NCBI RefSeq assembly: GCF_016894385.1
Contig: NZ_CP069811.1
Coordinates: 472,501 to 536,500 of the forward strand
Direction: 5' to 3'
Length of the DNA stretch: 64,000 nt
Source of the DNA: Cupriavidus oxalaticus
Lineage (GTDB): Bacteria; Pseudomonadota; Gammaproteobacteria; Burkholderiales; Burkholderiaceae
The notes under the pieces are model-generated. The model did not search any database, was not told where the DNA came from, and saw only the letters and a program-made list of their open reading frames with translations. Position 1 is the first letter of the stretch. Each line of letters begins with the position of its first letter. The translations under genes and the position numbers were made by a program. This document shows positions 1-64,000 of the stretch, one piece after another.

Positions 1-198
1 CACGCGGCGGCCACCACCATCGTGCCCCGCGCGGTGGCTGCTGAGCTGGTCGAAGGCGGGGGCGCGGCGGTCCTGCCGCATGCGCTGAGCTGGGATTTGC
101 CGCCGGTGGGGGTGATGTGGCGGCGGCAGGCGCTGGAGGACGACGTGGTGGTATCGCTGGTGGCGGCGTTGGGGAAATTGCGGTGGGAGGAGGGGTAG
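1..198 (+). CDS. C-terminal end of a LysR-type regulator (partial)
   Basis: Frame 1 is open from the window edge to TAG at 196-198 and gives 65 residues. The stretch with PRAVAAEL, a hydrophobic patch and VGVMWRR looks like the last beta-alpha units of the LysR substrate-binding fold, which often end in this way. The DNA-binding half lies outside the window, so target and ligand cannot be judged. It is read in the same direction as the glutathione S-transferase that follows 168 bp later, with a hairpin repeat between them. Family assignment from this tail alone is tentative; another two-lobed regulator is possible. Confidence 0.5.
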   Translation, partial: HAAATTIVPRAVAAELVEGGGAAVLPHALSWDLPPVGVMWRRQALEDDVVVSLVAALGKLRWEEG

Positions 199-247
199 GG
201 CGCCGGGACTGCGCAGTCATCAGAGCTTGCTTCCGCCTCCCGCATAC

Positions 248-280
248 GCTCCCCTCTCCCACTGCGCGGGAGAGGGGAGC
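248..280. repeat. CCCTCTCCC-family hairpin (copy 1)
   Basis: Perfect 13-bp inverted repeat: GCTCCCCTCTCCC at 248-260 and its complement at 268-280, with a 7-nt loop. It lies between the LysR fragment and the GST. The same arms recur at 20875, 34809 and 51925, so it is a dispersed intergenic repeat that may also stop transcription; no T-tract follows. Confidence 0.7.
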
Positions 281-366
281 AAAGCGCTGGCGCACCTTGC
301 GCGCCTCGGCGATCATAGTCAGCCTCGTCTCCCGTACCATCTCCAACCCAACCCGGAGCCATACCC

Positions 367-975
367 ATGCGACTCATCGGCATGCTCGATTCCCCCTACG
401 TGCGCCGTGCCGCCATCACGCTGCGCCTGCTGGGTTTGCCGTTCACCCACGAATCCATCTCGGTGTTCCGCACCTTCGACCAGTTCCGCGCCATCAACCC
501 GGTGGTCAAGGCGCCGTCGCTGGTGTGCGACAACGGCGTGGTGCTGATGGACTCGACCCTGATCATCGACTACGCCGAAGCGCTCGCCGGCCGCAGCCTG
601 ATGCCGGGGGCACTGGAAGAGCGCCAGCGCGCGCTGCGCACCATCGGTCTGGCGCTGGCGGCCAGCGAGAAGGCCGTGCAGCACGTGTACGAGCACAACC
701 TGCGGCCGGCGGAGAAGGTGCACCAGCCGTGGGTGGAGCGCGTCGACGGCCAGCGTGCCAGTGCCTTTGCCCTGCTCGAGGATGAGATCGCCCGCATGCC
801 GGTACCGGCCGATGAGGCGGCCGTGAGCCAGGCCACGCTGACCGCCGGCGTGGTGTGGACCTTCACCCAGGCGCTGCTGCCCGGCCACGTCGACCGGGCA
901 GCGCACCCGGCGCTGGCGGCGCTCGCGGCGCAGCTCGAAAGCTTTCCTGCGTTCAGCGCGCTGCCCCACGCATGA
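367..975 (+). CDS. Glutathione S-transferase family protein
   Basis: 202 residues, the usual GST length. The N-terminal thioredoxin-like half (about 1-80) opens with MRLIGMLDSPYVRR, the S-P-[YF]-[VC]-R-[RK] glutathione-site pattern, and has the cis-Pro segment VKAPSLV followed by MDSTLIIDY. The helical C-terminal half (about 90-200) would hold the second substrate. Such proteins are cytosolic and conjugate glutathione to electrophiles or reduce them. The substrate is unknown. It stands alone between a LysR fragment and a GntR regulator; a detoxification role near the aromatic cluster is only a guess. ATG chosen because the glutathione-site motif begins within ten residues. Confidence 0.85.
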   Translation: MRLIGMLDSPYVRRAAITLRLLGLPFTHESISVFRTFDQFRAINPVVKAPSLVCDNGVVLMDSTLIIDYAEALAGRSLMPGALEERQRALRTIGLALAASEKAVQHVYEHNLRPAEKVHQPWVERVDGQRASAFALLEDEIARMPVPADEAAVSQATLTAGVVWTFTQALLPGHVDRAAHPALAALAAQLESFPAFSALPHA

Positions 976-1115
976 CAGCTCGGGGGAGCCGGTCTCCGGA
1001 TTGCGGTAAGCTTCTGGCGCACCCATCGCTCCCGCCTGGCCGGCTCCGCCGGGTGACGCCGCCAACACAGGCAGCGCCCCGGCGACAAATGCAAGCCGCG
1101 CCATGGCCGCAGACC

Positions 1116-2012
1116 ATGAACCACGACCGATCCATTGCCACCCAGATCGTTGCGCTGATCCAGGCCGAAGGCCTGCCGGTCGGCGCGCACCTGCCGGCGC
1201 AGATGCTGGCCGACAAGCTGCGCGTATCGCGCTCGCCCGTCAACGAGGCGCTCGCGCTGCTGCACGAGAAGGGCGTGCTCACGCGCGAGAAGAACCGCGG
1301 CTTCTTCCTGGCGCAGCCGGTGGCGGCGCCGGCCGCGGAGTTTGCCTCGCAACTGGGACTGGTCGAGCCCGACCCGGCCACCGCGGCGTATTTCCAGATC
1401 GCCGAGGACCTGCTGCAGGGCACACTGGAGACGCAGGTCTCCGAGCAGCATCTGCGGCAGCACTACGGCCTGACCGCCACCCAGCTCAGCACCGTGCTCA
1501 AGCGGATTGCGCAGGAGGGGTGGGGCGAGCGCAAGCCTGGCTATGGCTGGGCGTTCTCGTCGATGCTGACCACGCCCGATTCGCTGCTGCAGTCGTACCG
1601 GCTGCGGCTGGCGCTGGAGCCGGCCGCGCTGCTCGAGCCCACCTACCGGCTCGAGCCGCAGGCCATCGAGCGGCTGCGCGCCGCCGAGCGCCACCTGCTG
1701 GAAGGCGGCATCGAGACCGACAGCGCCGACCAGCTGCACGAGCGCGGCGTCCGCTTCCACGAAACGCTGGTCGAGGCGTCTGGCAACCCGTTCTTTATCG
1801 ACACCATCCGGCGCGTCAACCGCGTGCGCCGGCTGCTGTCCTACCGCTCGATGCGCGACCGCGAGCGCTACCCCGAGCACGCCAGGCAGCATCTGCACGT
1901 GCTGGACCTGCTAGCGCGCGGGCGCAACGAGGAAGCCTCGCAGGCGATGCGCGAGCACCTGCTGCACACGCTCAACGCGCTGGCGCAGATCAGCCGGCTG
2001 CTGGAGCCGTAG
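1116..2012 (+). CDS. GntR-family regulator with tandem winged helices and FCD domain
   Basis: 298 residues from ATG 1116; the upstream extension in this frame is low-complexity and rejected. Residues about 1-66 form a GntR winged helix ([20 protein letters not shown]). Residues about 88-145 look like a second winged helix ([23 protein letters not shown]). From about 150 to the end is an FCD ligand-binding domain with the usual acidic and histidine positions ([27 protein letters not shown]). FCD regulators bind small organic acids, often with a metal. It converges on mhpE with a 23-bp overlap of the 3' ends and could sense an intermediate of that cluster, though the divergent IclR gene is the likelier local regulator. 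Confidence 0.8.
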
Positions 2013-3039
2013 CCGATTGGTTCGGCGGCTGGTTCAGCAGGTCCAGCGCCACGTCGACGATCATGTCTTCCTGCCCGCCCACCATGCGCCGGCGCCCCAG
2101 CTCGACCAGCACGTCGACCGTCTTGAGGCCATAGCGTGCCGCGGCAGCTTCGCTGTGGCGCAGGAAGCTGGAGTACACGCCCGCATACCCCAGCGCCAGC
2201 GTCTCGCGATCGACCCGCACCGGCCGGTCCTGCAGCGGGCGCACCAGGTCATCGGCGGCGTCCATCAGCCGGTACAGGTCGGTGCCGTGATGCCAGCCCA
2301 TGCGCCCGGCGGCGGCGATGAAGACTTCCAGCGGCGCATTGCCCGCGCCCGCGCCCATGCCGGCCAGGCTGGCGTCGATGCGGTCGCAGCCTTCCTCCAC
2401 CGCGACGATGCTGTTGGCCACGCCCAGGCTCAGGTTGTGGTGCGCATGCATGCCGGTCAGCGTTTCCGGCTTGAGCACGTCCTTGAACGCGCGGAAGCGC
2501 TCGCGCACGCCGTCCATGGTCAGCGCGCCGCCGGAGTCGACCACGTAGCAGCAGGTCGCGCCATAGCTCTCCATCAGCTTCGCCTGCTGCGCCAGCTGCT
2601 GCGGCGTGGTCATGTGGCTCATCATCAGAAAGCCGACCGCTTCCATGCCCAGGTCGCGCGCCGCCTCGATATGCTGGCGCGAGATGTCGGCCTCGGTGCA
2701 GTGCGTGGCCACGCGCACGATGCGCGCGCCGGCCTGGTAGGCGTCCTTGAGGTCGTGCACGGTGCCGATGCCGGGCAGCAGCAGCGTCGCGATCCGGGCG
2801 TGGCTGACCACGTCGGCAACGGCTTCGATCCATTCCAGGTCGGTATGCGCGCCGAAGCCGTAGTTGAAGCTGGAGCCTTGCAGCCCGTCGCCGTGCGCGA
2901 CTTCGATCGAATCGACGCCGGCCTGGTCGAGCGCGGCGGCAATCTGGCGGACCTGCGCCACGCTGTACTGGTGGCGGATGGCGTGGCTGCCGTCGCGCAG
3001 CGTCACGTCGGAGATATAGAGTGTCTTGTCGGTGCTCAT
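1990..3039 (-). CDS. mhpE: 4-hydroxy-2-oxovalerate aldolase
   Basis: 349 residues, normal for MhpE/DmpG. It splits 4-hydroxy-2-oxovalerate into pyruvate and acetaldehyde, and in this family channels the aldehyde to the partner dehydrogenase. The N-terminal HMGL-type TIM barrel shows [16 protein letters not shown] (metal-binding Asp and catalytic Arg) and, later, [13 protein letters not shown] with the metal histidines. A C-terminal helical communication domain follows. It is the last gene of the mhp operon, 14 bp after mhpF, and the pair forms a complex in all known cases. Its 3' end overlaps that of the convergent GntR gene. Confidence 0.95.
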
Positions 3040-3053
3040 GGCTTGGTTCCGGT

Positions 3054-4004
3054 TCAGGCGGCAGCGGACTCGGCCAGCATGGCTTCGGCCATGCTCTCGG
3101 CGGTGTTCAGCGCGGCGCTGGTCATGATGTCCAGGTTGCCCGCATAGGCGGGCAGGTAGTGCGCGGCGCCCTCGACTTCGAGGAAGACCGTGGTCTTCAG
3201 GCCGGCAAGGCGGCCCAGCCCCGGGATATTGAGCGGCGCATCCGCGGCGATTTCCTCGAACTGCACCGCCTGCTTGAGCCGGTAGCCCGGCACGTAGCGC
3301 TGCACGTCGGCGGCCATGCGCGCCACCGATTCGGCAATGGCGTCCTGGTCGGCCGGCTCGCTCAGGCAGTACACCGTGTCGCGCATGATCAGCGGCGGCT
3401 CGGCCGGGTTCAGCACGATGATGGCCTTGCCGCGGCGCGCGCCGCCCACCTGCTCGATGGCGCGCGAGGTGGTCTCGGTGAATTCGTCGATATTGGCGCG
3501 CGTGCCGGGCCCGGCGCTCTTGCTGGAGATGCTGGCGACGATCTCCGCATAATGCACCGGCGCCACGCGCGACACCGCCGCCACCATCGGGATGGTGGCC
3601 TGGCCGCCGCAGGTGACCATGTTGACGTTGGGCGCGTCCAGGTGCGCGGCGCCGTTGACCACCGGGATGCAGTACGGGCCGATCGCCGCCGGGGTCAGGT
3701 CGACCATGCGCAGCGCGGGGCGCAGCGCGCGCAGGAACGCATCGTTCTTCACGTGCGCGCCGGCGCTGGTGGCGTCGAAGACGATGTCGATGTCGCCGAA
3801 CACCGGCAGCCGGGCCAGCCCTGCCACGCCTTCATGCGTGGTGGCCACGCCCATGCGGGCCGCGCGGGCCAGGCCGTCGGAGGCGGGGTCGATGCCGACC
3901 ATCGCGCCCATCTCGACATGCCGGCCATGCCGCAGGATCTTGATCATCAGGTCGGTGCCGATATTGCCCGAGCCGATGATGGCGGCTTTGAGCTTGCGCG
4001 TCAT
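3054..4004 (-). CDS. mhpF: Acetaldehyde dehydrogenase (acylating)
   Basis: 316 residues, full length. It oxidises acetaldehyde with CoA and NAD+ to acetyl-CoA, working as a complex with the aldolase. The Rossmann NAD motif [11 protein letters not shown] is at residues about 9-19, and the catalytic Cys is in [12 protein letters not shown]. It sits between the Bug binding-protein gene (20 bp upstream) and mhpE (14 bp downstream) on the same strand, which implies one transcript. Nothing unusual is seen in the sequence. Confidence 0.95.
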
Positions 4005-4024
4005 AGGGATTCTCCTTGGATGGG

Positions 4025-5041
4025 TTACTCGACGCTGGCGCCGCTGGCCTTGACCAGCGGGGTCCAGCGCGTGCTTTCGCTGGCGAGGAAGGTGCCGAAC
4101 TGCTGCGGGCTCATCGGCATGGGATCGAGGCCCTGGTCGGCAAACCGCCTGGCGACTTCCGGCGCCTTCAGTGCCTTCAGCGCGGATTCATTGAGCCGTG
4201 CGACCACGGCGTCGGGCGTGCCGCTGCGCACCACCATGCCGAACCACACGCCGGCATCCAGGCCGGGCACGCCCAGTTCGGCCAGCGTGCGCACGTCGGG
4301 CAGGCTGGGCGAGCGCTTGCCCGACGCAATCGCCAGCGCCTTGACCTTGCCGCCCTTGATCAGCGGCGAGGTGGTGATGACCGGGTCGAACATCATGTCG
4401 ACCTGGCCCGCCATCACGTCCTGCAGCGCAGGCGCGGAGCCTTTGTAGGCGACGTGGGTGAACTTGCCGCCGGTCTTGTCGCCGAACAGGCCGCCGAGCA
4501 GGTGGCCGATCGAGCCGATGCCCTGGGACGCGTAGTTGACCCCGTCAGCGCGCGACTTTGCCAGCGCGACCAGGTCCTTCACCGAATTGGCCGGGCTGTT
4601 CTGCGGCACCACCAGCACCAGCGGCGATGCCGCCAGCGCCGTCACCGGCTTGAAGTCCTTGAGCGGCTCGTACGAGAAATTGCGGTACAGGCCGGGGTTG
4701 ATCGCGAACATCTCGGTGGCCGCGACGAATACCGTGTGCCCATCCGGCTCGGCGCGCTTGATCGCCAGCGCGGCGATCTGCCCGCCGCCGCCGGGGCGGT
4801 TTTCCACGATCACCGGCTTGCCGAGGTCGCTCTGCATCTGCTGCGCAACCTGGCGCGCGATCATGTCGGTGATGCCGCCGGCCGGGAACGGGACCACGAT
4901 GGTGACGGGGCGGTTGGGGAAGGCGGGCGCTTGCGCCGTGGCCGCGCCGGCGCTGCCGACCAGGGCGGCGCCGATGGCGAAGGGGGCGAGCAGCCTGGCA
5001 ATCAGGCGATGCGTGCGATGCGTGCGATGGGGGCGTTGCAT
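4025..5041 (-). CDS. Bug-family periplasmic binding protein (TctC-type) in the mhp operon
   Basis: 338 residues with an N-terminal signal peptide (hydrophobic [17 protein letters not shown], cleavage expected after about residue 36). The mature start [19 protein letters not shown] is the hallmark of Bug/TctC proteins, which bind one carboxylated ligand for tripartite tricarboxylate transporters. Placement inside the mhp operon, between mhpD and mhpF, suggests that the ligand is 3-(3-hydroxyphenyl)propionate or a relative. E. coli uses the unrelated MhpT carrier, which is absent here. No membrane TctAB genes adjoin; the pair at 14661-16635 is one possible partner. Confidence 0.9.
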
Positions 5042-5094
5042 GGTTGTCTCCGTGTCTCTGTCGTTATGGCTTCAAAAAGCTTCCGGGGGGCGTG

Positions 5095-5886
5095 TCAGCT
5101 GTCGGCGAACTTCGCGCGCACGGTGCCAACCCCGGTGATATGCGCTTCGTAGGTCTTGGCGGCCTGCACCGGCACCATCGGCCCGAGCGCCCCGGTCAGC
5201 ACCAGGTCGCCCGCGCGCAGCGGGTCACGCAGGCTGGCCAGCTTGCGCGCCAGCCACACCGCGGCGTTGAGCGGATGGCCCAGGCAGGCGGCGCCGCTGC
5301 CGTGCGAGACGCGTTCGGCGCCGCACCGCATTTCCATCTCCACCGCTTTCAGGTCAAGGCCAGCCAGCGGCACCGGCACGGCGCCCAGCACGACCAGCCC
5401 GCTGGAGGCGTTGTCGGCCACCGTGTCGACATACGAGATGTCCCAGTTGGCGATGCGGCTGCCGACCACCTCGATCGCCGGCAGCACGTAGTCCACCGCG
5501 CCCAGCACGTCGAGCACGGTGGCATCGGCCACGTCGAGGTCGCGGCGCAGCACCAGCGCCACCTCGGCCTCGGCCTTGGGCTGCAGCGTGCGCGCCATCG
5601 GGATCGGCTCGTCGTCGCCGTAGACCATGTCGGCAAACAGGGTGCCGAAGTCGGGCTGGTCGACGCCCAGCTGGCGCTGCACCGCGGGCGAGGTCAGGCC
5701 GATCTTGCGGCCGACCACGCGGCGCCCGCCGGCCTGCCAGACGGCGACGTTGGCGCGTTGCACGGCGTAGGCGGTGGCTGCGTCGTCGGCGGCGATCTCG
5801 CTGCGCAGCGGCGCCACCGGCGCGCGCGTGCGTTCGGCTTCGCGCAGGCGGGCGGCGAGGGCGAGGATGGTTTCCTGGTCGGGCAT
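5095..5886 (-). CDS. mhpD: 2-keto-4-pentenoate hydratase
   Basis: 263 residues, typical. It adds water to 2-hydroxypenta-2,4-dienoate to give 4-hydroxy-2-oxovalerate. Family marks are [28 protein letters not shown] and the metal-site region [13 protein letters not shown] followed by [10 protein letters not shown]. It belongs to the mhp operon: 53 bp before the Bug gene and 178 bp after mhpB. That larger gap holds a strong compound hairpin, so expression of the distal part may be lowered relative to mhpCAB. Confidence 0.92.
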
Positions 5887-5963
5887 GGCTGTGTCCTTGC
5901 GATGGATTCAGGGGAGTGCGTTCGTAAGGCTTTTCATCGTCGCGACAACATGAGGACAACTAC

Positions 5964-6031
5964 CGTCATTCCCGCGAAGGCGGGAATCCAGCGTCTTAAA
6001 GACGCTGGGTCCCCGCCTCCGCGGGGACGAC
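5964..6031. repeat. Compound three-hairpin intergenic repeat (TTCCCGC family)
   Basis: Three stems in a row between mhpB and mhpD: ATTCCCGC/GCGGGAAT (5968-5987), CCAGCGTC/GACGCTGG (5988-6008), and GTCCCCGC/GCGGGGAC (6009-6028). Outer ends CGTC and GACG also pair, so the whole forms a cloverleaf-like fold. It resembles the dispersed palindromic repeats common in Burkholderiales; related halves occur at 45761 and 53283. It may act as an mRNA stability or attenuation element inside the operon. Confidence 0.75.
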
Positions 6032-6064
6032 AAGCGAGAAGCGTCGTCGCGATCTTTGCAGGCA

Positions 6065-7009
6065 TCAGTAGCGTGCAGGCGCGGCGTGCATCAGCGCAAA
6101 GCCGGCGATCCATTCCGGGATCGGGCGGTAGTAGTCCAGTTCGGCGCGGTAGGCGCCGCTCGCGGCGAGCGCGGCAAAGGCGGCGATCCAGGTGCGCACC
6201 TCATGGGCCGACTTGCCGGCGTCGCGCGTGATGCCGTCGTTGGTCATGCCGTCGACGCGGGACAGTTCGCCACTGGCGAGCAGCGCCAGCAACGCGCGGT
6301 CCCAGTCGGGATTGAGCGCATGCAGGGGGCTGTCGCCGCCGGCAAAGGCGCGCGCGGCGGCCACGGTGCGCTCCTGCCGCGCCTGGCGCGAAGCCCGCGG
6401 CGGGTTGCGTCCCGCGATCAGGCGTTCCGCCACTTCCGCGTTGGCGCCGGCAATCTCCGGCACCGGCGGCTCGTGCGAGATGCCGCCGGAGCCGACCACC
6501 AGCACGCGCTTGCCCAGGCCCGACAGGTAGCGGCCGATGGCATCGCCCAGCAGCCGCGCGCGGCGGCAGCTTGCCATCGGCGGCGCGACCGAGTTGATGA
6601 ACACCGGGATCACCGGGTAGCGGTCGAGCGCGCCGGTCAGCACTTCCAGCGCCTGCGCGCAGCCGTGGTCGACCTGCATGCGGTACGACACCGCCACGTC
6701 GAGGTCCTGCGCCATCACCGCTTCGGCCAGGCCCAGCGCCACGTCCTGCGGCACGTCGAGCGGACCGGCGAGGCTGTTGAAGTCGCCGATGGCGCTGGCC
6801 GCCACGCCAACGCAGAACGGCGGCATCACGTCATAGAAGAAGCCGTTGTAGTGGTCGGGCGCGAACACCACCACCAGCTCGGGATCGAAGGCTTCGACGC
6901 GGGCGCGCGCCGCGGCCTGCATGCGCTCGACCTCGGCCACGATTGCCGGCGCGGGGTCGTAGTAGCCGTGCAGCGGGGTGTGCGACAGGCATTCGAGACG
7001 GATCGGCAT
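6065..7009 (-). CDS. mhpB: 2,3-dihydroxyphenylpropionate 1,2-dioxygenase (class III extradiol)
   Basis: 314 residues from the ATG at 7009; the longer upstream reading is a shadow of mhpA. It cleaves the ring of 2,3-dihydroxyphenylpropionate beside the diol, giving 2-hydroxy-6-oxonona-2,4-dienedioate, with Fe(II). LigB-type features are clear: LVVVFAPDHYNGFFYDVMPP, the acid-base MQVDHG, GSGGISHEPPVPE, and the C-terminal YYRPIPEWIAGF, all close to E. coli MhpB as I recall it. The start lies 1 bp after the mhpA stop, so the two are translationally coupled. Confidence 0.95.
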   Translation of the reverse strand: MPIRLECLSHTPLHGYYDPAPAIVAEVERMQAAARARVEAFDPELVVVFAPDHYNGFFYDVMPPFCVGVAASAIGDFNSLAGPLDVPQDVALGLAEAVMAQDLDVAVSYRMQVDHGCAQALEVLTGALDRYPVIPVFINSVAPPMASCRRARLLGDAIGRYLSGLGKRVLVVGSGGISHEPPVPEIAGANAEVAERLIAGRNPPRASRQARQERTVAAARAFAGGDSPLHALNPDWDRALLALLASGELSRVDGMTNDGITRDAGKSAHEVRTWIAAFAALAASGAYRAELDYYRPIPEWIAGFALMHAAPARY

Positions 7010-7010
7010 G

Positions 7011-8894
7011 TCAGGCTCCTGCGGCAAGCTGCCGGACGGCGGCGGCCTGCGCGTCATACGAAGGCGCTGCGGCGCGGGCGGCGGCACGGGTGTCGGCTTT
7101 CTCGGCTTCCCCGGCAGCCGGCGTGCGCAAGGCCAGCTTGCACGCCAGCGCCACCACCGAGTCCGAGACCTGCTGCGGCGAGCACATGCCCGCGACAAAG
7201 CGGTCGGGCCGCAGCAGCACCACCGAGCCGGGCTGGTTGCCGAACCAGTCCTTGAGCCGGTTGTGCACGTCGCCCACGGCGAGCACGCCGGCGGGCACGT
7301 CGTCGCGGTAGTCGAGCTGCGGATCGGGCTTGGCCAGCACGAACACGCCGCCGAGCTGGCGCCACACCGCACGCGCCTGCGCCGTCAGGCCGAAGGTGGG
7401 ATCGGTGCCCCAGCCGAGGATGGCGAAGCGGTTGCCGATCACGTCGTCGAGGCGCTCGACGGTATTGGCTTCGGTGCGTACCAGCGGCTGGATGAACATG
7501 CGGCCCACCGGCGAGTTGCCGGCCGGGTCGCGGCCATGCACCAGCCGGCCGGCCAGCGATTCGCGCTTTTCGCTCATCAGGCCCAGCAGGCGGCCCAGCG
7601 CGGAGTTGCCCGAGCGCTCCAGCCAGCGGGCCAGCAGGCCCGGACGCGTGTCACACCGGCTTTCGGGCAAGAGCACGACACCTTGCTCGTAGCGCGGCAT
7701 CGGCTTGAAGCGCATCTCGACAAAGTACTGCTTGACCGAGGGAAACCGGTTCAGCACTTTCGTGAGGCCATCGCGCAGCGCCGAGCCCGCACGGCTGGCA
7801 GGCGCAAAGATATCGCCCGCCACCTCCGACAGGTGGATCATCGAACGCGCATGGGCGCGGCGCTCGGCGGTGTAGGTGTCGAGCAGCGCATCGCCGGCCT
7901 GGCCCTTGACCACCATCGCCAGCTTCCAGCCCAGGTTGCTCGCGTCGCGGATGCCGCTGTTGTAGCCCTGGCCCTGCCACACCGGCATGATGTGCGCGGC
8001 GTCGCCCGCCAGCAGCACGCGGCCGGCGCGGAAGTCGCGCGCCAGGCGCGCGTTGTGCGTATAGACGCGCTTGCGGATGTAGTCGACCTTGTCCGGGTCG
8101 GCCACGACCTTGCGGATCAGCGCGGCCATGCTTTCGGGGCGCGACAGTTCTTCCTCGGTCTCGCCCGGCATGACCATGAACTCGAAGCGGCGGATGCCGT
8201 GCGGCAGCGCGGCCGACACATAGGGCCGCTCGGGGTCGCAGTGCATGTAGATGTGCGGCGTGCCGATCGGGTCGTTGCGCACGTCCACCACGATCCACTG
8301 GTTGGGCTTGGTGCGGCCTTCGAACGGCATGTCGAGCGTGCGGCGCACCAGGCTGTTGCCGCCGTCGGCACCGACCATATAGGCGGCACGGATGCGCACC
8401 GGCCGGCCGGCTTCGTCGGCGGCATCGACCTGCACGCCGTGCTCGTCGTGCGTGAACGACGCCACGCCGTGGCCGAGCAGCGTGCGCACATGCGGAAAGC
8501 GCTGCAGGCCCTCGAACAGGATGCGGTCGGCCAGCGGCTGGATAAAGGCATTGCGGCGCGGCCAGCCGAACTCGTCGGTGCGCGGCTCGATCGACGCAAA
8601 GCAGCGCCCGCCCGCGGTGACGAAGCGCATCCAGTGGTTGGGCGTGGTGTGCGGCAGCAGCGTCTGCGCCAGGCCGACCGACTGGAATACGCGCAGCGCT
8701 TCGTCGTCGAGGCCGATGGCGCGCGGGTAGTCGATGATCTGCGCGAGCTTTTCCACCAGCACCACGCTGACGCCCTGCAGGCCGAGAATATTGGCGATCA
8801 TCAGGCCGACCGGCCCGGCACCGACGATGGCGACATCGCAATCGACAGCGTCGGGACGAGCGTCGCCGCCCGCCATGGCGATGGCGTGGGTCAT
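7011..8894 (-). CDS. mhpA: 3-(3-hydroxyphenyl)propionate hydroxylase (FAD monooxygenase)
   Basis: 627 residues, slightly longer than the roughly 550 of E. coli MhpA because of a C-terminal extension rich in Ala. It hydroxylates 3-(3-hydroxyphenyl)propionate to the catechol with NADH and O2. The FAD-binding GxGxxG is [13 protein letters not shown] (about 20-32), and the second FAD motif is [20 protein letters not shown] thioredoxin-like C-terminal domain typical of the phenol hydroxylase group follows ([12 protein letters not shown]). It comes second in the operon, 91 bp after mhpC. ATG 8894 is used; an ATG six codons on is also possible. Confidence 0.93.
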
Positions 8895-8920
8895 GTCTGT
8901 CTCCGTGTTGTGTTGTGGGT

Positions 8921-8982
8921 GTCCGGGCGCGGCCCGGACCGTCAGGGATGCGCGTAGCCCGGTTGTCAGGGATGCGCGTAGC
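8921..8982. repeat. Hairpin plus 18-bp direct repeat in the mhpC-mhpA gap
   Basis: A perfect 8-bp hairpin (GTCCGGGC, GCG loop, GCCCGGAC, 8921-8939) is followed by two exact 18-bp copies of GTCAGGGATGCGCGTAGC at 8941-8958 and 8965-8982. The second ends just before the mhpC stop. It looks like a small duplication between two genes of the operon. Confidence 0.7.
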
Positions 8983-8985
8983 GCA

Positions 8986-9924
8986 TCAGACCGTGGTGGC
9001 CTCGGGCACCGGCTTGCCGAGCAGGAAGTTCAGGTGGATGCGGTTGAAGGTGTCGGCATCCTCGAACTGCGGCCAGTGGCCGCAGCCATCCATCACCGTG
9101 AACAGCGCGCCGGGAATCATGGTGGCGATGCGCCGGCCTTCGGACACATCGGCGGTGGGATCGTCCGAGGTCCACAGCACCAGCGTCGGCGCCTGGATGC
9201 GGCCATAGTCGCCGGCGCGCAGGATATTGCGCTGGCGCGTCTCCATGTCCTGCAGGACCATGTTGCCGCGCTGCGCCTCGACCATGCCGGGCTGCGCATA
9301 GATCGCCTGGCGCGTGGCAACGAGGTCGTCGAAGACCTTGGACTTGTCGGCCATCAGCCATTCCACGCGCGCCTTGATGAAGTCCCAGCTCGGGTCTTCG
9401 ACGGCGCGCATCGACAGCGTCTTCAGGCGCTCCATCACCACCGGGTCGGCCTGCGAGCCGCCGGCGGTGTTCAGCACCAGGCGCTCGACGCGCCCGGGAT
9501 GGTCGATCGCCAGTTGCGAGGCGACCCAGCCGCCCAGCGATTCGCCGCTGAACGAGGCGCGTTCGATGCCGAGCGCATCGAGTACGCGGATCACGTGGTC
9601 GACATAGGCCGACACCTCGCGCGGGCCGTCCGGCTTGTCGGTCCAGCCGTGGCCGATCATGTCGATGGCCCAGACGTCCAAGTGCTCGGCGTGCGCCTTC
9701 AGGTTGCGCACATAGGCTTCGGCGTGGCCGCCGACGCCGTGCAGCAGGATCAGCGCGGGCTTGCCGCGGTCGCCGGCGTGCAGGTAGCGCGTCTGGATGC
9801 CGCCGGCATCTAGCCAGCCCTGGGTGAAGCTGACGCCGCGCAGGTCGGTCCAGATGCTCTGGAAGGGCTTGGCGGCAGTGGGGGAAGGGGTTGGGGCGGT
9901 GGCCCGGACGGCTTGCGTCGACAT
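8986..9924 (-). CDS. mhpC: 2-hydroxy-6-oxonona-2,4-dienedioate hydrolase (alpha/beta fold)
   Basis: 312 residues from ATG 9924. An earlier ATG at 10041 is discounted because it would run through the divergent promoter region. It cuts the C-C bond of the meta-cleavage product to release succinate and 2-hydroxypenta-2,4-dienoate. The alpha/beta-hydrolase signs are the oxyanion [16 protein letters not shown], nucleophile elbow SGESLGGW (Ser in GESLG) and the C-terminal catalytic His in GCGHWPQFE. It is the first gene of the operon and faces away from the IclR regulator. Substrate assignment rests on context plus family. Confidence 0.88.
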
Positions 9925-10016
9925 CGGTTGTCTCCAGGTTCTGTGCAGGGTGCCTGCATTCGGGGGGCTTGCTTTGAACGGAAGTCTAGAGACCGCATTG
10001 CCCGCGGCAAAAAAAA

Positions 10017-10042
10017 TGTGCAAACTGTGCAAGGAGTGCACA
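10017..10042. promoter_or_regulatory. Candidate MhpR operator in the mhpC/mhpR divergent region
   Basis: TGTGCA occurs at 10017-10022 and again at 10026-10031. The second copy forms a perfect inverted repeat with TGCACA at 10037-10042 across a 5-bp spacer. IclR regulators bind such short palindromes, often with an extra half-site. It lies between the two divergent starts (9924 and 10066), 24 bp upstream of the regulator gene. No footprint is known to me for this site. Confidence 0.5.
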
Positions 10043-10065
10043 ACATTGATTTAAAAGGATTTTTC

Positions 10066-10866
10066 ATGGCGCTACAGAGGGATGCCATTTACGCCAATGT
10101 CAGGGGACTGACGCGCGGCCTGGATGTGCTGCGCGCGCTGAACCGGATGGAAAGCGGCCGCGCAACGGCCCAGCAACTGGCGCAGGAGACGGGGCTGCAC
10201 CGCACCACGGTGCGGCGCCTGCTGGAGACGCTGGTGGCAGAGGGCTTCGTGCGGCGCAGCGAGTCCGACGACACCTTCGGCCTGACGCTGCAGGTGCGCG
10301 CGCTCAGCGAAGGCTTTACCGACGACGAGTGGATCTCCACCACCGCCGCGCCGCTGATGGGTGAACTGCTGCAGCAGGTGGTGTGGCCGTCCGACCTGAC
10401 CACGCCCGACGGCGACGCGATGATCATCCGCGAGACCACGCACCGCTTCAGCCCGCTGTCGTTCCATCGCGCCATGGTCGGGCGACGCCTCCCGATGCTG
10501 CTGACGGCGTCGGGGCGCGCCTACTTTGCCAACTGCACCGAGGCCGAACAGGAGAGCATCGTCGCGATGTTGCGCGCTGGTGCCGGCGGCGAGCACCAGG
10601 CTGCGCTCGCCAGCGATGCGCAGTTTGTGCAGAACCTGGTGAGGCGTGTGCGGCAGGACGGTTTCAGCACCAACCATGGGGATTGGAGCGAGCAGCGCAA
10701 TATCAGCGCCATCGCCGTGCCGCTGCGCGCGGGGGAACGCGTGCTCGGCAGCCTGAACGTGGTCTACCTGTCGCGCGCGCTCAAGCCAGCGGAGGCGGAG
10801 GCGAAGTTTGTGGCGCCGCTGGCCAGCATTGCCGGCAAGATCGCAGCGGGCCTGGCTGACGCCTGA
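10066..10866 (+). CDS. mhpR: IclR-family regulator of the mhp cluster
   Basis: 266 residues from ATG 10066, which follows an AAAGGA ribosome site by 7 bases. The N-terminal winged helix (about 10-75) contains ATAQQLAQETGLHRTTVRRLLETL. The C-terminal IclR effector domain (about 85-265) has the expected ETTHRFSPLSFHRAMVGRRLPML and NISAIAVPL segments. MhpR of E. coli is an IclR activator that responds to 3-hydroxyphenylpropionate; divergent placement next to mhpC supports the same job here. A palindrome in the shared promoter is the likely binding site. Its 3' end faces the convergent phosphatase gene. Confidence 0.85.
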   Translation: MALQRDAIYANVRGLTRGLDVLRALNRMESGRATAQQLAQETGLHRTTVRRLLETLVAEGFVRRSESDDTFGLTLQVRALSEGFTDDEWISTTAAPLMGELLQQVVWPSDLTTPDGDAMIIRETTHRFSPLSFHRAMVGRRLPMLLTASGRAYFANCTEAEQESIVAMLRAGAGGEHQAALASDAQFVQNLVRRVRQDGFSTNHGDWSEQRNISAIAVPLRAGERVLGSLNVVYLSRALKPAEAEAKFVAPLASIAGKIAAGLADA

Positions 10867-10922
10867 GCGGACTGGCGCAGCAGCTGAATACACCCACCGT
10901 ACACCGTACCGCGCCCATCCCG

Positions 10923-12935
10923 CTACAGCACATTCACATCCGCCGTGCCTGCCGCCACTTCAAGCACCCGCGTGCTTGCGGTCGCCGGCAGCGCCGGTGC
11001 GACGCCGCCGCTGACGGACTTCAGCGTATGGAACGTGCAGCTGAGCTTGTCCGGCGTCAGCGTCACCAGCGCGTACCCTTCCGCGTTGGTGTCGGCGTGG
11101 CGGATCCAGGAATTGAAGGCCCGCAGCGTGTTGTCGAACGCGTTGACCAGCACGCCGCCCACCTCGCTGTAAACCAGCTCGCGCAACGCGGCAAATGCCT
11201 GATCGTTGTCGACGATAGACCGGAACGAACTCAGCAGCGTATTGCTCGACAACCCCGCAGTCACAAGGTCGACCATCACCGGCGTGGGCGAGGCTGCGTC
11301 GTAGTCGTCCATGACCTGGCCGCTGAAGAACCCGTGGATGTCACCACTCAGCGCCACCACGTTGCGCACGCCATTGGCCTTCAGGAACGCCATCAGGTTC
11401 TTGCGTTCGGCGTTGTAGCCGTCCCACTGGTCGGCATTGAGGATAAAGCGGTCGAGCAGCGCGATCGCCGGGAGCTGGCTTTCGATCAGCGGCCGGATAT
11501 TGGCATCGAAAGCCGTCGCATCGATGCCGGCCTGCGACAGCACGTTGCGCAGTGCGGTGTACGCCAGGTTGGCATAGGTGCCGGCCGCCCTGGCCGCGGC
11601 CAGGTCGCTTTCCAGCGCGCTGGCGATGGCCGACTGCAGCGATGACAGTGCGCTGTTGGCCTGCACCAGCGCCCGCGCGATCAGGTCGGCGACCGCCTTG
11701 GTGATATCGACCTGCATGCGCAGCAGCGACAGCTGGTTGCCCCACAGCTTCCATGTCGTATTGGCGCCGCCGACACGGTCCTGCCACCACGCGCGCTGCG
11801 CGTCGCCGAGCATCGACACCGGCGTCAGCGCATTGCCGGCTTCGCTGATCTTCTGCGCCTCGGTGGCGGCCAGCGTCGCAGCGGGAACGAAGTACAGGCT
11901 GCCGACCGCGCGGCCGGTGGATTCCTCCGGGATGACGTGGTCGGCGCGGTACAGCCGCTCGTCGGTCATCAGCAGCGTGGCCAGGTTGCCGAAGGTGAAG
12001 GCGCGGTAGATCTGGATGTTCTGGAACGACGGGTTGCTGGTGTCGAGGCTGACGTCGGCGGGCAGGTATTCGAACCACGCCTGGCTGGCGGCGCGCCGGC
12101 GCGCGGTGCGCGGGGTCAGGTCGTCGTCCGAGTCGTAGGTCTGGCGGTCCTGCCAGCAGTTGTCGGAGAACTCATGGTCGTCCCAGATCGCGATCATCGG
12201 GAAGGCCGCGTGCAGCGCCTGCAGGCGCGTGTCGCTGCGGTAGCTGCGGTACAGGTAGCGGTAGTCGTCGAGCGTGGTGGCGTAGGCGCTGCCGTCCGGC
12301 AGCACCGTGCCGTTGGGCAACTGCAGCGCGGCGTGGCGGTCTTCTACCAGCCCGGCGCGCGAGCCGCCGGGCACGGCTTCGTAGATGTAGTCGCCCACGT
12401 GGACGATGAAGTCCAGGTCCTGCTGCACCAGTTCTTCCATGCCGGCCCAGTGGTTGGCGTTCCAGTCCTGGCAACTGACAAAGGCAAAGCGCAGCTGCGA
12501 CAGCGGCGTGCCGGCGGCCGCGGCGGTGCGTGTGCGGCCCACGGTGCTGGGGCGATTGCCGAGCAGGAAGCGGTAGTAGTAGCGCGTGCCGGCAGTGAGT
12601 CCGGTGACCTTGTTGCGAATGGTGTAGTCCCATTCCGGACGGGCCATCAGCGGCTCGTTGACCAGCAGCGACTGCGGCGGGAAGTCCTGCTGGGTCGAAA
12701 CTTGCAGGCGCACCACCACGGGCCGCTTGCCGTTGTTGCCTTCGACGCGGGTCCACACCACCACGCTGTCAGGCTTGGGGTCTCCCGAGGCGACGCCATG
12801 TACGAAATTGAAGTTTTCCGGATTGCCGGTATCGGGCTCGTCGTCGTCACCGCCGCCACCGCAGGCAGTCAGGCCGCCAGTGGCGATCGTGACGGTCATG
12901 AAACTTCCCCACTTCAGGAACTGGCGTCGATCCAT
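10923..12935 (-). CDS. PhoD-like alkaline phosphatase/phosphodiesterase, Tat-exported lipoprotein
   Basis: 670 residues. The start MDRRQFLKWGSF is a twin-arginine signal, and LTAC within the next 20 residues is a lipobox, so a folded, membrane-anchored periplasmic enzyme is expected. An N-terminal beta domain (about 40-140) precedes the metallophosphatase core: FAFVSCQDWNANHW, DFIVHVGDYIYE, AIWDDHEFSDN and, far on, VVALSGDIHGFFSG. These hold the Fe/Ca ligands of PhoD. A helical stretch of about 90 Ala-rich residues (about 400-500) is inserted inside the core. PhoD enzymes take phosphate from mono- and diesters. It stands alone; no Pho box was identified. Confidence 0.85.
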   Translation of the reverse strand: MDRRQFLKWGSFMTVTIATGGLTACGGGGDDDEPDTGNPENFNFVHGVASGDPKPDSVVVWTRVEGNNGKRPVVVRLQVSTQQDFPPQSLLVNEPLMARPEWDYTIRNKVTGLTAGTRYYYRFLLGNRPSTVGRTRTAAAAGTPLSQLRFAFVSCQDWNANHWAGMEELVQQDLDFIVHVGDYIYEAVPGGSRAGLVEDRHAALQLPNGTVLPDGSAYATTLDDYRYLYRSYRSDTRLQALHAAFPMIAIWDDHEFSDNCWQDRQTYDSDDDLTPRTARRRAASQAWFEYLPADVSLDTSNPSFQNIQIYRAFTFGNLATLLMTDERLYRADHVIPEESTGRAVGSLYFVPAATLAATEAQKISEAGNALTPVSMLGDAQRAWWQDRVGGANTTWKLWGNQLSLLRMQVDITKAVADLIARALVQANSALSSLQSAIASALESDLAAARAAGTYANLAYTALRNVLSQAGIDATAFDANIRPLIESQLPAIALLDRFILNADQWDGYNAERKNLMAFLKANGVRNVVALSGDIHGFFSGQVMDDYDAASPTPVMVDLVTAGLSSNTLLSSFRSIVDNDQAFAALRELVYSEVGGVLVNAFDNTLRAFNSWIRHADTNAEGYALVTLTPDKLSCTFHTLKSVSGGVAPALPATASTRVLEVAAGTADVNVL

Positions 12936-13301
12936 GATCGTTCTCCTTCTCTCGGGTTGCGGAACGCAGCCGCAGCCCGGACGCCGGAGAGGGCATCAGT
13001 TCTTTGTGGGGGGCGAGACTGCTTGATGCATGGATACTAGTGGCCGCCTTCTGTCTTCGCTGTCGGTGAAGCGCCGACATCGATATAGGAAAAGGATGAC
13101 TGGTGCCGCGATACATTGTGCACGGACTTGCCAGTCGTGCATGGCAACTAGATTCCCGAGGTGCGCATACGCATAGTCCTTCGCCGCCGGTTCGCGATGC
13201 AGCGGATCGCGCCGGATGCATAAGCTTGCGCGACATTGTTCGTTGGCTTGCGCATCGCCCGTGATTATGCTGGCCCTCTTTGCCATTGCCGGAGTGCAAC
13301 C
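12936..13301. other. Divergent intergenic region, phosphatase / binding protein
   Basis: 366 bp between divergent starts with no gene I can support. It contains a possible promoter for the rightward gene (listed separately). I see no strong hairpin or repeat. Control sites for the phosphatase were looked for but none stood out. Confidence 0.5.
13243..13271 (+). promoter_or_regulatory. Possible sigma-70 promoter
   Basis: TTGGCT at 13243-13248 and TATGCT at 13266-13271 are separated by 17 bp, about 30 bp before the ATG at 13302. The match is moderate, so this is a candidate only. Confidence 0.35.
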
Positions 13302-14285
13302 ATGAATTCCCGATACAACGCCCGCCGCCGCCAGTTGCTCGCGGCCACAGCCGCCGCGGGCGTTGCCGCGGCGGCCGGCGCGTGGACCGGCTCAGTCCGT
13401 GCGCAGCACCAGCCGGCGCCGCTGCGCATCGGCTACCAGAAGTCCTCCACGCTGATGATCCTGCTGAAGTCGCGGCAGACGCTGGAGAAAGCGCTGGCAC
13501 CGAAGGGCGTGGCGGTGCAGTGGTACGAATTCACCTCCGGCCTGCCGCTGCTGGAGGCGCTCAACATCGGCAACCTCGACCTCAGCGCCGACGTGGCCGA
13601 TGCGGTGCCGCCGTTCGCGCTGGCCGCGGGCGCGGACCTGACCTATTACGCCAGCGAGACGCCCTCGCCGCAGGCGCAGGCCATTGTCGTGCGCGGCGAT
13701 TCACCGCTCCGCGAAGTGGCGCAGCTCAAAGGCCAGCGCGTCGCGTTTGCCAAGGGCGCCGGCGCGCACTACCTGGTGCTTGAAGCGCTGGCGCGCGCGG
13801 GCCTGTCGATCCGCGATATCGATCCGGTGTACCTGAGCCCGGCCGACGCGCGCGCGGCCTTCGAGCGCGGCAGCGTGGCGGCATGGGCGATCTGGGATCC
13901 GTTCCTGTCCGCGGTGCAGCGCCAGGCCAATGCGCGCGTGCTGCGCGATGGCGACGGGCTGGCCAGTTACCGCCGCTTCTACCTGGCCGCCACGCCGTAT
14001 GCGCGTGCGCACGCCGAAGTGCTCGACGTGGTCTTCGATGCGCTGCGTGACGCCGGCGAGTGGGTCAAGCGCAATCCGGCCGAGGCCGCGCGCTGGCATG
14101 CGCCGCTGATCGGGCTGGATGCGGCCACGGTCGAGGCCGCCAACGCGCGCCGCAGCTACGCGGTGCGCACCGTCGACGGCGCGGCGCTGGCCGAACAGCA
14201 GCGCATTGCGGATGCCTTCACCGCGCAGCAGATCCTGCCGCGCAAGGTCGCGATCTCCGGTTCGCCGGTCTGGCGCAAGGCTTAG
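13302..14285 (+). CDS. Orphan ABC-type sulfonate/taurine-like binding protein (SsuA family)
   Basis: 327 residues from ATG 13302. The signal peptide has RRRQLLAATAAAGVAAAAGA, Tat-like, with cleavage near VRAQ. The mature part starts PLRIGYQKSSTLMILLKSRQTLEKAL and continues VQWYEFTSGLPLLEALNIGNLDLS, the pattern of aliphatic sulfonate binding proteins (SsuA), which feed an ABC importer. No ATPase, permease or monooxygenase gene (ssuB, C or D) adjoins; the next genes are TTT components. It may serve a transporter encoded elsewhere. The ligand could be a sulfonate, a sulfate ester or another anion. Confidence 0.82.
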   Translation: MNSRYNARRRQLLAATAAAGVAAAAGAWTGSVRAQHQPAPLRIGYQKSSTLMILLKSRQTLEKALAPKGVAVQWYEFTSGLPLLEALNIGNLDLSADVADAVPPFALAAGADLTYYASETPSPQAQAIVVRGDSPLREVAQLKGQRVAFAKGAGAHYLVLEALARAGLSIRDIDPVYLSPADARAAFERGSVAAWAIWDPFLSAVQRQANARVLRDGDGLASYRRFYLAATPYARAHAEVLDVVFDALRDAGEWVKRNPAEAARWHAPLIGLDAATVEAANARRSYAVRTVDGAALAEQQRIADAFTAQQILPRKVAISGSPVWRKA

Positions 14286-14340
14286 ACGCTTCGGGCTGCG
14301 CTGCGCAGCCGCAGCCCCGTGCTGGCCTCCCCTCACACCG

Positions 14341-14368
14341 CAGGCACCCGCGCTCACGCGGGTGCCTG
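14341..14368 (+). terminator. Strong hairpin after the sulfonate binding-protein gene
   Basis: Perfect 12-bp arms CAGGCACCCGCG and CGCGGGTGCCTG with a 4-nt loop, 56 bp past the stop codon. No T-run follows, so it is either a weak or factor-aided terminator, or a 3'-end stabiliser. Confidence 0.55.
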
Positions 14369-14383
14369 CGCGGCCTTCCCCCG

Positions 14384-14419
14384 CCTCCTTTCCCACCTCC
14401 TTTCCCACCTCCTTTCCCA
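14384..14419. repeat. Three tandem 12-bp repeats
   Basis: CCTCCTTTCCCA is repeated exactly three times in the 375-bp gap before tctB. The rest of the gap (14286-14660) holds the hairpin above and a second imperfect hairpin near 14602-14633; I see no gene in it. Confidence 0.75.
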
Positions 14420-14660
14420 CATCTTTCTCGCCGCGGCAGCGTGCCTCACGGTTGCGGCCCGCATGCGTCTTCATGTCTTCATTGTCTCGGCGCAGTGGTG
14501 ATCGCTGACGTGTCGTAAGCGGCTGCCGTGCTGCCCGATTCCTAAGTAATAACCCTTGGAGGCCTGAAAATATATCACGACATGATGTATTGTTCGGGCT
14601 CCAGAAGCCGGCGCCACCCCGTTGGCGCCTTCTGTCGCCCCCCAGCTTCAAGGATCCTGC

Positions 14661-15122
14661 ATGCGCATACGCAAACAAACCGACTTCTTGTCCGGCCTGA
14701 TGTTCATCGTCGTCGGCCTGAGTTTTTCCTTCGTCGCCCGTGGCTATTCCATGGGCACAGCGGCCCGGATGGGCCCCGGATATTTCCCGTTCTGGCTCGG
14801 CATCGTGCTGGCGCTGCTCGGCGCGGTGGTGGCGCTCGGCGCCATGTCGAAGGAAGGCGAGGCCGACCATATGGCCCGCTGGGACATCAAGACGCTGCTG
14901 TGGATCCTCGGCTCGGTGGTGCTGTTCGGCCTGGTGCTCAAGCCGCTGGGCATGGTGCTGTCGGTGCTGGCGCTGGTGCTGGTGTCGTCGATGGCCAGCC
15001 ATGAATTCACCTGGAAGGGCGCCATCCTGAACGCGGTGGTGCTGGTGGCGATCAGCACGGTTGCCTTTGTCTACGGCATCAACCTGCAGATGCCGGTGTG
15101 GCCGGCGATCTTCACCAACTAG
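14661..15122 (+). CDS. tctB: TTT small membrane subunit TctB
   Basis: 153 residues from ATG 14661. It has four hydrophobic segments (about 8-28, 38-60, 78-118 as a split pair, 125-150) and the MGPGYFPFWLG motif near residue 40 that marks TctB. It partners with TctA in the inner membrane to import carboxylates, using a Bug/TctC protein for recognition. It lies 10 bp before tctA, so the two are co-transcribed. No tctC adjoins, which is unusual because tctC normally leads the operon. Confidence 0.9.
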   Translation: MRIRKQTDFLSGLMFIVVGLSFSFVARGYSMGTAARMGPGYFPFWLGIVLALLGAVVALGAMSKEGEADHMARWDIKTLLWILGSVVLFGLVLKPLGMVLSVLALVLVSSMASHEFTWKGAILNAVVLVAISTVAFVYGINLQMPVWPAIFTN

Positions 15123-15132
15123 GAGACATCCG

Positions 15133-16635
15133 ATGGAACTGCTCAGTCATCTCGCACTCGGGTTCTCCACCGCGCTGTCGCTGCAGAACCTGGCCTATGC
15201 CTTCCTCGGCTGCGTGCTCGGCACGCTGATCGGCGTGCTGCCGGGGCTGGGGCCGCTGGCCACCATCGCCATGCTGCTGCCGATCACCTATACGCTGCCG
15301 CCGGTGGCCGCGCTGATCATGCTGGCCGGCATCTACTACGGCGCGCAGTACGGCGGCTCGACCACCGCCATCCTGGTCAACCTGCCGGGCGAGTCGTCGG
15401 CGGTCGTGACCACGCTCGACGGCTACCAGATGGCGCGGCGCGGCCGGGCCGGCGTGGCGCTGGCCACGGCGGGGATCGGTTCGTTCTTCGCCGGCAGCGT
15501 GGCCACGCTGATCCTGGCCGCGTTCGCCACGCCGCTGTCGGAGCTGGCCTTCAAGTTCGGTCCTGCCGAGTACTTCTCGCTGATGGTGCTCGGGCTGATC
15601 GGGGCGGTGGTGCTGGCCTCGGGCTCGCTGGTCAAGGCGGTGGCGATGATCGTGCTGGGCCTGCTGCTCGGGCTGGTCGGCACCGACGTGAACTCGGGCG
15701 CCGCGCGCTTTTCCTTCGACGTGCCGGAACTGACCGATGGCATCAGCATCACCGCGCTCGCGATGGGCCTGTTCGGGTTTGCCGAGATCATCGTCAACCT
15801 GGAGCAGAAGGAGCACCGCGAGACCTTTACCGACCGTGTCACCGGCCTGTTCCCGAACAAGGAAGACTTCAAACGCATGATCCCGGCCGTGCTGCGCGGC
15901 ACCGTGCTGGGCTCGTCGCTGGGCATCCTGCCGGGCGGCGGCGCCTCGCTGGCCTCCTTCGCCGCGTATTCGCTGGAGAAGAAGGCGTCGAAGTATCCGC
16001 AGGAATTCGGCAAGGGCGCGATCGAAGGCGTCGCGGGGCCCGAGTCGGCCAACAATGCCGCGGCGCAGACCTCGTTCATTCCGCTGCTGACGCTGGGCAT
16101 CCCGCCCAATGCGGTGATGGCGCTGATGGTGGGCGCGATGACCATCCACAACATCCAGCCCGGCCCGCAGGTGATGACCAGCAACCCGGCGCTGTTCTGG
16201 GGCCTGATCGCCTCGATGTGGATCGGCAACCTGATGCTGGTGGTGCTGAACCTGCCGCTGATCGGCATCTGGGTCAAGCTGCTGACCGTGCCGTACCGCT
16301 TCCTGTACCCGGCGATCCTGACGTTCTGCTGCATCGGCGTCTATTCGGTCAACAACACGGTCTTCGATGTCTTCGCCGCGGCCGCGTGCGGCCTGATCGG
16401 CTACATCTTCCACAAACTGCGCTGCGAGCCCGCGCCGCTGCTGCTGGGCTTCGTGCTGGGGCCGATGATGGAGGAGAACTTCCGCCGCACCTTGCTGCTG
16501 TCGCGCGGGGACTTTTCGGTGTTCACCACGCGCCCGCTGTCGCTGGGCCTGCTGATCGCTGCCGCGGCGCTGGTGGCCGTGGTGGCGCTGCCGTCGATCA
16601 AGGCGAAGCGGGAGGAGGCTTTCCAGGAGGAATAG
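15133..16635 (+). CDS. tctA: TTT large membrane subunit TctA
   Basis: 500 residues with about 11-12 membrane segments. Family motifs are clear: GVLPGLGPLATIAMLLPITYTLPP near the N-terminus, YYGAQYGGSTTAILVNLPGESSAVVTTLDGYQMA, and the mirrored GSSLGILPGGGASLASFAAYSLEKK with IPPNAVMALMVGAM in the second half. TctA is the transport channel of tripartite tricarboxylate transporters, driven by ion gradients. The ligand is set by the binding protein, which is not encoded next door. A strong terminator ends the unit. Confidence 0.95.
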   Translation: MELLSHLALGFSTALSLQNLAYAFLGCVLGTLIGVLPGLGPLATIAMLLPITYTLPPVAALIMLAGIYYGAQYGGSTTAILVNLPGESSAVVTTLDGYQMARRGRAGVALATAGIGSFFAGSVATLILAAFATPLSELAFKFGPAEYFSLMVLGLIGAVVLASGSLVKAVAMIVLGLLLGLVGTDVNSGAARFSFDVPELTDGISITALAMGLFGFAEIIVNLEQKEHRETFTDRVTGLFPNKEDFKRMIPAVLRGTVLGSSLGILPGGGASLASFAAYSLEKKASKYPQEFGKGAIEGVAGPESANNAAAQTSFIPLLTLGIPPNAVMALMVGAMTIHNIQPGPQVMTSNPALFWGLIASMWIGNLMLVVLNLPLIGIWVKLLTVPYRFLYPAILTFCCIGVYSVNNTVFDVFAAAACGLIGYIFHKLRCEPAPLLLGFVLGPMMEENFRRTLLLSRGDFSVFTTRPLSLGLLIAAAALVAVVALPSIKAKREEAFQEE

Positions 16636-16660
16636 GGCAGCGGTCAGGCCCTTCCTCACG

Positions 16661-16699
16661 CCGGCACGCAGGCATCGCCGCCTGCGTGCCGGTTTTTTT
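16661..16699 (+). terminator. Rho-independent terminator after tctA
   Basis: 13-bp perfect stem (CCGGCACGCAGGC at 16661-16673 and its complement at 16680-16692), 6-nt loop, then seven T. It closes the tctBA transcript and isolates the catalase gene. Confidence 0.9.
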
Positions 16700-16800
16700 C
16701 GTCGGCAGAATTTTCACCAGCCAGAAGGCTGGCACGGAGCAGCGGCAGGCGCGGCAATTGCTGACAGTTGGATGATCTTGTTATCGGCATAAAGCCCTCA

Positions 16801-16837
16801 ATAGATATCAACTATCTATCCGATAGCGAGCACCGAT
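16801..16837 (+). promoter_or_regulatory. Near-consensus OxyR binding site upstream of the catalase
   Basis: Four tetrads at exact OxyR spacing: ATAG at 16801, CTAT at 16812, ATAG at 16823 and CGAT at 16834, each separated by 7 bp. The consensus is ATAG-N7-CTAT-N7-ATAG-N7-CTAT; only one tetrad base differs. The inner T and A of the first half-site also fit. It ends 53 bp before the catalase ATG, so direct peroxide control is very likely. Confidence 0.85.
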
Positions 16838-16890
16838 CGCGAAGGTTCCCATTCCTCCCGTCCTCCAACTACCAGCGCAAGGAGACCGAT

Positions 16891-19014
16891 ATGGCCGACA
16901 AACCAGCAAAGCCCAGGGCAAACAACGCCGCAGGCCAGACGACAGCAGGCACGCCGGCGGGTTATGGCGACGCCCGGCGCGGCACCGGCGGTGAACTGCA
17001 CCAGACCGCCGGCGGCAGCCATCCGCCGCTGACCACCGCACAAGGCATTCCTGTTCCGGACAACCAGAACTCGCTCAGGGCCAATCCGCGTGGGCCGACC
17101 TTGCTCGAAGATTTCATCCTGCGGGAAAAAATTACACACTTCGACCATGAGCGCATCCCGGAACGGATCGTCCACGCACGCGGTTCGGCCGCGCATGGCT
17201 ACTTCGAGCTGACCGGGTCGCTTGCGCCTTACACCACTGCCAGGATGCTCACCGAAGTCGGGGAGAAGACGCCGGTCTTTACCCGCTTCTCCACGGTGGC
17301 CGGCGGCGCCGGTTCGGTCGACACACCGCGTGACGTGCGCGGCTTCGCGGTCAAGTTCTATACCAAGGAGGGCAACTGGGACCTGGTCGGCAACAACATC
17401 CCGGTGTTCTTCATCCAGGATGCGATGAAGTTTCCCGACGTGGTCCACTCGGTCAAGATGGAACCGGACCGGGGCTTCCCGCAATCGGCCAGCGCGCACG
17501 ACACCTTCTGGGATTTCATCTCGCTCACGCCCGAGTCGATGCACATGGTGATGTGGATCATGTCGGACCGCACCATCCCGCGCTCGCTGCGCATGATCGA
17601 AGGCTTTGGCGTGCACAGCTTCAGGCTGCTCGATGCGCAGGGCAACTCCACCTTCGTCAAGTTCCACTGGCGGCCCAAGCTGGGGCTGCAGTCGACGGTG
17701 TGGGACGAGGCGGTCAAGATCGCCGGCGCCGATCCCGACTTCCATCGCCGCGACCTGTTCAACGCGATCCAGGCGGGCAACTTCCCCGAGTGGGAACTCG
17801 GCGTGCAGCTGTTTACCGAGGACGACGCGGCGAAATTCCCGTTCGATCACCTCGACCCCACCAAGATCATCCCGGAAGAGACGGTGCCGCTGAAGATCAT
17901 CGGCCGCATGGTGCTCGACCGCTGGCCCGACAATTTCTTTGCCGAGACCGAGCAGGTGGCGTTCTGCCCGGCCAATATCGTGCCGGGCGTGGACTTTTCC
18001 AACGACCCGCTGCTGCAGGGGCGGCTGTTCTCCTACCTCGATACGCAGTTGCTGCGGCTGGGCTCGCCGAACTTCCACCAGATCCCGGTCAACGCGCCCA
18101 AGTGCCCGTTCGCCCACCACCAGCGCGACGGCAAGATGCAGATGGAGGTGCCGCGCGGACGCGTGGCCTATGATCCCAGCTCGCTCGACGACGCATCCCC
18201 GCGCGAGGCGCCGGACCTGGGCTTCCCCAGCGCGCGCGTGCCCGAGCAGGGCGACAAGGGCCGCATCCGCGCCGAGAGCTTCGCCGACCACTACAGCCAG
18301 GCGCGCCTGTTCTTCCGCAGCCAGGCCCGCGCGGAGCAGGCGCATATCGCCTCGGCACTGGTGTTCGAGTTGTCCAAGGTCGAGCATGTGCACGTGCGCG
18401 AGCGCATGGTGGGGCACCTGCGCAATGTCGACGAAGAACTGGGCCGGCGCGTCGCCGATGGCCTGGCGCTGGACCAGTTGCCCGATCCGCTGCCGTCCGC
18501 CATGCCGGTGCAGGACCTGCCGCCGTCGCCGGCGCTGCAGATCATCGGCCGCATGAAAGACACGCTGCAGGGGCGCGAAGTCGGCATCCTGGTTGCCGAT
18601 GGCTCCGATGGCGCCACCGTCGAGGCCATCCGGCAGGCAGTCATCGCCGCCGGCGCCACGGTCAAGATCGTCGCGCCCAAGGTCGGCGGCGCCGTGCTGG
18701 CCGATGGCTCAAAGCTGGCTGCGGACGGCCAGCTTGCCGGCACCCCGTCGGTGATGTTCGACGCGGTGGCGGTGGTGCTGTCCGCCGACGGCGCGGCGCA
18801 GCTGGCGCAGGAAAGCGCCGCGCTGGACTTTGTCTGCTTTGCCTATGCGCACCTGAAGGCCATTGCCGCCGATGACGGCGGCAACGCACTGCTGGCGCGG
18901 GCCAGCCTCAAGCCCGACCACGGGGTGGTGCCGGCCAGCGATACCGCGCGCTTTATCGCGGCGGCCAAGACGCGGCAGTGGGACCGCGAGCCGCAGGTGC
19001 GGATGCTGGCGTAG
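16891..19014 (+). CDS. katE: Large-subunit catalase (HPII type)
   Basis: 707 residues from ATG 16891, preceded by AAGGAG. It breaks H2O2 into water and oxygen. The core has catalytic His95 in [13 protein letters not shown], the Asn region [16 protein letters not shown], and heme-ligand Tyr382 in RLFSYLDTQ. From about residue 550 a C-terminal flavodoxin/DJ-1-like domain follows ([22 protein letters not shown]), diagnostic of large-subunit clade 2 catalases; small-subunit ones end near 500. The N-terminal 60 residues are polar and disordered-looking. Large-subunit katE is usually RpoS-dependent in E. coli; here an OxyR-type site lies just upstream. Confidence 0.95.
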
Positions 19015-19138
19015 CCAGGCGGGACTGCCATACAGCGCCGGCGCCTCTCGCGCTGGCGTTGTCCCCGCGCCGGGGGGCACACGCATTTGTGAAATCGGAC
19101 GCATACGGACAGGACAGGGGCTACTTTGTCTGCCTATC

Positions 19139-19156
19139 TCCCTACTCTCGTAGGGA
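19139..19156. repeat. Small perfect hairpin upstream of the chemoreceptor
   Basis: TCCCTAC, TCTC loop, GTAGGGA. It lies 67 bp before the chemoreceptor start in a 208-bp gap and could be a 5'-leader fold or the end of the catalase transcript. Confidence 0.4.
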
Positions 19157-19222
19157 TCAGTTCGCCGCCCCGGGGGCCGTTAGGCACCGCAACGTCTGAC
19201 CGGACGGGCAAGGGGAGCGATC

Positions 19223-20848
19223 ATGGCTTTGAAGAATCTGTCTATCCGCACGCGGCTGCTGGCGGGATTCGGCACACTGGCGGGCGTGGTGCTCGTGGTT
19301 TCGGCGTATTCGCTGCATGCGCTGGGCGATGCCACCGAGGGCTTCAACGGCTATCTCAACGGGCTGAACGCGCGTGCCGAGGTGGCGGCGCAGGTGCGCA
19401 GCGCGGTGGACCGGCGCGCCATCGCGGCACGCAACCTGGTGCTGGTGACGGACCCGGCCGACCTGGAGCGCGAGCAGGCCGAGGCGTTGCGCGCGCATCA
19501 GGACGTGCAGGCGCGGCTGGCGCGGCTCAACGAGATGGTGCGGCAGGCTGATGCCAGCGACGAAGCGCGCAAGCTGGTCGAGGACGTGGCCAGGGTCGAA
19601 GCGCAGTACGGCACGGTGGCCACCGCCATCGTCGGCCTGGCGGTGGAGCGCAAGGTCGAGGAAGCGGTATCGCGCATCGACAAGCAATGCCGTCCGCTGC
19701 TGGCGGCGCTGACCAAGGCGACCGACGCCTACGCGGACTTCACCAAGGCACGCCAGAAGGCGATGGAACGCAAGCTGGAAGCCGACTATGAGCACCAGCG
19801 CAACCTGCTGATCCTGATCTCGCTGGTGTCGGCGGCCATTGCCGCGGCGGGCGGGGTCCTGGTCACGCGCGCGATCACGCGGCCGATCGAACGCGCCGTC
19901 GAGGTGGCCGACACGGTCGCGGCGGGCAACCTGGGTGTGCGCATCGTGGTGGACCGCAACGACGAAACCGGCCGCCTGCTGGCGGCGCTGCGCGACATGA
20001 ACGAGCGCCTGACCGCCACCGTCACGCAGGTGCGCGCCAGCAGTGCCAATATCGCGCTGTCGACCAGCGAGATCGCCGCCGGCAATGCGGACCTGAGCAG
20101 CCGTACCGAAGAGCAGGCCGCGTCGCTGGAGCAGACCGCGGCCAGCATGGAAGAGCTGACCGAGACCGTGCGCCAGAATACCGACAACGCGCGCCAGGCC
20201 AGCGAGCTGGCGCGCAACGCCGCCGAGGTGGCGCAGCGCGGCAGCACCACCGTGCAGCGCGTGGTCGGCACCATGCAGGACATCAGCGCCAGCTCGGCCA
20301 AGATTGCCGAGATCACCGGCATCATCGAAGGCATTGCTTTTCAGACCAATATCCTCGCGCTCAACGCCGCGGTCGAGGCGGCGCGCGCGGGCGAGCAGGG
20401 GCGCGGCTTCGCGGTGGTGGCCAGCGAGGTGCGCGCGCTGGCGCACCGGTCGTCGGGCGCGGCCAAGGAGATCAAGGAACTGATCGAGGCTTCGGGCCGC
20501 CAGGTGCAGGACGGCTCGTCGCTTGCCAGCGAAGCCGGCCAGACCATGGCCGAGGTGACGCAGGCGGTGGCGCGCGTGACCGGCATCGTGGAAGACATCG
20601 CCACCGCGTCGGCCGAGCAGAGCCGCGGCATCGAGCAGGTCAACCAGGCCATCGTGCAGATCGACCAGGTGACGCAGCAGAATGCGTCGCTGGTGAACGA
20701 GGCCGCCATGGCATCGCGCGCGCTGGAAGAGCAGGGCCGCGAGCTGAGCGAGGTGGTGGCGTTCTTCAGGCTGCCGGGCGAGGGTGGCGGGCGTGTCGGG
20801 GCGCCGGGTTTGGCGCGGCGAGTGGTGGGTGCGATGGCGACGGCGTAA
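19223..20848 (+). CDS. Methyl-accepting chemotaxis protein
   Basis: 541 residues with a Tar/Tsr-like layout: first membrane helix about 12-32, a short four-helix-bundle periplasmic domain about 35-188, second membrane helix about 189-210, HAMP about 211-265, then the signalling coiled coil with the invariant tip [39 protein letters not shown]. It would sense a small ligand outside and control CheA. The ligand cannot be read. No CheR-tethering pentapeptide is seen at the C-terminus. It stands alone, about 9 kb from the flagellar operon; no sigma-28 promoter was recognised. Confidence 0.93.
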
Positions 20849-20874
20849 GCGCCGCCGTACTCCCTCTCCCCCGG

Positions 20875-20900
20875 CCCCTCTCCCGCAAGCGGGAGAGGGG
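20875..20900. repeat. CCCTCTCCC-family hairpin (copy 2)
   Basis: Arms CCCCTCTCCCGC (20875-20886) and GCGGGAGAGGGG (20889-20900) with only AA between, 26 bp after the chemoreceptor stop. Likely doubles as a transcription stop, although no T-run follows. Confidence 0.65.
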
Positions 20901-20975
20901 AGCAAACCGGCGGGTGCGTGGGCGGCGCGGGGCGGGTAGACTTGCCTGTCCCGCTTCCCATTTTCCGCCGCCACC

Positions 20976-21950
20976 ATGCCCAATCTGCCGATCTCCTTCG
21001 AAGACATCGCCGCCGCCCACGACCGCATCCGCGACGCGGCCCACCGCACGCCGGTGCTGACTTCCTCCACCGCCGATGCGGCCACCGGGGCGCAGCTGTT
21101 CTTCAAGTGCGAGAACTTCCAGCGCATCGGCGCCTTCAAGTTCCGCGGCGCGTATAACGCCATCGCCCGGTTCACGCCGCAGCAGAAGGCCGGTGGCGTG
21201 CTGGCGTTCTCGTCGGGCAACCATGCGCAGGCGATTGCGCTGTCGGCACGGCTCTTGGGCGTGCGGGCGGTGATCGTGATGCCGCAGGACGCACCCGCGA
21301 TCAAGATCGAAGCGACCCGCGGCTACGGCGCCGAGGTGGTGCTGTACGACCGCTACAAGGACGACCGCGAGGCGCTGGGCCGCAGCATCGCGGCCGAGCG
21401 CGGCATGACGCTGATCCCGCCGTACGACCATCCCCACGTGATGGCCGGCCAGGGCACGGCGGCCAAGGAACTGCTGGAAGAGACCGGTCCGCTGGACATG
21501 CTGGCGGTATGCCTGGGCGGCGGCGGGCTGCTGTCGGGCTGCGCGGTGGCGGCCAGCGCGATGGCGCCCGGCTGCGCGGTGTATGGCGTGGAGCCGGAGG
21601 CCGGCAACGATGGCCAGCGCAGCCTGCGCAGCGGCCAGATCGTCCGCATCGACACCCCCCGCACCATCGCCGATGGCGCGCAGACGCCGTTCCTGGGCCA
21701 GCATACCTTCGCGGTGATCCGCGAGCTGGTGACCGATATCGTCACGGTTTCGGATGCCGAGCTGGTCGAGACCATGAAGTTCTTCGCCGGCCGCATGAAG
21801 ATCGTGGTCGAGCCCACCGGCTGCCTGGCCGCCGCCGCGGTGCTGCACGGCAAGCTCGATGTGCGGGGCAAGCGCGTGGGCATCATCGTCTCCGGCGGCA
21901 ATGTCGACCTGGGCAGCTTTGCCGGCTTCCTGCAGGGGCAGGCAGGCTGA
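20976..21950 (+). CDS. PLP-dependent threonine/serine dehydratase or hydroxyaspartate ammonia-lyase
   Basis: 324 residues, a single catalytic domain of the fold-type II PLP family. The Schiff-base Lys is in FQRIGAFKFRGAYNA, the phosphate-binding glycine loop is CLGGGGLLSG, and SSGNHAQAIA binds the substrate carboxylate. There is no C-terminal ACT-like regulatory domain, so it is not biosynthetic IlvA. The length and the sequence around SGNHAQ resemble serine racemase and threo-3-hydroxyaspartate ammonia-lyase as well as catabolic threonine dehydratase. Exact substrate is open. It is followed by rtcB 95 bp later, with no evident functional link. Confidence 0.85.
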   Translation: MPNLPISFEDIAAAHDRIRDAAHRTPVLTSSTADAATGAQLFFKCENFQRIGAFKFRGAYNAIARFTPQQKAGGVLAFSSGNHAQAIALSARLLGVRAVIVMPQDAPAIKIEATRGYGAEVVLYDRYKDDREALGRSIAAERGMTLIPPYDHPHVMAGQGTAAKELLEETGPLDMLAVCLGGGGLLSGCAVAASAMAPGCAVYGVEPEAGNDGQRSLRSGQIVRIDTPRTIADGAQTPFLGQHTFAVIRELVTDIVTVSDAELVETMKFFAGRMKIVVEPTGCLAAAAVLHGKLDVRGKRVGIIVSGGNVDLGSFAGFLQGQAG

Positions 21951-22045
21951 TCCGCGACTGCCTTGCGTTCTGCCTTGCGTTCTCCGGAATCCGTCCGGCA
22001 CCCCGCCGTCTAACCTGCAACGCAACGCCAAAGCAGGACCAGACC

Positions 22046-23275
22046 ATGACGGCCAGGCAGCACTATGACGTTCTCGATACCGGCGCCGGCAAGCCGGTAA
22101 AGATGTGGACCCGCGGCGTCCCCGTGGAAGACGCCGCGCGCCGGCAGCTGCTCAATACCGCGCAGATGCCGTTTATCTTCCGCCACCTGGCGGTGATGCC
22201 GGACGTGCACCTCGGCAAGGGCTCGACCATCGGCTCGGTGATTCCGACCGTGGGCGCGGTGATCCCGGCCGCGGTGGGCGTGGATATCGGCTGCGGCATG
22301 ATGGCGGTAAAGACCTCGCTGACCGCCTCGGACCTGCCCGACAACCTCGGCCCGCTGCGCAGCGCGATCGAGCATGCCGTGCCGCACGGCCGCACCGCGC
22401 AGGGCGGGCGGCGCGACGAGGGCGCCTGGGGCTCGGTGCCCACGCACGTCGACGCGGTGTGGGCGGGCATGGCCGCGGATTTCCGCCGCATTACCGACAG
22501 ATATCCGCAGCTGGCGCGCACCAACCACCGCAACCACCTGGGCACGCTCGGCACCGGCAACCACTTTATCGAGGTCTGCCTGGACGAGTCGCAAGCGGTC
22601 TGGTTCATGCTGCACTCCGGCTCGCGCGGCGTGGGTAACGCCATCGGCACCACCTTCATCACGCTGGCGCAGCAGGACATGCGGCGCCACCTGGCCAACC
22701 TGCCCGATCGCGACCTGGCCTACCTTGCCGAAGGCTCGCAGCACTATGAGGACTATGTCTTCGCGGTGTCGTGGGCGCAGGCGTTCGCGCGCCGCAACCG
22801 CGAGCTGATGATGGAAGCGGTGCTGGCCGCGGCGCAGCGCGTGCTGCGCAAGCCGTTCCAGGCACGGCTCGAAGCCGTCAACTGCCACCACAACTATGTG
22901 CAGAAGGAACATCACTTCGGCAAGGAAGTGCTGGTGACACGCAAGGGCGCGGTCAGTGCGCGCGCCGGCGAGCTGGGCATCATCCCCGGCTCGATGGGCG
23001 CGCGCTCTTTCATCGTGCGCGGCAAGGGCAATCCGGAATCGTTCTGCTCATGCAGCCACGGCGCGGGCCGCACCATGAGCCGCAGCGAAGCCAGGCGCCG
23101 CTTCACCGTGGCCGACCAGAAGCACGCCACCGAAGGGGTGGAATGCCGCAAGGACGCCGCGGTGATCGATGAGATCCCGATGGCGTACAAGGACATCGAT
23201 GCGGTGATGGCGGCGCAGTCGGACCTGGTCGAGGTGGTGCATACGCTGCGGCAGGTGGTGTGCGTGAAGGGGTGA
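22046..23275 (+). CDS. rtcB: RNA-splicing ligase RtcB
   Basis: 409 residues from ATG 22046, the same size as E. coli RtcB and alike along its length. It joins RNA 3'-phosphate or 2',3'-cyclic phosphate ends to 5'-OH ends with GTP and Mn2+. Active-site residues are all present: Cys in GVDIGCGM, His in GTGNHF, LHSGSRG and NCHHNYVQKEHHFG, and the guanylylated His in FCSCSHGAGR. The C-terminus DLVEVVHTLRQVVCVKG is typical. No rtcA, rtcR regulator, archease or RF-H gene is beside it, so it may be made constitutively or be controlled from elsewhere. Confidence 0.96.
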   Translation: MTARQHYDVLDTGAGKPVKMWTRGVPVEDAARRQLLNTAQMPFIFRHLAVMPDVHLGKGSTIGSVIPTVGAVIPAAVGVDIGCGMMAVKTSLTASDLPDNLGPLRSAIEHAVPHGRTAQGGRRDEGAWGSVPTHVDAVWAGMAADFRRITDRYPQLARTNHRNHLGTLGTGNHFIEVCLDESQAVWFMLHSGSRGVGNAIGTTFITLAQQDMRRHLANLPDRDLAYLAEGSQHYEDYVFAVSWAQAFARRNRELMMEAVLAAAQRVLRKPFQARLEAVNCHHNYVQKEHHFGKEVLVTRKGAVSARAGELGIIPGSMGARSFIVRGKGNPESFCSCSHGAGRTMSRSEARRRFTVADQKHATEGVECRKDAAVIDEIPMAYKDIDAVMAAQSDLVEVVHTLRQVVCVKG

Positions 23276-23335
23276 GGGGCAGGCGCCAGGCGCTCGCGCA
23301 TCGCGTTTGCCTGGCGGGGCGCGGGCAGCGCTTCC

Positions 23336-24433
23336 TCAGAACTTGTGGCGCATCCCCATCACGGCGCCGAACTGGCTGGTGCCGGCCGGGCCGATGGACG
23401 CCGAGGCGCCGTTCAGGCCGATGCGCGAGCCATCGTCATTGTGGATGTATGCCACCTGGGCGTAGACGTCGGTGCGCCTGGACAATGCGTAGTCGAGCAG
23501 CACGGCCGTGCTCCACGCGTCGCCGTTGCGGCGCCGGTCGTTCAGCAGATAGCCAGCGCCGCTGAGCGACAGCGCGGGGGTGAGCTGGTAGCCGGCGCCG
23601 ATCCAGAACAGGTCGGTACGCCGGGCGGGCACGGCGGCCGTGGCGCCGATGTCGCCATTGAGCCAGCGGTATCCGGCATACACCCTGGCGTTCGCGAACC
23701 GGTAGGCGGCGGCAACGGCAAGCCGCCGGTCCTTCTGCGAGGAATTCTGCCCCGCGATGCCGGCGGTGCCTTGCTGCTCGTCGTAGATCACCGTGAAGCC
23801 GGCGTTGCCGGCGCTGTACTCGATGCCGCCGCTCAGCGCGCGGTCGCTCTTCATGTCGCCCGGCACCTCGCCCGCCACCGCGCCGCCGCCCAGCGAAGTG
23901 CCGCGCGCGAACGAGTACAGGCCCGTGACCGTCAGTGCGCCGAACTTGCCGACGTACTTGGCCGTGTTGTCGTAGCGCCCGGCGGTCATCGCATCCATCA
24001 TGAAGACCGAATAGCGCGGGGACACCGCCATGGCATCGTAGCGGATCAGGATGTCATACAGGATATTGTTCTGGCGGCCCAGCGTCGCGCGGCCATATGG
24101 CGACGACATCCCGACGAATGCCTGGCGCCCGAACAGCCGCCCGCCCTGCGCGGCGGTGCCGGCGTCGATGTCGAAGCCATTCTCGAGCACGAACAGTGCC
24201 TGCACGCTGCCGCCGAGGTCTTCGCTGCCGCGGATGCCCCAGCGCGAGCCGGACAGGTTGCCCGATGTCATGCGCGTCAGGCTGTTGCCGTTGGCATCGG
24301 CGTGCGTCAGGAACTCGATGCCGGCATCGGCCACGCCATAGAGCGTGACCGAGGCTTGCGCCTGCGCGGCGCCGGCGGCGAGGATGCCGGCGGCCAGGAT
24401 GATGTGTCGAAGCAGGGAATGGTGTTGGCTCAT
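23336..24433 (-). CDS. Outer-membrane porin (Gram-negative general porin family)
   Basis: 365 residues from ATG 24433. The signal peptide ends at AAQAQA; the mature protein opens SVTLYGVADAGIEF, as in beta-proteobacterial trimeric porins, and ends with GMRHKF, the terminal Phe needed for barrel assembly. SRWGIRGSEDLGGSVQALFVLENGFD and GRQAFVGMSSPYGRATLGRQ are typical strands and the constriction loop region. It would let small anions through the outer membrane. It lies downstream of and in line with the Bug gene (247 bp gap) and the fusion enzyme, so it may belong to the same uptake system, but it could have its own promoter. Confidence 0.92.
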   Translation of the reverse strand: MSQHHSLLRHIILAAGILAAGAAQAQASVTLYGVADAGIEFLTHADANGNSLTRMTSGNLSGSRWGIRGSEDLGGSVQALFVLENGFDIDAGTAAQGGRLFGRQAFVGMSSPYGRATLGRQNNILYDILIRYDAMAVSPRYSVFMMDAMTAGRYDNTAKYVGKFGALTVTGLYSFARGTSLGGGAVAGEVPGDMKSDRALSGGIEYSAGNAGFTVIYDEQQGTAGIAGQNSSQKDRRLAVAAAYRFANARVYAGYRWLNGDIGATAAVPARRTDLFWIGAGYQLTPALSLSGAGYLLNDRRRNGDAWSTAVLLDYALSRRTDVYAQVAYIHNDDGSRIGLNGASASIGPAGTSQFGAVMGMRHKF

Positions 24434-24680
24434 GTTGTCGATGTTCTTGTACTTCTTGTGTTCTGGTACTGGATGCGCCGGTCGCTGTCGAAAGTCCTGT
24501 CCCCCCGCCCGGAATCGGGCGCACGCGGCCATTGCCTGACGGACGATGCCAGGACGCAGGGACGAACGCGCGCTCACGGGGGCCGGTATGCGCCCGTGCA
24601 GGAACGATCCAGGTCGGGATGTCGGGGTCGGGATGTCGGGGGGAGGGGCCTGCTGTTACCTGGCCGGTGCCCCGGGATGG

Positions 24681-25673
24681 TCAGTCGACGAGCAGATTGA
24701 TCTTCGTCGCGAATTTCTGCCAGCGATCGATATCGGAGGTCACCAGCTTCTGGAATTCGGCAGGGGTGCTCGTGGTCGTGGCAAAGCCGAGCTGCTCCAG
24801 CGAAGACCTGACCTCGGGCTTGGCGATGGCCCTGGCGATTTCCGTGTTCAGCTTCTGCACGATTTCGGGCGGCGTGTTCGCCGGGGCCAGGATGCCGAAC
24901 CATTGGTCGACGTCATAGCCGGGGATGCCAAGCTCGCTCACGCTCGGCACGTCGGGCAGGAACGGCGAACGTGCCTTCGACGTGACGGCCAGCGCGCGCA
25001 ACCTGTTGCTTTTCAGGTAGGGCATGGTGTTGGTCAGCGTATTGATGCTGACATCCGCCTGGTTGCCGAGCACGTCGGCGATGGCGGGTGCACAACCCTT
25101 GTACGGCACGTGAAGCATAGCGATCCTTGCCGAGACCTTCAGCAATTCACCGGCCAGATGCTGGGGCGTGCCGTTACCGCACGAGGCATAGCTGGGGGGT
25201 GAGGCGCTCTTGCCCGTCGCCAGCAAGTCGTTGAAGGTGCGGATCTTCGAGAGCGATGGCACGGCGATCACCGACGGCACCGAAGCAAAGGTGATGACGG
25301 CGCTGAAATCGGACTTCGGGTTGAACTGCAGCTTCTTGAAGACGCTCGGGTTGATGGCGAAGCTGCTGTTGACGATCAGCAGCGTGTAGCCGTCGGCAGG
25401 GCTCTTGGCGACGAACTCGGCACCGATATTGCCGCTGGCGCCCGGCCGGTTGTCGACGACTACCTGCTGCCCCAGCGATTTGCTGATGTCCGCCCCGATC
25501 AGGCGCGCAAGGGAATCGGTCCCGCCTCCGGCCGGGAACGTCACCACCATGCGGATGGGCTTCTGCGGGAAGGTACTGGCGATATTGGCCTCGGCGCGCC
25601 CGGGCAGGGTGCCCAGGCTCCCTGCGACAAACAGGAGCGATGCCAGGCTGTTGACGACGGATAGGGGTCTCAT
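24681..25673 (-). CDS. Bug-family periplasmic binding protein (TctC-type), second copy
   Basis: 330 residues with a signal peptide (hydrophobic 8-25, cleavage near RAEA). The mature start FPQKPIRMVVTFPAGGGTDSLARLIG is diagnostic for Bug proteins, as is QQVVVDNRPGASGNIGAEFVAKSPADGYTLL. It starts 43 bp after the stop of the PhnN/phosphorylase fusion on the same strand, so the two should share a transcript. Bug proteins bind carboxylates; some of the family in Bordetella are reported to bind nicotinate-type pyridines, which would fit the nearby NadC gene. No TctAB genes adjoin. The ligand is inferred, not seen. Confidence 0.9.
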   Translation of the reverse strand: MRPLSVVNSLASLLFVAGSLGTLPGRAEANIASTFPQKPIRMVVTFPAGGGTDSLARLIGADISKSLGQQVVVDNRPGASGNIGAEFVAKSPADGYTLLIVNSSFAINPSVFKKLQFNPKSDFSAVITFASVPSVIAVPSLSKIRTFNDLLATGKSASPPSYASCGNGTPQHLAGELLKVSARIAMLHVPYKGCAPAIADVLGNQADVSINTLTNTMPYLKSNRLRALAVTSKARSPFLPDVPSVSELGIPGYDVDQWFGILAPANTPPEIVQKLNTEIARAIAKPEVRSSLEQLGFATTTSTPAEFQKLVTSDIDRWQKFATKINLLVD

Positions 25674-25716
25674 GGATATGCCTCGTCGGTTAGGTTGAAG
25701 GAAGGGGAAATGCTGG

Positions 25717-27522
25717 TCAATCGGGATCTATACGCACTGCCTGATGGCACTCGCCACCAACGCGGACCAGTGCCGCTGCCGCCTCAAGTGCTGCAGCGGA
25801 GTCGGCGTGGATACGGTAGAGGGGTTGCCCCGGCGCCACCTGCGCACCGACCGTGCACAGCAGGTCGATGCCTGCGCCCGCGGCGCGCGGTGCCCCGGCA
25901 GCGCGCGCCACGCCGGAAATCTGCAAGCCCTCGATGGCCGTCACCTGGCCCCGCGTGGTGGCGGCCACGATCCGCGTATGCGTACCCGGCGCCACCGGGC
26001 GGGAGCGAATGCCCTGCGCTGCGGCGATCCGGTCGAACGCGGCCTTCGCCTTGCCTTCGTGCAGCAGCGCAGCCGCAATGCGCATGCCCTGTTCGGCGCA
26101 GCCCACGCGGGGATCGAAGGCGATGATCTCGCCGGCAAAGCGCAGGGCTTTTTCACGCAGGTCCGCGGGAGCCGCGGGATCGTTGTCGAGCACCAGCCGG
26201 ACGTCGCGCACTTCCAGCGCGGGGCCGATGCCACGGCCGATCGGGTGGCTGCCGTCCGTGACCAGCGCGCGCACGTGCAGGCCCAGTCCCTTGCCGACGT
26301 GTTCGAACAGTGCGCCGAGCGCCTCGGCGTCGGCGCGCGTCGCCAGCTTGGCCTGCGGCCCGAAGGGCAGATCGACGATGACATGGGTCGCGCCGGCGGT
26401 GAACTTCTTCGACAGGATCGATGCCACCGACCAGCGTCGCGAATCGAGGCGCAGGGGCCGGGTGATCGCGTTCATCACGTCGTCGATCACGGAATGGTTC
26501 AGGCGTCCGTTCCACGCAATGCATGCGCGCGCCTGCGCCACGCATCGGCGCACGTCCTCGTGCGTCAGGTCGACCCGCGCGATGGTTTCCATCGCATCGG
26601 CAGTGCCGGCAGCAGATGTGATCGCGCGCGATGACGTCTTGGGCATGGCCAGGCCGTACGCCGCGACAATCGGCACCACCACCAGCGTGATGCGGCTGCC
26701 GGGAACGCCGCCCATTGAGTGCTTGTCGACGACAAGCGGCTCGTCCCAGTCGATGCGGGGTGTGAAGGCCGTCCGTGCGCGTGCCAGCGCCACCACTTCG
26801 GCGTCGGTCAGCGTGCGGGTTGCGGCAATGAGGAAGTCGGTCAGCTCTGCCTCGGTGTACCGCCCGGCGATGGCGTCTTGCAGCACGGCAACATAGGCAG
26901 CTTCGTCGAGCGGCTCGCCGCGCAGCTTGGCCATGAGGTTGGCGCGGCTGGCCGGCTGCCTGGTGGCGGATGCACTGGTGCCGCTTTGCAGCGCTTCGAC
27001 AAAGCGTGCCATGCCCGCTTCCAGCGTGCTGTCGTTTGACACCGTGATGCAGGCGACCTCGGGAGGCATCGATACTCCCGCTCGCGCCACCCGCCTGGCG
27101 ACCTGGTCGCCCGATTCACGTCCGCGCGCGCTGATGCGCTGTGCCAGCACCTCCTGCGGTGCCGTCACCAGGATGACCACGAAGCGCGGCAAGCGGGCGG
27201 CGAGGTCGGCGACGACGCCGCGCGAGCCATTGGCTACGACGTTGCGCCCGCGTTCCAGCTCGCGCATCAGCGACATGGGCAATCCATAGCGAAGGTCGTG
27301 TGCGTCCCAGGTGACCAGGAACTCGCCCCTTCGCTGGCGCCGTGCGAACTCGGCTTCCGTAACGCCCTCGTGATCCTCGCCGGCCGACCCGCCCGGGCGC
27401 GTGATGACGCGCCGTGCGAAGACATAGTCGTCATCGAGCGAGGCGCGCGCACCGTCGATCAGGGAATCCTTGCCAGCGCCACTGGGCCCCACAACGAGAA
27501 AGAATGTGCCGGTTGCCTTCAT
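25717..27522 (-). CDS. Fused ribose-1,5-bisphosphate kinase (PhnN) and AMP-phosphorylase-type nucleotide phosphorylase
   Basis: 601 residues in two parts. Residues 1-180 are a PhnN/guanylate-kinase-like domain: Walker [12 protein letters not shown] at 11-21, RRVITRP and [15 protein letters not shown]. PhnN makes PRPP from ribose 1,5-bisphosphate and ATP. After an Ala/Ser-rich linker (181-195), residues 196-601 are a thymidine-phosphorylase-fold domain whose signature [19 protein letters not shown] (265-283) and [18 protein letters not shown] (295-312) matches the archaeal AMP phosphorylase branch, not E. coli DeoA. That enzyme converts NMP plus phosphate to base and ribose 1,5-bisphosphate. 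The fusion therefore links two consecutive steps, NMP to PRPP. The archaeal N-terminal domain is replaced by the kinase. No phn C-P lyase genes are near. Confidence 0.88.
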
Positions 27523-27528
27523 GATTAC

Positions 27529-27541
27529 CTTAGATGTCGAA
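27529..27541 (-). promoter_or_regulatory. Operator copy downstream of the fusion-gene promoter
   Basis: CTTAGATGTCGAA (plus-strand reading) lies 7-19 bp before the start codon and overlaps the likely AAGG ribosome site. It is the inverted counterpart of the site at 27587-27599 and matches the two sites before nadC. A bound repressor would block clearance or translation start. Confidence 0.7.
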
Positions 27542-27552
27542 GTTGTATGGCT

Positions 27553-27580
27553 ATGCTAGCACCGGCCGGGTGGGTGTCAA
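27553..27580 (-). promoter_or_regulatory. Promoter of the fusion gene
   Basis: On the minus strand: TTGACA at 27580-27575, 16-bp spacer, TAGCAT at 27558-27553. The same TTGACA-N16-(-10) unit with identical flanks precedes nadC. It is bracketed by two operator copies. Confidence 0.7.
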
Positions 27581-27586
27581 GATAAG

Positions 27587-27599
27587 TTCGATGTCTAAG
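27587..27599 (-). promoter_or_regulatory. Operator copy upstream of the fusion-gene -35
   Basis: TTCGATGTCTAAG, 6 bp upstream of the -35 box. Consensus of the four sites, read in one orientation, is CTTAGA-N3-CGAA. The core TTAGA-NN-TCGAA is an imperfect dyad of the size a MarR dimer covers. Confidence 0.7.
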
Positions 27600-27685
27600 G
27601 TAATGCAAGCAATGGGCCATCCCCCGCAAATCCAGTGTGTACGCGGGATTCGCATGGTCGTAGGGGAAAACACGGGTAACCGCAT

Positions 27686-27720
27686 GCGCGCTGCCGGTGC
27701 CTCATGCATCGGCAGCGCGC
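27686..27720. repeat. Long hairpin in the fusion/marR divergent region
   Basis: Perfect 11-bp arms GCGCGCTGCCG (27686-27696) and CGGCAGCGCGC (27710-27720). Pairing continues inward (GTGC with GCAT) to leave a 5-nt loop. It lies midway in the 349-bp gap between the divergent genes and is unlike the paired operators. It may insulate the two promoters or fold in the marR leader. Confidence 0.55.
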
Positions 27721-27871
27721 ACGGTGCACTAATGGAGTGAATACTACATAGAGGGGGCGGGCGGTCCGGGCGTGGTGCCGGATGCGCGAGCGCGCGAGGC
27801 GCTATCATGTGCACTGTCGCTTGCACCGCATCATGGTGCCGCATGCATACCTTTCATTTCCCGTCACGACT

Positions 27872-28417
27872 ATGGCCACAAGGAAGCCGGATGCTCCGGT
27901 CAACATCACGCCGCCGGATGAAGCCGATGAAGAACGGCTTGCCCACCTGGTAAAGGACGCCGCGCGCGCCTATATCCGGGCGCTGCAACTGCGCCTGGCG
28001 GAACATTCGGTTTCATACGGCCACTGGACCATCCTGCGTATCCTGTGGCGCCATGACGGCCTGTCGCAGCGCGAGTTGAGCGAGCGGGCCGGCGTGACCG
28101 AGCCGACCACCTTTGCGGCGGTGAAGGCGCTGGAAGCGCTGGGCTATGTGGAACGCACGCACCTTCCCGGCAACAGGAAGAAGGTGCACGTGTTCCTGAG
28201 CAAGACCGGGCGCGCGTTGCGCCGCAAGCTCGAACCGCTGGCCACCGAGGTCAATGAACTCAGCGTGGAGGGCGTGAGCGAAGAGGATGTGCTGACCACG
28301 CGCCGCGTGTTGATCACGATCGCCAAGCGCCTGGTCGCCGACGAGATCGCGTCGGCTGAGAACGGCCGGCGGGTGCCGTCCACGCAGGAGGTGGGGCGGC
28401 TGCTGTCGGACCTGTAG
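27872..28417 (+). CDS. MarR-family regulator, probable controller of the fusion gene and nadC
   Basis: 181 residues from ATG 27872. The winged helix spans about 55-120: GLSQRELSERAGVTEPTTFAAVKALEALGYVERTHLPGNRKKVHVFLSKTG, with the wing Arg/Lys. Long flanking helices (about 20-50 and 125-165) would make the MarR dimer. The C-terminal 20 residues extend past the usual length. MarR proteins mostly repress and are released by small ligands, often aromatic acids. It sits between the two genes whose promoters share four copies of one operator; it lacks that motif before its own start, so it is probably not autoregulated through it. Assignment of this regulator to those sites is inference. Confidence 0.88.
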   Translation: MATRKPDAPVNITPPDEADEERLAHLVKDAARAYIRALQLRLAEHSVSYGHWTILRILWRHDGLSQRELSERAGVTEPTTFAAVKALEALGYVERTHLPGNRKKVHVFLSKTGRALRRKLEPLATEVNELSVEGVSEEDVLTTRRVLITIAKRLVADEIASAENGRRVPSTQEVGRLLSDL

Positions 28418-28435
28418 CGGCAGTCGGCTGGCGCC

Positions 28436-28472
28436 AATGAAAAGGCCCCCGTCGGCCAGGCCGGCGAGGGTG
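28436..28472 (-). terminator. Probable terminator of nadC
   Basis: Read on minus, CCCTCGCCGGCC pairs with GGCCGACGGGGG (two G-U type pairs) and is followed by CCTTTTC. It lies 73 bp past the nadC stop in the convergent gap with marR and might serve both. Confidence 0.5.
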
Positions 28473-28544
28473 AATGCCTTGGGTAGAAGGCGTGAAACCG
28501 ATGTCGGGGCGCCTGGGCCCCGGGGCCCAGGCAGGCGCGATGCG

Positions 28545-29378
28545 TCAGGCGTCGTCCAGTCCGATATCCACGGCCGGTGCCGACTGCGTGATCTTGCTCG
28601 TCGAGATGTAGTCCACGCCGGTTTCCGCCACGGCCCGGATCGTTTCCAGGCGAATGCCGCCCGAGGCCTCGACCTTGGTCCGGCCATTGACGATCTGCAC
28701 GGCCTCTTTCATGTCGGCCACCGACATGTTGTCCAGCATGATCACGTCGACACCGGCGGCCAGGGCCTCGTGCACCTGCTCCAGCCGGTCGCATTCCACT
28801 TCCAGTTTCGTCAGCACCGGCAGCTTGCGGCGCACGCGTTCGACGGCGGCGGCGATGCTGCCGCACACAGAGATGTGGTTGTCCTTGATCATCACGCCAT
28901 TGTCCAGGCTCAGCCGGTGGTTCAGGCCACCGCCGCAGGTCACCGCATGCTTTTCCAGCGCGCGCAGGCCTGGCGTGGTCTTGCGGCTGTCGATCAGGCG
29001 CGCTTTGGTATGCGCAATGGCCTGGGCATAGGTGGCCGTGAGGTTGGCGATGCCGCACAGGCGCTGCATGATGTTCAGCGCGGTGCGCTCGGCCGTCAGC
29101 ACGCTGCGCGCATTGCCGCTCACGTTCAGCAGCACCGCCCCTTTGGCGACCTTGTCGCCGTCCGCGACGCGCACGTCGACAGACAGCGTGGGATCGTAGC
29201 GGGCGAAGATACGTGCCGCCACGTCGATGCCGGCGATGATCATCGGCTCGCGGGCGTTCATGCAGAAGGTGCCGGTCTCACCCGGTTCGATCATGGTCTG
29301 GACGGTCAAGTCGCAGATGCCGATGTCTTCGGTCAGCCAGAGGTCGATCAGCTTGTCGGTGGCAAAGAGGTCGTACAT
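28545..29378 (-). CDS. nadC: Quinolinate phosphoribosyltransferase (decarboxylating), NadC-type
   Basis: 277 residues. The N-terminal domain begins WLTEDIGICDLTVQTM. The barrel has the family core SRKTTPGLRALEKHAVTCGGGLNHRLSLDNGVMIKDNH with the quinolinate-binding Arg and Lys residues, then EVECDRLEQ and ASGGI. NadC makes nicotinate mononucleotide, CO2 and PPi from quinolinate and PRPP. Not flanked by nadA or nadB, which usually accompany the biosynthetic copy, and controlled by the same operators as the fusion enzyme; so it is probably a special-purpose paralogue. ModD-type pyrophosphorylases are related but lack this motif spacing. A housekeeping nadC should exist elsewhere. Confidence 0.88.
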   Translation of the reverse strand: MYDLFATDKLIDLWLTEDIGICDLTVQTMIEPGETGTFCMNAREPMIIAGIDVAARIFARYDPTLSVDVRVADGDKVAKGAVLLNVSGNARSVLTAERTALNIMQRLCGIANLTATYAQAIAHTKARLIDSRKTTPGLRALEKHAVTCGGGLNHRLSLDNGVMIKDNHISVCGSIAAAVERVRRKLPVLTKLEVECDRLEQVHEALAAGVDVIMLDNMSVADMKEAVQIVNGRTKVEASGGIRLETIRAVAETGVDYISTSKITQSAPAVDIGLDDA

Positions 29379-29416
29379 GTGAGGGCTCCTGAGCGGTGGT
29401 TGCGTACCTCAATAAA

Positions 29417-29429
29417 CTTAGAGATCGAA
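29417..29429 (-). promoter_or_regulatory. Operator copy downstream of the nadC promoter
   Basis: CTTAGAGATCGAA, 12 bp downstream of the -10. It is the same motif and position as at the fusion gene (11 bp there). Confidence 0.7.
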
Positions 29430-29441
29430 GTACATGGCGTA

Positions 29442-29469
29442 ATATTAGCGCCTTGCCACCCCGTGTCAA
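29442..29469 (-). promoter_or_regulatory. Promoter of nadC
   Basis: On the minus strand: TTGACA at 29469-29464, 16-bp spacer, TAATAT at 29447-29442. Strong match; the spacer length and the preceding TCTTGACAC are shared with the fusion-gene promoter. It implies a leader of about 55 nt. Confidence 0.75.
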
Positions 29470-29475
29470 GAAATA

Positions 29476-29488
29476 TTCGACCTCTAAG
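29476..29488 (-). promoter_or_regulatory. Operator copy upstream of the nadC -35
   Basis: TTCGACCTCTAAG, 6 bp upstream of the -35, as at the fusion gene. Centres of the two nadC operators are 59 bp apart, against 58 bp at the fusion gene, which would allow looping or joint occlusion of RNA polymerase. Confidence 0.7.
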
Positions 29489-29616
29489 ATAATGTGCAGG
29501 ATTTCACTGCGGGAACCACGCCCGCCGAGCCATTGCCAAGGCAGTAGACCTGAAGGCGCAGTAGTCGGCAGCAGTGCCCTGCACAGGGCGCGCAGGTGTC
29601 CATCATTTGCCCGCGC

Positions 29617-30414
29617 CTAGCGCCCGAACTGCCCCAGCACCGTGCCGATCGACTCGAGCCCGGCCTCGATCATGTGCTGCATGTAGGTGCCCATCTGCGG
29701 CATCACCAGCATCAGCACCAGGAAGCCGCCCGACAGCGTCACCGGGAAGCCCACTGCGAAGATCGACAACTGCGGCGAGGCGCGGTTCAGGATGCCCATG
29801 GCCAGGTTCAGCGTCAGCAGCGCGGCGATCATCGGCAGCGCCAGCAGCATGCCCGACGCGAACACCATGCCGCCGGCGCGCGCCACGGCCATGGCGCCGC
29901 CCGCCGACAGCGGCGTGCCGCCGGGGTTGCCACCAACAGGCAGCCCATTGAAGCTGTCGACCAGGGCGCCCAGCATCATCAGGTGGCCGTCCAGCGCCAG
30001 GAACAGCAGCACCGCGATGATATTGAGGAAGCGCGACAGCACCATGGTCTGGCCGCCGGCGGAGCGGTCGAAGAACGAGGCGAACGACAGGCCCATCTGC
30101 AGGCCGATGATTTCGCCCGCCTGCTGCACGGTAGCAAAGACCAGCCGCATGACAAAGCCGGTGGCCAGGCCGATGCCGACCTCGTTGAGGATGATCAGCA
30201 GGCCCTCGAAGGAGTACACCGGCGCCGCCGGCAGCTGCGCGATGGTGGGCGAGACCACCATTGCGATCATCGCCGACAGCGCGATCTTGGCGCGCCGCGG
30301 GATGGTCGATTCACCAAACAGCGGCGCGGTGCCGATCAGCGCCAGGATGCGGAAGAAGGGCCACAGGAATGCCGCGAGCCAGCCGTAGAGCTGGGCTGAA
30401 GTGAATTCGACCAC
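29617..30414 (-). CDS. fliR: Flagellar export gate protein FliR
   Basis: 265 residues, normal. It is a membrane protein of the type III export gate, assembling with FliP and FliQ at the base of the flagellum. Six hydrophobic segments are seen. Family segments include LRILALIGTAPLFGESTIPRRAKIALS-type FRILALIGTAPLFGES near residue 20, NEVGIGLATGFVMRLVF, and the C-terminal VLMLVMPQMGTYMQHM. Last gene of fliLMNOPQR, 40 bp after fliQ. No terminator was recognised after it; the next gene (nadC) has its own promoter. Confidence 0.96.
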   Translation of the reverse strand: MVEFTSAQLYGWLAAFLWPFFRILALIGTAPLFGESTIPRRAKIALSAMIAMVVSPTIAQLPAAPVYSFEGLLIILNEVGIGLATGFVMRLVFATVQQAGEIIGLQMGLSFASFFDRSAGGQTMVLSRFLNIIAVLLFLALDGHLMMLGALVDSFNGLPVGGNPGGTPLSAGGAMAVARAGGMVFASGMLLALPMIAALLTLNLAMGILNRASPQLSIFAVGFPVTLSGGFLVLMLVMPQMGTYMQHMIEAGLESIGTVLGQFGR

Positions 30415-30454
30415 GGCAGTCTGTCGGAAGGGGGGAAGCGGAAAGGAGAGAGCG

Positions 30455-30724
30455 TCAGTGCGCCAGCGCGGGGATGCTCTGGAACACCTCGCGCATGTAG
30501 TCGACCATGGTGTTGATCATCCACGGACCGGCCAGCACCATGGTGACAAACAGCGCGATCAGCTTGGGGATGAAGGTCAGCGTCATCTCGTTGATCTGCG
30601 TCGCGGCCTGGAACAGGCTCACCACCAGGCCGGCGGTGAGCGCCACCAGCAGCAGCGGCGCGGCCAGCAGCAGGGTCATCTTCATCGCCTGGGTGGCGAT
30701 GGTCATTACGGTTTCCGGGGTCAT
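30455..30724 (-). CDS. fliQ: Flagellar export gate protein FliQ
   Basis: 89 residues with two membrane helices (about 15-38 and 52-75), the canonical FliQ size and layout. MTLLLAAPLLLVALTAGLVVSLFQAATQINEMTLTFIPKLIA is the conserved hairpin loop region. Four copies join five FliP and one FliR in the export gate. It lies 46 bp after fliP and 40 bp before fliR on the same strand. Confidence 0.96.
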   Translation of the reverse strand: MTPETVMTIATQAMKMTLLLAAPLLLVALTAGLVVSLFQAATQINEMTLTFIPKLIALFVTMVLAGPWMINTMVDYMREVFQSIPALAH

Positions 30725-30770
30725 GGCTCGGATCCTGCGGATAGGAATGCGAAGGGCGAGGCAACTGGCC

Positions 30771-31592
30771 TCAGTTCATGAAGCTCTGCGCCAGCGACCC
30801 CAGCAGCAGCTGCCAGCCGTCCACCAGCACGAACAGCATCAGCTTGAACGGCAGCGAGATGGTTGCCGGCGGCACCATCATCATGCCCATCGCCATCAGC
30901 ACGCTGGCAACCACCAGGTCGATGATCAGGAACGGGATAAAGATGGTGAAGCCGATCTGGAACGCGGTCTTCAGCTCGCTGGTGACGAAGGCGGGCACCA
31001 GGATGCTCAGCGGCACTTCTTCCGGGCCCTGCATTTCCGGGGCCTTGGCCATCTGCGCGAACATCGCCAGGTCCTTTTCGCGGGTCTGGCGCAGCATGAA
31101 GGCCTTGAGCGGCTCGGCGGCCCTGGCGGCGGCCGTTTCCAGGCTGATCCTGTTTTCCGACAGCGGCTTGTAGGCGTCGTTGTAGATGCGGTCCAGCACC
31201 GGCGCCATCACGAAGAAGGTCAGGAACAGCGACAGTCCCACCAGCACCTGGTTGGGCGGCGAAGTGGCCGTGCCCAGCGCGTTGCGCAGCAGGCCCAGCA
31301 CGATGATGATGCGGGTGAAGCCGGTCATCATCAGCATCGCCGCCGGCAGGAACGACAGCGAGGTCAGCAGCACCAGCGTCTGGATCGGCAGCGACCAGAT
31401 CTGGCCGCCGCCCGGGGCGGGCTTGCTGACCACGCCGGGCAGCTGCTGCGCCCACGCAGGCGCTGGCGCCAATGCCAGTACGGCGGCGGCAAGCGTCAGG
31501 AGCAGGGCAATCGACAACGGGCTGCAGCGCGCGGCCACGGCGAGGCGCGCGGGCCGGAAGCGGCGCCGCCATGCGGCACGCAGGGAATTCAT
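30771..31592 (-). CDS. fliP: Flagellar export gate protein FliP
   Basis: 273 residues from ATG 31592, which overlaps the fliO stop as ATGA, so the two are translationally coupled. A cleavable signal peptide (to about APAWAQ) is followed by four membrane segments. Hallmarks are [90 protein letters not shown]. It forms the pentameric core of the export channel. Confidence 0.96.
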
Positions 31593-32095
31593 GACTTGAA
31601 CTGGGATTGCAGCGAACGCAGCAGCTTCTCGGCGAAGGTGCCGCCGGTCGGCGGTTGCGGCATGCCGGTGGCGTGTGCCGGGGTCAGCGGGTTGGCGGAG
31701 CTGCTGCCGGCGGTGTGCGCCGGCATGCTGTGCAGCGGGCGGATTTCGCCGGGGCTGACGCCCAGCACCAGCCAGGTATCGCCGACTTCCACCAGCACCA
31801 GCCGCTGGCGTGCGCCCAGCATGGTGCTGCCTACGACCTTCATCACCCCGCCGGTGGCGTGGCGCACCAGCCCGGCGCGCCGGGCCAGCCAGGCCATGCC
31901 GAGGATCAGCGCGATCACGGCGAACAGCCCCAGCCCTGCCTGCGCCAGGCTGCCCGCGCCGCTGATGGCCGGTGCCGGCTTGTCGTCGGCGGCCAGTGCC
32001 AGCGTCGGGGTCAGCGCCGGGATCAGCGCGGCGAGACTGGCGCCAGCCGCCCAAAGGCGGCCAGCACCGCGCGTGGGGTACTTCCGGACGGTCAT
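31589..32095 (-). CDS. fliO: Flagellar biosynthesis protein FliO
   Basis: 168 residues. It has an N-terminal signal-like hydrophobic stretch, a second membrane helix (about 50-70, [19 protein letters not shown]) and the cytosolic core [40 protein letters not shown], typical of FliO. It assists FliP assembly. It overlaps both fliN (4 bp) and fliP (4 bp). The N-terminal extension before the helix is longer than in enteric FliO. Confidence 0.92.
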
Positions 32096-32526
32096 TTGTT
32101 CAGCTTGCGGATGCGTTCGGACGGCGTGATGATGTCCGTCAGGCGGATGCCGAACTTGTCGTTCACCACCACCACCTCGCCCTGCGCGATCAGGTAGCCG
32201 TTGACCAGCACGTCCATCGGCTCGCCGGCCAGCCCGTCCAGTTCGACCACCGAGCCCTGTGCCAGCTGCAGCAGGTTCTTGATGGGCACCTTGGTGCGGC
32301 CCAGCTCGACCGTCAGCTGCACCGGGATATCGAGGATCATCTCGATATCGTTGTGGAAGCCGCTGGTCGCTTCCTTGGCCAGCGGCTGGAAGACGGTGGC
32401 GGCGGCTGGCGTGGCCGCGGGCGCCGCGGCCGGGATCTCGGCAGCTGTGGCGCTGGTCTGCTCCGCCAGCGCGCTGGCCCAGTCGTCCATCGGATCGACC
32501 GGTTTGTCCTCGAAGCCGTCACTCAT
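32092..32526 (-). CDS. fliN: Flagellar motor switch protein FliN
   Basis: 144 residues. A variable Ala-rich N-terminal part (about 1-60) precedes the SpoA domain: [74 protein letters not shown]. It builds the C-ring and binds export cargo and CheY-P. Overlaps fliM by 8 bp and fliO by 4 bp. Confidence 0.96.
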
Positions 32527-33538
32527 AATCGGTGTCCTCGGTGTCCAGGTGGGATTGGCCGTCCTGGTGATTGATCATTCGTTCTACCCGCAGCGCGTAC
32601 TGGCCATTCATGGTGCCGAAGCCGCACTGCATCACGGGCACGCCGTCCACCTTGCCGAAGATCTTCTCCGGCAGCTCGATCGGCAGCACGTCGCCGGCGC
32701 GCAGCGCCAGCACCTCGGCCACCGTGCTCTGCAGGTGCGCGAACTCGGCGACCAGTTCCACTTCGGCCGCGCGCAGCTGCCTTGACAGCTGGTTGACCCA
32801 GCCCTTGTCGACTTCCTTCTCGTCCTGCAGCGGATTCATCAGCAGGTCCTTGAGCGGCTCGATCATCGCGTACGGCAGGCACACGTGGAGCTGCCCGCCG
32901 ACGGCGCCCAGTTCGATATGGAAGGCGGTGGTCACCACGGCTTCGTTCTGCGTGGCGACGTTGGCAAACTTGGTGTGCATCTCCGAGCGGATGTACTCGG
33001 TCTCGATCGGGTGCACGGTGCGCCAGGCGCTGCCGTAGCTGGCCAGCGTCAGCTCCAGCATGCGCTGGATGATGCGCTGCTCGGTCTGGGTGAAGTCGCG
33101 CCCTTCCACGCGGGTGTGGAAGCGGCCGTCGCCGCCGAACAGGTTGTCCACCACCAGGAACACCAGGTTCGGGTCGTAGACGAACAGCGCCGTGCCGCGC
33201 AGCGGCTTCAGGTGGACCAGGTTCAGGTTGGTCGGCATCGGCAGGTTGCGGGCGAAATCGCCGAACTTCTCGATCCTGACGCTGCCGACCGAAATATCCG
33301 CGCCCCGGCGGATGAAATTGAACAGTGCCGAGCGCAGCGAACGGGCAAAGCGCTCGTTGATGATCTCCAGCGTGTGCAGGCGGCCGCGGATGATGCGTTC
33401 CTGCGTCGCCAGGTTGTACGGGCGCACCCCGCTGTCGTCCAGCGCCGGCTCGCTGGCCTTGGGCGTATCGGCCTCGCCGGATACGCCCTTGAGCAGCTCG
33501 TCGACCTCGTCTTGCGAGAGGAACTTGTCGTAGGCCAT
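32519..33538 (-). CDS. fliM: Flagellar motor switch protein FliM
   Basis: 339 residues. The N-terminal CheY-binding peptide reads FLSQDEVDELLKGV, followed by the middle domain (YNLATQERIIRGRLHTLEIINERFARSLR) and the C-terminal SpoA domain (VLALRAGDVLPIELPEKIFGKVDGVPVMQCGFG). It forms the C-ring that sets rotation direction. It overlaps fliN by 8 bp and follows fliL after a 167-bp gap in which I see no gene. Confidence 0.97.
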   Translation of the reverse strand: MAYDKFLSQDEVDELLKGVSGEADTPKASEPALDDSGVRPYNLATQERIIRGRLHTLEIINERFARSLRSALFNFIRRGADISVGSVRIEKFGDFARNLPMPTNLNLVHLKPLRGTALFVYDPNLVFLVVDNLFGGDGRFHTRVEGRDFTQTEQRIIQRMLELTLASYGSAWRTVHPIETEYIRSEMHTKFANVATQNEAVVTTAFHIELGAVGGQLHVCLPYAMIEPLKDLLMNPLQDEKEVDKGWVNQLSRQLRAAEVELVAEFAHLQSTVAEVLALRAGDVLPIELPEKIFGKVDGVPVMQCGFGTMNGQYALRVERMINHQDGQSHLDTEDTDYE

Positions 33539-33705
33539 CTGGTGTCCTGCCCCTTTTGCGGCTCTATGCGGCGTTGTGGATGAAACGGTTGCGGCGCGGC
33601 CAGGTGCGCATCACCGTGCCCCGCGGCATGCGGGGGCGGGGCGTTGCTGGGTGGCGGCGGACAGTTTCATATCGGTTGGCGGGCGGGCAGGGCGCAAGCG
33701 GGCGC

Positions 33706-34200
33706 TTACTGCACCACGAAAGAGGTGAACAACACATCCAGCACGCGCTGGCCGGGCAGGCCGGTGGCGAAGGGCTGGGCGATGGTGGTGCGGATGTCGT
33801 CGGCCAGCTTGCGCTTGCCTTCGACCGTGGCCAGGTCCGCGGGCTGGCGTGCCGACAACAACAGCAGGATGCGGCTGCGGGCCTCGGGCAGGTACTGCGC
33901 CAGGCGCGCCTGCGTCTCCGCATCCGCCACCTTCAGCGACAGGCCGGTATGCAGGAAGCGGTCGCCGTCCTCGCTTCTCAGGTTGACGGTGAACGCATCC
34001 AGCGGCACGAAGATCGGCGGCGGAATGACCGGGGCGGCGGGCGCGGCGGGCGCCGCCGGCTGGCCGTTGCTCAGCACGCTGCCCAGCACAAAGCCTCCGG
34101 CGCCCAGTGCCAGGACAAGCACGCCGCCGCCGATCAGCAGCAGCCGGCCGCGCTTGCCTGTGTTGCTGCCAGTCCGGGAAGGGGAAGCCGTGTTCGCCAT
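33706..34200 (-). CDS. fliL: Flagellar basal body protein FliL
   Basis: 164 residues with one membrane helix (about 21-42, LLLIGGGVLVLALGAGGFVLGSVL) and a periplasmic domain ending in VLDVLFTSFVVQ, the conserved FliL tail. FVPLDAFTVNLRSEDGDRFLHTGLSLKV is also characteristic. It surrounds the stator and supports torque. First gene of the fliLMNOPQR run; upstream is a long non-coding stretch, so its promoter should lie at about 34200-34400, but I found no clear sigma-28 or sigma-54 site. Confidence 0.95.
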   Translation of the reverse strand: MANTASPSRTGSNTGKRGRLLLIGGGVLVLALGAGGFVLGSVLSNGQPAAPAAPAAPVIPPPIFVPLDAFTVNLRSEDGDRFLHTGLSLKVADAETQARLAQYLPEARSRILLLLSARQPADLATVEGKRKLADDIRTTIAQPFATGLPGQRVLDVLFTSFVVQ

Positions 34201-34447
34201 GAGAAGCCTGTGTCGGAATGCCTGCCATTCTTCCGGAATCGCAGGCCAGCAAAGGGCCGAAAAAAAGGGGGAAACCCTTTCAGCTTGGCCGTTTGAGCGG
34301 AAAGGGAGCAGGCATGGCTACGCCAGCGGGCGCTTTGTGGTGCGCGCCTGCAGGGGGGTTAACGTGTGGTGGGGTGGGAACTTGAGGTTTGGGGGTTTTT
34401 GGCTGGGGTATGTCTGCGGCTGGTATCTGGTGGTGGTTGATGCGCCC

Positions 34448-35019
34448 GGTTCCGCCCTAAAGGGCGGGTAACTCTTTGTCCGAGCGACAAAGAGTCACCA
34501 GAAAGCGCGTTTACTGCCCTGCGGGCGGCCACTCTTAACGTAGTGTGCCTGGGTTTTTGTACGGGGCTTGGCTTCGTTGCAGGGCGGGACTGCCTGACGC
34601 CGTGGTGCGCCACGGTGGCTTGGGATTGACGCGATTGTTGAACGCGCCCAGAGCTGGGCGTGGCCCCTGCTGCTGGCGTCAACGCAAGGACGCCTGCGGC
34701 TGCGCTGCGCGCCGGCAGCATCTCAGGTCAGGAGCTCTGGCACGGAACGCGTCGCTGCGCTCGCTTGGCGCTATCGCGGGGGCTGAATCCTTTATCTTCC
34801 GCCTGTTTGCTCCCCTCTCCCGCGCGCGGGAGAGGGAGCACACAATCGGCCATCGTGGCGCACCAGGGCGTCAGGCAGTCCCGCCCTGCAACGAAGCCCA
34901 GCCCCGTACGAAAGCCCTGCCCACTACGATAAGAGTGGCCGCCCGCAGGGCGCGTCAACGCGCTTTTGGTTACTTTTGCCGCTCGGGCAAAAGTGACTCG
35001 CCCCTTTAGGGGCGAAACC
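34448..35019. repeat. Large imperfect inverted repeat with 170-bp arms
   Basis: Left arm 34448-34617 and right arm 34850-35019 are reverse complements at roughly 85 percent by eye, with a 232-bp centre. Shared blocks include GGGCGGCCACTCTTA, TTCGTTGCAGGGCGGGACTG and CCTGACGCC. Each outer end has its own hairpin (CTCTTTGTC...GACAAAGAG on the left, CTTTTGCC...GGCAAAAG on the right) and an AAAGG-centred palindrome. It has no transposase. Confidence 0.8.
34809..34839. repeat. CCCTCTCCC-family hairpin (copy 3)
   Basis: GCTCCCCTCTCCCGCG pairs with CGCGGGAGAGGGAGC (one bulge). It lies between the arms of the large inverted repeat, just before the right arm. Confidence 0.65.
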
Positions 35020-35170
35020 AAGGCATATCAAATATCTGCCAGATACCAAGCCAAGGCCACATCCTCCGATACAACAATCCCTACTGCTCTACTCAGGTAG
35101 TCCCCATGTAACCCTACAAAGTCTTCTATCCAAAACCCCATTGATTTCTAAGGATTTTCAACAATCAACT

Positions 35171-35187
35171 CTTATATAAGATATAAG
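35171..35187 (+). promoter_or_regulatory. Palindrome and direct repeat before acnB
   Basis: CTTATATAAG is a perfect 10-bp palindrome (35171-35180), and ATATAAG occurs twice in tandem (35174-35187). It lies in an AT-rich stretch 83 bp before the chosen acnB start, unlike the GC-rich surroundings. It has the look of an operator for a dimeric regulator; which one is unknown. Confidence 0.45.
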
Positions 35188-35269
35188 ACATTTGACCGAC
35201 GCCCCCCAAGCGACTACAATCGCGACGTCAAAGGAAGTTTTTCAAAACCTAATTACTCAGCAGGTTCCC

Positions 35270-37861
35270 ATGCTTGAAAACTATCGCGCACATGTGGCCG
35301 AGCGCGCCGCGCTTGGTATCCCTCCTCTGCCCCTGACCGCCAAGCAGACGGCCGAGCTGATCGAACTGCTGAAGAACCCGCCCGCCGGCGAAGAGCAGAA
35401 CCTGGTCGAGCTGATCACCAACCGCGTCCCCGCCGGTGTGGATGACGCCGCCAAGGTCAAGGCCTCGTACCTGGCCGCCGTCGCGCTGGGCAAGGAACAG
35501 TGCGCGCTGATTTCCCGCGCCAAGGCCACCGAGCTGCTGGGCACCATGCTGGGCGGCTACAACATCTCGCCGCTGATCGAGCTGCTGGACGATGCCGAAG
35601 TCGGCACCGTCGCCGCCGACGCGCTGAAGAAGACCCTGCTGATGTTCGACGCCTTCCATGACGTGAAGGAAAAGGCGGACAAGGGCAACGCCAATGCCAA
35701 GGCCGTGCTGCAAAGCTGGGCCGACGCCGAGTGGTTCACCAGCCGCCCGGAAGTCCCGCAAAGCCTGACCATCACCGTGTTCAAGGTGCCGGGCGAAACC
35801 AACACCGACGACCTGTCGCCGGCCCCGGACGCCACCACCCGCCCGGACATCCCGATGCACGCGCTGGCGATGCTGAAGAACAAGCGCGACGGCGCGGCGT
35901 TCCAGCCGGAAGAAGACGGCAAGCGCGGCCCGGTCAAGTTCATCGAATCGCTGAAGGAAAAGGGCCACCTGGTTGCCTACGTGGGCGACGTGGTCGGTAC
36001 CGGCTCCTCGCGCAAGTCCGCCACCAACTCGGTGCTGTGGTTCACGGGCGAAGACATCCCCTTCATCCCGAACAAGCGCTTCGGCGGCGTGTGCCTGGGC
36101 AACAAGATCGCCCCGATCTTCTACAACACCATGGAAGACGCCGGCGCGCTGCCGATCGAGCTGGACGTGTCCCAGATGGAAATGGGCGACGTGGTCGAGC
36201 TGCGCCCGTACGAAGGCAAGGCCCTGAAGAACGGCGCCGTGATCGCCGAGTTCAAGGTCAAGTCGGACGTGCTGTTTGACGAAGTGCGCGCCGGCGGCCG
36301 CATTCCGCTGATCGTCGGCCGTGGCCTGACCGCCAAGGCCCGCGAGGCGCTGGGCCTGGCCCCGTCGACGCTGTTCCGCCTGCCGCAGAACCCGGCCGAT
36401 ACCGGCCGCGGCTTCACGCTGGCGCAGAAGATGGTCGGCCGCGCCTGCGGCCTGGCCGAAGGCAAGGGCATCCGCCCGGGCACCTACTGCGAACCGAAGA
36501 TGACCTCGGTGGGCTCGCAGGACACCACCGGCCCGATGACCCGCGACGAGCTGAAGGACCTGGCCTGCCTGGGCTTCTCGGCCGACCTGGTGATGCAGTC
36601 GTTCTGCCACACCGCCGCCTATCCGAAGCCGGTCGACGTCAAGACCCACCACACGCTGCCCGAGTTCATCAGCACCCGCGGCGGCATCTCGCTGCGCCCG
36701 GGCGACGGCGTGATCCACTCGTGGCTGAACCGCATGCTGCTGCCGGATACCGTCGGCACCGGCGGCGACTCGCACACCCGCTTCCCGATCGGCATCAGCT
36801 TCCCCGCAGGCTCGGGCCTGGTGGCCTTTGCCGCCGCCACCGGCGTGATGCCGCTGGATATGCCGGAATCGGTGCTGGTCCGCTTCAAGGGCCAGATGCA
36901 GCCGGGCGTGACCCTGCGCGACCTGGTCAACGCCATTCCGCTGTACGCGATCAAGCAAGGCCTGCTGACCGTGGCCAAGCAAGGCAAGCAGAACATCTTC
37001 TCGGGCCGCATCCTGGAAATCGAAGGCCTGCCCGACCTGAAGGTCGAGCAAGCGTTTGAATTGTCGGACGCCTCGGCAGAACGTTCGGCCGCCGGTTGCA
37101 CGGTGCGCCTGAACAAGGACCCGATCATTGAATACATCAACAGCAACATCACGCTGCTGAAGTGGATGATCGCCCAGGGCTACCAGGACCCGCGCAGCCT
37201 GCAGCGCCGCATCAAGGCCATGGAAGCGTGGCTGGCCGATCCGAAGCTGCTGGAGCCGGACGCCGACGCCGAGTACGCCGCCGTGATCGAGATCGACCTG
37301 GCCGACGTGCACGAGCCGATCGTGGCCTGCCCGAACGACCCGGACGACGTGAAGACCCTGTCGGACGTGGCCGGCGCCAAGATCGACGAAGTCTTCATCG
37401 GTTCGTGCATGACCAACATCGGCCACTTCCGCGCAGCCTCCAAGCTGCTCGAAGGCAAGCGCGACATCCCGGTCAAGCTGTGGGTGGCCCCGCCGACCAA
37501 GATGGACCAGAAGCAGCTGACCGAGGAAGGCCATTACGGCGTGTTCGGCACCGCCGGTGCCCGCACCGAAATGCCGGGCTGCTCGCTGTGCATGGGCAAC
37601 CAGGCGCAGGTGCGCGAAGGCGCGACCGTGATGTCGACCTCGACCCGCAACTTCCCGAACCGCCTGGGCAAGAACACCAACGTGTACCTGGGTTCCGCCG
37701 AACTGGCGGCAATCTGCTCGCGCCTGGGCCGTATCCCGACCAAGGAAGAGTACATGGCCGATATTGGCGTCATCAACCAGAATGGCGACAAGATCTACAA
37801 GTACATGAACTTCGACCAGATCGAGGACTTCAAGGAAGTGGCCGACGGCGTGACGGTGTAA
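35270..37861 (+). CDS. acnB: Aconitate hydratase B
   Basis: 863 residues from ATG 35270. A TTG 26 codons upstream is open, but AcnB proteins begin MLENYRxHVAERAA exactly as here. It interconverts citrate and isocitrate in the TCA cycle with a 4Fe-4S cluster. The N-terminal HEAT-like domain (about 1-160) is AcnB-specific; the swivel domain follows ([17 protein letters not shown]), then the core. Cluster cysteines are in GSCMTNIG and PGCSLCMGN. AcnB can bind mRNA when iron is short. Codon use is strongly biased, as in highly expressed genes. A terminator follows 31 bp after the stop. Confidence 0.97.
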
Positions 37862-37891
37862 GCGCCAGCACGGCAGTCAGGCATGACCTCG

Positions 37892-37919
37892 GGGCCCCGC
37901 GTTTGCGGGGCCCTTTTTT
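37892..37919 (+). terminator. Rho-independent terminator of acnB
   Basis: GGGCCCCGC, loop GTTT, GCGGGGCCC, then six T. Confidence 0.92.
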
Positions 37920-37960
37920 GCTTGCTGACAACAGAGTTCCGTCACCCCTGGAGACTGCAC

Positions 37961-38731
37961 GTGCGAAACCTGGATTTCAGTTCCTGGCAGGGCTTGCTCA
38001 CCACGGTGGTGGGCCTGGCCGTCATCACGCTGATCGGCGTGGGCATCCGGCTGCTGGTCATGCAGACCGTGCAGCAGCGCCGCGAACGCGAGAACCGGCA
38101 GATCAACGAGCGCTTGCGCACGCTGATCGCCGCGTACAAGACGCTGGGCGGTTCCTTTACCGGCAACCTCGCCGTCGATCCGACGCACCTGCGCGACCTG
38201 CGGCGCCAGGCCGATGCCGCGGATACGGCCGATGCCGCCGATGCCGCGGTCGCGCCATCTTCTCCAGCCGCGCCATCCCCGGCATCGGGCGCACGGCAAG
38301 CGCTGCCCGCCACCGACCGCGCCCGCCGCATCCGCGATGCCGTCGAGGCGGCCCTGTCCGACATCATCCTGCTGGGCACGGAGGAGCAGGTGCGGCTGGC
38401 GGCCGCGGCGGCGCGCGAGCTGGTGGAGGGCCGTCCGGTGCATACCGCCGAACTGGTGGTGTCGTTGCGCAACTTCATCCGCGAGGTGCTGGCACTGGAC
38501 CCGGTGCCGGCGGACGTGTCCATCCCACGCCAGGGGCCGGCCAGGCCCGGCACCGCGCATGGCAGGGGCGAGGCCGGTGCGGCCGGGGCCGGCGGCGGCA
38601 GGCAGGGAGGCGGCAACAAGGGCATGGGCGCGGGCGGCGGCATGGGCGTGAGCGGCGGCATGGGCGTGGGCCTGGGCCTTGGCGCGGGGCTGCCGGTGGA
38701 TGACCGCCAGGACCCAGACCGCCAGGCATGA
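37961..38731 (+). CDS. Hypothetical single-pass membrane protein with Gly/Met-rich tail
   Basis: 256 residues from GTG 37961 (GGAG 8 bases upstream); an ATG further up would run through the acnB terminator. One membrane helix at about 10-30 (LLTTVVGLAVITLIGVGIRLLV), then a helical cytosolic part with INERLRTLIAAYKTLGGSFTGNL and DRARRIRDAVEAALSDIILLGTEEQVRLAAAAARELVEGRPVHTAELVVSLRNFIREVLALDP, split by an Ala/Pro linker. The last 60 residues are low-complexity GGGNKGMGAGGGMGV repeats. I do not recognise a named family; similar proteins seem common in Burkholderiales. Function unknown; the conserved helical part suggests a protein-interaction role at the membrane. Confidence 0.75.
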   Translation: MRNLDFSSWQGLLTTVVGLAVITLIGVGIRLLVMQTVQQRRERENRQINERLRTLIAAYKTLGGSFTGNLAVDPTHLRDLRRQADAADTADAADAAVAPSSPAAPSPASGARQALPATDRARRIRDAVEAALSDIILLGTEEQVRLAAAAARELVEGRPVHTAELVVSLRNFIREVLALDPVPADVSIPRQGPARPGTAHGRGEAGAAGAGGGRQGGGNKGMGAGGGMGVSGGMGVGLGLGAGLPVDDRQDPDRQA

Positions 38732-38876
38732 CGAACGCGGAAGTGCGCCGTCAGCAACGTCCTGGCCGGCGGGCTATCATCGGGATTTCTCGGGACTTCC
38801 GGCGTTTCCTGGATTCCCCGATTTCCCCACAACCCGGTGTGCCCGCCCCCGCGGCCATCGCGCAACTGGAGGCCAT

Positions 38877-39581
38877 GTGTCCGATCTCTCCGCCTTTCCC
38901 ATCACCCGCAAATGGCCGGCGCAGCATCCCGACCGCATCCAGCTCTATTCGCTGCCGACGCCCAACGGCGTCAAGGCATCGATCATGCTGGAAGAGACCG
39001 GCTTGCCGTATGAGCCGCACCTGGTGCGCTTCGACACCGACGACCAGCTTTCACCGGAATTCCTGTCGCTCAACCCGAACAACAAGATCCCCGCGATCCT
39101 GGATCCCAACGGTCCGGGCGGCAAGCCGCTGCCGCTGTTCGAATCGGGCGCGATCCTGCTGTACCTGGCCGACAAGTCGGGCAAGCTGATTCCGGCCGAT
39201 CCGGCGCGGCGCTACGAGACCATCCAGTGGCTGATGTTCCAGATGGGCGGCATCGGCCCGATGTTCGGGCAGGTCGGCTTCTTCCACAAGTTCGCCGGCA
39301 AGGCCTATGAAGACAAGCGCCCGCGCGACCGCTACGTGGCGGAAAGCCGGCGCCTGCTCAACGTGCTCGAGCAGCGCCTGGCCGGCCGCGCGTGGATCAT
39401 GGGCGACGAGTACACCATTGCAGACATCGCCACCTTCCCGTGGGTGCGCAACCTGGTCGGCTTCTATGAGGCAGGCGACCTGGTCGGCTTCAAGGACTTC
39501 GCCAACGTGCGGCGCGTGCTGGACGCGTTCGTGCAGCGTCCGGCAGTGGTGAAGGGGCTGGATACGCCGCATCGGGGCTGA
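38877..39581 (+). CDS. Nu-class glutathione S-transferase (YfcG/YghU-like)
   Basis: 234 residues from GTG 38877, with GGAG 7 bases before it. The active site [26 protein letters not shown] has the T-P-N-G of Nu-class enzymes, which use two glutathione molecules and reduce disulfides or organic peroxides. [11 protein letters not shown] and [14 protein letters not shown] complete the thioredoxin-fold half; [16 protein letters not shown] and [10 protein letters not shown] mark the helical half. An isolated gene with its own start region; the 145-bp gap upstream shows no other gene. Confidence 0.9.
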
Positions 39582-39714
39582 GCGCCGGCATGCGGTGGGC
39601 CGGCGTGGGCATTGTCCTACACCGGGCCTTCCCGGATGCCTACAGAGGGGCCGCCGGCACGCATCCTATAGTCCAGGAGCAGGCGCATCCTGCCTTGCCC
39701 GAGGAGTCCGGACC

Positions 39715-41058
39715 ATGCCGCTGCCCAAGCCCTTCCCGTCTTCTTCCCGCCGGTGCGGCGCAGCGCTGCTGGCGGGTGCCGCCGCGGCGCTGGCCGCGTG
39801 CGGCGAATCGGCCAAGCTGCCCTCCGAGGCCGGCTTCGGACCCACGCCGCAGCTGCCGCCGCCGCACCAGACTGCCATCCCCACCGTCAAGATCGCGCCC
39901 GCGGTCGGCTGGGCCGAAGGCCAGCGCCCGGTGCCGGCCGAGGGCATGGCGGTGACCGCCTTCGCCGACAAGCTCGATCATCCGCGCTGGGTCTACGTGC
40001 TGCCCAACGGCGACGTGCTGGTGGCCGAGAGCAATGCCCCGCCCAAGCCCGACGACGGCAAGGGCATCAAGGGCTGGATCATGAAGACGATGATGAAGCG
40101 CGCCGGCGCCGGCACGCCCAGCGCCAACCGCATCACGCTGCTGCGCGACAGCAACGGCGATGGCGTCGCCGACCAGCGCTCGGTATTCCTGAAGGACATC
40201 AACTCGCCGTTCGGCATGGTGCTGGTCGGCAACGAGTTCTACGTGGCTGCCACCGACGCGGTGCTGCGCTTCCCGTACCAGCCCGGCCAGACGCAGATCG
40301 CCGCGGCGCCGCAGAAGGTGGTCGACCTGCCCGGCGGGCCGCTCAATCACCACTGGACCAAGAACATCATCGCCAGCCGCGACGGCAGCAAGCTCTACGT
40401 GACGGTGGGCTCGAACAGCAACGTGGCCGAGCACGGCATGGACAAGGAAGCGGGCCGCGCCGCCATCTGGGAGGTCGATCCCAGGAACGGCTCGCACCGC
40501 ATTTTTGCCAGCGGCCTGCGCAATCCCAACGGCATGGCGTGGGAGCCGGTCACCGGCGCGCTGTGGACCGCGGTCAACGAGCGCGACGAGATCGGCAGCG
40601 ACCTGGTGCCGGACTACATCACCTCGGTGCGCGACGGCGGTTTCTATGGCTGGCCGTACAGCTACTTCGGCCAGCATGTCGACGAGCGCGTCAAGCCGCC
40701 GGCGCCGGACCTGGTGGCCAGGGCCATCGTGCCCGACTACGCGGTCGGCGCGCATACCGCGGCGCTGGGGCTCGCGGCTGCCACCGGCAACAGCCTGCCG
40801 GCGCGCTTCAGCGAGGGCATGTTCGTGGGCCAGCATGGATCCTGGAACCGGCGGCCGCTGGCAGGGTACAAGGTCATCTTCGTGCCGTTCAGCAACGGCC
40901 GCCCGAACGGCGCGCCCTTCGACGTGCTGACCGGCTTTGTCGACGGCGAAGGCAATGCGCGCGGCCGGCCCGTGGGCGTGGCGATCGACAAGCGCGGCGG
41001 GCTGCTGGTGGCGGACGACGTCGGCAATGTCATCTGGCGCGTGAGCGGGGCGAAATAA
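39715..41058 (+). CDS. PQQ-type sugar/sorbosone dehydrogenase, lipoprotein
   Basis: 447 residues from ATG 39715. The signal ends in the lipobox LAACGES (Cys about residue 29), so the mature protein is a lipoprotein facing the periplasm. The rest is a six-bladed propeller of the soluble aldose/L-sorbosone dehydrogenase group: [101 protein letters not shown]. Such enzymes oxidise sugars with PQQ and pass electrons to the respiratory chain. Substrate not predictable. No PQQ synthesis genes in view. Confidence 0.85.
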
Positions 41059-41140
41059 AGGCTGTGCCCATGCCGGCCAGCGCCGGCGCGGCGGCGCCGC
41101 CAGACTGATCCGAGCCGCAGTTTGCCGCGATCCCGCGCGG

Positions 41141-41181
41141 CCCATTGCCAGGCCATTGCCTGACCATTGCCTGGCCATTGC
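41141..41181. repeat. Short tandem repeat before the methyltransferase
   Basis: CCATTGCC occurs four times at 11-12 bp intervals (units like CCATTGCCTGG). Replication slippage is likely; no role is evident. Confidence 0.7.
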
Positions 41182-41291
41182 GCCGGCGCCGCGCTGACTA
41201 TACTTCGCTTGGATGGGGGCGCGGCGCATCAATCGTGCCTGCTTCGCCCCCGCGCAAACCGCAGCCTGGACACCGACGCCGGGGAGGGGGC

Positions 41292-42116
41292 ATGGATCAC
41301 ACCGGAGGTTCGTTTCGCGCCTTTGAGCTCGCTGGCTGGGAGGACCCCGAGGTCGTCAGCCGCTACCAGGAGCACCTGTCGCACGTGACCCGGCAATCGA
41401 TCGAGGCGCTGCTGGACGAGGCGCGCGCCGGCAGCGGGCTGCGCGTGCTTGATGTCGCCAGCGGCTCGGGCCATATCGCCGCGGCGGCGGTGCGGCGCGG
41501 CGCCGAGGCCATCGGCATCGATTTCTCGCTGGCGCAGTTGCAGCTGGCGCGCAAGCTCTATCCCGACATCCACTACCAGCAGGCCGACGCGCAGGCGCTG
41601 CCCTTCGGCGACGCCAGCTTCGATGCGGTGGTCAACGGCTTCGGCATGTGCCACCTGTCCGATCCCGATGCCGCGCTGCGCGAAGCATTCCGCGTGCTGC
41701 GCCCCGGCGGCCGCATCGCGTTCACGGTGTGGGATGCCCCCGAGCGCGCGGTGGGCTTCGGCGCGGTCTATGCCGCCATCCGCGCCTATGGCTCGATGGA
41801 GGTCGACCTGCCGGCGGGGCCCAATTTCTTTCTCTTCAGCGATCCCAACCAGTGCCGCAGCGCCTTGCAGCAGGCCGGCTTCATCGCCGCGTCGTGCCGG
41901 CACGTGCACCAGGTGTGGCGCTTTTCCACGCCGGACCAGCTGTTCGATGCGCTGGCGCAGGGCACCGTGCGCGCGGCCGCCACGCTGCGCGCGCAGACCC
42001 CGCGGGCGCGCGACGAGATCCGGGCCGTGCTGCGCGGTACGGTCGCCGGCTATATGCGCGGCAGCGGCTTCGAGGTGCCGATGCCGGCGGTGCTGGCCGC
42101 TGCGGTGAAGCCCTGA
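41292..42116 (+). CDS. Class I SAM-dependent methyltransferase (UbiE/methyltransferase-11 type)
   Basis: 274 residues from ATG 41292, which follows GGGGAGG. The SAM-binding motif I is LRVLDVASGSGHIAAAAV (about 50-67), motif II is IGIDFSLAQLQLARK, then QADAQALPFGDASFDAVVNGFGMCHLSDP and FRVLRPGGRIAFTVWDAP. C-terminal helices 180-270 form a lid for the acceptor. The acceptor (quinone, lipid or small molecule) cannot be told. It stands alone. A start farther upstream would include the tandem repeat and is rejected. Confidence 0.85.
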   Translation: MDHTGGSFRAFELAGWEDPEVVSRYQEHLSHVTRQSIEALLDEARAGSGLRVLDVASGSGHIAAAAVRRGAEAIGIDFSLAQLQLARKLYPDIHYQQADAQALPFGDASFDAVVNGFGMCHLSDPDAALREAFRVLRPGGRIAFTVWDAPERAVGFGAVYAAIRAYGSMEVDLPAGPNFFLFSDPNQCRSALQQAGFIAASCRHVHQVWRFSTPDQLFDALAQGTVRAAATLRAQTPRARDEIRAVLRGTVAGYMRGSGFEVPMPAVLAAAVKP

Positions 42117-42363
42117 ACTTGGCGACGGCTCGTATACCTGCCCCTGCCCCGAGTCGCGGCTGGTGTTGGACGGATACCGACAGCTTTTCGCTGCTCGTCG
42201 GTCTGGCGCCAACGAGTGATCGTTGGAAAGGCCCGGGAAAGTGCCCCACACCGCGCTGCAGGCGGCGTAGTGGTGGTGGCACGGTCATTGCGGAATTAGG
42301 CAGCGAGCGCGGCGCCGATGCTCGTTGCCCTACCCGCCAGCAATGGCTTCCCGGAGAACACCG
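42117..42363. other. Structured-looking leader before the small exported protein
   Basis: No gene. It contains two adjacent hairpins: CCGACAGC...GTCGG at about 42177-42202, and CCAACGA/TCGTTGG at about 42208-42226. A GGGAAAG segment follows. I considered a riboswitch but found no class consensus. Confidence 0.35.
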
Positions 42364-42726
42364 ATGAACCCCCAATCCCCCTGCCAACGCGGGCAGGCCG
42401 CATCGCGCCCGCAAAAGAAAATGCTGCACCGCACGCGCCGCGCCGTCGTGCTGCTGCGCGTACTGGGGCTGTGCCTGAACAGCGTCGCCTGCGCACAGGC
42501 CGAGGCCCCGCAGCCCGCCGCCCCGGCGGCCGCGGCTGTCACCCCCGAACAGAAATTCGCCCCCGGCTACCTGGAGGCCGTGTCCACTGGCTATGACAAC
42601 GGCGTGGCATGGCAGGAACCGGAAGGCATCGCGCCACTGCGGCAGCCGCGCGAGATGCGTGGGCCGGCTGGCGGAGATGCCGGCGCGGCGGTGCGAACGG
42701 CCTTGGCAAAGCCGCCGGTCCGTTGA
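42364..42726 (+). CDS. Small exported hypothetical protein
   Basis: 120 residues from ATG 42364. A basic start (about 1-26) and a hydrophobic stretch VVLLRVLGLCLNSVACAQAE suggest export, with cleavage near ACA-QA. The mature part is short, Ala/Pro-rich and polar, with KFAPGYLEAVSTGYDNGVAWQEPEGIAPLRQPREM. No domain recognised. It ends 26 bp before the convergent antitoxin-like gene. Coding is supported by the frame, the signal peptide and a start after GGAGAACACCG; function unknown. Confidence 0.55.
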   Translation: MNPQSPCQRGQAASRPQKKMLHRTRRAVVLLRVLGLCLNSVACAQAEAPQPAAPAAAAVTPEQKFAPGYLEAVSTGYDNGVAWQEPEGIAPLRQPREMRGPAGGDAGAAVRTALAKPPVR

Positions 42727-42752
42727 GCGGGGGCCGCGCGGGAATCGTCCGC

Positions 42753-42986
42753 CTAAAAGGTTCGCTTGGACTCCGTCTGGTCACCGCGTCCCTCGATCAG
42801 GAAGTCCGGCGGAAAGCTGGTAAACACTGCAAGCAGGCCGGCTAAGTGCGAAGACGAGGGCCAAATGCGCAACTCATCGCCGATACGCTCGATTTGCAGC
42901 GTCAGATCCTCGTTGGCGTACGCGAGTTCAGCAGGAATGGCTATGGTTTGGCCAGTGTGGTCGTGAATGATTCGGGTCATGTTCAT
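42753..42986 (-). CDS. Orphan VapB/AbrB-type antitoxin
   Basis: 77 residues from ATG 42986, with AGGA 8 bases before it. The N-terminal part, HTGQTIAIPAELAYANEDLTLQIERIGDELRIWPS, fits a swapped-hairpin AbrB domain as in VapB. The tail LAGLLAVFTSFPPDFLIEGRGDQTESKRTF resembles the toxin-wrapping end of VapB (DFxxEGRxxQ...). A vapC toxin should follow at once, but only 26 bp remain before the convergent gene and no PIN domain is present. So it is an orphan or a remnant. A solitary AbrB regulator is the alternative. Confidence 0.6.
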   Translation of the reverse strand: MNMTRIIHDHTGQTIAIPAELAYANEDLTLQIERIGDELRIWPSSSHLAGLLAVFTSFPPDFLIEGRGDQTESKRTF

Positions 42987-43126
42987 GTTCGGGTCCTAAC
43001 GCATCAGTCCACGAGTGAAGTTACCATGCTCGGCAGTGCGATTTGTCCGCGATGAAGTAGACGATTTCCGTTTCTCGATTGGGATCTGCCTACAATGCGT
43101 CACACCGGCCCAACGCAGCTCCGACC

Positions 43127-43987
43127 ATGGACATCGAACTCGCCCGCACCTTCCTGCAAGTCGTGCGTACCGGCAGCCTGCTGGCGGCAGCCGACAAGCT
43201 GCACGTCACGCAAACCGCGGTAACCGCCCGCATCAAGAGCCTGGAGTCACAGCTGAACTGCCGCCTGTTCGAGCGCAACAAGGCCGGCGCGCGCCTGACT
43301 GCCGACGGCCAGCGCTTCCTCGGCTATGCCAGCCAGCTGGTGCAGACCTGGGAGGCGGCGTGCCGCGAGCTGCCGCTGCCGGCGGGGCTGGAAAGCCTGT
43401 TCCGCTTCGGCGCCGAGATCAGCCTGGGCAATCCGCTGGTGCTGCTGTGGGCCACGCGCCTGCGCCAGCAGATGCCGGCGCTGGCGGTGCGCGCCGAAGT
43501 GGGGGAGGGCGAGGCGCTGCAGTACAAGCTGCAGTCGGGCACGCTCGATGCGGCGCTGGTGTACCAGCCGGAATATGCGCCCGGCGTGCACGTCGAGACG
43601 CTGATGGAAGAGAAGCTGATCCTGATCCGCTCGACCCAGCGCGACGGCCCCTATGTCTACGTCGACTGGGGGCCGGAGTTCCGGCGCCAGCATGACAGCG
43701 TGCTGCCCCAGCATGCGCGCGCATCGCTGTACTTCAACCTGGGGCCGCTGGCGTTGCAGTACATCCTGCAGTTCGGCGGCAGCGGCTACTTCCGTACGCG
43801 CGTCGTGCAGAGTTACCTGGACAGCGGCGTGCTGGAGCGCGTCGAGCGCGCATCGGAATTCTCGTATCCGGTGTTCCTGGTTTGCGCCAGGACGCCAGCC
43901 GGCACGACGCAGGAGGCCGTGCGCATCCTGCGCGATATCGTGCGCGAAGAATCTGACTGGTCGCAGCGCTGGGACGTGCCGCTGTAG
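43127..43987 (+). CDS. LysR-family transcriptional regulator
   Basis: 286 residues from ATG 43127. The DNA-binding helix-turn-helix (about 1-60) reads ELARTFLQVVRTGSLLAAADKLHVTQTAVTARIKSLESQLNCRLFERNKAGARLT, fully typical. The ligand domain (about 88-285) is intact: FRFGAEISLGNPLVLLWATRLRQQMPALAVRAEVGEGEALQYKLQSGTLDAALVYQPE. The neighbours (antitoxin-like gene and a small membrane protein) are on the other strand, so the target is not evident. Confidence 0.92.
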   Translation: MDIELARTFLQVVRTGSLLAAADKLHVTQTAVTARIKSLESQLNCRLFERNKAGARLTADGQRFLGYASQLVQTWEAACRELPLPAGLESLFRFGAEISLGNPLVLLWATRLRQQMPALAVRAEVGEGEALQYKLQSGTLDAALVYQPEYAPGVHVETLMEEKLILIRSTQRDGPYVYVDWGPEFRRQHDSVLPQHARASLYFNLGPLALQYILQFGGSGYFRTRVVQSYLDSGVLERVERASEFSYPVFLVCARTPAGTTQEAVRILRDIVREESDWSQRWDVPL

Positions 43988-44002
43988 CCGGAGCCACCGG
44001 CA

Positions 44003-44257
44003 TCAGGCGCGCACTGGCACGGGCTGCGCCGCCAGCCCCGCCCAGCCGGGCGTGCCTGCAGGCACCAGCCGGTATTGCCGCACGCGCTTGCCGCCGCGCG
44101 GCCGGCGCGGCGGCCTGGGTTCAAGGCCCGCGAAACGGCCATGCCGCTGCACGCGCTCGAATACCGGTTCCGGTACCCGCGTGCCGATCAGCCAGGTGAC
44201 GCTGCCTCCCAGCGCGACCAGCGCCAGCGCCAGCGCAATCCAGAGGACGGCTTCCAT
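44003..44257 (-). CDS. Small hypothetical membrane protein
   Basis: 84 residues from ATG 44257; an ATG five codons upstream is also possible. One membrane helix MEAVLWIALALALVALGGSVTWLIGTRV, then a very basic tail rich in Arg/Pro (RPPRRPRGGKRVRQYRLVPAGTPGW). No family recognised. It converges on the LysR gene (15-bp gap). Confidence 0.5.
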   Translation of the reverse strand: MEAVLWIALALALVALGGSVTWLIGTRVPEPVFERVQRHGRFAGLEPRPPRRPRGGKRVRQYRLVPAGTPGWAGLAAQPVPVRA

Positions 44258-44496
44258 GGTTTCCCGCTCCATCGAATAGGTGTGCTTCCAGTATCGGCAC
44301 AAAGCATGCCCGCGGGTAAATGAAAGTTATCGTCGCTTCATATCAATAAATTTGCACTGAAACGCCCGTGGTGCCAAACCGCCGGCAGCAACGCGTGCGC
44401 GCGGCCTGTAGAAAAATCATCTTTTCCGACGAACCTGAGCCGGGCGGCACGGCAGACACTCGACCGATCCGAACCACACCAAAAGGGACTCCAGCC

Positions 44497-45654
44497 ATGC
44501 AACGCCTGATCTTCGAAGCCGAACACGACGCCTTCCGCGAATCCGCCCGCCGCTTCTACCAGCGCGAGGTCGGGCCGCACGGCGAGCGCTGGCGCGAGCA
44601 GGGCTGTGTCGACCGCGAGGTGTTCCGCAAGGCCGGCGAGCAGGGCTACCTGCTGATGTGGGCCGACGAAAAATACGGTGGCGCCGGCGTCGATGACTTC
44701 CGCTATGAGCAGATCCTGATCGAGGAAAACGCGCGCCATGGCGACTCCGGCTTCTTCGGCACGCTCCATTCGCGCCTGGTGGCGCCGTATGTCGGCCGCA
44801 TCGGCAACGAAGCGCAGCGCCTGCGCCTGCTGCCGGCCGCGGCGCGCGGCGAGGCCATCTTCGCCATCGCCATGACCGAGCCGCAGACCGGTTCCGACCT
44901 GGCCGGCATCCGCACCCGCGCCGAGGACCGCGGCGATCACTGGGTGCTGAACGGCGCCAAGACCTATATCTCCAACGGACAGCTGGCCGACTACGTGGTG
45001 GTGGTGGCGCGCACCGACCCCGAGCGCAGCCACGGCCTGACGCTGTTTATCGTCGAGCGCGGCATGCCGGGCTTCGAGCGCGGCCGCAAGCTGCGCAAGA
45101 TGGGCCTGCATTCGCAGGACACCTCGGAGCTGTTCTTCGACAACGTCAAGGTGCCCAAGGCCAACGTGCTGGGCGAGCCCGGCCAGGCCTTCCGCTACCT
45201 GACCCGGCACCTGGCCGAGGAACGCCTGATCGGCGCCTGCGGCTACATGGCGTCGGCGCAGGTGGCATTCGACCTGACGCTGGATTACGTCAAGGAGCGC
45301 AAGGCCTTCGGCCGGCCGATCGGCACCTTCCAGAACTCGCGTTTCAAGCTGGCCGAGCTGCGCGCCCAGCTCGACGCGATCCAGACCTTTGTCGACCAGT
45401 GCGTGCTGCAGCACAACGCCGGCACGCTGACGGTGGAGACGGCGGCGTCGGCCAAGCTGCTGACCTCCGAGTTGCAGGGGCGCGTGGTGGACGAGGGCGT
45501 GCAGCTGCACGGCGGCGCCGGCTATATGGAGGAGTACCGCATCTGCCGGATGTACACCGATGCGCGGATCTCGCGCATCTACGCCGGCAGCAGCGAGATC
45601 ATGAAAGAGATCATCGGGCGCAGCCTCGGGCTGGACGACCGCGTCAAGGCATAA
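44497..45654 (+). CDS. Acyl-CoA dehydrogenase
   Basis: 385 residues from ATG 44497, the standard length. It would introduce a trans-2 double bond into an acyl-CoA with FAD, passing electrons to ETF. Signature 1 is AIAMTEPQTGSDLAGIRTRA, the FAD/substrate part is ISNGQLADYVVVVART, and signature 2 is QLHGGAGYMEEYRICRMYTDARISRIYAGSSEIMKEIIGRSLGL. Long-chain-type features (YVKERKAFGRPIGTFQNSRFKLAEL) are present. The acyl chain is not predictable, and no thiolase or hydratase is adjacent. Confidence 0.93.
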   Translation: MQRLIFEAEHDAFRESARRFYQREVGPHGERWREQGCVDREVFRKAGEQGYLLMWADEKYGGAGVDDFRYEQILIEENARHGDSGFFGTLHSRLVAPYVGRIGNEAQRLRLLPAAARGEAIFAIAMTEPQTGSDLAGIRTRAEDRGDHWVLNGAKTYISNGQLADYVVVVARTDPERSHGLTLFIVERGMPGFERGRKLRKMGLHSQDTSELFFDNVKVPKANVLGEPGQAFRYLTRHLAEERLIGACGYMASAQVAFDLTLDYVKERKAFGRPIGTFQNSRFKLAELRAQLDAIQTFVDQCVLQHNAGTLTVETAASAKLLTSELQGRVVDEGVQLHGGAGYMEEYRICRMYTDARISRIYAGSSEIMKEIIGRSLGLDDRVKA

Positions 45655-45760
45655 GCGCTGCCACCCAAGCGCCAGGGCTGAATCACGGCCCGGAAGTTGC
45701 CGATCTCTGCGTCGGCGATTTCCGGGCCGTTTGCCGTTTTTCATGGAGTATCAACACTAT

Positions 45761-45788
45761 CGTCGTTCCCGCCTGCGCGGGAACGACG
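45761..45788. repeat. TTCCCGC-family hairpin
   Basis: Perfect 12-bp arms CGTCGTTCCCGC and GCGGGAACGACG around CTGC, 107 bp after the acyl-CoA dehydrogenase stop. The right half plus the following GGTGGC recur almost exactly at 53285-53310. Confidence 0.8.
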
Positions 45789-46098
45789 GTGGCTAACTGA
45801 ACGGAACTTAGTGCATCGCTAGTGTTTTCACGCAGTTAAAGGCTTTTGTCAGCAATATGAAAGCCGTTTGTAAAGCGATTCGGTTTGAATGCCGTCGGGA
45901 GATCGTGTCCGGGTGGTGTTTGAAGCATCGGGACAGCAGGCGCGGGCGCGGCAAGACGGCCCAGCCGGGCGACCGCGGAGGCAGCTGCCTCGACGAATGA
46001 AAATTCATCCGTCGGTGCACCGCCTGGCGGACACGGTCGTTTACCGCAGACCGCCAACCGCCAACCGCCAACCGCTTTCGAACCGAGCCAGACTGACC
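45789..46098. other. Region upstream of the efflux genes
   Basis: Holds AT-richer sequence (45820-45900) that may carry the czc-type promoter, and 3.5 copies of CCGCCAA at about 46051-46074. An in-frame ATG at 45997 could add 34 residues to the first efflux protein. No separate gene is seen. Confidence 0.4.
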
Positions 46099-47493
46099 GT
46101 GCCCGTTGTATTTACCCGTGCCGCCGCGGGGACCCTGCTCCTGCTGGGTGTTCTCGCCAGACCCGCGGCCAGCATTGCCGCCGAACCGCAGCCTTCAGCC
46201 GATACTGCCGATGCCGCCGCGCCCTGCACGCCACCGCCCGCCGGCGCCGCGCTGACGCTGGCCCAGGCGCGCCTGGACGCGCTGCGCTGCAACCGCACCA
46301 TCATGGCCGCGCGCCGCGGCGTGGAAGCCAGCCAGGCCGATGTGCAGATCGCCTCGCAGCGGCCCAACCCGGTGCTGAGCCTGGGGGTCGAGAACATCAA
46401 CCCGCATGCCGGCGTCGGCGCCGGCAACCTGCGCAGCAAGACGGTGGACTCCACGCTGCGCGTCGACCAGCTGATCGAAACCGCCAACAAGGGCAACCTG
46501 CGCGTGGACGCCGCGCGCAAGGCCAGCGCCGCGGCGGGCGAGGCGGTGCAGGCCGTGGTGGCGCAGCAGACCGCGCTGGTCGAGCAGGCCTTCTTCGAGG
46601 CGCTGGTCAGCCAGGAACGGGTGGCGGTGCTCAGGGAAACGCTGGCCTTGTACGAACGCACCCGCCAGGCCAGCGAAACGCGGCTGAAGGCGGGCGACGT
46701 GGCGCGTGCCGACGTGAACAAGCTGCAGCTCGACGTACTGCGCGCGCAGAGCGACATGCGCCAGGCCATGACCGACCATTACAGCGACAAGGCCGCGCTG
46801 GCGCAGGCGATGGGGGTGCCCGGCACGCTGTCCGACAACCGGCTGGTCGCCGACTGGCCTGCGCTGGATACGCCGGCACCGCAACCCGATCCCTACCTGC
46901 TCGAGCACCGCCCCGACGTGACCGCCGCGGAGGCGCGGCTGGCCGCGGCCGCCGCCTCGCGCGACCTGGCCCGCGCGGGGCGCGTGCCTGACGTGACCAT
47001 CGGGGCGCAGGCCGAGCATTACCCGGTCTCGCCCACCAACTCCTATGGCAGCGGCAACAGCTTCGGCGTGTTCCTGTCGATCCCGCTGTTCGTGCGCCAC
47101 CGCAACGGCGGCGAGGCGCGCCGCGCTGAAGTCGACTACTACGCCGCGCTGGACGACCGCAACCGCGTGATGCTGGAGGCCGGCAACGAAATCGACCGGC
47201 TGCGCAGCCAGCTCGACACCGCGCGCCAGTCGCTGCGCCAGATGCGCGACGAGGTGCTGCCCGCCGCGGAAAGCGTCGCCGGCAGCGCCGAGTTCGCCTA
47301 CAGCAAGGGCGCCACCGGCGTGCTCGACCTGCTCGATGCGCGCCGCGCGCTGCGCCAGACCCGGCTCGACGCCGTCGAAGCGCAGGGCGCCTACGCCAAG
47401 GCGCTGTCGGCCTACCGCGCCGCTTTACAGACCTCCAAGACCTCCAAGACCTCTGCCACCACGGGCGCGCCCGTGGCCTCGCAGGTTCCCTGA
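46099..47493 (+). CDS. HME efflux outer-membrane channel (CzcC-type)
   Basis: 464 residues from GTG 46099, chosen because the signal peptide VPVVFTRAAAGTLLLLGVLARPAASIAAE then begins the protein; ATG 45997 is the alternative. It is an outer-membrane factor of the TolC fold with two repeats (about 70-250 and 270-450): LTLAQARLDALRCNRTIMAARRGVEASQADVQIASQRPNPVLSLGVENIN and SYGSGNSFGVFLSIPLFVRHRNGGEARRAEVDYYAAL. It carries metal cations out through the outer membrane, with the two genes that follow. The C-terminus has a KTSKTSKTS micro-repeat. Confidence 0.88.
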   Translation: MPVVFTRAAAGTLLLLGVLARPAASIAAEPQPSADTADAAAPCTPPPAGAALTLAQARLDALRCNRTIMAARRGVEASQADVQIASQRPNPVLSLGVENINPHAGVGAGNLRSKTVDSTLRVDQLIETANKGNLRVDAARKASAAAGEAVQAVVAQQTALVEQAFFEALVSQERVAVLRETLALYERTRQASETRLKAGDVARADVNKLQLDVLRAQSDMRQAMTDHYSDKAALAQAMGVPGTLSDNRLVADWPALDTPAPQPDPYLLEHRPDVTAAEARLAAAAASRDLARAGRVPDVTIGAQAEHYPVSPTNSYGSGNSFGVFLSIPLFVRHRNGGEARRAEVDYYAALDDRNRVMLEAGNEIDRLRSQLDTARQSLRQMRDEVLPAAESVAGSAEFAYSKGATGVLDLLDARRALRQTRLDAVEAQGAYAKALSAYRAALQTSKTSKTSATTGAPVASQVP

Positions 47494-47532
47494 CAGGCAC
47501 GTCCCTGAACCCGCAGTTCCCGCGCATTCTTC

Positions 47533-48771
47533 ATGTCTCACTTGTCACGCATGTTCCGCCGCACGTCCTGCACCCGTCGTTCACTTTTTCCCGCCGATTC
47601 CGATTCCGCACGGCTGTCTGCCGTCTGCGCCGTGGCGCTGTGCGCGCTGGTGCTCGCCGCCTGCGGCAAGTCCGAGCCGCCCAGGCCCGATGACGATCCC
47701 AAGGTCAGCGGCAACACCATCCAGTTTCCGGCCAGCGTGAAATCGCTGCCCGGCATTGCCGGCGAACCCGCCCGGTCCGGCGGCGAGCGCATGCTGAACC
47801 TGCCGGGCCGGCTGGTGTGGAACGAGGACAAGACCGTGCGCGTGTCCACGCCCTTTGCCGGCCGCGTGACCGAGATCCTGGTGCAGCCGGGCGCCACCGT
47901 CAGGGCCGGCCAGCCGCTGGCCAGCCTGACCTCGCCGGACTTCGGCGTGGCCCAGGCCGACGCGCGCAAGGCCGCCGCCGACAGCGCGGTCGCGGCCAAG
48001 GCGCTGGCGCGCCAGCGCGAGCTGTACGGCGCCGGCATCATCGCGCAGAAGGAACTGGAGCAGTCGCAGGCCGACGCCGCGCGCGCCGCGGCCGACCTGC
48101 AGCGCACGCAGGCGGCGCTGCGCCAGTACGGCGCTGCGGCAGGCAGCGACGGCGTGAACCAGCGCTTCGCGCTGCGCAGCCCGATCGACGGCCTGGTGGT
48201 CGAGCGCAACATCAACCAGGGCATGGAGCTGCGCCCCGACCAGCCGCCCGCCGCGCCGCTGTTCCTGATCACCGACCCGACCACGCTGTGGGCGCAGGTC
48301 GATGCCGGGGAATCCGACCTCAGCCTGTTCCGCGACGGCGTCACCGTGCAGGTGGTCACTGCCGCCTACCCCGGCGAAACCTTCACCGGCACCGTGGTCA
48401 AGATCGCCGACTATGTCGACCCGACCGCGCGCAGCATCAAGGTCCGGCTGAGTGTGCCCAATCCCGGGCGCCGCCTGAAGGCCGAGATGTTCGTCACGGC
48501 GCGCATGCCCGCGGCCTCGTTCGAAGGCATCGCCGTGCCTTCCAAGGCGGTGTTCCTGGCCGACAACCGCAACTATGTCTTCGTGCGCACCGCCCCCAAC
48601 ACCTTCGAGCGCCGCCAGGTGCGCGTGGGCGTGACCATGCCCGGCACCACCGAACTGCTGGAAGGCGTGAAGGAAGGCGAGACCGTGGTGACCGAGGGCA
48701 ACCTCTACCTGCAGGACATCCTGCGCGATGCCACAGCGGTCAATGCGGCGCGTGCGGCCGACAAGAAGTGA
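47533..48771 (+). CDS. HME efflux periplasmic adaptor (CzcB/CusB-type), lipoprotein
   Basis: 412 residues. A long N-terminus is followed by the lipobox LVLAACGKSE (Cys about residue 45). The adaptor order is seen: barrel-sandwich half VRVSTPFAGRVTEILVQPGATVRAGQPLASLTSPD, helical hairpin about 135-200, second half FALRSPIDGLVVERNINQGMELR, and beta-barrel VDPTARSIKVRLSVPNPGRRLKAEMFV. It joins pump and channel and may hand over metal. No His- or Met-rich N-terminal metal-binding tail is seen. It lies 39 bp after the channel gene and 13 bp before the pump gene. Confidence 0.92.
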   Translation: MSHLSRMFRRTSCTRRSLFPADSDSARLSAVCAVALCALVLAACGKSEPPRPDDDPKVSGNTIQFPASVKSLPGIAGEPARSGGERMLNLPGRLVWNEDKTVRVSTPFAGRVTEILVQPGATVRAGQPLASLTSPDFGVAQADARKAAADSAVAAKALARQRELYGAGIIAQKELEQSQADAARAAADLQRTQAALRQYGAAAGSDGVNQRFALRSPIDGLVVERNINQGMELRPDQPPAAPLFLITDPTTLWAQVDAGESDLSLFRDGVTVQVVTAAYPGETFTGTVVKIADYVDPTARSIKVRLSVPNPGRRLKAEMFVTARMPAASFEGIAVPSKAVFLADNRNYVFVRTAPNTFERRQVRVGVTMPGTTELLEGVKEGETVVTEGNLYLQDILRDATAVNAARAADKK

Positions 48772-48784
48772 GGACGGCCGCCAC

Positions 48785-51700
48785 ATGATCTCGCGCATCG
48801 TCAGTTTTGCCCTGCACCAGAAGCTCTTTGTCTGGCTGGGCCTGCTCATCTTCGTCGGCGGCGGCCTGGCCGCGTTCAAGAACCTGCCCATCGAGGCCTT
48901 CCCTGACGTTTCCGACATCCAGGTCAACGTCATCACGCTGTACCCTGGCCGCGCCGCGGAAGAAGTCGAGCGGCAGGTCACCATCCCGATCGAGACCGCG
49001 CTGGCCGGCACGCCCAACGCGGTGCGGGTGTTCTCGCACACCCAGTTCGGCCTGTCGTTCATGATGGTGACCTTCAACGACCGCGCCACCGACGTGACCG
49101 CGCGCCAGCAGATCCTGGAGCGGCTGCGCAGCGTCGACCTGCCCGACGGCGTGCACCCGGACCTGGCGCCGCTGTCGACCGCGATCGGCGAGATCTTCCG
49201 CTTCCGCCTGACCGGCAAGGGCTATACGCCGCAGGAGCTGCGCACGCTGCAGGACTGGGTGGTCGAGAAGAACCTGCGCCAGGTGCCGGGCGTGGCCGAC
49301 CTGGTGACGATCGGCGGCACCATCAAGCAGTACGAGGTCAACCCCAACCTGGCGCGCATGCGCGACGCCGGGATCTCGCTGTCGGAGCTCTTTACCGCGC
49401 TGCAGCGCGGCAATGCCAACGCCGGCGGCGGCGCGGTCGCGCACGGGCGCCAGCAGTTCCTGCTGCGCTCGCTGGGCAGCTTCCGCACCTCGGCCGACAT
49501 CGCCAGTGTGGTGGTGGCCGAGAACAACGGCACGCCGATCCTGGTCAAGGACATTGCCGAGGTCAAGGTCGGCAGCGCGCCGCCGCAGGGCCTGATGGGC
49601 CAGGACGACGAAGACGACATCGTCTCGGGCATCGTGGTGATGCGCAAGGGCGAGAACCCGTCGGCGGTGCTGGAGGCACTGAAGGCGAAGATCGAGTTGC
49701 TCGACGACCAGATCCTGCCCAAGGGCGTGAAGATCGTGCCGTACTACGACCGCTCCACGCTGATCGACAAGACCCTGCACACGGTGTTCGGCAACCTGGT
49801 CGAAGGCGCGCTGCTGGTGATGGCGGTGCTGTACCTGTTCCTGGCCAACGTGCGCGCCGCGGCGATCGTGGCGCTGGTGATCCCGCTGGCGCTGCTGTCG
49901 ACCTTCATCGGGCTCACCTGGGTCGGCATCCCGGCCAACCTGCTGTCATTGGGGGCGATGGACTTCGGTATCATCGTCGACGGCGCGGTGATCGTGGTCG
50001 AGAACATCTTCAAGCGCCTGGGCGAGCTCAAGGCGCAGCAGATCCGCGACAGCAAGGCGCGGCTGCACGCGATCCTGCAGGCCACGACCGAAGTGGGCCG
50101 CCCGACCGTGTTCTCGATGGTCATCATCATCGCCGCGCACATCCCGATCTTTACGCTGCAGCGGCACGAGGGCAAGATCTTCGCGCCGATGGCCTATACC
50201 GTGACGGGCGCGCTGATCGGTTCGCTGATCCTCTCGCTGACGCTGGTGCCGCTGCTGTGCCACCTGCTGCTGACGAAGAACATCGCGCACGACGACAATT
50301 TCATCGTGCGCCATTGCAAGCGGCTGTACGAGCCCATGCTGGGCTGGGCGCTCGACCACAAGAAGCTGGTGGTGGGCGCCGCGCTGGGCCTGCTGGTGGC
50401 GACGGTGGGCGTGGGCAAGTTCCTCGGCAGCGAGTTCCTGCCCGAGCTGGATGAGGGCTCGATGTGGGTCAGCTTCGACCTGCCGGCCTCGGTCTCGATC
50501 GACGAGGCGCGCGACCAGGCGCGGCTGCTGCGCAGCGTGATCCGCAAGACGCCGGAGGTCAACACCACTATCTCCAAGGTGGGCCGCCCCGACGACGGCA
50601 CCGATCCCAAGCTGATCAACACCGTCGAGGTCTTGGTCGACCTCAAGCCCGAGAAGCAATGGCGCGACGGCTTGAACAAGCGCGCCATCATCGGCGAGAT
50701 CGACAGGCACCTGCGCCAGCTGCCCGGCATCGAGCCCAATTTCTCGCAGCCGGTGCGCGACAACATCCTGGAAAGCATCTCGCAGATCAAGGGCCAGATC
50801 GTGATCAAGGTGCAGAGCGACAGCCTTGAGCAGAACAAGAAGGTGGCCGACCAGATCCTGGCCAACGTGCAGTCGGTCAAGGGCGTGATGCGCGCCTTCA
50901 TCGACCGCGACGGCGAGCTGCCGCAGTACGTGCTGGAGTTCGACCGCGCCCAGGCCGCGCGCTACGGCATCAACGTGGCCGACGTGCAGGACCTGATGGA
51001 GACCGCGCTGGCGGGCAAGGCCGCCACCGAGCTGTGGGAAGGCGAGCGCCACTTCAGCGTGGCGGTGCGCCTGAAGCCGTCCGAGCGCGAGCTGCCCAAC
51101 CTGCCCAATATCTTCATGCAGACCGCCGACGGCGCGCAGGTGCCGCTGTCGCAGCTGGTGACGTTCCGCGCGGCCTCGGGCGCAATGAACATCAGCCGCG
51201 AGAACGGCCAGCGCACCACCTCGATCGGCATCTTCATCCGCGACCGCGACATGGGCAGCGTGGTCAAGGACATGCAGGCGCTGGTGAAGAAGAACGTCAG
51301 GGCCGACGATGTCAAGATCAGCTGGTCGGGCGAGTTCGAGAACCAGGAGCGCGCCATGGCGCGGCTGGCGATCGTGGTGCCGCTGTCGGTGCTGATGATC
51401 TTCCTGCTGCTGTTCAACGCGTTCAAGTCGTTCAAGAGCGCGACGCTGATCATCTCGAACATCCCGTTCGCGCTGATCGGCGGCGTGTTCGCGCTGTTCC
51501 TGACCGGCATCCCGCTGTCGGTGTCGGCGGCGATCGGCTTTATCGCGCTGTTCGGCCAGGCGGTGCTCAACGGCGTGGTGATGGTGACCTACTTCAACCA
51601 GCTGCGCGACGAGGGCATGCCGGTGCGCCAGGCCGTGCTGACCGGCTCGATGGACCGGCTGCGCACGGTGCTGATGACCGCGCTGCTGGCGATGCTGGGC

Positions 51701-51907
51701 CTGTTCCCGATGGCGGTCTCGCGCGCGATCGGTTCGGAGACGCAGCGCCCGCTGGCCATCGTCATCATCGGCGGCCTGATCACTGCCACGGTGCTGACGC
51801 TGATCGTGCTGCCGACGCTGTACGAATGGATGGTCGGCCGCAACTGGCCGGACGAAGAAGGCGAAGCGCCTGACGAGAACAAGCTGACGACGTCGATTGC
51901 TGGCTGA
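48785..51907 (+). CDS. Heavy-metal efflux RND pump (CzcA/CusA family)
   Basis: 1040 residues from ATG 48785. It is a proton-driven inner-membrane trimer with 12 helices and two large periplasmic loops. The HME signature LSLGAMDFGIIVDGAVIVVENIFKRLGE (about 395-420) has the paired Asp and the Glu of the proton relay. PIEAFPDVSDIQVNVITLYPG marks the N-terminus, and IGFIALFGQAVLNGVVMVTYFNQLR the second half. The sequence fits divalent cation pumps (Zn, Co, Cd, Ni) better than Cu/Ag ones, but the metal cannot be fixed by eye. No sensor kinase or regulator is adjacent. A hairpin follows 17 bp after the stop. Confidence 0.93.
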   Translation: MISRIVSFALHQKLFVWLGLLIFVGGGLAAFKNLPIEAFPDVSDIQVNVITLYPGRAAEEVERQVTIPIETALAGTPNAVRVFSHTQFGLSFMMVTFNDRATDVTARQQILERLRSVDLPDGVHPDLAPLSTAIGEIFRFRLTGKGYTPQELRTLQDWVVEKNLRQVPGVADLVTIGGTIKQYEVNPNLARMRDAGISLSELFTALQRGNANAGGGAVAHGRQQFLLRSLGSFRTSADIASVVVAENNGTPILVKDIAEVKVGSAPPQGLMGQDDEDDIVSGIVVMRKGENPSAVLEALKAKIELLDDQILPKGVKIVPYYDRSTLIDKTLHTVFGNLVEGALLVMAVLYLFLANVRAAAIVALVIPLALLSTFIGLTWVGIPANLLSLGAMDFGIIVDGAVIVVENIFKRLGELKAQQIRDSKARLHAILQATTEVGRPTVFSMVIIIAAHIPIFTLQRHEGKIFAPMAYTVTGALIGSLILSLTLVPLLCHLLLTKNIAHDDNFIVRHCKRLYEPMLGWALDHKKLVVGAALGLLVATVGVGKFLGSEFLPELDEGSMWVSFDLPASVSIDEARDQARLLRSVIRKTPEVNTTISKVGRPDDGTDPKLINTVEVLVDLKPEKQWRDGLNKRAIIGEIDRHLRQLPGIEPNFSQPVRDNILESISQIKGQIVIKVQSDSLEQNKKVADQILANVQSVKGVMRAFIDRDGELPQYVLEFDRAQAARYGINVADVQDLMETALAGKAATELWEGERHFSVAVRLKPSERELPNLPNIFMQTADGAQVPLSQLVTFRAASGAMNISRENGQRTTSIGIFIRDRDMGSVVKDMQALVKKNVRADDVKISWSGEFENQERAMARLAIVVPLSVLMIFLLLFNAFKSFKSATLIISNIPFALIGGVFALFLTGIPLSVSAAIGFIALFGQAVLNGVVMVTYFNQLRDEGMPVRQAVLTGSMDRLRTVLMTALLAMLGLFPMAVSRAIGSETQRPLAIVIIGGLITATVLTLIVLPTLYEWMVGRNWPDEEGEAPDENKLTTSIAG

Positions 51908-51924
51908 GGCTTTCCGGTTGGTGC

Positions 51925-51956
51925 GCTCCCCTCTCCCGCGAGCTGGAGAGGGGAGC
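51925..51956. repeat. CCCTCTCCC-family hairpin (copy 4), likely terminator of the efflux operon
   Basis: 12-bp arms GCTCCCCTCTCC (51925-51936) and GGAGAGGGGAGC (51945-51956), followed by CTTCTT. Its place right after the pump gene suggests that it ends the transcript. Confidence 0.6.
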
Positions 51957-52112
51957 CTTCTTCACGCGCGATCTCCCGCAAGTGCCGCCCCCGGACCCTG
52001 GTGTCGGAATAGTCTGACGCGCCTTTCGGAGCCCAACGCCTGCTTCCCATTACCCCTGCCGCCTACGCTGTACATACGGCGTGGCCAGCAGCGCATCGCC
52101 GCCGGCCCCTTA

Positions 52113-52178
52113 ATGCGTACGACCCTTAGTGCGTACGACTATGCGTACGACTATGCGTACGACTATGCGTACGACTAC
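52113..52178. repeat. 12-bp tandem repeat before the CX10C protein
   Basis: GCGTACGAC occurs five times; the last four are spaced 12 bp apart as exact TATGCGTACGAC-type units. Each has a CGTACG palindrome. The array ends about 25 bp before the start codon at 52204 and so lies in the promoter or leader. Confidence 0.85.
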
Positions 52179-52203
52179 GCAATCAACTGGAAAGGAGCTC
52201 GAC

Positions 52204-52815
52204 ATGATGAAGAAATGGCTGACTGCAGCAGTGTGTTCGATGATGGTCGCGGCCCCCGCGGGCTATGCCCTGGCGCAAGCGACAGCGCCCGGTACGCCGC
52301 CATCCACCACGGCCGCTACCGGCGCCCGCGCCGACTACAATGCTGCGGCCAAACAGGCTGACGCGGACTACAAGGCTGCCACCACCAAGTGCGACGGCAT
52401 GAAGGACAACGCCAAGGACGTGTGCAAGGCGGAAGCCAAGCGCGACCGCGACGTGGCCAAGGCCCAGGCCGAAGCCAGGCGCGACGGCACGCAGAAGTCC
52501 ATGGCCAAGGCCGAGAAAGTGAAGGCCGACCGTGACTATGACGTCGCCAAGGAAATGTGCGACGACAAGACGGGCAACGACAAGGACGTTTGCAAGAAGG
52601 ACGCCAAGGCAGCCCATGAGAAGGCCCTGGCCGAAGCCAAGGTCGACAAGGCCGCGGCAACCGGCTCGCGCACCGATGTAGCGGAAGCCCGTGCCGAGGC
52701 CAGGAAGGACGCCACCGACGCCGCCTACAAGGCTGACAAGGAGCGTTGCGATGCCATGTCCGGCGATACCAAGGACAAGTGCCAGGCTGACGTAAAGGCC
52801 AAGTACGGCAAGTAA
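52204..52815 (+). CDS. Secreted hypothetical protein with three CX10C repeats
   Basis: 203 residues from ATG 52204 (AAAGGAG 7 bases upstream). The signal peptide MMKKWLTAAVCSMMVAAPAGYALAQA is clear. The mature protein is Lys/Ala/Asp-rich and helical, with three units of the form C-x10-C: KCDGMKDNAKDVCK, MCDDKTGNDKDVCK and RCDAMSGDTKDKCQ, each after a helix such as DYKAATT. Each pair probably makes a disulfide staple between helices. No named family recognised; TolA-like likeness is only due to the Lys/Ala composition. A CsbD-like stress gene follows 163 bp on, hinting at an envelope-stress setting. Confidence 0.75.
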   Translation: MMKKWLTAAVCSMMVAAPAGYALAQATAPGTPPSTTAATGARADYNAAAKQADADYKAATTKCDGMKDNAKDVCKAEAKRDRDVAKAQAEARRDGTQKSMAKAEKVKADRDYDVAKEMCDDKTGNDKDVCKKDAKAAHEKALAEAKVDKAAATGSRTDVAEARAEARKDATDAAYKADKERCDAMSGDTKDKCQADVKAKYGK

Positions 52816-52978
52816 GTACGGCAAGCAAGGCGGAAAACAGGCCGGCAGGCAGCACATGCCGGCACTGTCGCCGACACGGCCCAGCCGGGCCGCCCGCCAG
52901 CCACTGGCGGACCATTCATCGACGCATTGACGGGCGGCCCCTGGTGGGGCCCGTCCGCCCCGCATGAAGGAGCACAGC

Positions 52979-53182
52979 ATGAACTGGGACCAGGTTGAAG
53001 GCAAGTGGGAGCAGGCCAAGGGCAAGATCAAGGAAAAGTGGGGCAAGCTCACCGACGATGACATCGCGCAGATCAACGGCAAGCGCGACCAGCTCGCCGG
53101 CCGTATCCAGGAGCGCTATGGCTATACCAAGGAACGCGCCGAGGAAGAAATGAAGGCGTGGGAGAACGACTCGCGCTGGTAA
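52979..53182 (+). CDS. CsbD-family stress-related small protein
   Basis: 67 residues from ATG 52979, with AAGGAG 7 bases upstream; an ATG at 52964 lies before that site and is less likely. MNWDQVEGKWEQAKGKIKEKWGKLTDDDIAQINGKRDQLAGRIQERYGYTKERAEEEMKAW is a textbook CsbD sequence, a small helical protein often induced by general or envelope stress. Its molecular role is unknown. A strong terminator follows. Confidence 0.93.
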   Translation: MNWDQVEGKWEQAKGKIKEKWGKLTDDDIAQINGKRDQLAGRIQERYGYTKERAEEEMKAWENDSRW

Positions 53183-53203
53183 GCCGGCTTGTCATGGCAG
53201 CAA

Positions 53204-53243
53204 AAGGCGGGACGCCCTTGGGGGTGTCCCGCCTTCTTTTTTG
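53204..53243 (+). terminator. Rho-independent terminator after the CsbD gene
   Basis: AAGGCGGGACGCCC and GGGTGTCCCGCCTT pair with one G-U, short loop, then CTTTTTT. Confidence 0.9.
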
Positions 53244-53275
53244 AGTTTTCGCCGGACGTTGTGTGCCGATGGTGT

Positions 53276-53310
53276 GCTCCCTCTCCCGCCTGCGCGGGAA
53301 TGACGGTGGC
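53276..53310. repeat. Hybrid hairpin repeat
   Basis: Begins GCTCCCTCTCCCGC like the CCCTCTCCC family and continues CTGCGCGGGAATGACGG like the right half of the TTCCCGC family at 45761. It looks like a recombinant of the two. The surrounding gap 53244-53570 holds nothing else I can support. Confidence 0.6.
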
Positions 53311-53570
53311 CTTTGATTCTTTGGTGGTACTAATAAAATCAAAAGATCAGCGAGGGTTCCTGGGTAGGGGAGCAAACAGGTAGGGGCCTTTGACTATCCC
53401 CACGACGTGGAGAGTGGCCCGCACTGCTTCAAGCAGGCGTTAGCTCTATATGCAATGCGGTGCGCTGATGTGCATGGTGTGGCACGCAGAGGGGCCGCTG
53501 GTGATCTGACCGGACGACAGCGGAGGCCATTGCAACGGCGGGCACGCCGTAAGGCGGGCAGCCGCGGCGT

Positions 53571-53768
53571 TCACGCGTCGCGCCGCGGCGCCTCCGCGCC
53601 ATACCCCAGCAGCCCCGCCAGCAGCGGCCAGCGCCGCGCCGCCGCCTGCGCGGCGCGCTGTTCCTGGTGGTCGAAATAGCGGCGCGGGTCGAAACCGGCG
53701 ACCTCGCCGCCCAGCACGTCGATATCGCTGCGTGCCAGCGGCAGCCCGCGTGCGTTGGCCGGCTTCAT
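53571..53768 (-). CDS. bcsR: Cellulose biosynthesis protein BcsR-like
   Basis: 65 residues from ATG 53768, overlapping the bcsG stop as ATGA. The C-terminal part YFDHQEQRAAQAAARRWPLLAGLLGYG matches the end of E. coli BcsR (YxDISQREQLAAALKRWPLLAEF, from memory), and ARSDIDVLGGEVAGFDPRR fits its N-terminal part. BcsR is a short regulatory subunit that pairs with BcsQ beneath the cellulose synthase complex. Here it is the last gene of the operon rather than the first. Its small size makes the call tentative but context supports it. Confidence 0.75.
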   Translation of the reverse strand: MKPANARGLPLARSDIDVLGGEVAGFDPRRYFDHQEQRAAQAAARRWPLLAGLLGYGAEAPRRDA

Positions 53769-55354
53769 GGCTTGCCCTCGATCCAGACCCCGTCCGGCGT
53801 GCGCACGACATAGCCGTTGCCTTCGCGCATGGTCACGGTGGCCTCGTTCTCGCCGACCATCTGCGTCTGCGGCAGGTCGCTGGCATAGCTGGCCAGGGCC
53901 GGCGCCTGCGCGGCGAACGGGTTCTCGGCAACCAGGTTGGACAGCAGCTGCGACAGGCCCAGGTAGCTGCTGGGCGCATCGATGGTGACGGTGCGTTCGT
54001 TGGGCCTGGGCAGTCCCACCAGCTTGACGCCCACCGGCACGTTGATGATGCGCGGGGTCGGGATCTCGCGCATGCCGGCGATCTGGTTGGCGTCGCCGCG
54101 CAGGGCCGCGCCATGCTCGGGCACGAACACGATCACCGCGCGCCGGCCCGATTGCGCCACCATCTCGATGACCTTGTCGATGTCGCCCAGCAGCCGCGAC
54201 AGCCGCAGCGGATAGGACTCCAGGCTGGACAGCCGGTTGTCGGTCATGCGGTTGCCGTCGTGCAGCGTCACGGTGTTGTAGTACAGCGCCTGCGGCCCGC
54301 CGCCGGCCTGCTGGCGATCGCGGAACCAGCGCTGCAGCACGTCGAAGTCGCCGATGACGGGCGAGTTGTCGAACGAGCGCATCGCCACCGGCAGGCCGGT
54401 GTTGGGGGGCGGCGCAACGCCGTCGACGCCGATCTCCTTCTGCACTTCCTTCAGGAAGTTGTCGAAGTGGCCATCGTGGTTGAGCAGCATGCGGGTGGAG
54501 AAGCCCGCATGCGCCAGCGCCTGGAACAGGTGGCACTGGCCCGGCGCCGGGTCGTACAGCGCCTTGTGCTCGGGCTGGCCGCAGGCCGCGCGCAGCACGC
54601 GGATCGCCGCCGGGCCGCTGTAGCTGGCCGCGGAGCTGAAATTGGTGAAGAGGAAATCGAAGCGCTGCAGCAGCGGGTTGTCGCGCGCGCGCGCCGTGTC
54701 GAGGTCGTCCCATGACAGCGAGCAGATATGCAGCACGATCACGTCGTACTGCGTCTGCGGCGTGGCCGCCAGCCGCGGGAAGCCGACCTGGCGCAGCGCT
54801 TCCTGGCTGCGGAACGCCGCCAGCCGGGCATCCGGGCCGCTTGCGGCGACCTCGGCGCCGCCACCGGCCAGCGCCGCGCCCGTGGTCAATGCCGCGGTCG
54901 CGGTGCCGGCGCGAACGTCCGCGATGCCGCCCGGCCCGCCGGCATCGTACAGCGCCTGCCACAGCGGCACCGCCACCAGCGCGCCCAGCACCAGCGTGGT
55001 CACCCGCACCCAGCGGTTCACGAGCCAGAAGATCACCAGTGACGCCAGCGCAACCAGCAGCATCTCGCGCGTGACGACGCGCTGCGCCAGTTCCAGCATG
55101 TACGCGGGCGTAAACGCCTGCAGGTTGGCGAACTGCGAGACCACGCGCGAGAACTGCGGCAGGTCCGACTCGCGGTACATCAGCGCTGCGCCCGCCGCCA
55201 CCGCCAGCACGTGCCGCAGCGCCGACAGCGCCGGATGGCGGATGCGCACCACCAGCAGCAGCGCGAACAGCAGGTTCAGCAGCCATTGCGGATGCAGCCG
55301 GCCGATAAAGAACAGGTACAGCTTGGCGATGAAGTAGAGGTTCCAGATGCCCAT
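53765..55354 (-). CDS. bcsG: Cellulose phosphoethanolamine transferase BcsG
   Basis: 529 residues. Four to five membrane helices (about 5-135) lead into a periplasmic alkaline-phosphatase-like domain. Catalytic residues are present: Cys211 in LHICSLSWDD, nucleophile Ser in SYSGPA (about 246), and the Glu-His metal ligands in FVPEHGAAL. BcsG adds phosphoethanolamine to nascent cellulose, changing its mesh and adhesion. It follows bcsA after 42 bp and overlaps bcsR by 4 bp. A pEtN-cellulose product is thus predicted for this beta-proteobacterium. Confidence 0.95.
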   Translation of the reverse strand: MGIWNLYFIAKLYLFFIGRLHPQWLLNLLFALLLVVRIRHPALSALRHVLAVAAGAALMYRESDLPQFSRVVSQFANLQAFTPAYMLELAQRVVTREMLLVALASLVIFWLVNRWVRVTTLVLGALVAVPLWQALYDAGGPGGIADVRAGTATAALTTGAALAGGGAEVAASGPDARLAAFRSQEALRQVGFPRLAATPQTQYDVIVLHICSLSWDDLDTARARDNPLLQRFDFLFTNFSSAASYSGPAAIRVLRAACGQPEHKALYDPAPGQCHLFQALAHAGFSTRMLLNHDGHFDNFLKEVQKEIGVDGVAPPPNTGLPVAMRSFDNSPVIGDFDVLQRWFRDRQQAGGGPQALYYNTVTLHDGNRMTDNRLSSLESYPLRLSRLLGDIDKVIEMVAQSGRRAVIVFVPEHGAALRGDANQIAGMREIPTPRIINVPVGVKLVGLPRPNERTVTIDAPSSYLGLSQLLSNLVAENPFAAQAPALASYASDLPQTQMVGENEATVTMREGNGYVVRTPDGVWIEGKP

Positions 55355-55396
55355 TGTCCGAAGCGTGGCGTGGCCGCGTTTGCGTTGTGTTTGAGG

Positions 55397-57991
55397 TCAG
55401 AGCCGGCGCGGGCGCACGCGCCCGGCCAGTGCCGTGGTGGCGCCGCGGAATGCATCGACCAGCCGCAGCAGCCCCTGGTAGCCCATCTCGATCACTTCCT
55501 TGAGGCCGCGCAGCGGCACGTCCACCGGCTGTTCGTCGACCCAGTGGATCCAGGCGTCGGCGCGGCCGAAGGTGCACTGGATCAGTTGCTGCTCGGTGCG
55601 CGCGTCCATGCCGTCGAAGCGCACGCCCATCTGCCGCTCGGCATTGCGTGTCACCACCGCCGGAAAGTGGTAGCTGCGGGTGCCGCGCGACAGGCACACG
55701 CCCACGTGCGTGCCGGGCTCGACCCTGGCCTCCACCGGCAGCGCCAGGCCCAGTCCGCCGAGCGAATAGTTCTCGGTCTTGCAGGCGAGCGTGCGGCCAT
55801 CGGGCAGCAGCAGCGTCGCCGGCACGCGCATGGGGATGCGGTGCGACACGCGCACCTGGCGCGCCTCGCGCGCCACGCCGATGGCCGCGCCCAGCATCAC
55901 CAGGTTGGCCAGCGCCCAGCCCAGGTTCATGATGATCGCCGAGGGCTCGAAGGCCGGATCGAACAGGATGCGCCCGAGGCCCAGCAGCAGTGCGATGGCG
56001 TTCAGCGCCAGCAGCACCAGGTAAGGCTTGGAAATGGTCCAGTCCAGATACTCTTCCTGGATCTGTCCGCCCTTGGCCGTGACGTTGAACTTGCCCAGCT
56101 TCGGGTTGATGAACGCCATGGTGGTCGGCAGCACGATGTACCACGCCAGCACCGATTCATAGACCTCGGCCCAGAACGAATGCCGGTAGCGTCCCTGCAG
56201 GCGCGAGTTGGTGACGTTGGCGACGAACAGGTAGGGCAGCACGTACGCCATGATCAGCACCGCCGAGGTGTGGATCACATGCAGCCCGAAATACAGGTAC
56301 GCGATCGGCATGGTCAGGAAGATCAGCCGCGGTATGCCGTAGAAGAAATGCAGCATCGCGTTGGTGTAGCACAGGCGCTGGAACAAATGCAGGCCCTTGC
56401 CGAACATCGGGTTGTCGATGCGGAAGATCTGCGCCATGCCGCGCGCCCAGCGGATGCGCTGGCCGATATGGCCCGCCAGGTTCTCGGTGGCGAGCCCGGC
56501 GGCCTGCACGATGCGGATATAGGCGCTGTTGTAGCCGCGCCGATGCAGTTTCAGCGCGGTGTGGGCATCCTCGGTCACGGTCTCCACCGCGATGCCGCCG
56601 ACTTCTTCCAGCGGCGCGCGCTTGATCACCGCGCACGAACCGCAGAAGAAGGTGGCGTTCCAGAAGTCGTTGCCGTCCTGGATCAGCCCGTAGAACAGGC
56701 TGCCTTCATTGGGCACGCGGCGGAAGGTATCGAAGTTGCGCTCGAACGGGTCCGGCGAGAAGAAATGGTGCGGCGTCTGCACCATCGCGCATTTGGGGTC
56801 GGCGAGGAACTCGCCCATCGTCATCTGCAGGAAGGAACGCACCGGCATGTGGTCGCAGTCGAAGATCGCGACGAACTCGCCCTGCGTGTGCCGCAGCGCC
56901 GAATTGATATTGCCGGCCTTGGCGTGCGCGTGCTCGGTGCGCGCCAGGTAGCCCACGCCGGCGTCGCGCGCGAAGTCGCGCACCTCGTCGCGGGCCCCGT
57001 CGTCGAGGATGTAGATGCGCAGCTTCTCGGGCGGCCAGTCCAGGCCCAGCGCGGCGTAGACGGTTGGCTGCAGCACCCGCAACGGTTCGTTGTAGGTGGG
57101 GATCAGCACGTCGACGGTGGGCCAGGAGGCGGGATCCGGTGGCAGCGGCGCCGGCTGGCGGTTGAGCGGCCAGATGGTCTGCACGTAGCCCAGGAACAGC
57201 ACGATCCAGGTATAGACCTCGGCCGCGAACAGCAGGTAGCCGAAGACCGCCTCCGGCACGTTTTCGAACTGCAGCGTGCTCGTGATACGCCACCAGATAT
57301 AGCGGCCGGCCATCAATACCGACAGCGCGGCCATGGTCAGCGTGGCGGCGCGCCCCGGGATGCGCCGCAGCACCAGCAGCCCCAGGATGATCAGCATGGC
57401 CAGCAGGAACTGGTCGCGCAGCGGCAGCGGCGTGGTGCACAGCAGGATCCCCGCGGCGGCGGCCAGCGACAGCAGCGCCGGCATCAGCCACGGCACGCCG
57501 GACAAGGTGGGCGACAGCGACTCGAGGCGTAGTCCCACGCGCTTCCAGTCGATGCGCGGCAGCCGCGCCAGGACCCGCCGGCGCAGCCGCTTGGCGCGGA
57601 AGTAGACCGGCTCGAGCCAGCCCCGGAACCAGCGCCGCAGCGCGCTGGGCTCGGGCGGCGCCTGCGGCCTGCGGCGACCGTGCACGTCGGCGGCGAGCGG
57701 CACCAGCGCGCGTGGCGGCCGCAGCAGCGCGCGGTGCAGCCAGATGCCCGCGCCGTACTGGTGGCGCGGGATGTCCAGGCGCTGGCGCAGGCGCCGCCGC
57801 ACCCAGTTGGCGGTGAGCAGCGCCACGTCGGGGCGCCCGCGCGGCGGGGTGCGGAAGAACACCCGCAGCAGCCACAGGCTCGCCGGGGCCTCGGCGGCCA
57901 CGCCCAGCTCTCGCGCGAGCGCGCGGCGCAGCGCCTGGAACCAGTCGGCCACGCGCCGGCGCAGCGGCAGGGGCAGCAGCGCGCGCATCAT
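55397..57991 (-). CDS. bcsA: Cellulose synthase catalytic subunit BcsA
   Basis: 864 residues from ATG 57991, which overlaps the bcsQ stop as ATGA. An Arg-rich N-terminus (about 1-160) is followed by membrane helices, then the GT2 domain with DDG at 330-332, DCD at 378-380, TED at 473-475 and QRIRW at 511-515, all intact. The C-terminal PilZ domain has RIPMR (RxxxR) and NYSLGG (D/NxSxxG), so it should bind c-di-GMP. It polymerises UDP-glucose and extrudes the chain. The partner bcsB is not downstream as usual and should lie beyond the window end. Confidence 0.97.
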   Translation of the reverse strand: MMRALLPLPLRRRVADWFQALRRALARELGVAAEAPASLWLLRVFFRTPPRGRPDVALLTANWVRRRLRQRLDIPRHQYGAGIWLHRALLRPPRALVPLAADVHGRRRPQAPPEPSALRRWFRGWLEPVYFRAKRLRRRVLARLPRIDWKRVGLRLESLSPTLSGVPWLMPALLSLAAAAGILLCTTPLPLRDQFLLAMLIILGLLVLRRIPGRAATLTMAALSVLMAGRYIWWRITSTLQFENVPEAVFGYLLFAAEVYTWIVLFLGYVQTIWPLNRQPAPLPPDPASWPTVDVLIPTYNEPLRVLQPTVYAALGLDWPPEKLRIYILDDGARDEVRDFARDAGVGYLARTEHAHAKAGNINSALRHTQGEFVAIFDCDHMPVRSFLQMTMGEFLADPKCAMVQTPHHFFSPDPFERNFDTFRRVPNEGSLFYGLIQDGNDFWNATFFCGSCAVIKRAPLEEVGGIAVETVTEDAHTALKLHRRGYNSAYIRIVQAAGLATENLAGHIGQRIRWARGMAQIFRIDNPMFGKGLHLFQRLCYTNAMLHFFYGIPRLIFLTMPIAYLYFGLHVIHTSAVLIMAYVLPYLFVANVTNSRLQGRYRHSFWAEVYESVLAWYIVLPTTMAFINPKLGKFNVTAKGGQIQEEYLDWTISKPYLVLLALNAIALLLGLGRILFDPAFEPSAIIMNLGWALANLVMLGAAIGVAREARQVRVSHRIPMRVPATLLLPDGRTLACKTENYSLGGLGLALPVEARVEPGTHVGVCLSRGTRSYHFPAVVTRNAERQMGVRFDGMDARTEQQLIQCTFGRADAWIHWVDEQPVDVPLRGLKEVIEMGYQGLLRLVDAFRGATTALAGRVRPRRL

Positions 57992-58800
57992 GTGCGGTCG
58001 GCCTCGGCGGCCATCGGGCGGGCGCCCATGTCGCGCACGCTGTCGGGACCGGCCTTGCCGCGCACGGCCAGCAGGCTCCAGCCCGATACCCACGAGGCCA
58101 GTCCCTGCAGGTCATGCGCCGCCTGCGAGTAGGGCGTGCTGCGGCAGAAGCTCTCGCCGCGGGCGAAGGCCTCGGGCACGGCGGCGTCCTCATGCACGTC
58201 GTAGGGCAGCAGGTCGCCGTCCAGCGTGGCGCGCAGCAGCACCGAGATATCGGTATGGAGCTGGCGCGCCGGCTGCAGCCGCGTGACCGCGTAGGCGACA
58301 GCCGTGCCGGTATCGCGCAGCGCCGCGCGCAGCGGCGGCAGCGTGGCGCAGGTCTGCGGCTGCGGCGGCACCAGCACCAGCACGAGATCCGCCGCGGCGA
58401 TGGCCTGGCGCGCATACGGCGACGGCCACGGCGCGCTGTCGACCAGCGCCAGCGCATTGGCCGGCAGGTCGACCTGGGCCAGCAGGTTGCGCAGCCAGTG
58501 CGGCTCGCGCTCCAGGCGCTCGGCCATGCGGCCTTGATCGGCGGCGCTGCCGGGATCGCCCCACGGCACGAACAGCACGCCGTCGTCGCTGCGCTGCCCC
58601 GCCTCGCTCCAGTTCGCGGTGTTGCACAGCCCTGCCTCCGCCGGTGCGCGCAGGCCGAAGTGGAAGCCAAGCAGCCCGCGCGGGTCGCATTCGACGGCCA
58701 GCGCCGGATGGCCGTGCCAGGCCAGCAGCGTGGCGAGTTCGGCGGTGACGGTGGTGCGGCCCGCGCCGCCCACGGCCGAGACGATGGCCACGGTCTTCAT
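57988..58800 (-). CDS. bcsQ: Cellulose biosynthesis ATPase BcsQ (MinD-like) with altered P-loop
   Basis: 270 residues from ATG 58800; the upstream in-frame Arg-rich codons belong to the previous gene. MinD/ParA-like: VAIVSAVGGAGRTTVTAELATLLAWHGHPALAVECDPRG (P-loop at 9-17). The deviant Walker A normally reads KGGxGKT; here both lysines are replaced (VGGAGRTT), which would weaken ATP binding or dimerisation. The rest (LALVDSAPWPSPYARQAIAAADLVLVLVPPQ, TRLQPARQLHTDI) is normal. BcsQ helps place and assemble the synthase with BcsR. It overlaps the small upstream gene and bcsA by 4 bp each. Confidence 0.88.
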   Translation of the reverse strand: MKTVAIVSAVGGAGRTTVTAELATLLAWHGHPALAVECDPRGLLGFHFGLRAPAEAGLCNTANWSEAGQRSDDGVLFVPWGDPGSAADQGRMAERLEREPHWLRNLLAQVDLPANALALVDSAPWPSPYARQAIAAADLVLVLVPPQPQTCATLPPLRAALRDTGTAVAYAVTRLQPARQLHTDISVLLRATLDGDLLPYDVHEDAAVPEAFARGESFCRSTPYSQAAHDLQGLASWVSGWSLLAVRGKAGPDSVRDMGARPMAAEADRT

Positions 58801-59009
58801 TCGCGCTCTCCGCGCTCTCCGTGCACGCCGCGCCACGGCCGGCCGCGGATCACCACCGGTTGCAGCTGGGGCGGCAGCCGCACGGCGCGGCGCGCGCGCG
58901 GCAGGCGCCAGCGCGGCAGCAGCCGCAGCAGCCGGAAGTGCCAGACGACCCAGGCCACCGGCACGGCCAAAATCAGTCCCCAGATGAAATAGCCGAGAAA
59001 CACGTCCAT
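58797..59009 (-). CDS. bcsF: BcsF-like small membrane protein
   Basis: 70 residues. One membrane helix MDVFLGYFIWGLILAVPVAWVVWHF is followed by a basic tail LRLLRLLPRWRLPRARRAVRLPPQ. Size, topology and place next to bcsE agree with BcsF, which recruits BcsE and BcsG to the synthase in enterobacteria. Sequence likeness alone is weak. It lies 22 bp after bcsE and overlaps bcsQ by 4 bp. Confidence 0.55.
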   Translation of the reverse strand: MDVFLGYFIWGLILAVPVAWVVWHFRLLRLLPRWRLPRARRAVRLPPQLQPVVIRGRPWRGVHGERGERE

Positions 59010-59031
59010 GGTGGTTTCCTGTCGGTCTTGC

Positions 59032-60768
59032 CTAGCGTTGCGGTTTCAGCGGGATGGCAAACGCCTGCGGCTGCGCGCGCCGCCCACGGCGCGCGCGCGA
59101 GGTCGCGGGCAGCGGGATCGGGGCGTCCTGCGGCGGCAGTTCTGCCGGCGCCGCCACCGGCGACGGATCGGGCTGGCTGGCCAGCCAGCCGCTGTAGTCC
59201 TGCACCGGGCGCTGCGCAATATCGGCTTCGAGCCGCTTGAGCGAGCCCAGGATCGATTCGGCATCGCCGCAGCGCAGTTCGCCGCCGAACAGCTCGGACA
59301 TCGGCCGCACGAATACATGGCGGCAAGCCGTCTCTATGTTCTCCATGCGGCAGGCAAAGAAGAAGGCGTAGACCGCGTTGCTGCCGGCGGTGCACAGGTC
59401 GCCGGCATCCTGCATCTGGCACGCGCGCAGCGCGTCGACATGTGCCACCTCGGGCAGCAGCGGCAGTTCCAGCAGCACGTGCGGCAGCCGGATCACGCTG
59501 CTGCGCTCGAGCGTGGTGCGCACCAGCGAGATAAAGTCGGCGGGCGGCACGTAGCCCGTGGCGGCGGTGGCCACCACCGCGGACAGGGCGCTCTTGTAGT
59601 CGGGCAGGATCGGGCGCGAGAACACCTGGCCCTGGATCGCCTCGATCATGGTCTGCACGCGCGCGAACGGCGTGTTGCGGTGGATCACCAGGCTGGCGCC
59701 CAGCGTCATCATCAGCAGCTCGTAGCGCTGGCGCAGGATCTCGTGGTCCTCGCGCACCACGATCTTGAGCGCCTTGCCGCCGTCGTGGCGCAGCTGGTGC
59801 ACCTGGCTGGCCAGGGTCTCGAGCTCGGCGATCTGGCCGTAGTGCAGCACGACGGTGGCGGCGACCGCACCGGCAGCGGCGGCCACCGCGGCGGCATTGT
59901 CGTCGACCACCTGCCAGTGCGCGGGGATCCAGCGTTCGCGCAGCACCGCTGCGCGGCTGACGATGATGCGGTCCTCGTCGGGAGCCAGCAGCGTGGGCGC
60001 CTCGCCGGGCGCGATGGCGTCGTCCGCGCCGCTGCCGGCCACCAGGCCCCGGTCCACCGGCGAGAAGCGCAGCGGCACCACCTCGGGCGGCAGGATCGCG
60101 TCCTTGTGGCGCCAGAAGCCGACTTCCCAGACAAAGTGCCCGTGCTGCTGCGCCAGCCGCGCCACGCCGGCGAAATGCCGGTGGAATCCCGCCAGCGACG
60201 CCAGCTGCAGCGCCTCCGTATCGCCGGGCGGCGCCATCACCAGCAGCACGCCACAGCTGTTGCTTCTGCACCATCGTGCCAGCAGCTCGCCGTCATCGGC
60301 CAGCGCGACCGGGTCGTCCCAGCGGAAATATCCCGGCGCGCCTTCCACCAGGAACTGGCTGCCCTGTGCGCCGCACTGGTCCACCACGGCCTGCAGCGCT
60401 TCAGTCAGCACGGCGATGCCGGAGCGGCCGGGCACGCCGCGCAGCGTGCAGATGTTGGCGCGCGGATGCAGCGTGCGCGAGCGTTCGATGTCGAGGCCGT
60501 GCGCGCGCAGCATGTCGGCGATCCCGGCCGGTTCGCGCGGGGACAGCACCGTGGTGCGCGCGCGCAGCAGCCGTGCCGCGCTCTGCCAGAACAGCGCGTC
60601 GCGGGCGGGCGTGGCGTCGGCATAGACCACGTGCACGGCGGTGGGCTCGAGCGCTGCCAGCGCCGGCGGCAGCGCATCGATGGCCAGCGCCGGGCGCGCC
60701 TGCAGCCAGGCGCGCGGCTTCCTGCGCGAGCGCGGCGGCGGGGCGGTTGGGCGGCTAGCGTCGTTCAT
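59032..60768 (-). CDS. bcsE: Cellulose biosynthesis c-di-GMP-binding protein BcsE
   Basis: 578 residues from ATG 60768, 16 bp after the bcsC stop. A RecA-like N-terminal ATPase-like part (PTAVHVVYADATPARDALFWQSAARLL) and receiver-like middle (LASQVHQLRHDGGKALKIVVREDHEILRQRYELLMMTLGASLVIHRNTPFARVQTMIEAIQGQVFSR) precede the GIL region about 440-510. In E. coli the GIL I-site is RxGD. Here the aligned tetrad appears to be DAGD (454-457), while RCGD occurs later at 499-502. The C-terminal 60 residues are Pro/Arg-rich. BcsE boosts cellulose output by raising local c-di-GMP. Confidence 0.88.
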   Translation of the reverse strand: MNDASRPTAPPPRSRRKPRAWLQARPALAIDALPPALAALEPTAVHVVYADATPARDALFWQSAARLLRARTTVLSPREPAGIADMLRAHGLDIERSRTLHPRANICTLRGVPGRSGIAVLTEALQAVVDQCGAQGSQFLVEGAPGYFRWDDPVALADDGELLARWCRSNSCGVLLVMAPPGDTEALQLASLAGFHRHFAGVARLAQQHGHFVWEVGFWRHKDAILPPEVVPLRFSPVDRGLVAGSGADDAIAPGEAPTLLAPDEDRIIVSRAAVLRERWIPAHWQVVDDNAAAVAAAAGAVAATVVLHYGQIAELETLASQVHQLRHDGGKALKIVVREDHEILRQRYELLMMTLGASLVIHRNTPFARVQTMIEAIQGQVFSRPILPDYKSALSAVVATAATGYVPPADFISLVRTTLERSSVIRLPHVLLELPLLPEVAHVDALRACQMQDAGDLCTAGSNAVYAFFFACRMENIETACRHVFVRPMSELFGGELRCGDAESILGSLKRLEADIAQRPVQDYSGWLASQPDPSPVAAPAELPPQDAPIPLPATSRARRGRRAQPQAFAIPLKPQR

Positions 60769-60784
60769 GGCGTGGCTATGTGGC

Positions 60785-63700
60785 TCAGTAGGTAGAGTAA
60801 GGCCGCACCGGCGTGGGCGGGTAGGGCACGGGCCCCTGCTGCTTGTCGAAGACATAGCGCACGTAGGCCTGCGCGCGGTTCGGCGCATAGTCGCGCGAGC
60901 GGTCGATCTCGAACACCGCGCCGGCTACCCAGTGCGGGGCAAAGCGGTACTCGATGGCCGCGCCGATGGTGTAGCTGAAGCCGCCGCCGGAGCCGCCGTC
61001 GTAGGTGGCATTGCCGGAGCGTTCCTGCAGCCGGGAATCGGTGGGGTAGTACGGCATCGACTTCTCATACGTGCTCGACAGCCCCACCGAGCCGCGCACG
61101 CGCCACGACAGCTTGTCGCGGCGCCCGGTCCAGTCCAGCGGGATGCCGAACGACAGGTAGCGCTGCGGGCTGTAGTAGCCGCCGTGGCCGAAGCTGTAGA
61201 AGCGGTCGTTCTCGCTGTAGCGCCAGTAGTTCAGCACCAGGCCGCTGGTGAGGCGCTGGTCGCGCCGCACGAAGACGGGCACGTCGAAGCCGGTGCGCAC
61301 GGTGAACTCGCGGTTGGTCAGGACATTGTGACCAGTGTAGATGCCGTAGCCCAGATCGGCGAACAGGCCGAAGCGCCCCACGTCGCGCGCATAGCGCACA
61401 TGCACGCCGTTGCGCACCACGCCGCCCCAGGTGGCCGCGGGCGTGACCACGCCGGTGGCCGGGTCGACATGGGCGGGATCGGTGGCGCCTGCGTACGACA
61501 CCAGGCTGCTGGTGACGGCGCGCCGCGAGACGTCGATGGTGGTCGACGCCGGCCCCATTTCGCCGCGCCAGCGCACCCCGCCGACGAGGTTCTGCCGCAA
61601 AAAGCCCAGCGGCGTGGTGCCGATGTCGGCACGCCAGCTGTTGTAGGCGCCGTTGAACTCGTAGCCGGCGGCCAGCGCCACGCCGCGGTCGTTCTGGCCG
61701 ATGGGGCCGAGGCCGGTATTGCCGAGCGCGCGGATGCGCCCGAAGTCGCGCGAGGCGGACAGGTTGTCGGCGGGCAGCGTGCCGGCTTCGAGCAGCACCG
61801 TGTCGGCATGGAAGAAGGTGTGGCCGGTGTAGCCGTGCGGGATGCGCACGTACAGCGGGATCTCGGTCGCCAGCAGGCGCGAGATGCCGGGATCGCCGGT
61901 CTTGTGCGAGAACAGCACCGCGGAGGCCACCTGGCCTTCGCGCCGGGCTTCGAGCGAGGCCAGCGCGCGGCCGGCCGCGGTGCCTTCGGTGCCTTCGGCG
62001 CTCGGGCTGACGCCCTCGCGCTGCTCCAGCACGCGCGCCTCGCGGTACCGCGCCGCGGCCTCGTCGAAGTTGCCGCGCGACTGCGCGATGCGCCCGGCCT
62101 GCACCGCGATGTCGGCGCGCTCGGGATAGCGCTGGCGCAGCGGGCCGACCACCGCCAGCGCCTCATCCTCGCGCCGCATCGCGGTGAAGCGGCGCGCGAT
62201 CGACAGGCGCGTGTCGATGTCGTCCTCCGGGGTATCGGCGAGCACCGCGCGCACGATCTCCAGCGCCTGCTTCTCGTCGCCCTGGCGCTCCAGCATGTTG
62301 GCCACCATCAGCCGCGCGCCGGCGTCCCTCGGGTTGATCGCGAGCACCTGCCGCGCAGCGTCGGCGGCGCCGGCATAGTCGCCCCGGGCCTCGCGCAGGT
62401 CGGCCAGCGCCAGCAGCCAGCGGCGCTCGCTGCGCTGCGCTGCGGGCACGGCCATCAGCGTGCGCTGCGCCCCGGCGAAATCGCCCCCGGCGATCAGGCG
62501 GTCGCTTTCGCGCACCGCCAGCCGCAGCGACTGGTCGTCGAGGTCGGCGCGCTGCGCGGCGTTCAGGCCGGGACGCGCGCGCACGTCGGCGATCCAGGCG
62601 CGCAGCACCTCGTCGCGCCCGGCCGCGGCCAGCAGTTCGCCATAGCGGATGCGCACGTCGATGGCGGGATCGTCCGGATGCGCGTCGAGCCAGTCCGTGA
62701 CCAGCTTCAGGCCGGTGTCCGGCTGGCCCAGCGCGATCCATTCGCGCCCGACCGAGGCCAGCATCTGCGGATCGTCGGGCACCTCGGCCGCGGCCGCGCG
62801 CAGCCGGGCCATGGCTTCGTCTTCGCGGCCCTGCGCGGACAGCTGGCGCGCTTCGCGCAGCAGGCGCTGCGCGGCCAGGTTGCCGGACAGGCGGCGCATG
62901 CCGTCGGAGCGTTCGGCGTCCGGCACGCCAGCCAGCAGCGCACTGGCGGCGTCGATGTCGTCGACCGAATTCAGGTACAGCGCCGCGGCATAGCGCATCT
63001 CGGCGTTGCCGGCGGCGACCACGCCTTCGTCCATCACGCGCCGGCCCAGCGCCGGCAGGCCCAGGTCGCGGTAGGCGCGTGCCAGCGTGAAGCGCGTCCA
63101 CGGGTCCTGCGGCGCCAGCCGGATCGATTCCTCCAGCAGCGCCAGCGCCGGGCCCTGCTTGCGCTGCGCCAGCAGCTGTTCGCCCTGTAGCGCGAGCAGT
63201 TCGGCGCGCAGGCTGCGCAGCTCGTCGGCCGAGCCCTTGAGGCGGCTGGCGGTGCTGGCGATCAGCGGCCCGGTCTCGTCGCCGCGCCCGCTTTCATTGA
63301 GCAGCCTGACCAGCGTGCGCAGGCTGCCGATATCGGGCTCGGGGCCGGCAAGGTTGGCGCGCAGCAGGCGCTCGGCCTCGGCCGGCTGGTCCTGCGCGAT
63401 CAGCGCGTCGGCGAGGATGGCGCGCGCATTGGCATTGTCCGGTTGCTGCTGCAGCGCCTGGCGCGCCAGCGCTTCGGCCTGCGCCGGCTTGCCCTGGGCA
63501 TTGGCCTCGCGCGCGCGCGCCAGCGTGCCCCAGAACGTGGCGGTGCCCTGCAGGCTGCGCCATTTGCCGCGGTTGCCGGGATCGAGCTCGGCGGCGCGCG
63601 TGAACAACTCGCGCGCTTCGTCGTGGCGTCCCTGGCGCAGGCGCACCAGCCCCAGGTTGCCAAGCGTCTCGCCTTCGTTGCGGCGCTTGCGGTTGGCGCT

Positions 63701-64000
63701 CTCCAGCGCGGTCTCGGCCTCGCGCACATTGCCGCGCGCCAGCTGTTTTTCGCCCTCGCGCCGCGCCTGGTAGGCCTGCTCGCGCTGGTGTGCGGTGGTG
63801 CGCTTGCCCAGCTCGGCCAGCGTCTGGCGCGCGGCCTCGTCGTCCGGCACTTCCTGCAGGTAGGCCTCGTACCACTTGTAGTACGCGGGATCGTCGCTGA
63901 CGTTGTAGAGCGTGCGCCGCCACATCTCCAGCGCGCCCTTGCGGTCGCCGTCGGGCCGCCGGGCGATGCGCCGCAGGATGCCGAGCCCTTCCTGGCGCGT
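60785..64000 (-). CDS. bcsC: Cellulose export porin BcsC (partial, N-terminus beyond window)
   Basis: The frame is open to the window edge, giving the C-terminal 1071 residues. About 750 residues are tetratricopeptide repeats in the periplasm (for example GNLGLVRLRQGRHDEARELFTRAAELDPGNRGKW). The last 320 form the outer-membrane beta-barrel: PLYVRIPHGYTGHTFFHADTVLLEAGTL, ending FSFG-like strands GHGGYYSPQRYLSFGIPLDWTGRRDKLSWRVRGSVGLSS and AQAYVRYVFDKQ. It guides cellulose out through the outer membrane. It precedes bcsE by 16 bp. Leading the visible operon ahead of bcsA is the reverse of the E. coli order. Confidence 0.95.
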   Translation of the reverse strand, partial: TRQEGLGILRRIARRPDGDRKGALEMWRRTLYNVSDDPAYYKWYEAYLQEVPDDEAARQTLAELGKRTTAHQREQAYQARREGEKQLARGNVREAETALESANRKRRNEGETLGNLGLVRLRQGRHDEARELFTRAAELDPGNRGKWRSLQGTATFWGTLARAREANAQGKPAQAEALARQALQQQPDNANARAILADALIAQDQPAEAERLLRANLAGPEPDIGSLRTLVRLLNESGRGDETGPLIASTASRLKGSADELRSLRAELLALQGEQLLAQRKQGPALALLEESIRLAPQDPWTRFTLARAYRDLGLPALGRRVMDEGVVAAGNAEMRYAAALYLNSVDDIDAASALLAGVPDAERSDGMRRLSGNLAAQRLLREARQLSAQGREDEAMARLRAAAAEVPDDPQMLASVGREWIALGQPDTGLKLVTDWLDAHPDDPAIDVRIRYGELLAAAGRDEVLRAWIADVRARPGLNAAQRADLDDQSLRLAVRESDRLIAGGDFAGAQRTLMAVPAAQRSERRWLLALADLREARGDYAGAADAARQVLAINPRDAGARLMVANMLERQGDEKQALEIVRAVLADTPEDDIDTRLSIARRFTAMRREDEALAVVGPLRQRYPERADIAVQAGRIAQSRGNFDEAAARYREARVLEQREGVSPSAEGTEGTAAGRALASLEARREGQVASAVLFSHKTGDPGISRLLATEIPLYVRIPHGYTGHTFFHADTVLLEAGTLPADNLSASRDFGRIRALGNTGLGPIGQNDRGVALAAGYEFNGAYNSWRADIGTTPLGFLRQNLVGGVRWRGEMGPASTTIDVSRRAVTSSLVSYAGATDPAHVDPATGVVTPAATWGGVVRNGVHVRYARDVGRFGLFADLGYGIYTGHNVLTNREFTVRTGFDVPVFVRRDQRLTSGLVLNYWRYSENDRFYSFGHGGYYSPQRYLSFGIPLDWTGRRDKLSWRVRGSVGLSSTYEKSMPYYPTDSRLQERSGNATYDGGSGGGFSYTIGAAIEYRFAPHWVAGAVFEIDRSRDYAPNRAQAYVRYVFDKQQGPVPYPPTPVRPYSTY

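Follow-up and report, generated by a model that had tools for sequence, protein, structure and literature searches.

The window analyzed here, a stretch of 64,000 nucleotides from Cupriavidus oxalaticus, encodes at positions 24681 to 29378 a Bug27-type binding protein, a fusion of PhnN to an AMP-phosphorylase-type domain, a MarR regulator in divergent orientation, and an additional copy of NadC (NadC2) (Table 1). ORF and profile checks of the window bore out all of the gene positions claimed in a preliminary description of the locus. The true start of the MarR gene is probably the ATG at 27872, because automatic ORF calling yields 181 amino acids in four relatives. The Bug gene neighbours the fusion in each of the 14 loci from the same genus (L001 to L014), while the porin was matched in only L001, L011, and L013 of these loci, which are short downstream. 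The earlier proposal that the Bug protein and the porin hint at import held for the Bug protein, which has Bug27 as its nearest PDB relative, and conserved membership of the porin was not supported.

Table 1. Coordinates of the genes, domains, and operator copies at the locus.
Feature	Position	Strand	Basis or remark
Gram-negative porin, downstream, accessory at most	23336..24577	-	Pfam Porin_4
Bug27-type periplasmic binding protein, TctC family, predicted quinolinate receptor	24681..25673	-	Pfam TctC, E 2e-66
Fusion, 601 aa: PhnN domain (~5-179) and AMP-phosphorylase-type domain (~190-601)	25717..27522	-	Profiles
AMP-phosphorylase-type domain, fusion residues 190-601	25720..26955	-	NadC-linked signature including N338, H343, N351, T354, R363, W364
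PhnN (ribose 1,5-bisphosphokinase) domain, fusion residues 5-185	26968..27510	-	TIGR02322; Walker A GPSGAGKD
Operator copy 1, before fusion, TTAGATGTCGAA	27530..27541	+	Kept in 15/15 loci L047-L061
Operator copy 2, before fusion	27587..27598	-	Pattern search; kept in L047-L061
MarR-family regulator	27872..28417 (ORF open from 27782)	+	Pfam MarR, E 2.6e-14
NadC2, quinolinate phosphoribosyltransferase paralogue tied to fusion	28545..29378	-	TIGR00078, 317.6 bits
Operator copy 3, before nadC2	29418..29429	+	Pattern search; kept in L047-L061
Operator copy 4, before nadC2	29476..29487	-	Pattern search; kept in L047-L061

The exact sequence TTAGANNTCGAA has four copies in the whole 6.69-Mb genome, two preceding the fusion and two preceding nadC2, with spacings within the pairs of 57 and 58 bp. 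The wider pattern that was searched, TTAKANNTCGAA, gave five matches genome-wide versus eight for the reversed control. All four exact sites are present in each of the 15 loci L047 to L061, comprising 14 loci titled Cupriavidus and one titled Burkholderiaceae bacterium 16. The shared operators suggested earlier are therefore real and more telling than had been claimed, since the exact sequence occurs only before the fusion and nadC2 and recurs in every one of these loci. The MarR protein would repress both transcripts via the paired operators (predicted binding, putative ligand).

NadC2 and the fusion form one unit. The fusion was found in 14 of the 36 same-genus genomes and in none of the 24 other-genus genomes, and NadC2 (at least 87% identity) is confined to exactly those 14 fusion-bearing genomes. 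Among 80 contig loci retained from 129 candidates, 62 are fusion loci, and NadC2 adjoins the fusion in 59 of these, the three misses being contig edges; both genes are present in 62/65 fusion loci. They stand in tandem with a gap of 2 to 46 nt in 47 loci, and are about 1 kb apart with the MarR gene in between in the 15 loci L047 to L061. Outside Cupriavidus, the pair is tandem and the importers vary. The distance correlation between NadC2 and the fusion was 0.89 over 54 loci, a value that ignores ancestry. The preliminary description had named a lack of co-occurrence of the fusion, NadC, and the MarR gene in other genomes as grounds for abandoning its proposal; co-occurrence was seen, and the proposal stands. 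Transporter genes of four types adjoin the pair across lineages, which together with the dedicated, linked NadC2 suggests uptake of an external substrate. Six stretches of viral contigs matched a pattern, and none of them encoded a relative.

The fusion is a predicted nicotinate mononucleotide (NaMN) phosphorylase and PRPP-regenerating kinase. Its residues 5 to 179 pass the PhnN model TIGR02322 (180 bits; cut-off, 156), and the P-loop GPSGAGKD is unchanged in 26/26 aligned fusions. A role in phosphonate use was set aside, given a separate PhnN-like match (42% identity) on C2 of the same genome and a profile scan that detected no C-P lyase components among six window proteins. A fold search with the fusion returned a list filled by phosphorylase-domain matches, with the PhnN domain scarcely represented. 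The fusion protein exceeds the cut-off of PRK04350 “thymidine phosphorylase” (643 against 434) and fails both the AMP phosphorylase equivalog TIGR03327 (347 bits; cut-off, 535) and TIGR02645 (400; cut-off, 434.6). At 14 positions, the phosphorylase half departs from every one of the 13 stand-alone homologues; six of these positions, picked by location, lie near the inferred base pocket and the other eight elsewhere in the sequence. The six (N338, H343, N351, T354, R363, and W364) occur in 72 to 74 of 74 fused rows, which contain near-duplicates from the same genomes, and in 0/13 stand-alone rows; the AMP phosphorylase of Thermococcus lacks them as well. They are near the residues aligned with Y199, R202, S217, and K221 of human thymidine phosphorylase (TP), which we take to have active-site roles. 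In a structure model, four of the six share two helices with these TP-aligned residues, and we infer that all six substitutions lie near the base pocket. As judged from the alignment, the fused domain lacks residues common to the stand-alone and archaeal enzymes. We know of no described NaMN phosphorylase activity.

NadC2 passes TIGR00078 well above the cut-off of 198.4 bits. Eight quinolinate/PRPP residues, presumably the set from Mycobacterium tuberculosis NadC, were checked (R98, R132, K133, H154, R155, K165, E195, and D216), and all are kept in 71/71 NadC2 rows. Its signature differs from that of other NadC rows, for example at residue 147, which is mostly T/A, not R/K. NadC2 as the only NadC was rejected: it is about 40% identical to another NadC that is encoded beside nadA in the same genome. 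As noted earlier, no nadA is nearby; the sole nadA match of the genome adjoins that other nadC on the other replicon. NadA is present in 36/36 same-genus genomes, and a further NadC in 14/14 same-genus carriers. The best PDB match of the Bug protein is Bug27 (2qpq, 351.7 bits; next, 205.1), which is reported to bind quinolinate with a Kd of about 0.1 uM (PMC11452294). With the pocket residues listed in that paper mapped by offset only (30, then 29, one of two offsets applying to each position), G21, T22, S74, C136, Q142, C165, and T183 match the Bug protein of the window, N228 differs, and F12 is ambiguous.

In 14/65 fusion loci, genes from one or the other of two unrelated pathways of nicotinate degradation are found no more than 10 kb from the module; the other 51 have no nicotinate gene in the stretch examined, which is short in some cases. 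Loci L055, L058, and L059 carry NicC/E/D/X/F and XDH genes, L104 carries NicD (part), NicX, NicF, and XDH, and 6-hydroxynicotinate reductase (Hnr) is found in L069, L081, L093 to L096, L099, L101, L103, and L110. Because Pfam and NCBIfam neither assigned the Hnr protein to a family nor gave the nic proteins Nic names, identities were taken from annotated records and PDB sequence matches: NicX from 7cn3 (412 bits), NicC from 5eow (560 bits), NicE from 4fq7 (373 bits), enamidase from 2vun (378 bits), and Hnr from the annotation of 8/15 records among the matches listed. The genome of the window has its nic cluster on the other replicon, without the operator of the module. Some Alcaligenaceae loci adjoin TPP-enzyme and Ldh2 genes that have no evident pyridine role.

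The same association was seen across whole genomes. Either pathway marker is present in 58/60 fusion-bearing genomes (14 same-genus carriers plus 46 that were identified via contig loci) versus 9/46 module-free relatives (those of the 36 same-genus and 24 other-genus genomes that lack the module; seven NicX, two Hnr), the two groups having been sampled by different routes. The two carriers without either marker, L071 and L102, are both metagenome bins. NicX occurs in 14/14 module-bearing versus 7/22 module-free same-genus genomes (Fisher 6e-5, ancestry ignored). The other 46 carriers have Hnr in 32, NicX in 13, and one or the other in 44; in five of these 13 NicX genomes the best match extends past one stop, judged from the length to be probably the natural one, and the Hnr counts include one fragmented (G068) and one split (G085) gene. 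Matches of 30 to 45% identity, including those in G001, G023, G037, and G095, are paralogues and were excluded from the NicX counts. In Bosea and relatives, a set outside the pooled counts for which Hnr rather than NicX is the marker, Hnr is present in 22/23 genomes with the fusion versus 7/38 without it (Fisher 2e-9, ancestry ignored). 3-HAO scored above the cut-off in 6/14 module-bearing versus 3/22 module-free same-genus genomes, an association that is not clear, and endogenous quinolinate derived from 3-hydroxyanthranilate, though possible, was set aside as the sole source.

We read the observed gene content, linkage, operators, co-distribution, and conserved residues as quite probably those of a regulated front end to nicotinate catabolism, in which quinolinate is converted to nicotinate with PRPP as a recycled carrier. 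The Bug27-type protein would capture quinolinate for import, a task that a TRAP-TAXI, ABC, or MFS transporter adjoining the pair would take over elsewhere. NadC2 would convert quinolinate and PRPP to NaMN, CO2, and PPi; the phosphorylase half would split NaMN with Pi into nicotinate and ribose 1,5-bisphosphate; and the PhnN half would use ATP to rebuild PRPP from ribose 1,5-bisphosphate, which perhaps is channelled without release. In the predicted direction, the net reaction would be quinolinate + ATP + Pi to nicotinate + CO2 + ADP + PPi. Nicotinate would then enter the nic pathway in Cupriavidus and Caballeronia, and the 6-hydroxynicotinate reductase/enamidase pathway in Bosea, Alcaligenaceae, and Jezberella. 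In these soil bacteria, the quinolinate route would thus appear to feed vitamin B3 degradation. It is fairly likely that this constitutes an undescribed catabolic cycle, in which PRPP is a recycled activating carrier, NaMN phosphorylase a new activity, and the fused kinase the means of rebuilding PRPP. Literature searches, covering open PMC papers, found no published route for such a cycle, and we know of no earlier degradation route that employs PRPP catalytically, in the manner of a carrier.

The preliminary description had left open whether the phosphorylase takes NaMN or AMP, CMP, or UMP. The nicotinate-gene context, the likeness to Bug27, the eight kept NadC2 residues, and the fixed phosphorylase substitutions support the conversion of quinolinate to nicotinate, and the use of AMP, CMP, or UMP for PRPP supply is disfavoured. 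Under the latter option, these nucleotides would give ribose 1,5-bisphosphate and then PRPP, from which NadC2 would make NaMN out of imported quinolinate for NAD salvage. A Thermococcus NMP phosphorylase with AMP, CMP, and UMP as substrates has been described (PMC9700705), and PhnN has been noted as the source of the PRPP of NadC in bug27 neighbourhoods (Sorci et al. 2024, PMC11452294). We nevertheless consider NAD salvage improbable, in that 58/60 carriers are nicotinate degraders, the genus already has NadA throughout and its carriers a further NadC, and the fused domain, by its aligned residues, departs from the stand-alone and archaeal enzymes and falls below the AMP phosphorylase equivalog cut-off. 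In addition, NAD synthesis needs little quinolinate, and an ordinary PRPP synthase is enough for it.

The phosphorylase could instead degrade excess NaMN or another pyridine nucleotide and so balance NAD pools, with no net growth on quinolinate. Linkage to nicotinate pathways would suit any step from NaMN to nicotinate, and NaMN could also come from the housekeeping NadC; a dedicated second NadC linked in every contig locus that is not cut off, and four transporter types that suggest external uptake, make such turnover very unlikely. We give still less credence to a cycle in which NadC2 decarboxylates a different 2-carboxylated N-heterocycle, as might be read from its distinct signature at residue 147 and from transporters that vary by lineage, given that NadC2 keeps all eight quinolinate/PRPP residues, that the Bug protein is Bug27-like, and that the adjacent pathways begin at nicotinate, which is quinolinate decarboxylated at C2. 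If the quinolinate-to-nicotinate cycle is correct, it would yield a new enzyme activity, provide an entry for the tryptophan metabolite quinolinate into bacterial nicotinate degradation, and account for the second nadC in these genomes, with the “phnN” annotation concealing a phosphorylase domain.

The closest known systems are the Bug27/Bug69-nadC neighbourhoods. Variovorax and Jezberella have Bug27 orthologues next to nadC and “phnN”, Cupriavidus was placed in an NAD-related similarity cluster, and the neighbourhood was taken to salvage quinolinate for NAD (Sorci et al. 2024, PMC11452294). The combination of bug27, nadC, and “phnN” is common to both, and the reading differs. The Jezberella montanilacus gene at L103 is the fusion; words beginning with phosphorylase, catabol, or decarbox are absent from the main text of PMC11452294, which therefore mentions neither the second domain nor the setting in nicotinate catabolism. 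Compared with the archaeal NMP (AMP) phosphorylase of the pentose bisphosphate pathway (Thermococcus kodakarensis TK0352), the enzyme of the window is fused to PhnN, is substituted near the inferred base pocket, and has nicotinate as its predicted base; its ribose 1,5-bisphosphate would be turned into PRPP instead of feeding RuBP and Rubisco. It shares TIGR02322 and the Walker A motif with PhnN ribose 1,5-bisphosphokinase but differs in carrying a phosphorylase half and in its linkage to nadC2. NadC2 in turn shares the family cut-off and the eight checked residues with NadC but is an extra copy, linked to catabolism and not to nadA, and the regulator at the locus belongs to the MarR family. 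To our knowledge, neither the Pseudomonas-type nic pathway nor the Hnr/enamidase pathway accepts quinolinate; both use the predicted product, nicotinate, and would gain an entry step through the module.

The full fusion of a PhnN domain to an AMP-phosphorylase-type domain was identified in 14 of 36 same-genus genomes versus 0 of 24 genomes from other genera. Across these 60 genomes, NadC2, the second NadC encoded beside the fusion, was found (≥87% identity) in exactly the 14 fusion-bearing genomes, all of which possess at least one additional NadC with ~40% identity; NadA is encoded in all 36 same-genus genomes. A contig scan, using an alignment of 11 same-genus fusions as the query, retained 80 of 129 candidate loci, comprising 62 fusions, 4 stand-alone phosphorylases, and 14 PhnN-only matches. 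NadC2 accompanies 59 of the 62 contig fusions, and the three loci without it all lie at contig ends. With three plasmid records (L127, L128, and L130) that each carry both genes, the set amounts to 65 fusion loci, of which 62 encode the pair. The module proposed in the preliminary description is real and conserved. The gene for NadC2 lies immediately 5′ of the fusion at 47 loci (gap, 2 to 46 nt), and a MarR gene separates the two at 15 others (L047 to L061). Between loci, NadC2 distances are correlated with those of the phosphorylase (r = 0.89, 54 loci), a pattern that shared ancestry by itself could produce. The importer adjoining the pair differs among loci, being a Bug protein, a TRAP-TAXI system, an NMT1-type ABC system, or an MFS transporter. 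That the enzymes stay linked while the importer changes suggests an imported substrate.

The shared operators noted previously were borne out by the genome search. The 6.69-Mb genome contains four copies of TTAGANNTCGAA, every one at the module: two upstream of the fusion and two upstream of nadC2. The wider pattern TTAKANNTCGAA has one additional match, on C2, the other replicon, and the reversed pattern used as a control has 8 matches in the genome. A search of the C2 nic cluster for the exact site found none. All 15 loci with an intervening MarR gene (14 titled Cupriavidus and one Burkholderiaceae bacterium 16) keep four exact copies with the pair spacing of 57 to 58 bp unchanged. Four exact copies are also present at L135 and L136, two at L086, which is interrupted by a contig end, and two with one mismatch each upstream of nadC at Variovorax loci L088 and L127.

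In the proposed cycle, NadC2 would convert quinolinate and PRPP into nicotinate mononucleotide (NaMN), CO2, and PPi; the phosphorylase half would split NaMN with phosphate into nicotinate and ribose 1,5-bisphosphate; and the PhnN half would regenerate PRPP from the latter and ATP, releasing ADP. The opening step is the established NadC reaction (PMC11452294), and the closing step is the PhnN reaction as reported (PMC11452294, PMC9700705). NaMN phosphorolysis is the new element and is a prediction; the substrates described for the Thermococcus NMP phosphorylase are AMP, CMP, and UMP (PMC9700705). The union of the second and third steps in one protein suggests channelling between its halves.

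The best PDB match of the Bug protein is Bug27 (351.7 bits; runner-up, 205.1), for which a quinolinate Kd of 136 nM is reported (PMC11452294). Pocket residues, mapped by offset only, match at 7 of 9 positions checked, with N228 mismatched and F12 not placed. In NadC2, the eight residues examined for quinolinate/PRPP binding are all kept in 71 of 71 rows, which include near-duplicates.

Fused, stand-alone, and archaeal phosphorylases have H268, R355, S368, and K372 in common. Another 14 positions are fixed across 74 fused rows and hold other residues in Thermococcus and in the 13 stand-alone rows. Of these positions, six (N338, H343, N351, T354, R363, and W364; present in 72 to 74 of the 74 fused rows) fall in a stretch that presumably lines the base site in relatives, and the remaining eight lie elsewhere in the phosphorylase sequence. 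The six are G, L, I, E, A/G, and Q in all 13 stand-alone rows and G, L, I, E, G, and L in Thermococcus. Alignment to human TP, with positions counted by hand, pairs N351, T354, S368, and K372 with Y199, R202, S217, and K221, which we take to be active-site residues; a gap next to R202 makes R355, besides T354, a possible counterpart of that residue. The structure model places N351, T354, and R355 on one helix and R363, W364, S368, and K372 on the next. We infer that base specificity is altered in the fused phosphorylase, with R363 and H343 as candidates for gripping the nicotinate carboxylate. Longer fusions (~680 to 770 aa by automatic ORF calling) at L014/L135, L086, and the Bosea loci contain ~80 extra residues between PhnN and phosphorylase, which may represent the N-terminal domain of archaeal AMP phosphorylase; this insert is absent from most Cupriavidus, Caballeronia, and Alcaligenaceae fusions.

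Nicotinate-pathway genes were identified near the module at 14 of 65 fusion loci; at the other 51, none was found at an E value of 1e-20 within the available stretch. A nic cluster (NicC, E, D, X, F, and XDH) lies within 10 kb at Cupriavidus loci L055, L058, and L059, as do NicD (part), NicX, NicF, and XDH at Oxalobacteraceae locus L104. The 6-hydroxynicotinate reductase (Hnr), which belongs to the cluster described for nicotinate degradation in Azorhizobium and its relatives (PMC3511419), is encoded within 10 kb at L069, L081, L093 to L096, L099, L101, L103, and L110 (Alcaligenaceae, Bosea, and Jezberella), with a complete enamidase at three of these. Genes were identified through sequence matches in the PDB (NicX, 7cn3; NicC, 5eow; NicE, 4fq7; enamidase, 2vun); Hnr was identified from its annotation in 8 of 15 listed records. 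We know of no ring-opening enzyme common to the nic and Hnr pathways; nicotinate is their common starting compound.

Across whole genomes, NicX (≥73% identity) is encoded in 14 of 14 module-bearing versus 7 of 22 module-free same-genus genomes; Hnr is found in none of these 36 and in 2 of 24 other-genus genomes. Among the 46 fusion genomes other than the same-genus carriers, 32 encode Hnr and 13 NicX (overlap of 1), so that 44 have at least one marker. Pooled, either marker occurs in 58 of 60 carriers versus 9 of 46 module-free relatives. In a separate set of 61 genomes of Bosea and relatives, Hnr is present in 22 of 23 with the fusion versus 7 of 38 without. Fisher tests on the same-genus NicX counts and on the Bosea counts ignore shared ancestry. 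The module therefore nearly always resides in a nicotinate degrader, and many degraders are without it, as expected for an optional entry route. Collectively, the earlier quinolinate-to-nicotinate reading is well supported by genomic context, with the phosphorylase substrate predicted.

An FRG-domain protein of ~260 to 280 aa recurs close to the pair, at most a few genes away, in several lineages; each of the three members scanned matches PF08867. Proteins of cluster c16, a methyl-accepting chemotaxis receptor with one Cache domain judging from the single member scanned (L062), are encoded near the module at L062 to L066, L072, and L115 (Caballeronia type) and L051 and L052 (Cupriavidus), and perhaps mediate chemotaxis toward a pyridine carboxylate. 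A third NadC, ~40% identical to NadC2, is encoded near genes that, judged by eye, resemble those for a MarR relative, a Bug protein, a GFO/IDH-type protein, and a Rieske-type oxygenase; this may be another pyridine- or phthalate-like route. Stand-alone AMP-phosphorylase-type proteins occur in gammaproteobacteria (L105 to L108), followed at L106 to L108 by a conserved ~300-aa gene (cluster c112). In betaproteobacterial bins (L111 to L113), PhnN occurs alone, with no nadC2 or phosphorylase within the stretch, amid LIV-type ABC, TPP-enzyme, and Ldh2 genes as at some Alcaligenaceae fusion loci.

Loci and positions of additional features
Feature	Loci	Position
FRG-domain protein	L066, L067, L068, L069, L072, L079, L083, L084, L088, L127	
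Locus of third NadC	L133	G000:C2:2027000-2038000
Third nadC	L133	~2032178-2032978

A search of the open PMC literature found no description of the cycle. In Variovorax and Jezberella, Sorci et al. (2024) found bug27 adjoining nadC and phnN, neighborhoods that they tie to PRPP supply and NAD metabolism (PMC11452294); the main text of that article contains no word starting with phosphorylase, catabol, or decarbox. The Jezberella montanilacus gene analyzed here (L103) is the fusion, and the fusion on a Variovorax plasmid is likewise annotated "phnN."
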